A stretch of 33,642 nucleotides of DNA from an uncultured Synergistales bacterium. Its GTDB lineage: Bacteria; Synergistota; Synergistia; Synergistales; Aminobacteriaceae. Within the stretch, counting starts at the first letter, position 1. Each line of letters starts with the position of its first letter. A program made the position numbers and the translations under genes. Location: NCBI GenBank assembly GCA_905233525.1, contig CAJOEW010000008.1:27071-60712 (forward strand), given 5' to 3'. Shown in pieces: positions 1 to 33,642 of this stretch. The notes beneath the pieces were generated by a model that did no database searches, was not told the DNA's origin, and worked only from the letters and a program-made list of their open reading frames with translations.

Positions 1-476
<476 letters not shown>

Positions 477-482
477 TTAAAA

Positions 483-2495
483 TTATTTGCCTCCTAATAA
501 ATTTATAAACTCTTGCTCGTTTAAAACAGTTACGCCTAATTCTTGAGCTTTAAGTAATTTACTGCCTGGTTTATCGCCGGCTATCAAGTAATTTGTTTTT
601 TTGCTGACACTCTCTGAAATTTTACCGCCTGAATTTTTTATCAAGCTTTCTGCTTCAGCGCGTGTAAATGTTAAAGCTCCGGTCAATACAAAAATTTTTC
701 CGGCCAAGTCAGAATTTTTATTAGCGTTTTGATCTTCAAACTCATTATCAGCCGGCACGCCATAATATTTAAATTCTTCGAGCATATCAAGATTTTCAGG
801 TTGTCTGAAAAATTCAAATACATTTCCAGCTACAATATTTCCAATGCCGTCGATCGTCATGATCTCATTTAACGAAGCTGCACAAATATTTTCAAGAGTG
901 CCGAATTTATTAACGAGTAATTCAGCCGTGTTAATTCCTATTTCAGGTATACCCAGCGCTGCAATAAAAGCTGATAACGGACGCGATTTTGAATTTTCGA
1001 TATTATCAAGAATTTTTTGAGCGGTTTTGATCCCGATTCGATCTAAGCTTGTAAAATTCATGATATTTAATTTATATAAGTCCGTGATTTTTTCAATTGA
1101 GTGAGATTTAATTAAATCATCGCATAAGCTGTCGCCCAAGCCTTTTATATTCATACACTGACGCGACGCGAAATATTTCAGGCTCTCACGTAATTGCGCA
1201 GGACATGAATTTTTATTCGGACATCTGTAAGCCGTATCGCCTTCAACATGAATGATTTTATTATTACACGCAGGACATAGTTCAGGCATGTTAAAAATTT
1301 TTTCGCCGCCAGTTCTTTTTGAAATATCTACAGCAATAATTTCAGGGATTATTTCAGCAGCTTTACGAACACGAACATAATCGCCGAGCATAATATTTTT
1401 TCTGGCTATTTCGTCAAAATTATGAAGGCTGGCACGCTGAACAGTTGAGCCGGATATTTTTACAGGTTCTAAAATTGCGACCGGTGTTAAAACTCCTGTA
1501 CGTCCGACGGAAATTTTTATATCAAGCAATTTTGTTAAGGCTTCTTCAGGCGGATATTTAAAAGCTGCTGCCCATTTTGGAGCGTGGGATGTCGTGCCGA
1601 TATTCTGCCATTGCGTCAGATCGTCAAGCTTAATAACAACGCCGTCAGTTTCGTAATTTAAATTCGCGCGTTCGTTCTGCCAATGAGTGATAAATTTTTC
1701 AACGTCCGACAGATTTTCGCAATATGAATAAGCGCTTTGTACCGGTAAATTTTTTTCACTCAGCCATTTTAAAACGTCAAATTGTTTTGTTAATCCGTAT
1801 TTTTGAGCGTCGACCAGGTAATAAATAAATACGCTCAAATTTCTTTCGGCGACGATATTTTTATTAAGCTGTCTTAAAGTTCCTGCGGCGGCATTTCTAG
1901 GATTAGCGAATTTTATTTCACCGGCGGCCTCACGTTTTTGATTTAGAGCATTAAAATTATCGAGCGTCATCAAAACTTCACCGCGCAATTCAACACGGCC
2001 TGAAGGAAAATTTTTTAATTCAAGCGGAAGATTTTTAATCATGCGTAAATTTTCGGTAACGTCTTCACCTTCGTAACCATTGCCGCGCGTTGCACCCTGT
2101 ATAAAAATTCCGTCTTCATATATGAGTGATATAGCGAGGCCGTCAATTTTCATTTCACAAGTAAAACCGTTATCACCCTGATTTTTTGAGAGCCGATTAA
2201 AAAAATTAGCAAGCTCATCAAAATCAAACACGTTATCAAGCGACAACATAGGAATTGCGTGAGTAACTTTTGAGAATAATTTATTGGCCTGACCTCCAAC
2301 GCCGCGAGTCAAAAAATTTTCACGAACGTATTCAGGATATTCAGCCTCAAGTTTTTTTAACTGCCTTACAAGCTCATCGTACTCACTGTCAGAAATTTCG
2401 GGATTATCCTGTTCGTAATATAATTTCGCGTGATGTTCGATTGTGTTATAAAGCTCGTCAATATAAATCTGAGGCTGTTTATTCAAATTTTGCAT
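483..2495 (-). CDS. ligA: NAD-dependent DNA ligase LigA
   Basis: Seals nicks in duplex DNA during replication and repair using NAD+. 670 residues, the normal LigA length. Visible parts in order: the Ia/adenylation domain with the nucleotidyl-lysine motif EMKIDGL (Lys116); the OB-fold; a Cys4 zinc finger (CPAC...CPNKNSCPAQ, around residues 405-430); a helix-hairpin-helix region; and a C-terminal BRCT domain beginning near LAGKIFVLTGALTFTRAEAE. It starts 9 nt after the lysS stop and is followed at 6 nt by proS, so the three are probably cotranscribed. No truncation or lost catalytic residue is seen. Confidence 0.98.
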   Translation of the reverse strand: MQNLNKQPQIYIDELYNTIEHHAKLYYEQDNPEISDSEYDELVRQLKKLEAEYPEYVRENFLTRGVGGQANKLFSKVTHAIPMLSLDNVFDFDELANFFNRLSKNQGDNGFTCEMKIDGLAISLIYEDGIFIQGATRGNGYEGEDVTENLRMIKNLPLELKNFPSGRVELRGEVLMTLDNFNALNQKREAAGEIKFANPRNAAAGTLRQLNKNIVAERNLSVFIYYLVDAQKYGLTKQFDVLKWLSEKNLPVQSAYSYCENLSDVEKFITHWQNERANLNYETDGVVIKLDDLTQWQNIGTTSHAPKWAAAFKYPPEEALTKLLDIKISVGRTGVLTPVAILEPVKISGSTVQRASLHNFDEIARKNIMLGDYVRVRKAAEIIPEIIAVDISKRTGGEKIFNMPELCPACNNKIIHVEGDTAYRCPNKNSCPAQLRESLKYFASRQCMNIKGLGDSLCDDLIKSHSIEKITDLYKLNIMNFTSLDRIGIKTAQKILDNIENSKSRPLSAFIAALGIPEIGINTAELLVNKFGTLENICAASLNEIMTIDGIGNIVAGNVFEFFRQPENLDMLEEFKYYGVPADNEFEDQNANKNSDLAGKIFVLTGALTFTRAEAESLIKNSGGKISESVSKKTNYLIAGDKPGSKLLKAQELGVTVLNEQEFINLLGGK

Positions 2496-2504
2496 TGAGT
2501 CAAA

Positions 2505-4019
2505 TTAAATTTTCGGCTTCATTGTTGGGAATAATATAACGTCTCTTATCGAGCGTGCACCAGTTAAAAACATAACTACTCGATCGATTCCTATACCCAT
2601 TCCGCCTGTAGGAGGTAAGCCGGCTTCAATAGCGTTAATAAAATCTTCGTCAAGTGATTGAGCTTCTTCATCGCCTGCTTCTTTTTTACGCATTTGGTCT
2701 TCAAATCTTGCGCGCTGGTCGATTGGATCATTTAACTCGCTGAAAGCATTAGCAACTTCTTTACCGAACATGAACAATTCAAATCTATGTGTATAATCAG
2801 GATTATCAGGATCACGTTTTGAGAGCGGTGAAATTTCTACAGGATGGCCGGTTAAAAACGTTGGTTTGATCAATTTTTCTTCACAGAAATTTTCAAAGAA
2901 CATATTAAGCACAGCGAAACGGCTTTCATTACCTTTTAATTCGGCTCCTAAATTATGCTCGCGCGCGATATTTCTAGCTTGTTCATCGTCATTAACTTGT
3001 GTGAAATCTACGCCGGCATATTTTTTTACAGCTTCAAGCATAGAAATTTTTTCAAACGGCTGATTTAAATCGATCTGCATGTCATTCCATTCGATAATAT
3101 TTTTTCCGATGGATTGAGCTGCGTTTTTAATGAGTTCTTCAGCGAGCGTCATCATGTCGTTATAATCAGCATAAGGCCAATAAACTTCCATCATTGTAAA
3201 TTCCGGATTATGCATTGTATCAATACCTTCATTACGGAAATTGCGGCCAAGTTCATAAACGCGTCCCATCATTCCGACGACGAGCCTTTTTAAATGCAAT
3301 TCAAGAGCGATTCTCAAATACATTTCAATATTTAAGGCGTTATGAAAAGTTTTAAACGGTCTTGCATTTGCTCCGCTTGCTATAGTTGATAATACTGGCG
3401 TTTCAACTTCGAGCGTATTATGTTGGGCGAGAGTATTTCTAAACGATGAAATTATTTGCGAGCGTTGTTTAAAAATTTCTCTAACGTCAGGATTTGCTAT
3501 CAAGTCCAAATAGCGCTGCCTGTATCTTGTTTCAGTGTCAGTAAGTCCGTGCCATTTTTCAGGAAGAGGACGTATAGCCTTTGTTAATAATTTAAACTCG
3601 TTTACAAAAATTGTTAATTCGCCGCGTCTAGTTCTGCAGGGATGTCCAACGATTCCGATCCAATCGCCTGTATCAACCCATTTTTTTAAGAAGTCATAAT
3701 TTTTTTCGCCGACGGCATTAAGCTGGAAATATAATTGAATTCTTGATGTTTCATCAGCAAGATCTGCAAAAGCGGCTTTACCTTGTCTTCTGATAGTCAT
3801 GATACGTCCGGCAGTTTTAAGGACAGCGTTTTGATCTTCTTGTTCAGGCTGTAAATTATCGAACTGGTTACGGATTTCAGCTAAAGTAATTTCACGCGGC
3901 CAAGTTTCATTTACGAACGGATCATAATTTTCCTCAGTTTTAAGGCGTAACAATTTATCTTTACGCTGTTTAACGATCTCATTATCTTCAGGGCTGTTTA
4001 ATAAAATTTCTTGTGTCAT
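2505..4019 (-). CDS. lysS: Lysyl-tRNA synthetase, class II
   Basis: Charges tRNA-Lys. 504 residues, typical of bacterial class II LysRS. The N-terminal OB-fold anticodon-binding domain covers roughly residues 60-170 (AGRIMTIRRQGKAAFADLAD). The catalytic core shows motif 2 (RNEGIDTMHNPEFTMMEVYW) and motif 3 (GGMGIGIDRVVMFLTG) close to the C-terminus. The ATG is preceded by GGAG at about 12 nt. It is the first gene of the lysS-ligA-proS run and lies divergent from prmA across a 141-bp gap that carries a possible -10 for this gene. No anomalies seen. Confidence 0.98.
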   Translation of the reverse strand: MTQEILLNSPEDNEIVKQRKDKLLRLKTEENYDPFVNETWPREITLAEIRNQFDNLQPEQEDQNAVLKTAGRIMTIRRQGKAAFADLADETSRIQLYFQLNAVGEKNYDFLKKWVDTGDWIGIVGHPCRTRRGELTIFVNEFKLLTKAIRPLPEKWHGLTDTETRYRQRYLDLIANPDVREIFKQRSQIISSFRNTLAQHNTLEVETPVLSTIASGANARPFKTFHNALNIEMYLRIALELHLKRLVVGMMGRVYELGRNFRNEGIDTMHNPEFTMMEVYWPYADYNDMMTLAEELIKNAAQSIGKNIIEWNDMQIDLNQPFEKISMLEAVKKYAGVDFTQVNDDEQARNIAREHNLGAELKGNESRFAVLNMFFENFCEEKLIKPTFLTGHPVEISPLSKRDPDNPDYTHRFELFMFGKEVANAFSELNDPIDQRARFEDQMRKKEAGDEEAQSLDEDFINAIEAGLPPTGGMGIGIDRVVMFLTGARSIRDVILFPTMKPKI

Positions 4020-4061
4020 AAAAAAAAATTCTCCATAAATAAAATAAATTCAATCCGCAAT

Positions 4062-4067
4062 ATTATA
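4062..4067 (-). promoter_or_regulatory. Possible -10 element for lysS
   Basis: The minus strand reads TATTATAAT here, about 43 nt upstream of the lysS ATG and in the right orientation. No convincing -35 hexamer sits 16-18 bp upstream, so the call rests on the -10 match and the divergent gap alone. Confidence 0.3.
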
Positions 4068-4125
4068 ATAGCTATGATTTTCAGCGCATGGCCATGAAAT
4101 TTTTTATGCATGTGATTACGTGTTA

Positions 4126-4131
4126 TATAAT
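4126..4131 (+). promoter_or_regulatory. Possible -10 element for the prmA operon
   Basis: A perfect TATAAT lies 30 bp upstream of the prmA ATG, followed by an AGGAGG ribosome site at 4146-4151. The -35 region is weak (TTTATG at 17 bp spacing). The palindrome CATGGCCATG at 4087-4096 lies just upstream of the -35 position. Confidence 0.4.
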
Positions 4132-4160
4132 GCGCGAGAATTTCAGGAGGTTTTCTTTAA

Positions 4161-5045
4161 ATGCAGGACGATAAAAATTTTTGGCACACTGTTGAATTTA
4201 AAATCAGCCGCGCTCAAAACATTAACGACGCTCTAAACGAAGAACAGTTATATACAATCGCAGAATTAACAAATGCTAAAGGCTCTGAAATTTTTAATGA
4301 CAATGAAAATATTTATCTGAGAGCGCATTATAATTCAAACGTCGATCTTGATACGCTGCTTGATAATATAAACAACACACTCAAAAATTTTCAGGATATT
4401 AAAATTCATAAACACTACGAAATTAAAAATCAATCTTGGGCAACGCAGCATATTGATGCCTTCCCGCCGCTGGACGTTGGAAAAAATTTAACGGTCTCTG
4501 CTCCATGGCACGAAGATAAATTAAACAAGAACAGAACAAATTTATTTATATTCCCTGCCAGCGCATTCGGTACAGGCTATCACGAAAGCACACAGATCGC
4601 GCTGACACTGTTGGAAGAATGCGTGAAACAAGGCGATAAAATTTTAGACGTTGGCACAGGCAGCGGCATATTATCAATCGCAGCTGTTAAGCTTGGAGCT
4701 GAACATGCTTACGCACGAGATATAGATCCGGCTGTAATTGACGAAGTTAAACGCAATATCGAACTCAATAAAATAAATTTTGATAAGTTTACGTTAGAAG
4801 TTGCTGACCTCGCTAAAAATTTTGATCAGCGTGTGAATATCTTGACGGCAAATATTTTATTACCGCCCAATCTGGAATTATTACCGGAAATTAAAAATAT
4901 TCTCGAAAATAACGGCAATGCGATTTTTTCAGGAATGACTCTTAATGAGCGTGATGTATTCGTTGATGCGCTGATTAAAAATAATTTCAAGATCATACGC
5001 GAATTAAAATTAAATGACTGGTGGGGATGTCAGGCGGCCTTATGA
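4161..5045 (+). CDS. prmA: Ribosomal protein L11 methyltransferase PrmA
   Basis: SAM-dependent methyltransferase acting on ribosomal protein L11. 294 residues, normal for PrmA. The C-terminal Rossmann domain is preceded by the family's GTGYHESTQIAL segment and contains the SAM loop LDVGTGSGILS. The later ANILLPPNLELLPEI matches the PrmA substrate-side motif. AGGAGG lies 9 nt before the ATG. Its TGA overlaps the ATG of mtaB (ATGA), so the two genes are translationally coupled. First gene of a three-gene plus-strand operon. Confidence 0.93.
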   Translation: MQDDKNFWHTVEFKISRAQNINDALNEEQLYTIAELTNAKGSEIFNDNENIYLRAHYNSNVDLDTLLDNINNTLKNFQDIKIHKHYEIKNQSWATQHIDAFPPLDVGKNLTVSAPWHEDKLNKNRTNLFIFPASAFGTGYHESTQIALTLLEECVKQGDKILDVGTGSGILSIAAVKLGAEHAYARDIDPAVIDEVKRNIELNKINFDKFTLEVADLAKNFDQRVNILTANILLPPNLELLPEIKNILENNGNAIFSGMTLNERDVFVDALIKNNFKIIRELKLNDWWGCQAAL

Positions 5046-6337
5046 GTTTAATACTTGTTCATGTTTTGGGCTGCCGTTCGAGTTTATACGAGGGCGAATT
5101 TATTGCGAACGAACTTATTTTGCATGGCCATGAAATTACGGACGATATTAAATCAAATTTTAATGCTGCCGTGATCGTTACTTGTTCCGTAACTTCTGAA
5201 GCCGATAAAAAATGCAGACAAATCATCAGACGCGTAAAACGTTCGTTAAATGATAAAGGCGTATTAGCTGTGTGCGGATGTTGGTCTGAAAAAATTGATC
5301 CGGTTCAGGCTCAAGAATTAGGCATAAACATTTTAACAGGCTCGCGTCATAAAAATATATTGCCTGGAATTTTAGACGGTTATATAAAAAATGATTGTAA
5401 AAAATTTTTGGACTTACGCACGGAATTTAATAATAATAATCACGAATGGGAAGAGCTTAAAATTTCAAAACCTGTCATACATTCGCGAGCGTTCATAAAA
5501 ATCCAAGACGGCTGCGATCATTTTTGTACTTACTGCATAATACCGTTTTTAAGAGGCCGTCCTGTCAGCAGACCTGTAAATAACGTTATCGAAGAAGTTA
5601 AGCAGGTTATTTCAAACGGCGCTCAGGAAATTATTTTAACAGGCATTCACTTAGGACTTTACGGGCGCGATTTCGGAGGATCACTGGCAGATTTAATAAA
5701 TGCTCTTTCAAAATTAAATATCAAACGTCTGCGTATGGGTTCTCTTGAGCCGTTCTGCCTTGATGAGAATTTATTAAGCGCTTTAAAAAACTGCGAATCG
5801 TTTTGCAGACATTTACATTTACCGTTACAGAGCGGAGACGATGAAATTTTAAAATCAATGCGCCGCGGCTATACTTCGTGTGAATTTATAAAATTATGTG
5901 ACCGCGCAAGAGATATTTTAGGCGACGAGCTTCATATTTCATCGGACATAATGATCGGTTTTCCTGGCGAGACTGAAAAAAATTTCAACAACACTTTACA
6001 GACAATGCGAGACTCAAATTTTGGACGTGTTCATATTTTTCCATATTCTGAACGTGCGGGAACATTAGCTGTAAATTTTTCAGACAAGGTCAGCGAACAA
6101 ATTAAATCAATCCGAAAAAATCAAGCGCTTGAATTAGGCCGTGAGCTTCTTAATAATTATGCCTCGAAATTCATAGGCCATGACGTAAAAATCTTAATTG
6201 AGAATAATTCTAAAGGCTACACAGAAAATTATATTGAAGCCGTGATATTAAAAGAGCTTAATAAAATCAACAAGAATGAAATTTATACACTGAAAGCCGT
6301 AAACATGCGTGAGGGCGTTTTGGAATGCGTTCAATAG
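5042..6337 (+). CDS. mtaB: tRNA t6A37 methylthiotransferase MtaB
   Basis: Radical-SAM enzyme that converts t6A37 to ms2t6A37 in ANN-decoding tRNAs. The N-terminal UPF0004 domain carries cluster cysteines at about 11, 48 and 80. The radical-SAM motif CDHFCTYC provides Cys158/162/165, and the family's PFLRGRPVSRP follows. A C-terminal TRAM domain begins near VKILIENNSKGY. I chose the ATG that overlaps the prmA stop as ATGA, with AGGCGG 5 nt upstream; an in-frame GTG 21 nt upstream is less likely. The 3' end overlaps the next gene by 13 bp. MtaB rather than MiaB or RimO is inferred from general likeness and the prmA neighbour. Confidence 0.88.
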   Translation: MSLILVHVLGCRSSLYEGEFIANELILHGHEITDDIKSNFNAAVIVTCSVTSEADKKCRQIIRRVKRSLNDKGVLAVCGCWSEKIDPVQAQELGINILTGSRHKNILPGILDGYIKNDCKKFLDLRTEFNNNNHEWEELKISKPVIHSRAFIKIQDGCDHFCTYCIIPFLRGRPVSRPVNNVIEEVKQVISNGAQEIILTGIHLGLYGRDFGGSLADLINALSKLNIKRLRMGSLEPFCLDENLLSALKNCESFCRHLHLPLQSGDDEILKSMRRGYTSCEFIKLCDRARDILGDELHISSDIMIGFPGETEKNFNNTLQTMRDSNFGRVHIFPYSERAGTLAVNFSDKVSEQIKSIRKNQALELGRELLNNYASKFIGHDVKILIENNSKGYTENYIEAVILKELNKINKNEIYTLKAVNMREGVLECVQ

Positions 6338-7263
6338 CGATAGATTACGGTTCAGAATATTTGCGAGCTGGAATTTTTGACGGCCGTTATCGTTTAATTG
6401 CTTCCGGTAAAAATTTACTTGAGATCCGTGAAGGCAGTGAAATTTTTTTTAATGACTTCGTTTCATCGTGCTTAATAGCTGTTCAAAAAAATTACACGCC
6501 TGAAAAATTAAACGCCATAAAAAATAATGCTAACGAGGCCGGATTTGATTACGTTGATTTTATAACAGATACGCAGGCGAAAATATCTGCACTGGACGAA
6601 AATATAAATTCGGCTTTAATTTTGGATATGGGCGCGTCTAAAACAGAACTTGAAATTATTTCGCAGAGCCAGTCAGAAAAGATTTCAGAGCTTAAAAATT
6701 TCAACGGCAATTATTTTAATAAAATATTCTCAGAATTTTTGAGTACTCGCCTGTTACATAATATAAAGGCTATCGAAGCTGACGGAATAAAAAAAGATCT
6801 GACAGATAAAGAAATTCTCATAATCGGAGGCAAAAAAATTTACCGTTATGATTTTGAGCGGCTTATAAGATTTCATATTTTCGACGCTGTGAATTTTATA
6901 AACGCAATGATCAGAATTTACGAGCCTGAAAAATTTTTCATAACCGGCGGACTTGCGAATATCCCGATCGTAAAAAATATTATTGAGCGCGACACGATTA
7001 TGAAGCCTGAATTTACGAGCGATTTAATTTTAAAGGGCGCTTCGATTCTTGCTGTATTGAACGATAAAAAAAATGATAATAAAGCGCGTTTGAAAGCCTT
7101 GCAGGAAAATTTTAAAGCAGTACGGAATTTTTTAACGCCTTCACAGAATGACCGCGTGAACAGATTTTTTAATCAGGCTTTGAATTTAAAAGGCAATGCA
7201 AATATAAACGCTCTTGAAAATTTATTAAACGAACTCAAAAAAACAGCTCCCGAATCAAAATGA
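6325..7263 (+). CDS. Small Hsp70/actin-fold ATPase, nucleotide-binding domain only
   Basis: 312-residue protein with the ASKHA ATPase fold. Phosphate-1 loop IAIDYGSEYLRAG (4-16), phosphate-2 LILDMGASKTELEI (98-111), and an adenosine loop KFFITGGLANIPIV (203-216). The stretch before phosphate-2 (NANEAGFDYVDFITDTQAKI) has the spacing of the Hsp70 nucleotide-binding domain. There is no substrate-binding domain; the last ~60 residues are charged and helical instead. It starts inside the end of mtaB (13-bp overlap) with GAGG about 10 nt upstream. Specific function is unknown; a DnaK/FtsA-like role is not shown. Alternatives are a degenerate chaperone or an activator-type ATPase of the BadF class. 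Confidence 0.7.
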   Translation: MRSIAIDYGSEYLRAGIFDGRYRLIASGKNLLEIREGSEIFFNDFVSSCLIAVQKNYTPEKLNAIKNNANEAGFDYVDFITDTQAKISALDENINSALILDMGASKTELEIISQSQSEKISELKNFNGNYFNKIFSEFLSTRLLHNIKAIEADGIKKDLTDKEILIIGGKKIYRYDFERLIRFHIFDAVNFINAMIRIYEPEKFFITGGLANIPIVKNIIERDTIMKPEFTSDLILKGASILAVLNDKKNDNKARLKALQENFKAVRNFLTPSQNDRVNRFFNQALNLKGNANINALENLLNELKKTAPESK

Positions 7264-7284
7264 TCCAGGAGCAAAAATTTCTTT
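7237..7284. terminator. Bidirectional Rho-independent terminator
   Basis: GCTCC at 7246-7250 pairs with GGAGC at 7268-7272, with an inner ATCA/TGAT pairing. On the minus strand the hairpin runs into a run of seven T (TGTTTTTTT) and would end the esterase transcript. On the plus strand the tail is weaker (AAAAATTTCTTT). It overlaps the last codons of the Hsp70-like gene. Confidence 0.7.
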
Positions 7285-7303
7285 GAGCTATTCACAAAAA
7301 CTA

Positions 7304-8275
7304 TTAAAGACCTTTTTTAAGGTACTTATCATAGAAATCAACTATGACTTTCATTACAGGCTCCTGACACCAATAAACACCGCCATGGCCTGCACCTGTT
7401 ACGATATAGCGCTCGCTTTCAATTCCTTTAGCTTGTAACGCCTGGAAAATTAAATCAGTCTGGCTCGGTGATACAAGTGGATCTGCGCTGCCATGCATTA
7501 ACAACATCGGAGCAGACTTTTCAGAAATGTGATTGATCGGATTCGCATAATCAACAAGTTCTTTATTTTCAGGTGCTAAAACTCCGCCGTCCTTTCCTCC
7601 AAATGGAAGAGCGCCTATAACCCATAATGCTTCAGTTGCTCCTGCTGATTTATGCTGGTCTTGAATCTCTTGTGAATAATCCGCACCGACCACCGTTAAA
7701 TCTGAAAGTCCGTACATATCGACAGCACATAAAACATCGCTTGAATAATCAAGATATTCGCCTTTGTCAAAAGTTTTATCGCCGTTTGTTATTCCTGTGA
7801 AAGCTGATAAATAACCGCCGGCACTGTCACCCAAAACACCAACGCGCTCAGGATCAATATTAAATTTATCAGCGTGTGCTCTTAACCAGCGTATAGCAGT
7901 CTTTACATCTTCGAGAGGCTGCGGAAATTTTCCAAGAGGTGCAACTCTGTATTCAATGCTCGCTACAACATAACCGGCTTCAGCTAAACGCATTCTGATT
8001 TGAGGCAGATTATTACGCGGTGCCATGATAAAGCCTCCGCCTGTCACAAAAACAATTAACGGGCATTTTTCTTTAACTTTAGGCTGAAAGACATCCATGT
8101 AAAGCGTATAACGTAATGAACCGCGGGCAACACCTTCAGCAAACGGAACGTTCTCCCAAAATCCGATCTCATGTACTTCAGGCTCAATCGTTATGACTTT
8201 ACTCGGAACAGGTTCAGCTGAAACGACAGAAGCTAACGCAAAAACTAAAAGCGCTGATAAAAAAACTTTACGCAT
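7304..8275 (-). CDS. Secreted alpha/beta-hydrolase (carboxylesterase-like)
   Basis: Exported serine hydrolase of the esterase/lipase fold, 323 residues. The signal peptide is MRKVFLSALLVFALASVVSA, with predicted cleavage after Ala20. The nucleophile elbow GDSAGG gives Ser151; the likely acid is Asp265 (HGSADPLVS) and the base His297 (GAGHGG). The oxyanion segment is TGGGF instead of the common HGGGF. I placed the start at 8275 because AGGAGG lies directly upstream and the signal peptide then begins at residue 1; a longer frame to 8353 would run back into cobA-hemD. Substrate unknown. It is last in the hemC run, but a job in tetrapyrrole synthesis is unlikely. Confidence 0.85.
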   Translation of the reverse strand: MRKVFLSALLVFALASVVSAEPVPSKVITIEPEVHEIGFWENVPFAEGVARGSLRYTLYMDVFQPKVKEKCPLIVFVTGGGFIMAPRNNLPQIRMRLAEAGYVVASIEYRVAPLGKFPQPLEDVKTAIRWLRAHADKFNIDPERVGVLGDSAGGYLSAFTGITNGDKTFDKGEYLDYSSDVLCAVDMYGLSDLTVVGADYSQEIQDQHKSAGATEALWVIGALPFGGKDGGVLAPENKELVDYANPINHISEKSAPMLLMHGSADPLVSPSQTDLIFQALQAKGIESERYIVTGAGHGGVYWCQEPVMKVIVDFYDKYLKKGL

Positions 8276-8300
8276 AAAAAAATAACCTCCTAAAAATTTT

Positions 8301-9707
8301 TTACACTTCGAAAATATTAAGCACAGCCTCATAGATTGACGTAATGTCAGCACGCTTTGAGATTACGACGTTCTTAAAACCTGATAAGCGCGCTTGTAAT
8401 GCAGTCTTTTCGCCTATACATATGACTTGAATATCTCGATATCCGTTTGTATTCATGGCGAAGCTTTTTACAGTTGACGAACTCGTGAAAATAATTGCGT
8501 CAATAAAATCAGGCACATCGAATTTTACATAACTTGTTTTATAAACATGAACGGTATTAAAGCTTATTGATCGCGCTGTTAAAATTTCATCGATCTCGCT
8601 GCTAACGTCTAAGGCTCTTAATAATAAAACACGTCCGTTTAATTTTTCTGCCAAGTGTTTACCGTCATAAATATCAGGCATAATATCAACACGCAGTCCA
8701 AAATTTTTTAATTCATTTGCTGTAGCTGATCCTATTGCTGCGATTTTGGCGTTTAAAATTTCTCTAATATCGCGTTCAGTTTCACGAAGCAGTTCAAAAA
8801 ACGCACGCACGCCCGTTACACTCGTAAATGCTATAAAATCATAACAGCCTAAATCAAAATTATTTAATGCGCCGTGTAAAGTTTCAAACTTTATTGCAGG
8901 CAAGTGAATAATTTCAGCGCCTTCATCTCTTAATAATCTCGATAACTCATCAGCGCGGCCTTCAGGTCTTGTCAAAAGAATTCTTTTACCGTGCAGTCTG
9001 CCGTAATGAATTAAATTTAAGCCTGCAATTTTTCCGATAACGATCACGGCTGGAGGCTGGATATTAAAATTTTCATGAGCGAATTTTTTTAAATCAGCCC
9101 GTATAATTTTCTGCATGGCCATGGCTCCGTTTTGAATAATTGCGCATGGTGTAGAGCCGTCAAAATTTGAGTTTAATAATTTTTCTGCGATATCTTTAAT
9201 TCTTGACGCGCCCATTAAAAAAATCAGGCTGCGCTCATCAAAATCAGGTATCAAATTATTTTTATTATGCGCCGTGAAAATGCTTACGCCTGAATTAAAA
9301 TCTCTGTGTGTAACTGGAATGCCGGCTAATTCAGGAACAGCGACCGCAGAACTTACACCAGGAACGATTTCAAACGCGATATTATTTTTTATAAGCGCCT
9401 CAACCTCTTCACCGCCTCGTCCAAATAAAAACGGATCGCCGCCTTTTAATCTTACGACGCGTTTATTATTTTTTGCGTGAGTAATAATTAAATTTTCGAT
9501 CTCGCGTTGATTTACAGGATGAGAATTTGCAGATTTACCGACGTTAATTTTTAAAGCCTGTTCAGGAATTATAGATAACACGCCGTCGCCAACAAGTCTG
9601 TCATAAATAACTACGTCAGAATTTTTTATAACTTCATAGCCGCGCAATGTTAATAGGTTTAAATTTCCCGGGCCTGCACCAACGAGCCAGACGTTAATTT
9701 TTTTCAT
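8301..9707 (-). CDS. cobA-hemD: Fused uroporphyrinogen-III methyltransferase / uroporphyrinogen-III synthase
   Basis: Bifunctional tetrapyrrole enzyme, 468 residues. Residues 1-~237 are the SUMT/CobA domain: VWLVGAGPGNLNLLTLRG at the N-terminus, VVRLKGGDPFLFGRGGEE (84-101) and GIPVTHRDF. Residues ~240-468 are HemD, starting at GKRILLTRPEGRADEL. HemD cyclises hydroxymethylbilane to uroporphyrinogen III; CobA methylates it to precorrin-2 for corrinoids or siroheme. The ATG at 9707 overlaps the end of hemC by 14 bp with GGAG upstream, so I chose it over the longer frame to 9737. This fusion next to hemC is common in anaerobes. Confidence 0.95.
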   Translation of the reverse strand: MKKINVWLVGAGPGNLNLLTLRGYEVIKNSDVVIYDRLVGDGVLSIIPEQALKINVGKSANSHPVNQREIENLIITHAKNNKRVVRLKGGDPFLFGRGGEEVEALIKNNIAFEIVPGVSSAVAVPELAGIPVTHRDFNSGVSIFTAHNKNNLIPDFDERSLIFLMGASRIKDIAEKLLNSNFDGSTPCAIIQNGAMAMQKIIRADLKKFAHENFNIQPPAVIVIGKIAGLNLIHYGRLHGKRILLTRPEGRADELSRLLRDEGAEIIHLPAIKFETLHGALNNFDLGCYDFIAFTSVTGVRAFFELLRETERDIREILNAKIAAIGSATANELKNFGLRVDIMPDIYDGKHLAEKLNGRVLLLRALDVSSEIDEILTARSISFNTVHVYKTSYVKFDVPDFIDAIIFTSSSTVKSFAMNTNGYRDIQVICIGEKTALQARLSGFKNVVISKRADITSIYEAVLNIFEV

Positions 9708-10554
9708 GAGCAACGATCTCCGATAATTCACGAGCAATTTTTACAGCCTGCGTTATATTTCCTGATAAGCTTGCTTTTACGCCGTCATAAAACCCTGTTA
9801 ATTTTAAGATATCTCCATGAATTTCAGCATAAGCTCCAACCGGAATATTACAGCCTGTGCCGAAAGTCTTAGCAAATTCACGTTCAGCTGTCGCGCAAAT
9901 TTCAGAATCAAAATTATTTACGGCCTCCAAAAATTTATAATTACCGTCTAATCTTCCTTGACAGATTAAAATTCCTTGACCAGGCGCAGGGATAATTTCA
10001 TCAGTTGAAAACATTCTAGTAATATTTTTATCGAGTCCCAATCTTTTTAAACCGGCTGCCGCTAAAACTATACCTGAAAAATTCCCGTCGTTATATAATT
10101 TTTTCAATCTTGTATTTACATTTCCGCGAATGTCTTTAATTTCTAAATCCGGCATAATTTTTGAGTATAATTCTTTTAATTGCAGCTTACGTCTTAATGA
10201 TGAAGTACCGATTATTTTTTTTATGTTCCAATCTGAATTACATATGAGCGCGTCTCTTGGATCCTCACGTTCAGAATAAGCGAGCACAGGTATTTCAGGA
10301 TTAACATTAAGCGAAAGATCTTTAAGGCTATGAACGGCAAGATCTATATCATGATTTAATAACGCCTGTTCGATTTCATAAGTGAACGTAGTTTTTATGC
10401 CGGCATTTAAATTTTTATCGCCGTGTGTTTCAAAAGTTATTATCTCAAAATTTAAATTATTGTCCTGTAATTTTTTTATGAGAGTTTTTATTATCAGCTC
10501 TGTTTGAATTACAGCGAGAGGACTTTTTCTTGAGCCGATTAAAATTTTACGCAT
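9694..10554 (-). CDS. hemC: Hydroxymethylbilane synthase (porphobilinogen deaminase)
   Basis: Condenses four porphobilinogens into hydroxymethylbilane. 286 residues, slightly short at the C-terminus compared with E. coli. The family start MRKILIGSRKSPLAVIQT is present, as are the catalytic Asp79 in HSLKDL, the arginine-rich TSSLRRKLQL, and the dipyrromethane-cofactor Cys235 in GTGCNIPVGAY. I start at 10554 (GGAG 11 nt upstream); the reading frame extends to 10605 but that extension only translates the purD terminator hairpin. It feeds the adjacent CobA-HemD. Confidence 0.96.
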   Translation of the reverse strand: MRKILIGSRKSPLAVIQTELIIKTLIKKLQDNNLNFEIITFETHGDKNLNAGIKTTFTYEIEQALLNHDIDLAVHSLKDLSLNVNPEIPVLAYSEREDPRDALICNSDWNIKKIIGTSSLRRKLQLKELYSKIMPDLEIKDIRGNVNTRLKKLYNDGNFSGIVLAAAGLKRLGLDKNITRMFSTDEIIPAPGQGILICQGRLDGNYKFLEAVNNFDSEICATAEREFAKTFGTGCNIPVGAYAEIHGDILKLTGFYDGVKASLSGNITQAVKIARELSEIVAHEKN

Positions 10555-10570
10555 GATTATAATTTCTCCG

Positions 10571-10601
10571 CAAAAAGACTCCCACTTTACGCAAGCGGGA
10601 G
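10571..10601 (-). terminator. Rho-independent terminator after purD
   Basis: Minus strand: CTCCCGC, 9-nt loop, GTGGGAG, then TCTTTTTG. The stem arms are 10595-10601 and 10579-10585. It lies between purD and hemC and would separate purine from tetrapyrrole expression, although readthrough is possible. Confidence 0.7.
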
Positions 10602-10629
10602 ACAAATTTATTTTAAAATATTTTTTTGA

Positions 10630-11910
10630 TTACTTTTTGATATGAGCGGTACCTATATCAGATCTGAAGGCCATATTATCAAATTGGATATTATTCACTG
10701 CGTTATAGGCATTTGCGCGTGCTGTTTCAGGATCATCAGCGACGGCATTAACAGCTAAAACGCGGCCTCCTGAAGTATAAAGTTTACCGTCTTGAAATTT
10801 CGTACCGGCATGAAAAATTTTAACACCAGGAATTTTTTTAAGCTCTTTATTATTAAACGTGATCACATTACCAGTAATATATTTTTCAGGATAACCGCCT
10901 GAAGCCAAAATTACGCAGCAAGAGAATTTATTTTCGAACTCGATTTTTATTTGATTAAGTTTTTCATCAGCGACGGCCTTCATAATTTCGAATAAGTCTG
11001 TTTTTAACAAAGGCAGCACGGCTTCAGCTTCAGGATCTCCAAAACGCGAATTATATTCAATTACGTACGGACCTTTATTTGTTAACATGAGACCGAAATA
11101 TAAACAGCCTTTAAATTTTCTGCCTTCGTTTTTGAGCGCATTGACAGTCGGCAAAAATATTTTATTCATGCATTCATTTGCGATCTCAGGCGTATAAAAA
11201 GGATTTGGAGCGATTACCCCCATTCCGCCTGTATTCAAGCCTTTGTTACCGTCTTTAGCGCGTTTATGATCCATTGAGGACATCAAAGGAATTATTGATT
11301 CGCCGTCAGTGAAAGCCATAACCGTAACTTCATGGCCTGATAAAAATTTTTCGATAACGATCTTTTCACCGGAGCGTCCAAACATTTTATTTTTAAGACA
11401 ACCGATCACGGCTTCGCGGGCTTGTTTAAAATTCTCAGCAATAATAACGCCTTTACCTTTTGCGAGCCCGTCAGCTTTAATTACAACAGGATAATCGGAT
11501 TTAGCAACGTATGATAATGCGCCGTCGATATCATCAAGATTAAATGTCTCATAATCAGCTGTAGGAATGCCGTATTTTTTCATGAGAGCTTTTGCAAAAA
11601 TTTTACTGCTTTCAATTTCAGCGGCAGCTTTATTTGGTCCGAAGCATTTTATATTTTCAGCCTCAAGTTTATCGACCAAACCAAGCGCTAAAGGATCATC
11701 AGGTGCTACGATTGCGAAATCAATATCATTTTTCACGGCGAAATCTTTTATAGCGTCAACATCTTCAGCAGAAATATTTACGCGTTCGGCATAATCTAAA
11801 CTTCCGCCGTTGCCTGGAATGATATAAATTTTTTCTATGTCAGGATTTTTAGCAATTGATTTTAAAATTACGTCTTCACGACCGCCGCTGCCTATTAAAA
11901 TTATTTTCAT
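10630..11910 (-). CDS. purD: Phosphoribosylamine-glycine ligase (GARS)
   Basis: ATP-dependent ligation of phosphoribosylamine and glycine, step 2 of purine synthesis. 426 residues, normal length. The N-terminus is MKIILIGSGGREDVILKSIA. The ATP-grasp domain shows VVIKADGLAKGKGVIIAE and the NTGGMGVIAPNPFY segment, followed by YFGLMLTNKGPYVIEYNSRF. A GGAG ribosome site lies about 9 nt before the ATG. It is the last gene of the fliW-csrA-pur run, with a terminator directly downstream. Confidence 0.97.
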   Translation of the reverse strand: MKIILIGSGGREDVILKSIAKNPDIEKIYIIPGNGGSLDYAERVNISAEDVDAIKDFAVKNDIDFAIVAPDDPLALGLVDKLEAENIKCFGPNKAAAEIESSKIFAKALMKKYGIPTADYETFNLDDIDGALSYVAKSDYPVVIKADGLAKGKGVIIAENFKQAREAVIGCLKNKMFGRSGEKIVIEKFLSGHEVTVMAFTDGESIIPLMSSMDHKRAKDGNKGLNTGGMGVIAPNPFYTPEIANECMNKIFLPTVNALKNEGRKFKGCLYFGLMLTNKGPYVIEYNSRFGDPEAEAVLPLLKTDLFEIMKAVADEKLNQIKIEFENKFSCCVILASGGYPEKYITGNVITFNNKELKKIPGVKIFHAGTKFQDGKLYTSGGRVLAVNAVADDPETARANAYNAVNNIQFDNMAFRSDIGTAHIKK

Positions 11911-11931
11911 GTTAATAATTCTCCTGAACTC

Positions 11932-13107
11932 CTAATGATGAAATAATCTATGTCCAGTCATGATCATGGCCATGTCGTATTTATCACAGGCTTTTATAAC
12001 GAGATCATCACGTATAGATCCGCCAGGTTGAGCAATGTATTTTACGCCTGATAATCTTGCGCGCTCGATGTTGTCAGGAAATGGGAAAAACGCGTCGCTT
12101 CCAAGAGATATACCTGAATTTTTTTCGAGCCATGATTTTTTTTCATCGCATGTAATTAAATCCGGCTGTTCTGTAAAATAATCCTGCCATGAATAATTAT
12201 TTATATCTTCCGTGAGAATTATATTAACTGCGTTATCGCGTTCCGGTTTTGATAATTCAGGCTTGAATTTTAAATTTAAGACTTTCGGATGAGCGCGTAA
12301 TAATCTTAAATCGGACTTATCGCAAGCGAGTTTAACACAATGTAATCTTGACTGCTGGCCTGCTCCGACTCCCAATGTCTGACCGTTTTTGACGCAGCAG
12401 ACAGAATTAGACTGAGTATATTTAAGAGTAACGAGCGCTAAAATTAAATCATTGCGAATATTTTCAGGAATGTTTTTATTTTTCGTGACAGGCTCATTAA
12501 ATTTTTCAGGTTCGATAACGGCGCTTATATTTCTTGATTGAGCAAAAGTCACACCGAAAATATCACGCGTTTCAATTTCAGGCGGCTGATAATTTGGATT
12601 TATTTTAATTACTGCGTATGAGCCTTTACGTTTTGTTTTAAGAATATTTAAAGCTTCGTCCGTAAAATCAGGCGCAATTATTCCGTCTGAAACTTCGTGC
12701 TTAATAAATTCTGCTGTGATCTCATCGCATGTATCACTCAAAGCTATCCAGTCACCGAACGACGATAAACGATCTGTACCTCTTGCCCTGGCATAAGCGC
12801 AAGCCGTTAAAGATTTATTTATATCAAGTTCAGGCGCGACGTTAAATAATTTTTTTTCGTCATCGTTTAATTTCAATCCAAGAGCAGAGCCGGCCGGACT
12901 GACATGTTTAAATGACGCAGCTACAGGAATTTTTAACATAGCCTTAGCCTCGCGGACTAACTGCCAGGAATTTAAAGCGTCAAGAAAATTTATATAGCCT
13001 GGTCTTCCGTTCAAAATCTCAATCGGAAGTTCTGAGCCGTCTCTCATAAAAATTTTAGCTTCAGATTGATCGGGATTGCAGCCGTATTTTAATTTGAACT
13101 CATTCAT
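11932..13107 (-). CDS. purH: AICAR formyltransferase, PurH lacking the IMP cyclohydrolase domain
   Basis: Transfers a formyl group from 10-formyl-THF to AICAR, the penultimate step of IMP synthesis. Only the AICARFT part of PurH is present: 391 residues against ~510-530 for the bifunctional enzyme. The protein begins MNEFKLKYGCNPDQSEAKIF and has the catalytic Lys67-His68 in AASFKHVSPAGSA. The MGS-like cyclohydrolase domain normally found at the N-terminus is absent, and this is not a truncation: the start is 2 nt after the purN stop. Matches the short clostridial AICARFT family. The missing cyclohydrolase is supplied by the C-terminal half of the upstream purN fusion. Confidence 0.92.
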   Translation of the reverse strand: MNEFKLKYGCNPDQSEAKIFMRDGSELPIEILNGRPGYINFLDALNSWQLVREAKAMLKIPVAASFKHVSPAGSALGLKLNDDEKKLFNVAPELDINKSLTACAYARARGTDRLSSFGDWIALSDTCDEITAEFIKHEVSDGIIAPDFTDEALNILKTKRKGSYAVIKINPNYQPPEIETRDIFGVTFAQSRNISAVIEPEKFNEPVTKNKNIPENIRNDLILALVTLKYTQSNSVCCVKNGQTLGVGAGQQSRLHCVKLACDKSDLRLLRAHPKVLNLKFKPELSKPERDNAVNIILTEDINNYSWQDYFTEQPDLITCDEKKSWLEKNSGISLGSDAFFPFPDNIERARLSGVKYIAQPGGSIRDDLVIKACDKYDMAMIMTGHRLFHH

Positions 13108-13109
13108 GA

Positions 13110-14408
13110 TTATGCTTGTTTATCCTCCTTGGGCTGTTCGTCTTGAATTTCATTTTGAATTTCATCGCACCTGTTAAATAATCTGTCTTCGTATGTTTTA
13201 AAATCAGGCGAATAATATCTGACGTAAAGAGATACTTTATATTCGTCGCTTAATTCGTTCCATAAGTTATTAGCAAATTCGCCAATATTATCAGAAATTT
13301 CAACAGGTTTCGGCGCTCCTTCAAATGATGGAAGCCTGCGTGTAACTCCGACATCTTTTTGATACGTATGAAAAATAAATCCGTAACCTTTTTTCTTATA
13401 GCTGCCCTGATAAAAATTTTTGCCTTCGTTATGAAGCAGATCGCGGCGTAATATACTCATTAAATAAAATTCAGGACTTAACATCGCGCTTATTCTAGGA
13501 GTGTAATGCGGTGCGTCAGGTTCATAATCACGTTTGAGCAATGCCCTTATAAAATCGCTGTCATTATTTTTATAGCCGTTATATATATCATCAGTTTGAT
13601 CGCCGTTTGAAATAATTATCCTTTTGTTAATAACTTTTACAGGCGAATATAAAATCAATGACGTGTCAACATTTTCATCACCTGTAATTTTTATGTCTAC
13701 ACCGTCATTTTCAGCTCTGATCATTTTTCTTGCTTTACTTGTTTCGCTGCGTCCTGTTATGAAATATGCAAACATGGGACAGCCTGAAGGAGAAGTACCT
13801 ATTACGATTCCGCGGCCTGGATATTTTATTTTAATCTTAAACAAAGACTTGGCCTGGCATAATTTTTCAAGCGTCCTGGGTAATAAAACGTGTTCGGCTT
13901 CTTCGAGTACACGCTGCTGCAAAATTTCCGGTGTGTCATCGTCTTCAACTTTGACTGGCATTTGAGCTAATATTTTTCCGCCGTCAGGTATTTCATTAAC
14001 TACATGAACAGTAGCGCCGGTTAATTTGACTCCATAATTCAGCGCGGCCTCATGAACTTTCAAACCGTACATACCTAAGCCGCAGAACGAAGGAATTAAC
14101 GACGGATGAATATTTATTACAACAGCATCGCAGCGTTTTAAAAAATCAGCGCTCAAAATTTTCAAATAACCTGCTAAAACGATTATGCCTGGTTTTGTTT
14201 CACGAAGTAAATTTAAAATCTCTTCTTCAGTTTTTGCGACATCAGCTCTGACTCCGGCCTTCTTAGCACGTTTTAAAGCATACGCCTTAGGATTATTTGA
14301 GATCACCTGAACTATATGGCCGGTTCTTAAAATATATCTTTTTTGTGCGTCAAATAGAGCTTCTAAATTTGTTCCGTTACCAGAAACAAGAACGGCTATT
14401 TTTAACAC
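13110..14408 (-). CDS. purN: PurN-PurO fusion: GAR formyltransferase plus IMP cyclohydrolase
   Basis: 432 residues, twice the normal PurN length. Residues 1-~185 are phosphoribosylglycinamide formyltransferase: [12 protein letters not shown], catalytic Asn99 and His101 in [13 protein letters not shown], and Asp142 in NEIPDGGKI. Residues ~193-412 match the IMP cyclohydrolase PurO family (PF07826/COG3363): [53 protein letters not shown], and PSFEGAPKP. The junction is short ([10 protein letters not shown]). The acidic tail from ~415 is low-complexity. It overlaps purM by 7 bp and precedes the cyclohydrolase-less PurH, so the fused domain closes the pathway. Domain identities are from recalled family motifs; activity of the second half is inferred. 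Confidence 0.9.
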
Positions 14409-15355
14409 AATATAACCTCCTTTTTTCCGTTAATAATATTTCCGATTATGTAAGAGTCCGAAATTGAATTTAATATAAAATCAGCGTTATCAGGACTTGA
14501 AATTAACACCATTCCAACGCCCATATTAAACGTATTAAACATTTCGTGCTGTGCTATATTTCCGGCGCGCTGTAATTTTTCAAACACAGGTAAAATTTTT
14601 ACGGCGTTCAATTCGATTTTAGCTGACAGATTTTCAGGTAAAGCACGCGGGATATTTTCAAAGAAGCCTCCGCCGGTTATATGAGCTATAGATTTAACGC
14701 GGTCAATTATCGGCAAAACGTCTTTAACATAAATTCTTGTAGGTGTTAATAATTCTTCGGACGGCTCTAAAATTTTTCTTACAAGTGAAAATCCGTTTGA
14801 ATGCAATCCGGACGACGGCAAAGCGATAATTACATCACCGGCATTAACATTTTTAGGATTTAAAATTTTTGACTTCGATACAATTCCAACAGCAAAGCCT
14901 GCCAAATCGTATTCATCTTCAGGATAAAATCCGGGCATCTCAGCAGTTTCACCGCCGATTAAAGCACATTCAGATTGTACACAGCCTTCAGCAACACCTG
15001 AAACTATATCAGCAATTTTTTCAGGATAATTTTTACCGGTGGCAATATAATCAAGAAAAAATAACGGTTTTGCACCGCACGCAAGAATATCATTTACGCA
15101 CATAGCAACGCAGTCAATACCGATCGTGTTATGTTTATTCAGGGCGAAAGCGATTTTTAATTTTGTTCCAACGCCATCGGTACCGCTTATTAAAACCGGC
15201 TCAGAAATATTATCAGGAAGCTCAAAAGCTCCGCCGAAACCTCCTAAATCTGACACAACGCCTTTAATATTTGTGCGTGCGACATGTTTAGCCATGAGCT
15301 TCACAGCTTCATAACCTGCTGTAACGTCAACGCCTGAATCTTTATAAGTGTTCAT
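14402..15355 (-). CDS. purM: Phosphoribosylformylglycinamidine cyclo-ligase (AIR synthetase)
   Basis: ATP-dependent ring closure of FGAM to AIR. 317 residues, a little shorter than the ~345 of E. coli because loops in the C-terminal half are reduced; all blocks are present. Seen: [77 protein letters not shown] and [13 protein letters not shown]. It starts 14 bp inside the end of purE and its 3' end overlaps purN, indicating tight translational coupling. Confidence 0.97.
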
Positions 15356-15836
15356 GTTGTAATTTATTGTCCTGTTCTAAAATTTCATCGGTCATTTTTT
15401 TAGCGTGAGCTTCAATTTTATTAGCGAGTTCTTCATTATTTAGCGCTAAAATTCTTAAAGCCAAATAAGCAGCATTAGCCGCACCGTTAATAGCAACTGC
15501 AGCAACTGGAATCCCTGAAGGCATTTGCACAGTAGATAACAGCGCGTCCATTCCTCCAAGATCGTCTGATTTTACAGGAACGCCTATCACCGGCAGTCTT
15601 GTATACGAAGCTATAACTCCGGCTAAGTGAGCAGCTTTACCGGCTATCGCTATGATCACTCCAAAATTATTTTGACGTGCGTTAATTGCAAAATTTCTTG
15701 CTTGTTCTGGAGTTCTATGAGCTGAAATTATATGGACTTCATGATTAACATCAAAGGCTTTCAGAACGTCGACGGCCTTTTGAACAACTGGAAGATCGCT
15801 TTTACTTCCTGTTATTATTGCGATTTTTTTATTCAT
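15342..15836 (-). CDS. purE: N5-carboxyaminoimidazole ribonucleotide mutase
   Basis: Converts N5-CAIR to CAIR (class I PurE) in purine synthesis. 164 residues, normal length. Motifs: [17 protein letters not shown] at the N-terminus, catalytic His40 in [29 protein letters not shown], and [20 protein letters not shown]. The first element is SKSDLP where SDWP or SDWE is usual. Its ATG lies within the end of csrA (8-bp overlap), an unusual partner. No purK is visible in the window. Confidence 0.96.
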
Positions 15837-16110
15837 TGTTAATTTTAGCCTCCGGCTTTACTGTAGGGATATCAGGTAATTTAGAGAACGACGACACAGG
15901 CAGGAGAGGCGGCTGATTGAAACCTGATAATTCGGCGGCGGCTTTATTCTCCTGTACGATTATGTCCCATAATTCTTTACGCCATATTTGAGTCGTTTGA
16001 GGTGCTGTTATTCCGAGCCTTACGACATCGCCTCTAACGTCTATTACCATAATTTCAATATTTGATCCGATTTGAATACTTTCATTTATTCGTCGGCTGA
16101 GAACTAACAT
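15829..16110 (-). CDS. csrA: Carbon storage regulator CsrA with a C-terminal extension
   Basis: RNA-binding dimer that represses translation by binding GGA motifs, often at ribosome sites. The N-terminal ~55 residues are canonical: MLVLSRRINESIQIG, VIDVRGDVVRLGI, and the RNA-contacting Arg44 in IWRKELWDII. The protein is 93 residues against the usual 60-75; the extra ~35 residues are proline-rich and disordered (QPPLLPVSSFSKLPDIPTVK). It overlaps fliW by 7 bp upstream and purE by 8 bp downstream. FliW is the known protein antagonist of CsrA. The csrA ribosome site itself reads ACGGAGGA, a CsrA-like target. Confidence 0.95.
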   Translation of the reverse strand: MLVLSRRINESIQIGSNIEIMVIDVRGDVVRLGITAPQTTQIWRKELWDIIVQENKAAAELSGFNQPPLLPVSSFSKLPDIPTVKPEAKINNE

Positions 16111-16598
16111 TTTTGATCGTCCTCCGTTTTTTTCATGGCAGACTCGCGCATTTTCTCACGAACATCTTCAGGGAAAACAATATGTCTGATCGGATATTCT
16201 TCATTTAATGCGATAACTTGGACGGCCTTATGAGTTTTTAAATTTAATATTATCGGCGCTCTTAAATTAGCTGTCATATTCCAAGGCGCTGACTCCGGAA
16301 TTGAAACGACGATCAATAAAGCTAAGTCTTTTAAATTTGAAGAGCCTATTAAATTTAAATCATCCTCGGGAATTTTAGCATTATAGTCAGGTCTTATAGC
16401 GTCAGGTGAAGTTACAGGCAGGGCTAAATTTTCATCGCTGACACTCTGTAACCATTTAACGGCGTTATCATCACTGCCAACGATGATCCATTCATGATTA
16501 CTTTCAAAAGCCGGAATACCTCTTGGAAAAATCAGTACGTCCTCGATTTTATAACTGATCTCGCCAAAACGTTTAGTATTTATAATTTTATTGTCCAT
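16104..16598 (-). CDS. fliW: Flagellar assembly factor FliW
   Basis: Binds CsrA and flagellin and so links flagellin levels to relief of CsrA repression. 164 residues, normal for FliW. Motifs: KRFGEISYKIEDVLIFPRGI, PAFESNHEWIIVGS, LLIVVSIPES, APIILNLKTHKAVQVI. First gene of the fliW-csrA-pur run, with its promoter in the divergent gap. Its presence implies flagellar motility, although no structural flagellar gene lies in the window. The ribosome site is weak (GGGA about 10 nt upstream of the ATG). Confidence 0.95.
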   Translation of the reverse strand: MDNKIINTKRFGEISYKIEDVLIFPRGIPAFESNHEWIIVGSDDNAVKWLQSVSDENLALPVTSPDAIRPDYNAKIPEDDLNLIGSSNLKDLALLIVVSIPESAPWNMTANLRAPIILNLKTHKAVQVIALNEEYPIRHIVFPEDVREKMRESAMKKTEDDQKC

Positions 16599-16652
16599 GT
16601 ATTTTTAATCCCATGCTTTCACAAAAAAATATTATGATTTCTACACGCTAAT

Positions 16653-16682
16653 TATATAGCATTAAAAAAACGGTATATTCAA
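16653..16682 (-). promoter_or_regulatory. Promoter of the fliW-csrA-pur run
   Basis: Minus strand: TTGAAT (16677-16682), 18-bp spacer, extended -10 TGC-TATATA (TATATA at 16653-16658). An overlapping TATAAT lies 2 bp further on. It lies about 55 bp upstream of the fliW ATG, in the right orientation within the divergent gap. Confidence 0.5.
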
Positions 16683-16727
16683 ATAATGAAGACTTTCATA
16701 AAATAAAAAACTTTGAATTTTACGATT

Positions 16728-16736
16728 TGCTATAAT
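16728..16736 (+). promoter_or_regulatory. Extended -10 promoter for the polysaccharide deacetylase
   Basis: TGC-TATAAT, the perfect extended -10, with no clear -35. The predicted transcription start, about 7 nt after the hexamer, falls at about 16743, only 2-4 nt before the ATG at 16746. Confidence 0.55.
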
Positions 16737-16745
16737 TCCGGCACT

Positions 16746-17447
16746 ATGATTAAAAAATTTCAAGCACCTGTCAGAAAAATTTTATTATTATCGCTCGCTG
16801 TGTTTATCGTCATAGAATGGCGGATAATATCTCATGAACGCGCAAAATACGGTATAGCTTCCGGTAATCCTTTTGTGAAAGAAATAGCTTTAACTTTTGA
16901 CGACGGCCCAAGAGAAAATACAATGCAGGGTTTAAATTCAGTCCTGCTTGATAATAAAGTTAGGGCGACGTTTTTTTTAGTCGGGAAATTTGCAGAGCGT
17001 TATCCTGATGTAACAAGAATGCTTTATAATTCAGGCCATGAGATCGCAAATCACACGTACACTCATCCGAAATTATTCAAGCTCTGGACAGAAAAGATCG
17101 AACGAGAAGCCGAACGCGTTGACGAAGTTATGACAGCCTTAAATATTCCGAAGACAAGATTTTTAAGACCGCCCGGAGGATCTTTTACGCTTAATATTTT
17201 CAATGCAATGCGCCGGAAAAATTTACGTCTTGGATTATGGAGCCTTAACACCGGAGATTACACAGGAAGACCAGCCGAAGAGATTGAGCGATTAGTTTTA
17301 TCAAGTGCACGTCCTGGAACAATTGTACTTATGCATTCCGGCGTTCCCGAAACTGTAAAAGCCCTTCCTAAAATTATAAAGACATTAAGATCTCGCGGAT
17401 ATGAATTTGTTACAGTGAATGATTTATGGAATAACGGAGCCATTTAA
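16746..17447 (+). CDS. Membrane-anchored polysaccharide deacetylase (NodB family)
   Basis: Removes N- or O-acetyl groups from an envelope polysaccharide such as peptidoglycan. 233 residues: short basic N-terminus, one membrane anchor (11-26), then a CE4 domain outside the membrane. Catalytic motifs: TFDDGP (Asp52/Asp53), metal ligands His103 and His107 in HTYTHP, RPPGG, and LMHSG near the end. I start at the ATG; the frame opens at a TTG at 16713, but those codons cover the promoter -10. No ribosome site lies upstream, so a leaderless mRNA is likely. It is divergent from fliW and convergent with the LCP gene. Confidence 0.9.
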   Translation: MIKKFQAPVRKILLLSLAVFIVIEWRIISHERAKYGIASGNPFVKEIALTFDDGPRENTMQGLNSVLLDNKVRATFFLVGKFAERYPDVTRMLYNSGHEIANHTYTHPKLFKLWTEKIEREAERVDEVMTALNIPKTRFLRPPGGSFTLNIFNAMRRKNLRLGLWSLNTGDYTGRPAEEIERLVLSSARPGTIVLMHSGVPETVKALPKIIKTLRSRGYEFVTVNDLWNNGAI

Positions 17448-17456
17448 AAATTAAAA

Positions 17457-17492
17457 AGCCGAATCATTTTTAGATCCGGCTGAATTTTTTTT
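17457..17492. terminator. Bidirectional terminator between the deacetylase and LCP genes
   Basis: AGCCG at 17457-17461 pairs with CGGCT at 17477-17481, with an inner ATC/GAT and a 7-nt loop. The plus-strand tail has eight T (17485-17492). The minus-strand tail is TTTTTAATTTTT. It serves both convergent genes. Confidence 0.85.
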
Positions 17493-17499
17493 ATTAAGC

Positions 17500-18879
17500 T
17501 TATGAATTTATAGGCTCAAGGCGTTTAAATAATTCTTTTTTGTCATGGCCTATTATCAAAGTTAAAGACGTTGCGCGCTTATCAGCCTGTATTAAACGTT
17601 CGTTAGTGATACCGCATAATTCAGCCAAAGCCATTGCGCCCTGTCGTGAATATTCGCCTTCGTCAGGAGGATATATTATGCTCGTAGCAATATAATCATA
17701 ATGACGCGCGTTACCAGTGTAAGGGACTTCGATGCCGATTCTTTGAAATATTTGCGCTGCACGTTTTCCGATTCCTTTTTCGCCGTCACCGTTTAAAATT
17801 CTTATGCTCATGATTTGATCACGAAGCTCGGCAATTTTTTCACTGCTCATTCCTGCGATCGTAAAATTCGGTTTATCGCTGATGTTAATATTTCCGCTGT
17901 TCAACAAATTTTCACTGGACGGAGGAGCGATTGCTGCCAACTGTTGTGAAAAAGCGTTGTTATCAAGAATCCAATAGCTTACATTTTTTGAATAACCTGA
18001 TTTTCCAGGAGCCATAAACATTTGAATACGATTAGACGGCAACGAATTAGCAAACTGCATTAACTTTAAAGCTTCCAACGGTGCCAGATCAGTATCAACG
18101 GCGTTCATTAACTCATTTACAAGCGCCGGTATTCTTGGAATAATTGAAGGCGATTTTAATTTTTTCATTACGACGTTCATAAATTTTTGCTGGCGTTCAA
18201 CTCTGCCTATATCACCTTTCGGATCATGGCGGAATCTGACGTAGCCTAAAGCTGTTTTGCCGTTCATATGCTGTTGGCCTTGAGGTATGTTAATAAATAA
18301 TTTGCCTGAGTAGTCCGTGTAATTTAATCTTTTTTCAACGTAGATATCAACGCCTCCGATCAAGTCAATTATTTTTGGGAAGCTCCTGTAATTTACTTTA
18401 ACAAAATAATCTATGGGCATACCTGTTAAATTTACAAGAGTCTCGCGTAATAATTTTATTCCTCCGTAAACATATGCGTGATTAATTTTGTCCCAGCCTT
18501 TTTTAGGAATATACACGCGCGAATCTCTAGGAATTGAAGCTACACGCAAGGCCATTTTATCAGCGTCAAATATAGCTAATGCGATCGCGTCAGTTCTTGA
18601 GCCTCCTTCAACGTTATCGAGTCCGACTATTAAAACGTTTACAGTATTGCGGACGTTATTATTTTTTGAAGGATCTACATTTACAGCCAGCGATGTAATT
18701 TCCTGATCATTATTTTTTACGCCGGCCTCATCAGATGAAATTGCGCGCGAAACATTTTTACCGCCGGGCAAAGGCAAAGACACAGGCTGATTTATGACCT
18801 CCAATAATCTTACAACAGCGCCTCCTGCAGTTGATACTATTATCATAAAAACAATTGCTATAATTTTTAAAATCCGCAT
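17500..18879 (-). CDS. LytR-CpsA-Psr family envelope protein with LytR_C domain
   Basis: LCP proteins transfer undecaprenyl-linked glycopolymers to peptidoglycan. 459 residues: N-terminal membrane anchor (4-24), linker, then the LCP domain from ~80 (VNVLIVGLDNVEGGSRTDAI) to ~250, with ASIPRDSRVYIP, DKINHAYVYGG, YVRFRHDPKGDIGRVERQQ. A LytR_C domain follows at ~335-430 (ILNGDGEKGIGKRAAQIFQR). AGAGGTG lies upstream of the ATG. It follows nadD at 24 nt and probably shares the obgE-nadD transcript. The acceptor polymer is unknown. Together with the neighbouring deacetylase it suggests a wall-modification locus. Confidence 0.9.
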   Translation of the reverse strand: MRILKIIAIVFMIIVSTAGGAVVRLLEVINQPVSLPLPGGKNVSRAISSDEAGVKNNDQEITSLAVNVDPSKNNNVRNTVNVLIVGLDNVEGGSRTDAIALAIFDADKMALRVASIPRDSRVYIPKKGWDKINHAYVYGGIKLLRETLVNLTGMPIDYFVKVNYRSFPKIIDLIGGVDIYVEKRLNYTDYSGKLFINIPQGQQHMNGKTALGYVRFRHDPKGDIGRVERQQKFMNVVMKKLKSPSIIPRIPALVNELMNAVDTDLAPLEALKLMQFANSLPSNRIQMFMAPGKSGYSKNVSYWILDNNAFSQQLAAIAPPSSENLLNSGNINISDKPNFTIAGMSSEKIAELRDQIMSIRILNGDGEKGIGKRAAQIFQRIGIEVPYTGNARHYDYIATSIIYPPDEGEYSRQGAMALAELCGITNERLIQADKRATSLTLIIGHDKKELFKRLEPINS

Positions 18880-18903
18880 TGAGAAAATATCACCTCTTCG
18901 TAT

Positions 18904-19500
18904 TTATATTTTATACAATCTATTTGACTCTATGTATATTTCTACAAGATGAGGCACTAAAAATCTAATGCTCTGATTATTTCTTATGCGCTCGCGAACA
19001 ACTGTACTTGATACGGCAAATTGAGGTATCTCTATAACTTTAAGACCGCTCAGGATAAAATCAGGCAATTTTTTTAACGCGCTTACATTCCAGCCTGGAC
19101 GGGTTGCAGTTACGAGCGTACACAACGTCGGGATTTTTTCATAATCAAACCATGAAGTAATTGATAACATTGCGTCAAGTCCGGTTATAAAAAATAAACT
19201 ATCCGGCGTAACTCCTGCTGAATTAAATTCCAACAGAGTATCAACCGTATGAGTATAATCCTCGCGATCGATCTCAGTCCTTGAAACTGAATATTCAAGT
19301 ACTCCGGCCGTAGCCAACAATGTCATTGCGTAACGATCTTCAGCTGAAGCGACCTTATAATTTTTTTTATGCGGAGGATCACCCGTTGGAACAAATATTA
19401 TTTTTTCAATACCGAGCGTTCTTCTACACTCTTCAGCCGCTAATAAATGGCCATAATGAATCGGATCGAATGTGCCTCCCATTATTCCAACTTTTGACAT
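18904..19500 (-). CDS. nadD: Nicotinate-nucleotide adenylyltransferase
   Basis: Adenylates NaMN to deamido-NAD in NAD synthesis. 198 residues, normal. The nucleotidyltransferase core shows GIMGGTFDPIHYGHLLAAEE at the N-terminus with the HxGH-type element HYGH, PTGDPPHKK, and the C-terminal SSTVVRERIRNN signature. It starts 12 nt after the obgE stop. The obgE-nadD order is a common bacterial arrangement; rsfS, often next, is replaced here by the LCP gene. Confidence 0.95.
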   Translation of the reverse strand: MSKVGIMGGTFDPIHYGHLLAAEECRRTLGIEKIIFVPTGDPPHKKNYKVASAEDRYAMTLLATAGVLEYSVSRTEIDREDYTHTVDTLLEFNSAGVTPDSLFFITGLDAMLSITSWFDYEKIPTLCTLVTATRPGWNVSALKKLPDFILSGLKVIEIPQFAVSSTVVRERIRNNQSIRFLVPHLVEIYIESNRLYKI

Positions 19501-19512
19501 TATATTTATTTC

Positions 19513-20799
19513 CTATGCGACAATATTTGGCTCAAAATCAAATTCAATATCGCCGATCAAAACTTTATCGCCCTCACGAGCTCCGGCATTTTCCAAAGCT
19601 TCTTCAACATTGAGACGTTTTAAAATTCCTGCAAATTTCTGTAAAGCGTCATCATGATCAAAATTTATGCGGGCAACTGATTTTTCGAGATTCTCATGCT
19701 CAACTTTGAAAATATTATTTTGCAGGCGGATAATTTTGACAGGCTCTAATTTTTTATTTACGCGTTTCGGCAATTCCTGGACGTAATTTAATTTTTCGTC
19801 AGCTTCAGATTTTATTTCAGGTGCATTTCGGATCATGTCAGCTATTTTTTTTATAAGCTCAGGGATATTTTCACCGGTTAAAGCGCTTACGACCATAAAA
19901 GAAAAATTTAGACCGCCCAAAATTTTTTTATTGCTTTCGATTTCAGGATCATTTAAATCGATTTTATTACCAACGATCAAAAACGGACGGTCTAATAATT
20001 TTTTATTATATTGTCTGAATTCATCACGAACGGCATTAAAATCATCAAGAAAATTTTTAGCGCTTAAATCTATAACGTGAACTAAAATTCTTGTGCGTTC
20101 GGCGTGTCTTAAAAATTGGAGTCCTAAGCCTTTACCATCATGAGCGCCTTCAATTAAACCAGGCAGATCAGCAATTATTATGCGGGCATCATCGACATCA
20201 AGTACTCCTAAATTCGGCGTTAACGTTGTGAAAGGATATCCTGCGATTTTCGGTTTAGCTCCTGAAATTGCTGCGAGTATGCTTGATTTTCCTGCGTTAG
20301 GTAATCCAACAAGACCGACATCAGCGATTAGTTTTAATTCGAGTTTTAAAATACGTTCTTCGCCTTCGTCGCCTTTCTCTGCAAATCTTGGAGCGCGTCT
20401 TTCTGAGCTTGTAAAATGGCAATTACCGCGTCCGCCTCTTCCACCGTGAGCAGCGATAAAAAATTGATCAGGTTCTGTTAAATCGGCTAATATATTTTCG
20501 TTTTCGTCCTTAATCAAAGTTCCGCAAGGCACAAAAATTTTTAAGTCTTCACCTTTAGCGCCGGTCTTCATTGCTCCTGAACCGTGACCAGCGTGACCAG
20601 CCTGAAAGCGTTTATCATATTCAAAATCAGCCAGCGTTACAGCACCTTTAACAGCTTGAATAATGATATCTCCGCCTTTACCGCCGTCACCTCCGTCAGG
20701 GCCTCCTTTAGGAACAAATTTCTCGCGCCTGAAACTTAAAGCACCATTCCCGCCGCGTCCTGCCTTTACAAAAATTTCTGCTGTGTCAACAAATTTCAT
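19513..20799 (-). CDS. obgE: Obg family GTPase
   Basis: Ribosome-associated GTPase in large-subunit assembly. 428 residues: glycine-rich Obg fold (1-~158; KFVPKGGPDGGDGGKGG), G domain with G1 GLPNAGKSS (165-173), G3 DLPGLIEGAHDGKGLG, G4 NKID, and a C-terminal OCT domain (~350-420). Full Obg architecture including OCT. No Shine-Dalgarno is visible before the ATG: upstream there are only TGATTGATTGATTG repeats and T-rich DNA next to the rpmA terminator. So expression may rely on readthrough from rplU-prp-rpmA or on an unseen promoter. Confidence 0.97.
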   Translation of the reverse strand: MKFVDTAEIFVKAGRGGNGALSFRREKFVPKGGPDGGDGGKGGDIIIQAVKGAVTLADFEYDKRFQAGHAGHGSGAMKTGAKGEDLKIFVPCGTLIKDENENILADLTEPDQFFIAAHGGRGGRGNCHFTSSERRAPRFAEKGDEGEERILKLELKLIADVGLVGLPNAGKSSILAAISGAKPKIAGYPFTTLTPNLGVLDVDDARIIIADLPGLIEGAHDGKGLGLQFLRHAERTRILVHVIDLSAKNFLDDFNAVRDEFRQYNKKLLDRPFLIVGNKIDLNDPEIESNKKILGGLNFSFMVVSALTGENIPELIKKIADMIRNAPEIKSEADEKLNYVQELPKRVNKKLEPVKIIRLQNNIFKVEHENLEKSVARINFDHDDALQKFAGILKRLNVEEALENAGAREGDKVLIGDIEFDFEPNIVA

Positions 20800-20824
20800 T
20801 TAAGATAAAACAATCAATCAATCA

Positions 20825-20853
20825 TAAAAAAATAAGGCCCATAAAAAGGCCCT
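20825..20853 (-). terminator. Rho-independent terminator after rpmA
   Basis: Minus strand: AGGGCC, 8-nt loop, GGCCTT, then ATTTTTTT. Arms at 20848-20853 and 20834-20839. It separates rplU-prp-rpmA from obgE. Confidence 0.8.
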
Positions 20854-20870
20854 ATCACATTCAAAAAAAT

Positions 20871-21158
20871 TTACTCAGCTGCTGCAGGCTCAACCGATAC
20901 GAATTTGCGATCGCCTTTTGTTGTGTAACTGACTTTACCATGAACGAGCGCAAATAATGTAAAATCTCTGCCCTGTCCGACGTGTTTACCAGGATGAACG
21001 CGCGTGCCGCATTGTCTTACTAAAATGCTTCCGGCTTTAACGTCCTGACCTGCATAAACTTTTATACCACGGTATTTAGGCTGGCTGTCTCTTCCGTTTG
21101 TTGAGCTTCCCTGTCCTTTTTTATGAGCGAAGAACTGCAGATTAAAAATAATTTTCAT
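20871..21158 (-). CDS. rpmA: 50S ribosomal protein L27 with cleavable N-terminal extension
   Basis: Large-subunit protein reaching towards the peptidyl-transferase centre. 95 residues. Mature-type sequence starts [15 protein letters not shown] and contains GGIK-like RGIKVYAGQ and [13 protein letters not shown]. It is preceded by [10 protein letters not shown], the extension that Prp removes at the NLQFF-A junction (established in Staphylococcus aureus). The protease gene lies directly upstream, 1 nt away, consistent with this maturation. Ends at a terminator. Confidence 0.97.
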
Positions 21159-21159
21159 T

Positions 21160-21492
21160 TTACAAATCGACCTCCATTACTTTTATATATTCAGGATTTC
21201 CAGCGCCGATAATTTTCAGAGATTCGCATATAGTTTTTGTCAGGAGCGAAATTTTTTCATCAACGATTTTTTCAGGCCAAGTCATGCGCATGATCGGCAC
21301 GTTTTCATCAGCGAAATAATCAATATAATTTTCAAGTCCAGCGATTTGAACGAGACCTAACAATAAAGCCTGCATTAAGCTTGAAACGCTTGCGCAAATG
21401 ATATCACTGCCTGCTTCTGAATATCCTGAATGACCTTTACTTTCTATTCCGACCAGAATTTTACGCCGGTAAAATAATTTTATGCCGGTCAA
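21160..21492 (-). CDS. prp: Ribosomal-processing cysteine protease Prp
   Basis: Cytosolic cysteine protease that cuts the N-terminal extension off L27. 110 residues, standard for YsxB/Prp. The catalytic pair is His21 in [13 protein letters not shown] and Cys33 in IICASVSSL, at the family spacing of 12. It sits between rplU and rpmA, the diagnostic position, 11 nt after rplU and directly before rpmA. Confidence 0.94.
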
Positions 21493-21503
21493 AATAATTT
21501 AAA

Positions 21504-21815
21504 CTAGATGCTTATATTGCGTATGATTACTTCAGTGTAATACTGTCTATGGCCTTGCATTCTGCGGTAGCCTTTTTTTGACTTGTATTTGAACACTAAG
21601 ACTTTATCCGCGCGTCCGTGAGCTAATATTTCAGCTGTTACTCTTGCGCCGTCTACGTAAGGAGTTCCGGTTTTTGTTTCACCTTCACCAGCAACGAGCA
21701 AGACCTTATCAAATACGACTTCTGTTTTAGTTTCGCCGTTAATTTTTTCGATGCGGAACTTATCACCAACCTGAACGCGATATTGTTTACCGCCGGTTTC
21801 TATAACTGCATACAT
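21504..21815 (-). CDS. rplU: 50S ribosomal protein L21
   Basis: Large-subunit protein binding 23S rRNA. 103 residues, normal. Begins MYAVIETGGKQYRVQVGDKF and ends with the KYKSKKGYRRMQGHRQYYTE block. AGGGAGG lies about 13 nt upstream of the ATG. First gene of rplU-prp-rpmA, with an ~80-nt leader containing a terminator-like hairpin. Confidence 0.98.
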   Translation of the reverse strand: MYAVIETGGKQYRVQVGDKFRIEKINGETKTEVVFDKVLLVAGEGETKTGTPYVDGARVTAEILAHGRADKVLVFKYKSKKGYRRMQGHRQYYTEVIIRNISI

Positions 21816-21841
21816 AATTAAAAAAATTCCTCCCTGCGCTG

Positions 21842-21890
21842 AAAAAACAAGGCTTCCTTTTAAAAATTCGGAATTAAGCCCGTTTCAGGC
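21842..21890 (-). promoter_or_regulatory. Candidate transcription attenuator in the rplU leader
   Basis: Minus strand: GGCTT-AATT-CC, 12-nt loop, GG-AAGCC (arms 21876-21880 and 21851-21855, inner CC/GG), followed by TTGTTTTTT (T-run 21842-21847). It lies after the promoter and before the ribosome site. Just upstream, GCCT/GGGC (21878-21890) can form a small competing hairpin that shares the GGGC arm. L21 leaders with autoregulatory roles are known in Firmicutes; assignment to that class is inferred. Confidence 0.5.
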
Positions 21891-21903
21891 GATATGTTGC
21901 GTA

Positions 21904-21912
21904 ATTATAGCA
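21904..21912 (-). promoter_or_regulatory. Extended -10 promoter of rplU-prp-rpmA
   Basis: Minus strand TGC-TATAAT, identical to the deacetylase extended -10, with a poor -35. It predicts a start near 21897 and an ~80-nt leader. Confidence 0.6.
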
Positions 21913-21971
21913 TAGAGCTTAATTTAAAAACTTTATCGCAGCGAACAAGGCCGTATAGAAAATTTTCGAAT

Positions 21972-22117
21972 GCATAAATAAAATAACTTGCTCAAAAAAT
22001 TACACGCTCATTTGAAAACTACAAGCTCACGAGAAAAACAAAGGCTCATATAAAAATTAAACGCTCTCAAAAATTACACGCACATAAAAAAAACAGAAGC
22101 TCACAAAAAGCTTCTGC
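21972..22117. repeat. Degenerate ~19-bp tandem repeat
   Basis: Units start at 21990, 22006, 22025, 22044, 22063, 22080 and 22099, with a weaker one at 21972. Each begins GCTCA, or a close variant (GCTCT, GCACA, GCATA), followed by an A-rich stretch often ending TTACAC or similar. Unit lengths are 16-19 bp. The last unit doubles as part of the tRNA terminator. No open frame or RNA gene otherwise lies in 21913-22088. Confidence 0.65.
22089..22117 (-). terminator. Rho-independent terminator of the tRNA-Lys/tRNA-Glu transcript
   Basis: Minus strand: CAGAAGC, 9-nt loop, GCTTCTG, then TTTTTTTT. A perfect 7-bp stem located 17 nt after the CCA of tRNA-Glu. Confidence 0.9.
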
Positions 22118-22133
22118 CGTTATTATCAATATT

Positions 22134-22209
22134 TGGCGGTCCCAGCGGGATTCGAACCCGCGCCGCAGCCTTGAAAGGGCTGTGTCCTGGGCCTCTAGAC
22201 GATGGGACC
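22134..22209 (-). tRNA. tRNA-Glu (anticodon TTC)
   Basis: 76 nt with encoded CCA. The acceptor GGTCCCA pairs with TGGGACC, discriminator G. Anticodon loop CTTTCAA gives TTC. The T-arm has GCGGGTTCGAATCCCGC. It follows tRNA-Lys by 7 nt on the same transcript. Confidence 0.97.
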
Positions 22210-22216
22210 CATTTGT

Positions 22217-22292
22217 TGGTGAATCGCGGGGGACTTGAACCCCCGACACCCGGATTAAAAGTCCGGTGCTCTACCGACTGAGCTAGCGATTC
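22217..22292 (-). tRNA. tRNA-Lys (anticodon TTT)
   Basis: 76 nt with encoded CCA. The acceptor GAATCGC pairs with GCGATTC, discriminator A. D-arm GCTCAGTCGGTAGAGC; anticodon loop CTTTTAA gives TTT; T-arm GGGGGTTCAAGTCCCCC. First gene of the tRNA pair. Confidence 0.98.
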
Positions 22293-22307
22293 AAAACAAC
22301 GGCGGAT

Positions 22308-22336
22308 ATTATATTATTACGTCCTTAAAAATGCAA
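22308..22336 (-). promoter_or_regulatory. Promoter of the tRNA-Lys/tRNA-Glu pair
   Basis: Minus strand: -35 TTGCAT (22331-22336), spacer exactly 17 bp, -10 TATAAT (22308-22313). The -10 lies 15 bp upstream of the tRNA-Lys 5' end. This is the best sigma-70-type match in the window. Confidence 0.85.
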
Positions 22337-22503
22337 ATGTTTTCGATTTTTATAACACGCATTTAAAAATTTTATGCTGCAAATTTATTATTACGGCTTG
22401 TATTTTTCATACGCAATCAAGCAAAATAAACCATGACCGCTAAAAAATTTTCCAGTAAAATTTCGCTCGTTTGTTTTTATTTTTGATGGGAGATGATCTT
22501 TTA

Positions 22504-23466
22504 TTGGTTACCAAATTTTTTTTAACGAGTGTAATTTTTTTATTAACTTTTAATTGCTGTGCTGACGCTTCTGAATTGGCTTATCAAGTTGATGACGAAG
22601 ACGCGCCGGCAGTTTTTTTCACACGCAGTATAACACCTGACGGACTCGAACGCGTTTATAAAGCATTACGTTGGGAAGCTGACGGACGTACAGCCGTTAA
22701 GATATCTACAGGTGAACCGCCTGCGAGCAATTATTTGAGACCGGCTTTAATTCGTGATTTCGTTAAACGCCTTAAAGGTACAATAATTGAATGTAATACA
22801 GCTTACAACGGATCAAGAGCTGAGACGGCCATGCATTTACAAGTCGCTAAAGATCATGGCTTCACGGAATTTGCAAACGTTGATATTATGGACTCCGAAG
22901 GCGATATTGAATTACCTGTAACGCATGGAACACATTTAACAGGAAATTTTGTCGGTAAGAATTTCACAAATTATAACTCGTTCGTAATATTAAGCCATTT
23001 CAAAGGGCACGCTATGGCAGGATTTGGAGGAGCCGTTAAAAATACTTCGATAGGTATTGCTTCACGCCGCGGCAAATGCAGAATACACACAGGCGGCAAA
23101 AGCGACACAAGCCCATGGGGAGGAACGCAAAACGCATTTTTAGAATCAATGGCTGAAGCTGCGCGGTCAGTGTCTGATTATTTGGAACATGGCCGCAGAA
23201 TTGTTTATATTAACGTTATGAACCGCCTTAGCATTGATTGCGATTGTAACGGACATCCGGCTGAACCTGATATTCATGATATAGGCATTTTAAGTTCAAA
23301 AGATCCTGTAGCGTTAGATCAGGCCTGTGTAGATTTAATAAATGCTGCGTCCGGTAATCACTCATTTGTAAAACGTATGCGCCAATTAAATGCCGTGCAT
23401 GTTTTAGAACACGCCGAAAATATGAAATTAGGCAGCAGGCATTACAGATTGATTTATATCGATTAA
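22504..23466 (+). CDS. Exported DUF362 family protein
   Basis: 320 residues, DUF362 core (an 'Fe-S centre' family of unknown function). Recognised by FVILSHFKGHAMAGFGGA, VKNTSIGIASRRGK, and DCDCNGHPAEPDIHDIGILS followed by KDPVALDQACVDLIN. Unlike many members it has no C-terminal ferredoxin domain. It has a signal peptide (MVTKFFLTSVIFLLTF..CADA). I prefer a TTG start at 22504 because GGGAG lies 11 nt upstream and the signal peptide is then clean; alternatives are ATG 22486 or TTG 22471, neither with a ribosome site. First of three genes for exported proteins. Whether it holds a metal cluster is not shown. Confidence 0.8.
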   Translation: MVTKFFLTSVIFLLTFNCCADASELAYQVDDEDAPAVFFTRSITPDGLERVYKALRWEADGRTAVKISTGEPPASNYLRPALIRDFVKRLKGTIIECNTAYNGSRAETAMHLQVAKDHGFTEFANVDIMDSEGDIELPVTHGTHLTGNFVGKNFTNYNSFVILSHFKGHAMAGFGGAVKNTSIGIASRRGKCRIHTGGKSDTSPWGGTQNAFLESMAEAARSVSDYLEHGRRIVYINVMNRLSIDCDCNGHPAEPDIHDIGILSSKDPVALDQACVDLINAASGNHSFVKRMRQLNAVHVLEHAENMKLGSRHYRLIYID

Positions 23467-23503
23467 AAAAATATTTTTTAAAATTTTCAGGAGGTAACTT
23501 TTT

Positions 23504-24079
23504 ATGAGAGTCTTATTAGGAATTTTATTAGCGTTGTTATTTGTCAGAGCAGCTGATGCAAAATCATTAGTCGTTGTATTTTCGCGCGCTGATGAAAATT
23601 ATCAAGTCGGCAATATTTCAGAAGGCAATACAATGAAATTAGCGAAGGTCATTGCAGAAAAAACAGGTTCAGATTTATTTGAGATTAAGCCGTACGAAAA
23701 ATACCCGGCTGATTATAAAAAGTGTACAGAAGTTGCTCAGGAAGAATTAAGAATTAACGCCCGTCCTGCAATTTTGGAAGATAAAAGCCCTGAAGAATAT
23801 GACACGATATTTTTAGGTTATCCAATTTGGTGGGGAGAAATGCCGATGTGCGTATATACATATCTTGAGCGCCATGATTTCAACGGCAAAAAAATATATC
23901 CGTTCGCTACACATGAAGGCAGCGGCATGGGACGAACTGAAAGCTCTTTAAAATTGGCACTGCCTGGAGCTGAAATACATCGCGGCATAGCTGTCAGAGG
24001 ATCTGAAGCGCAAAATTTAACATCTCGCACGGTGAAATCTTTAGAGTCGTGGCTTAAATCAGCAGGCTTTTTAGATTAA
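23504..24079 (+). CDS. Exported flavodoxin-like protein
   Basis: 191 residues: signal peptide MRVLLGILLALLFVRAADA, then a flavodoxin domain of the Flavodoxin_4 type. FMN-phosphate region VVVFSRADENYQVGNISEGN, KTGSDLFEIKPYEKYP, then DTIFLGYPIWWGEMPMC (isoalloxazine side) and FATHEGSGMGRTESSL. Flavodoxins are normally cytosolic FMN electron carriers; this one would act outside the cytoplasm. Strong AGGAGG ribosome site upstream. It lies 37 nt after the DUF362 gene and 33 nt before the DUF3798 gene. Confidence 0.88.
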   Translation: MRVLLGILLALLFVRAADAKSLVVVFSRADENYQVGNISEGNTMKLAKVIAEKTGSDLFEIKPYEKYPADYKKCTEVAQEELRINARPAILEDKSPEEYDTIFLGYPIWWGEMPMCVYTYLERHDFNGKKIYPFATHEGSGMGRTESSLKLALPGAEIHRGIAVRGSEAQNLTSRTVKSLESWLKSAGFLD

Positions 24080-24112
24080 GTCTTATAAAAATTTTTCAGG
24101 AGCCTTTTTATT

Positions 24113-25336
24113 TTGCGTTTAAGATTTTTTGTTATAACTGTTTTAATTAGTCTTGTTACGTCTGCTGCATTCGGTGAGCCTTTATATAATCGTGATAATC
24201 CTGCGCCGTTTCATATCGGAATAATAACAGGTACAGTCTCACAATCTGAAGACGAATTGCGCGGAGCTGAAATGCTTATGAAAATTTATGGCGAATCTTC
24301 TCAAGGCGGAATGATTACTCATGTTACATATCCTGATAATTTTCCGTCTGAACAAGAAACTACGATAGGGCATATAATCGGACTCGCTGATGATCCTTTA
24401 ATGAAAGCTATAGTTTTCACTCAGGCTATATTAGGCGTAACAGAAGGCTTCAGGCGTGTGAAAGAAAAGCGCAGCGATATTTTATTACTGGCAGGAGAAC
24501 CTCAAGAGGATTTAATTATGATAAGCGAAGTTGCTGACATATGCGTTCATACGGATTATATTACAAGAGGCTATACAATTCCGTTAGGAGCTAAAAAAAT
24601 TGGAGCTGATACGCTTGTGCATATATCATTCCCTCGTCATATGAGTGTCGAGCCTATGAGCGTAATGCGTTCGATTATGGAAAAATCCTGTAAAGATATC
24701 GGACTGAAATTTGTAATCGAAACAACGCCCGATCCTACTGGTGACGTAGGAATGGCAGGAGCACAGCAGTATGTTCTTGAAAATGTCCCTGTGTGGCTTG
24801 ATAAATACGGTAAGAATGCTGCATTTTTCTGTACAAGCGACGGAGAGATCGAACCGTTGATAAAACGCATAACAGAATTAGGAGGCTATTTTATTGAATC
24901 CGATGTACCATCGCCGTTAATGGGATATCCTGGAGCCTTGGGCATTGATTTAAAAAATCAAAAAGGCGATTGGCAGGCGATATTAAAAAAAATTGAAGCC
25001 AGTGTCATAAATGCAGGCGGTAAAAACAGATTAGGCACATGGGCTTTTTCATTCGGATATACGACTGTAGCGGCATTGGCTGAATACGCAAAAAATTATA
25101 TCGAAGGCAAATTTAATTACGCGCCAGGTTCAGAGCAGTTATTAAATAATATTGTCGAAATGTATAATAAATTTTGTCCTGGCTCGAAATGGAGAGCAGG
25201 CTATTTAATAGATTCTATGACAGGCGAAAAAAATCCTAAATATATTTTATTATTGCAGGATACTTATATATTTGGCAGAGGTTATTTAGGACTGACTGAT
25301 ATTAAATTTCCTGAAAAATATTTATTGCAGCGTTAA
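24113..25336 (+). CDS. Exported DUF3798 protein (periplasmic-binding-protein-like)
   Basis: 407 residues with signal peptide MRLRFFVITVLISLVTSAAFG, then a body that resembles type 1 periplasmic binding proteins: HIGIITGTVSQSEDELRGAE, a repeated alpha/beta pattern, and KNAAFFCTSDGEIEPLIKRI. DUF3798 is known mainly from Synergistota and some Fusobacteria/Firmicutes; its ligand is unknown. It starts at TTG with CAGGAG 10 nt upstream, and no ATG fits the signal peptide. Last gene of the exported cassette. No ABC permease lies nearby, so a transport role is not supported by context. Confidence 0.82.
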   Translation: MRLRFFVITVLISLVTSAAFGEPLYNRDNPAPFHIGIITGTVSQSEDELRGAEMLMKIYGESSQGGMITHVTYPDNFPSEQETTIGHIIGLADDPLMKAIVFTQAILGVTEGFRRVKEKRSDILLLAGEPQEDLIMISEVADICVHTDYITRGYTIPLGAKKIGADTLVHISFPRHMSVEPMSVMRSIMEKSCKDIGLKFVIETTPDPTGDVGMAGAQQYVLENVPVWLDKYGKNAAFFCTSDGEIEPLIKRITELGGYFIESDVPSPLMGYPGALGIDLKNQKGDWQAILKKIEASVINAGGKNRLGTWAFSFGYTTVAALAEYAKNYIEGKFNYAPGSEQLLNNIVEMYNKFCPGSKWRAGYLIDSMTGEKNPKYILLLQDTYIFGRGYLGLTDIKFPEKYLLQR

Positions 25337-25365
25337 CGAGTTATAAAACTTGTAAGAAAAATTTT

Positions 25366-25400
25366 AAGGGAGTGCTTTTATGCTGGCATTCCCTTATTTT
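25366..25400 (+). terminator. Rho-independent terminator after the DUF3798 gene
   Basis: AAGGGAGTGC pairs with GCATTCCCTT (10 bp, one G-T) around a 10-nt loop, followed by ATTTTTATG. It sits between two convergent genes; the minus-strand tail (AAAATTTTT) is poorer but may also serve copA. Confidence 0.85.
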
Positions 25401-25415
25401 TATGTGTGATTTTTA

Positions 25416-27629
25416 TTACGGCTTGAAAAAATTTAAGCGCAAGGCATTCGTTACAACACAGAAGCTTGATAAACTCATGGCCGCCGCTCCAAACATCGGA
25501 TTGAGCTTGAATCCCCATAAACCTGCAGCTAACGGAATACCTATAACGTTATAAATAAATGCCCAAAATAAATTCTGTTTTATATTTTTCATTGTGGCAC
25601 GGCTTAATTTTATTGCTGCAGGAACGTCAGATAAATTACTTTTCATCAAAACAACGTCCGCAGCGTCAATAGCTATATCAGTTCCGGCACCGATCGCTAT
25701 TCCTGTATCAGCACGTGTCAAAGCAGGAGCATCGTTAATTCCGTCACCAACCATGGCAATTTTTTTATTATCAGCCTGTAATTTTCTGATCTCGTTTTCT
25801 TTTTCATTAGGTAAGATTCCGGCGATGACTCTATTTACTCCTGCTTGTTGTGCGATAGCTTTTGCTGTTCGTTCGTTATCGCCTGTTAACATTACAACTT
25901 CAACGCCGATATTTTGCAAATCTTTAACGGCTTTTTGACTGTCAGGTTTTATAACATCAGCTACAGCGATCACGCCCAATAATTTATTATCTTTAACGAA
26001 TATTAACGGAGTTTTACCAGCGTCAGCAAAATTTTGAGCACGTTCTAAAAATTCATGATCTATATTTATTTTTGAGCTTATAAATTTCACACTGCCTCCT
26101 AAAATTTCATGGCCGTTATAAAATCCTGTAACACCATTTCCTGCGAGAGCCTTAAAATTTTCAACAGGTTTATATTCAATATTTTTAGACTTAGCATAAT
26201 CAACAACAGCACGCGCTAAAGGATGTTCACTCATATTTTCAAGCGAGTAAGCAGCCGTTAACAATTCTTCGTCAGGAATATTATTAGCTTCTAAATCCGT
26301 GACTTTGGGCTGGCCTGTCGTAATGGTGCCTGTTTTATCAAGAGCGGCTGTTTTTATTTTTCCGGCGTTTTCAAGTGCAGCGGCGTTCTTAAATAAAATT
26401 CCGTGTTTGGCTCCTACACCGCTTCCTACCATAATTGCAACAGGTGTAGCTAATCCTAAGGCACATGGACAACTTATAACAAGCACCGCAATTCCATAAG
26501 ATAAAGCTTCACCGAAATTTCTTCCAGCAAGAAGCCACGCTATAACAGTAACGCAGGCTATTAAAATTACGCAAGGCACAAATATCCCGCAAACTTTGTC
26601 AGCAATTTTAGCCACTGGAGCTTTTGTTGCTGCAGCCTCGCTCACCATTTTTATAATCTGCGATAAAGTTGTATCTTGTCCGACTCTTTGAGCCTCGCAT
26701 TTTATGAAGCCTGATTGATTTAACGTAGCAGCTGATACAAAATCGCCAACACTTTTATCGACTGGAATGCTTTCACCGGTTAAAGCAGACTCGTTAACAG
26801 CGCTTGAGCCTTCGATTATTACGCCGTCGACAGGGATATTTTCACCAGGACGAACAACGAATATATTACCCTTTTGAATTTTTTCGACCGGTAAAATTAT
26901 TTCGCTTCCGTCATTCGTAATTATATTCGCAGTTTTTGGAGCGAGTTTCATTAAACCTTTTAATGCGTCCGTTGTTCTGCCTTTAGATTTTGCTTCAAGC
27001 ATTTTTCCGACAGTTATAAGCGTTACGATCATTCCGGCGCTTTCAAAATATAAATCACGCATAATATTATCGCCGGTCATTAAAAATAATTCGTACACGC
27101 TCCAAACAAATGAAGCCATTGAACCCATCGCAACGAGTGTATCCATGTTAGGCGCGAGATGCATTAAAGATTTAAAACCGCTCGTGAAAAATTTTTGATT
27201 AATGATCATTATTATTGCGGCCAAAATCATTTGAATGAGTCCGTGAGCAATATGATTTTTTATAAAATATTCATGTAGAGGCAAATTGATCATATGTCCC
27301 ATCGAAAAATACATTAACGCAATCAAAAAGCCTAACGAATAAATTAAACGGCGTTTCAAAACCGGAGTTTCTTTATCTGCTAATGCTTCATCGTCTGATT
27401 TTGAAGGCGCGCTATTATTTTGAGGCTGCGTCTTTAATTCTGCACCGTAACCTGCTTTTTGAACGGCGGCTATAATTTTTTCAGGTGAAGCTGTGCCCTC
27501 AACGCTCATTGCATTCGTAAGCAGACTAACAGAACACGACGTAACACCATCAACTTTTTTAACAGCGCGCTCAACTCTTGCACTACACGCTGCGCAGCTC
27601 ATACCGGTCACATTAAATTGTTCAGCCAT
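25416..27629 (-). CDS. copA: Copper-exporting P1B-type ATPase
   Basis: Pumps Cu(I) out of the cytosol. 737 residues. One N-terminal heavy-metal domain ([11 protein letters not shown]; Cys12/Cys15), about eight membrane helices, TGES actuator loop ([16 protein letters not shown]), intramembrane CPC ([12 protein letters not shown]), phosphorylation [13 protein letters not shown] for ATP binding, and [14 protein letters not shown]. The ATG overlaps the aminotransferase stop by 8 bp, so it is the last gene of the long minus-strand run. No copper regulator or chaperone gene is visible nearby. Confidence 0.95.
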
Positions 27630-28713
27630 TATTATTTAAGACCTCTTTTATAATTTTCATTCCTGAATTTACAAGATCTTTATCAGCCTGTGAACCCATA
27701 TGACCGATTCTAAATACATGGCCTTCTAATTTTCCATAATTTCCGCCAACAGCAAGCCCTTTTTTTCTTAAAGCGAGATTAAAATTTTCCCACGTCCAAT
27801 TTTCAGGAACATAAAACGCTGTTACAGTCGGTGATGAAAAATTTTCATTTTTGGGAAATAATTTCAAGCCTGCCTCACGTCCTAAATCACGGCATAATTT
27901 TGCAGCGTCTGAATGTTTTTTAAATAGATTTTCAATTCCGCCGGCTATAATTTTTTCAAGCGACAGATTTAAAGCTTTCATGCTCTGCCAGTCGTGAGTG
28001 TAAGGCGTATATTTGCATTCAGGTACATCGCGCCAATATTGATAAGCTTCGTAACCGTGATAATTAACATTTTTGATGACCTCCCAAGCGCGTTCTGAAA
28101 TGCTTGATATAGAGAGCGAAGACGTTAATGATAAAACCTTTTGAGATCCAAGCAAGCCAATATCAATTCCGTAATCATCAACATCAAGAGCACAGCCTCC
28201 AGCGCTTGAAACGAAATCAACGACAAAAAGCGCTCCGAATTCATGTGCAGCACGTCCAATTTCTTTTAAATTATTATTTATCGTTCCTGAAGGTGTTTCA
28301 CAATGAACAGCCGTTACGATTTTAGGGCGGTATTTTTTTATATCATCGCGGACTCTTTCAGGATCTGGTATATCATCGTAATCGAAGGCTGTAATTTTTG
28401 ATTGAAAACCTGCATTTTCAGCCATCCATGCAAAACCTTCACCAAATAATCCGCTCGCGACCGCCAATAATTTTTCATCATGTTTGAGCGTGTTTTTGAC
28501 AGAAGCCCATAAAATAGACATAGCTTCGCCGGACGATATAACGATTTTATTTTTTGTGTTTAATAATTTTTGAATGAGCCTTTGATTTTGCGAGTAAAGA
28601 TTAAAAAATTCTTCCTCAATATCTGCGCTGCCGTAATCCTCAAGCCATGCCTCGCGTATAAATTCAGGTACATACACAGGCCCTGGAATCAATCCGATTT
28701 TATAAGCCTTCAT
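27622..28713 (-). CDS. Class V aminotransferase (serine/alanine-glyoxylate type)
   Basis: PLP-dependent enzyme of the alanine-glyoxylate / serine-pyruvate / PucG group. 363 residues. Begins with the family's [10 protein letters not shown]. The PLP lysine is Lys192 in LLGSQKVLS and the PLP-binding Asp166 is in [10 protein letters not shown]; the C-terminus has FRIGHMGSQ. The substrate cannot be told from sequence: serine-glyoxylate, alanine-glyoxylate or (S)-ureidoglycine-glyoxylate aminotransferase are all possible. The ribosome site AAGGAG lies in a hairpin with the end of the upstream gene, and the 3' end overlaps copA by 8 bp. Confidence 0.85.
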
Positions 28714-28721
28714 TAAAAAAA

Positions 28722-28750
28722 TTCTCCTTGTATAAATTTAATTTACAAGG
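28722..28750 (-). promoter_or_regulatory. Hairpin covering the aminotransferase ribosome site
   Basis: Minus strand: CCTTGTA, 11-nt loop, TACAAGG, running directly into the Shine-Dalgarno AAGGAG. The loop holds the upstream gene's TAA stop. Ribosomes ending the upstream gene would open the hairpin, so it looks like a coupling device. Confidence 0.45.
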
Positions 28751-29211
28751 ATTTTTATAAATGCAACAGCAAAATTTTTCAAGTCGTTTTCATTCTCAAA
28801 GCTTTCAAATACGATCGTTTTATCATCAAGTTTTACGGACAAAGCGAGCGGCAAAAATTCATGACGTTCAATCACAGCCGGATAATTTAAAATATTTGTA
28901 AGCTCATAATCTGAATCAGCCGGAATCAAACCGCGCGATATATTTTTTTCAGGAGGTACAAAAAATTCTCCAAAACCTGAGCCGGAACAAATTATTACTT
29001 TTATTTCACGGCCAAGCGTATTTTTAAACGTTAAGTATTTACATTCGCCGACGCTGTAATTATTTTTATAAGCGAGATTCAACGGCTGAACGTATTCATC
29101 AGCGAGAGTCCAGCCCTGAATTTTAAAATCATCCGCGTAAATTTCAGACACATTTACAATCAACGCGCATGAAAATAATATTATTAACGCGATCTTGATT
29201 CGTTTAGCCAT
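28738..29211 (-). CDS. Small exported protein of unknown function
   Basis: I do not recognise this 157-residue protein. It has a signal peptide (KRIKIALIILFSCALIVNVS, cleavage likely after EIYA) and then ~130 residues predicted to be mostly beta. Two cysteines (in GECKYL and IICSGSG) might form a disulphide. Its 5' end overlaps the DUF4416 gene by 28 bp in another frame, so its start is coupled to that gene. It could be a periplasmic or lipid-facing accessory protein; nothing supports a specific function. Confidence 0.7.
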   Translation of the reverse strand: MAKRIKIALIILFSCALIVNVSEIYADDFKIQGWTLADEYVQPLNLAYKNNYSVGECKYLTFKNTLGREIKVIICSGSGFGEFFVPPEKNISRGLIPADSDYELTNILNYPAVIERHEFLPLALSVKLDDKTIVFESFENENDLKNFAVAFIKILVN

Positions 29212-29693
29212 AATTCACGCACAGTTGATAAAAATTTGTCATATACTCCGCTTCTAAAATCAGGAAAAGTATAATCGAACGCCTGCCATTTTTTAAAACG
29301 GTATCTCAATGTAACTTCAGCGTATATGCCGTCATGTAAATAAATTCTGTGAGCATGATCCTTTGTTGATGCCAATACGAGTCTAGCGCCATCGATATAA
29401 CCAGGATCAATATTAACGGCTCTGATCGGTTGTCGGCTTTGAGCTTCAATATTGATCGCGGATCTTTTCCAAGCTGCCAATCCTCCTGCACAATGAAGTT
29501 CACGAAAACATAAAAACACTCTGAATAAATTCGGCGCTATGTCGTGATAATAATCCGTTCTGTCAAAAGGTACAGGCTCGCTGATAATTTCAGGAGTTCC
29601 CCATAAATCTGAAAGTTTTTCAATGCTCCAATCTAATAATTTTTTATCCGGATATAAAATTCCCGTTATCAGTTTAACTTTTGGATCTGTCAT
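29184..29693 (-). CDS. DUF4416 family protein
   Basis: 169-residue cytosolic protein matching DUF4416 as I recall it: KVKLITGILYPDKKLLD near the N-terminus, the central INIEAQSRQPIRAVNIDPGY, ARLVLASTKDHAHRIYL, and the end KKWQAFDYTFPDFRSGVYDK. Function of the family is unknown. It lies 32 nt after an unrecognised gene and overlaps the next by 28 bp. Complete length. Confidence 0.8.
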   Translation of the reverse strand: MTDPKVKLITGILYPDKKLLDWSIEKLSDLWGTPEIISEPVPFDRTDYYHDIAPNLFRVFLCFRELHCAGGLAAWKRSAINIEAQSRQPIRAVNIDPGYIDGARLVLASTKDHAHRIYLHDGIYAEVTLRYRFKKWQAFDYTFPDFRSGVYDKFLSTVRELWLNESRSR

Positions 29694-29725
29694 GATGAAA
29701 ATACGCCTCTTTAGGAAAATTTTAA

Positions 29726-30676
29726 TTATGCTTCAAATATATGGCCTTGACCTGCTGCCAATAATGCCATTGCTTGAGGTCCTATGTCGCTTATTACGTT
29801 GTCTTTCTGAGGAATATCAAGGCCGTTATCATTTTGCGGTTCAATTTTAGCTGCAGCTGTATCTATTTTTTGAGAATCAATATTATTATTTTCGTCGGCT
29901 TGAATTTCTTGTAAATTATCTTTTGAAGGAACATCGACTTTTAAAAATCCCTGTCTTTGTCCCTGCCAATCGCAAGCAATATAATTTTTATTATCACCAG
30001 GCGGAGTATTAAGACGCTGCCATTTTCCGCCCTGATTTTCGATCTCACGCACCCATGCTTGACCGACAGCAGCCCACCATGTTATATCCTGAGCTTCTAA
30101 TAAATCGTCCGTACAGTCTTCAATTGAATATATTGCAGGCTGCAAACGTGTAAATGTTATAAATCTTGATTGGGTTACGCCGTCGACACGTACAATAAAT
30201 TCATCGCGGTCAGGTAATTGTTTAGCGTTCAATCTTTCGGGCGAGCTTCCAAACATTTTTAAGGCTGTAGGATTTAATTTAAGCATACCGCGGGCATTCA
30301 TAGCAAACGGCACAGGAGCGTCCCACCATTCAGGAAATTGCGGTTCATCAGGATTTAAAGCACGTTCCAGCGTTGAAATTGAAGCGCCTGTAATGTCAAT
30401 AAATAGAGCGTTAATATCTCCAGGCTCATCAAATTCATAAGGATCTGTCGGCGTTATGATATTACGTGCGATTATCTCCGGCAATGATTTTATAAGAGTA
30501 TCAGCGCAGCCACGTTCAACGAGCGAAACCAATTGCCCTTTTGATAAAACAATAGGCGCTCCTTCATCAGGAATATATACAGCGAAATCCATAACGACTT
30601 CATACAGAGTTCGCAATAAAAAAATTAACGTAGCTTCACGCGACAGCGATGATAAATTATATTTATACGGCTTCAA
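29726..30676 (-). CDS. Unrecognised protein, possibly with a PAS-like domain
   Basis: 316 residues, no clear family. A central NARGMLKLNPTALKMFG resembles the start of a PAS fold (N-x-x-G...N-x-x-A...F-G); the rest of a PAS domain is not convincing. Tryptophan-rich elements PEWWDAP and DITWWAAVGQAWVRE are notable. The last ~75 residues are acidic, glutamine-rich and probably disordered. It starts at TTG overlapping the ftsY stop as TTGA, with a weak AGAAG upstream; an internal ATG (MDFAVYIPDE) is the alternative. No membrane segment or signal peptide. Coupled to ftsY and followed by DUF4416. Confidence 0.65.
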   Translation of the reverse strand: MKPYKYNLSSLSREATLIFLLRTLYEVVMDFAVYIPDEGAPIVLSKGQLVSLVERGCADTLIKSLPEIIARNIITPTDPYEFDEPGDINALFIDITGASISTLERALNPDEPQFPEWWDAPVPFAMNARGMLKLNPTALKMFGSSPERLNAKQLPDRDEFIVRVDGVTQSRFITFTRLQPAIYSIEDCTDDLLEAQDITWWAAVGQAWVREIENQGGKWQRLNTPPGDNKNYIACDWQGQRQGFLKVDVPSKDNLQEIQADENNNIDSQKIDTAAAKIEPQNDNGLDIPQKDNVISDIGPQAMALLAAGQGHIFEA

Positions 30677-31584
30677 TTTACTTCTAATAACGAATTTGCA
30701 AAATCTTCGACTGAAAAATTTTTAAGGTCTTCAGGATTTTCGCCAAGTCCAATATAGCGCACAGGTATTTTTAAATCGCGTGCTATTGAAAGAATTACTC
30801 CGCCTTTAGAAGTGTTATCGTATTTAGTTAATATGATCGAAGAGACAGGAATAATATTATTAAACGTTTTTGCCTGCATAACAGAATTTTGGCCAAGCAT
30901 TGCGTCAAGTACTAACACAGTTTCAAGACGTTCGCTTCCTGCTTCACGAAGAAGGACTCTATGAATTTTTTCAAGCTCCTGCATTAAATTATGTTTATCA
31001 TGCAATCTTCCGGCGGTATCAACGATTAAGACATCAGCTTTTGAATTTTCAGCGGCCTTCCATGAATCAAAAGCTACTGCAGCAGGATCGCCTCCTTGAG
31101 AATGTGAAACGACTCGAATATTTGAACGTTCGCCCCAAATTTTCAACTGGTCGACAGCAGCAGCCCTAAACGTATCAGCAGCGGCCATGATGATTTTTTT
31201 ATTTTGAGATTTATATTTCATGGCTAATTTACCTGCCGACGTAGTTTTACCGCTGCCGTTAACACCGATCATTAAAAGGACATAAGGCTTATTTGAAATA
31301 TTAAACTCTTCGCCCATGCCTTTGACTGAATCTAATTCGCTGATAATTTTATTTACGAACGCGCTTTTAAGATTTTCAGGAGTTTTAATATTTTTTGATT
31401 TAGCTTCGTTCTTCAAGTAATCAATCATGTATTCAGCGAAATCAAGTCCAGTATCGCCGGATATTAAATTATTTTCGAGATCGTCCCAAAAATCCTGACT
31501 GAAAGAATTACTTGAAAATAATTTTGCGATTCCTGATGACCATTTATTTTTTATTCCTGCGAATAATTTTTTGAACAGAGCCAT
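30673..31584 (-). CDS. ftsY: Signal recognition particle receptor FtsY
   Basis: SRP-receptor GTPase that delivers ribosome-nascent-chain complexes to the translocon. 303 residues, a short form with almost no acidic A domain. It has an N domain followed by the G domain: G1 GVNGSGKTT (107-115), DTFRAAAVDQL, G3 DTAGRLHDKHNLM, G4 TKYD (usually TKLD), closing motif GLGENPEDLKNF. It starts 4 nt after the stop of the acidic membrane protein. The missing acidic A domain is interesting because the neighbouring gene encodes a very acidic membrane protein. Confidence 0.97.
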   Translation of the reverse strand: MALFKKLFAGIKNKWSSGIAKLFSSNSFSQDFWDDLENNLISGDTGLDFAEYMIDYLKNEAKSKNIKTPENLKSAFVNKIISELDSVKGMGEEFNISNKPYVLLMIGVNGSGKTTSAGKLAMKYKSQNKKIIMAAADTFRAAAVDQLKIWGERSNIRVVSHSQGGDPAAVAFDSWKAAENSKADVLIVDTAGRLHDKHNLMQELEKIHRVLLREAGSERLETVLVLDAMLGQNSVMQAKTFNNIIPVSSIILTKYDNTSKGGVILSIARDLKIPVRYIGLGENPEDLKNFSVEDFANSLLEVN

Positions 31585-31588
31585 AAAA

Positions 31589-33642
31589 TTACCTGCTTCT
31601 GCGCATGAAAATTATTTCATAACCGTATTGGCCTGTTGTTGTATCTTGAGTACGTCTTGAGCCTACGACCTGCCAACCATCACGGCCGCGTCTTGTCATT
31701 GTGTCAGTAAGATTAGGATCAAGAATGAAATCAATCGCGTAATCATAAGACGGTAAAGTAATTTCGCCGGTACTATTTATCATGAGATCGCCTGACTGAT
31801 TTTCGGCACTAATAGCAAGAGCGTCATTAAGAGCTTTAAGCTGAAAGACTCCTGCGGCTCCTATAATCGTAAGCAGCAATAATAAAAGCATAGTTAAAAA
31901 TCCTGAACGTCCGCCTGAATTATTTGATGAACTTGTTTTTACGGCTGATGATGAATCTTTTTTACGTTTTAAAATCGTATCTCTAATGCTCATAGTTTTC
32001 TCCTTTTCGTTTTCTTCAGCGGCATTAACCGGCGTGATATTAAGCTTTTCACTTACGGCAGGTTCTACGCTGTTAATTTCATGTTCTTGTTCGTGTTCTT
32101 CGTCTTCGTCATCGATTGAAGTTATTGCGCCTAACGAAGAAATATCCCAATCGTCACTATCATCATTATCATCGAGATTTTCAGGCTCATTGGGATTGGG
32201 CTTTAAGTTTTCCTGTTCTAAATTTTCCTCCGGCATGTTATTGTCCGTAACGGCCTCCTTATTTGAGATTGAGTTATTTAAATTTTCCTGGCCATCCGTT
32301 TCGATATCAGGTATATCAGGAATTTCAGGGATATCATCGAGCGGCGGCAAATTGTTTTCAAGATTATCATCATCGTCAAATCCTGGAACTTTTATATTAT
32401 CCAGGACTGTATCAGCGATTTCAGGTTGAGTATCATTTTCAGGCTGATTGTCTTGAATATCATCAAGCGGTATATCTTCCAAATCAGGTTCATTATCAGG
32501 GAGATCGAGCGGATTTTTCAAGCTGCTGTCAATATTCAAGATCTCGTTTTGAATTTGTTCGAGTCTAGCGTTTTGTTCATTGTTGTTATTATTTTCAGGC
32601 TCAGCCTCATTAACCGGTGTTTGTTGTTCGATAACCTGTTCAGGCTCATTAACTTGTTCTTGTTCTTCAATAACCAGATCAGGCTCTTTAACTTGTTCCG
32701 GCTTTTCGTTGACTGGCTCTGATTCGTCGACTTGTTCTTGTTGTTGCTCGTTAATCGGCTCTGTTTCGTTAACAGGTTCTTGTTGTTCAATGGCCGGTTC
32801 AGACTCGTCGACTTGTTCTTGTTGTTCGATAACCGGCTCTGATTCGCTAATTAGCTCTGGCTCTTCGTCTTCGTCATCGATTTCAAAATCAGGCGCTTCA
32901 TCAGAATCAATATTTTGTTCGTCCGTTAATTGTTCGTCATGTTGATCTTGTTGAGCGTCTTGTTCGTTCGAAGGCTGATTATCTTCTTCGTCATCAGCTG
33001 CAGGATCTTCAAGCATGACTCCATTTTCATCGACATTGAGATCGCCTAACAAATTTTCATCTGTCAATTCGTCGTCAAGTTTTTCAAGATTTTCCAAAGG
33101 CGATTGAGACATGGCATTAGCGATATCAGCGAGTAATTTATCTTCAGCCGTTTGTAAGCCGTTTTCAGAATTAGAGCCGTCATTATTCTTTATGAAATCG
33201 TCAGGCAATGTATAAGGTTTTGGCGTTGGATTATTTAAATTTATGGGATCTCCTGTCATGGCCTCAGCGATATCAGCGAGCAATTTATCTTCAGCCGTAG
33301 CAGTTGATGCAGGCATTCCAACAGAAACAGGCGCGGGCGAATTTTCATCGTTATTATTTTCCTGTTCAACGATTGGCAAATCCTCATCAATATCCAAAAC
33401 CATATCAGCTTCCGGTTCAGGGAGGTCATCGCCAACAATTTCCGGTTCCGGTGCAGTTTCAATAATCGGTTCTGGCTCTGGTTGTTGTTGTTGTTCTTGT
33501 TCCGGCTCTGGTTGTTGTTCGATAACTTGTTCCTGTTCAGAAATAATTTCTGGTTCTTGCGCAGGTTCAATAATCGGCTCTGGTTCTGGTTGTTGCGCTG
33601 GTTGTTGTTCTTGTTCTGGCTGTTGTTCAATAACTTGTTCCG
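31589..33642 (-). CDS. Large acidic repeat protein with one C-terminal membrane helix (5' end outside window)
   Basis: The frame stays open to the right window edge, so the ATG at 33403 is probably not the true start. N-terminal ~570 residues are acidic and low-complexity: Glu/Gln/Pro repeats, Asp/Asn blocks, and two copies of AEDKLLADIA-x-AM. A basic stretch (RKKDSS), one membrane helix at ~502-520 of the ATG numbering (FLTMLLLLLLTIIGAAGVF) and a C-terminal ~75-residue domain (RRGRDGWQVVGSRRT...GYEIIFMRR) follow. That last part resembles DUF4177 in pattern. Topology is probably N-terminus inside. It is directly upstream of ftsY. Function unknown; a scaffold or membrane organiser is one guess. 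Confidence 0.8.
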   Translation of the reverse strand, partial: EQVIEQQPEQEQQPAQQPEPEPIIEPAQEPEIISEQEQVIEQQPEPEQEQQQQPEPEPIIETAPEPEIVGDDLPEPEADMVLDIDEDLPIVEQENNNDENSPAPVSVGMPASTATAEDKLLADIAEAMTGDPINLNNPTPKPYTLPDDFIKNNDGSNSENGLQTAEDKLLADIANAMSQSPLENLEKLDDELTDENLLGDLNVDENGVMLEDPAADDEEDNQPSNEQDAQQDQHDEQLTDEQNIDSDEAPDFEIDDEDEEPELISESEPVIEQQEQVDESEPAIEQQEPVNETEPINEQQQEQVDESEPVNEKPEQVKEPDLVIEEQEQVNEPEQVIEQQTPVNEAEPENNNNNEQNARLEQIQNEILNIDSSLKNPLDLPDNEPDLEDIPLDDIQDNQPENDTQPEIADTVLDNIKVPGFDDDDNLENNLPPLDDIPEIPDIPDIETDGQENLNNSISNKEAVTDNNMPEENLEQENLKPNPNEPENLDDNDDSDDWDISSLGAITSIDDEDEEHEQEHEINSVEPAVSEKLNITPVNAAEENEKEKTMSIRDTILKRKKDSSSAVKTSSSNNSGGRSGFLTMLLLLLLTIIGAAGVFQLKALNDALAISAENQSGDLMINSTGEITLPSYDYAIDFILDPNLTDTMTRRGRDGWQVVGSRRTQDTTTGQYGYEIIFMRRSR
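33110..33151 (-). repeat. 42-bp direct repeat, copy 2 (AEDKLLADIA motif)
   Basis: 39 of 42 bases match the copy at 33257-33298; both encode AEDKLLADIA-x-AM within the acidic protein. Confidence 0.85.
33257..33298 (-). repeat. 42-bp direct repeat, copy 1 (AEDKLLADIA motif)
   Basis: First copy in translation order; offset of 147 bp from the second copy, in frame (49 codons). Confidence 0.85.
33431..33640 (-). repeat. Two in-frame 34-codon repeats, 108-bp period
   Basis: Copies at 33539-33640 and 33431-33532 each encode EQVIEQQPE..., then PEPEPIIE, then EPEI. They differ mainly in the Gln/Pro content of the middle. They are the N-most visible part of the acidic protein and may continue beyond the window. 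Confidence 0.8.

Follow-up and report, generated by a model that had tools for sequence, protein, structure and literature searches.

An exported DUF362 protein and an exported flavodoxin as a candidate two-protein redox enzyme in the periplasm of an uncultured Synergistales bacterium

Two adjacent genes of an uncultured Synergistales bacterium, which encode a DUF362 protein and a Flavodoxin_4 protein, probably specify a two-protein redox enzyme of the periplasm. The gene that follows them, which encodes a DUF3798 protein, is the displaced binding protein gene of a split ABC importer and is not part of the redox unit. These genes are located in the window, which is the whole stretch of DNA that was analysed (33,642 nucleotides), and the genome from which the window is taken (G000) is a 1.64-Mb draft of 97.6% completeness. 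The basis in hand for the pair consists of the export segments, the adjacency of the two genes in three genomes of the genus, their fusion in Bacillota, the predicted LarA fold of the DUF362 protein, and the spacing of two histidines and a lysine that this protein has in common with LarA.

The three genes occupy 22504-25336 on the plus strand in the order DUF362, Flavodoxin_4 and DUF3798. The DUF362 gene (22504..23466, +) encodes an exported protein of 320 aa without a ferredoxin domain (PF04015, 153.5 bits), and its start is a TTG behind GGGAG at 22504; the longest mechanical ORF begins at 22471. The flavodoxin gene (23504..24079, +) starts with ATG at 23504 and encodes an exported protein of 191 aa, a predicted FMN-binding electron carrier (PF12682, 97.9 bits). 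The DUF3798 gene (24113..25336, +) starts with TTG at 24113 and encodes the periplasmic binding protein of an ABC importer that is encoded elsewhere in the genome (PF12683, 388.7 bits). All three Pfam scores are well above the cut-off, and the ORFs and these matches bear out the three co-directional genes described by the sequence-only reading, as do the measured gaps of 37 and 33 nt its spacing of 33-37 nt. The putative signal peptides are MVTKFFLTSVIFLLTFNCCADA for the DUF362 protein (mature start SEL), MRVLLGILLALLFVRAADA for the flavodoxin (mature start KSL) and MRLRFFVITVLISLVTSAAFG for the DUF3798 protein (mature start EPL). They were called from a short hydrophobic core and from the conservation of N-termini of this type in the orthologs, in agreement with the earlier assignment of signal peptides to all three proteins.

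The upstream border of the unit is formed by divergent genes for tRNA-Glu and tRNA-Lys (22134..22292 on the minus strand, ARAGORN), and downstream a gene for a heavy-metal P-type ATPase is oriented towards the unit. An intrinsic-terminator-like stem-loop at 25365..25396 (+) closes the three-gene unit. The single closing terminator proposed earlier corresponds to a stem of 12 pairs with a T-rich tail, the strongest of four terminator-like matches, but such matches are no more numerous in the region than in shuffled sequence. The three genes are likely to be co-transcribed in the window species, because they share the strand and one terminator and the last gap is 33 nt.

DUF3798 is present in 53 of 61 genomes, namely that of the window and those of 60 relatives. 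In almost all relatives from the genus and in many from the order, its gene is the first of an ABC importer operon. The genes after it encode an ABC ATPase, which has two nucleotide-binding domains, two BPD_transp_2 permeases and often a small DUF6672 membrane protein. No importer operon lies beside the window DUF3798 gene, which is the single copy in its genome. An importer operon with the ATPase and the permeases, without a binding protein, is located on another contig (C22); its permeases are 67-68% identical to those of the genus, and the DUF6672 gene is absent from it. The window protein is the only candidate of the DUF3798 family for the binding protein of this importer. In the closest relative (G036), the importer is also detached (L161), and a lone DUF3798 gene (L144) is located away from the DUF362-flavodoxin pair (L124). 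The window protein keeps 80 of the 90 near-invariant columns of the family of binding proteins, of which it is a full-length member and 3qi7 a solved relative. The single DUF3798 copy, the C22 importer without a binding protein, the detachment in G036 and the kept columns together identify the third gene as displaced. It differs from other DUF3798 genes with BPD_transp_2 importers in that its importer is encoded on another contig and without a DUF6672 gene.

The DUF3798 protein would thus be a separate nutrient-binding protein that feeds the C22 importer and whose gene came to lie downstream of the pair in the window species. An orphan or decaying gene is not supported, in view of the kept columns and the presence of the importer. 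The protein, in which the sequence-only reading saw a likely ligand-binding protein, is the binding protein of a BPD_transp_2-type ABC importer. The remark of that reading that no transporter is nearby is true for the window but misleading, because the genome encodes the importer at another place. Its view of the three genes as one cassette is not supported: among 40 relative loci, DUF3798 adjoins neither DUF362 nor an exported flavodoxin, except at a distant locus with flavodoxins nearby (L041). A three-gene module is rejected, because DUF3798 belongs with the split ABC importer.

The DUF362-flavodoxin pair is found in three of 43 genomes of the genus, namely in G000, in G036, the proteins of which are 82-83% identical to those of the window, and in G033, the proteins of which are 67-71% identical and the locus of which also contains CMD and SDR genes. 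The window flavodoxin, which matches the flavoproteins 3klb and 4j8p at an E-value of about 1e-21 by phmmer, has 54-83% identical orthologs throughout the genus, and these too carry signal peptides. In the rest of the genus their genes have other neighbourhoods, in which CbiA and ThiT genes frequently adjoin them and copA is close by. The copA gene is also the downstream neighbour of the window unit. The genus has in addition a separate exported DUF362 protein, which is 60% identical and the gene of which adjoins a PF03773 permease gene genus-wide (the ortholog on contig C20 of G000). In a tree of 70 sequences, the DUF362 proteins of the window, G036 and G033 form one clade (100/100), which is placed with Bacillota sequences and not with the genus-wide protein, some deep branches being weak; the C20 copy groups with named Synergistales/Synergistaceae sequences, and by this the organism most likely belongs to Synergistota. 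The position of the window-type clade points to a donor akin to gut Bacillota as the source of its DUF362 gene. The locus as a whole is a patchwork of a flavodoxin gene orthologous to the copA-near one of the genus, a DUF362 gene with affinity to Bacillota copies, and a DUF3798 gene that has moved in.

Exported DUF362 proteins were surveyed by scanning 84,980 genomes, and the best 80 loci of at least 580 relatives were taken. These best loci belong to Bacillota, Synergistota, Spirochaetota, Chloroflexota, Pseudomonadota and one MAG labelled as a planctomycete. Among their 81 DUF362 ORFs, a hydrophobic segment is present at the N-terminus of 74, and 46 contain a lipobox; the usual form is a lipoprotein. 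The ferredoxin motif CxxCxxCxxxC is detected in none of the 93 ORFs of the exported type, which includes the window copy. A PF03773 permease is encoded at most two genes from DUF362 at 47 of 72 loci, as compared with about 10 if genes are drawn at random from these loci. By the same measure, Flavodoxin_4 shows a modest, about twofold excess (17 of 72 loci, 8.7 expected), and DUF4405 shows no enrichment (3 of 72 loci, 2.0 expected). The permease rather than the flavodoxin is found at most DUF362 loci. The DUF362 and permease genes are directly adjacent in 45 pairs, 24 of them overlapping, with a median gap of -8 nt, and these gaps make translational coupling of the two genes likely. A DUF362-permease pair is present, for example, in the culturable gut Bacillota member Parablautia intestinalis (L178). 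The DUF362 genes of the window, G036 and G033 have no PF03773 permease gene next door.

At five loci of gut Bacillota, Flavodoxin_4 and DUF362 are fused in a single protein, preceded by a lipobox in L172 and L233, by three SLH repeats in L179 and L187 and by a Cu_amine_oxidN1 domain in L236; a sixth candidate fusion (L184) contains only a partial flavodoxin. Other DUF362 proteins are fused to DUF4405 (L242) or to Cyclophil_like2 (L195 and L243). The SLH and lipobox anchors place the fused proteins outside the membrane. The DUF362-flavodoxin pair is taken as a real unit because of its adjacency in the three genomes of the genus and because of the five fusions. The extracytoplasmic flavodoxin beside a DUF362 protein without ferredoxin domain, to which the sequence-only reading drew attention, is accordingly recurrent, in two more genomes of the genus and as fusions and adjacent genes in Bacillota; the co-occurrence that it proposed to look for in genome neighbourhoods is found for DUF362 and flavodoxin, but the three-gene set is not conserved.

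An AlphaFold2 model of the window DUF362 protein built with 58 sequences is of high confidence, with a pLDDT of 92.6 and a pTM of 0.89. When this model is compared with the PDB by Foldseek, 19 matches with an E-value of at most 1e-3 are obtained, all of which are LarA (E 4e-7), nickel-pincer proteins similar to LarA, or 4nar, which is an epimerase from the LarA superfamily (PMC7583248). The predicted structure suggests that DUF362 shares the LarA fold, in a form called divergent because the TM-scores are 0.38-0.47 (0.46 for LarA). Only the structure search gave matches; sequence searches against the PDB gave nothing useful, and the profile comparison of DUF362 with LarA by hhalign is not significant (E 0.12). 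DUF362 and DUF2088 (LarA) are placed in one Pfam clan, CL0471 (PMC11770544).

The residues H165, K167, H169, K179, H195 and D245-C246-D247 are invariant in 58 relatives. The arrangement H-x9-K-x15-H formed by H169, K179 and H195 is found in 92 of 93 exported sequences, and its spacing is identical to that of H174, K184 and H200 of LarA, with which hhalign pairs these residues in an alignment that is itself non-significant. LarA of three members of the genus has the same residue numbers, and the spacing is also found in LarA of L. plantarum (PMC7583248). In LarA, R75, K184 and H200 bind the cofactor and D72, H108, H174 and K298 are involved in catalysis (PMC7583248). No DUF362 residues that correspond to R75 and H108 are apparent in the non-significant profile alignment, which does not extend to K298. 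The cytoplasmic DUF362 copies on contigs C38 and C22 belong to the same Pfam family as the exported proteins and have H-x9-K-x14-H instead, with one residue less before the last histidine. The C38 copy contains ferredoxin motifs; the exported type differs from such cytoplasmic proteins in that it has no ferredoxin motif and is paired with or fused to flavodoxin.

Most likely, the LarA-fold DUF362 protein provides a metal-type site outside the cytoplasm and the flavodoxin is its electron carrier. The cleft of DUF362 may hold a metal or a metal-containing cofactor, at which a small substrate, probably resembling a hydroxy acid, may undergo hydride or electron chemistry. Electrons would pass between DUF362 and the flavodoxin FMN, in one direction or the other. 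Ferredoxin and flavodoxin are classic functional substitutes, and the flavodoxin outside the membrane would play the role of the ferredoxin domain that is built into cytoplasmic DUF362 proteins such as that of C38. The PF03773 permease, which is part of the module in most species, probably moves the substrate or the product. The AlphaFold model of a flavodoxin-DUF362 fusion has a pTM of 0.66, and the packing of its domains is so uncertain that the model was set aside. Counting against this explanation are the presence of the pair in only three of 43 genomes of the genus, the flavodoxin excess of only about twofold and the TM-score of 0.46.

Several other explanations of the locus were weighed. 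With the permease as the primary partner, DUF362 would act outside the membrane on a substrate that is a metal(loid) or bound to a thiol, the permease would transport this substrate, and only in some species would the flavodoxin supply reductant. The frequency, adjacency and overlap of the permease genes and the genus-wide C20 ortholog beside a permease favour this explanation, as does the name of PF03773, which comes from the ArsP organoarsenical permease. The three copies of the window type do not have the permease next door, however, and no ars genes were noticed beside the loci on an unsystematic look; this explanation is regarded as unlikely. Alternatively, DUF362 and the flavodoxin may be chance neighbours in a small, rearranged genome and functionally unlinked here, as might be expected of a patchwork locus; this is rather improbable, since the two genes also adjoin each other in G036 and G033 and are fused at five Bacillota loci. 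That DUF3798 senses a ligand for the DUF362-flavodoxin pair or delivers one to it agrees with the shared strand, the gap of 33 nt and the one terminator. It is nonetheless very improbable, given the importer operons headed by DUF3798 in the genus and the order, the separation of DUF3798 from the pair in G036, and its standing as the only candidate of its family for the C22 importer.

The fold raises the question of whether exported DUF362 binds the nickel-pincer cofactor (NPN) as LarA does and is one of the missing NPN proteins of genomes with larB, larC and larE but without larA. G000 encodes LarB, LarC and LarE and gives no match to LarA (Lar_N), and about 15% of genomes have the nickel-pincer pathway without LarA, the other protein partners of the cofactor being unknown (PMC11796402). 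In two loci (L198 and L240), larB lies between the DUF362 and permease genes. LarC is found in 31 of 50 other genomes that carry exported DUF362, as compared with about 24% of genomes at large (9% + 15%; PMC11796402), a difference with a binomial p of 1e-8 in a comparison that is not taxonomy-matched. In contrast, 19 of the 50 (38%), in assemblies of unspecified completeness, have no LarC match, for which incomplete assemblies alone are hard to blame, and a strict need of exported DUF362 for NPN from the same cell is weakened by this result. Moreover, NPN is made in the cytoplasm, whereas the N-termini look like those of Sec or lipoprotein type, by which DUF362 would be exported unfolded; R75 and H108 of LarA are not evident in the alignment; and any of the four other DUF362 proteins of G000 could be the NPN client instead. 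NPN binding, to which the fold and the residue spacing lend some plausibility, is kept as a rather unlikely rival and not as the conclusion because of the genomes without LarC and the conflict between Sec-type export and cytoplasmic loading of the cofactor. A broader proposal is that DUF362 proteins are the NPN users other than LarA and are true redox enzymes, the electrons of which pass to ferredoxin in the cytoplasm or to the exported flavodoxin, whereas LarA returns its hydride; this is quite improbable. The two-protein redox enzyme of DUF362 and flavodoxin is preferred to these alternatives.

Extracytosolic electron-transfer systems of Flavodoxin_4, DUF4405 and ApbE have been described (PMC11334425). 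The window pair resembles them in having an exported Flavodoxin_4 protein as a predicted electron carrier outside the membrane, and some of the loci with such genes contain DUF4405 cytochromes, one of them fused to DUF362 (L242). It differs from them in that a simple regular-expression search of the window flavodoxin gives no ApbE-type flavinylation motif, which is expected in the loop that joins strand 1 to helix 1, and covalent flavinylation of this protein is rejected for lack of the motif. By clustering, none of the genes on either side of the window pair is a DUF4405 relative, although DUF4405 is present in some relatives, and DUF362 is not mentioned in PMC11334425. From the LarA superfamily (DUF2088; PMC7583248, PMC11770544), which it resembles in predicted fold, clan and residue spacing, the window DUF362 differs in being exported and in the coupling of its type to flavodoxin and permease, and the profile similarity is not significant. 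Extracellular DUF362 domains are also reported, as a domain curiosity, in DUF362-CBM9-dockerin proteins of gut cellulose enrichments (PMC5742341). In the parts of that report consulted, these are likewise multi-domain gut-bacterial proteins, but they carry carbohydrate-binding modules, and no flavodoxin, permease or fold is noted. In the open-licence papers searched on DUF362, DUF3798, DUF6672 and periplasmic flavodoxin, no functional account of the module was found, nor any description of a DUF362-flavodoxin(-permease) module or of its LarA fold. The earlier description of the module as undescribed is therefore correct for the literature searched, but exported Flavodoxin_4 as such was already known (PMC11334425).

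For DUF362, which is widespread but has no function assigned to it, these results provide a predicted fold and a predicted partner. They also supply an undescribed enzyme candidate for the flavin-based redox systems that gut anaerobes have outside the cytosol. A conserved, exported LarA-fold family with flavodoxin or ferredoxin modules also represents a candidate class, cheap to test, for partners of NPN.

The draft genome to which the window belongs encodes the complete nickel-pincer pathway, with LarB, LarC and LarE on three contigs (C9:6577, C14:21379 and C21:21602), yet no LarA, the known client of this pathway, is found in this genome. In two Bacillota loci, larB is located between the gene for the exported DUF362 protein and that for the PF03773 permease (L198:3170-3922 and L240:9789-10535). 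Genes for small, uncharacterised membrane proteins (~120 and ~105 aa) directly follow the DUF362 gene (L195:11204-11563, L223:8996-9684, L240:8972-9694 and L236); they recur in Bacillota, where they are often located between the DUF362 and permease genes. An ECF-type substrate-binding membrane protein (PF12822) is encoded near DUF362 at L169:8892-9452 and at ten other loci; among the best 80 of at least 580 DUF362 relatives, it is detected in 10 of 72 loci, as compared with 2.5 expected from random genes of the same loci. This protein could supply a vitamin-type cofactor. The DUF362 protein of a Chloroflexi MAG (L219:7920-11159) has a C-terminal extension of ~740 aa.

The adjacent gene for the DUF3798 binding protein has been lost from the ABC importer operon in two sister species, the window's own (contig C22, L160:5846-9595) and G036 (contig C2, L161); the DUF6672 gene is also missing from the former operon.

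Flavodoxin_4 is fused to an FGE-sulfatase domain, which is formylglycine-generating enzyme-like, in an exported protein encoded on contig C10 of the window's genome (L154:4864-6228), where the gene for an exported CMD protein adjoins that for the fusion. Such fusions are also encoded at L157 and L159, and other genus members have fusions of like type. In several genomes of the genus, a LarE gene is located beside or near a Flavodoxin_4 gene (L136:544-1895 on contig C84 of G009; L141; G032:C39:30878-32100; G018:C61:271-1481), and in G009 the LarE gene overlaps the exported flavodoxin gene. Perhaps LarE is reduced by flavodoxin.
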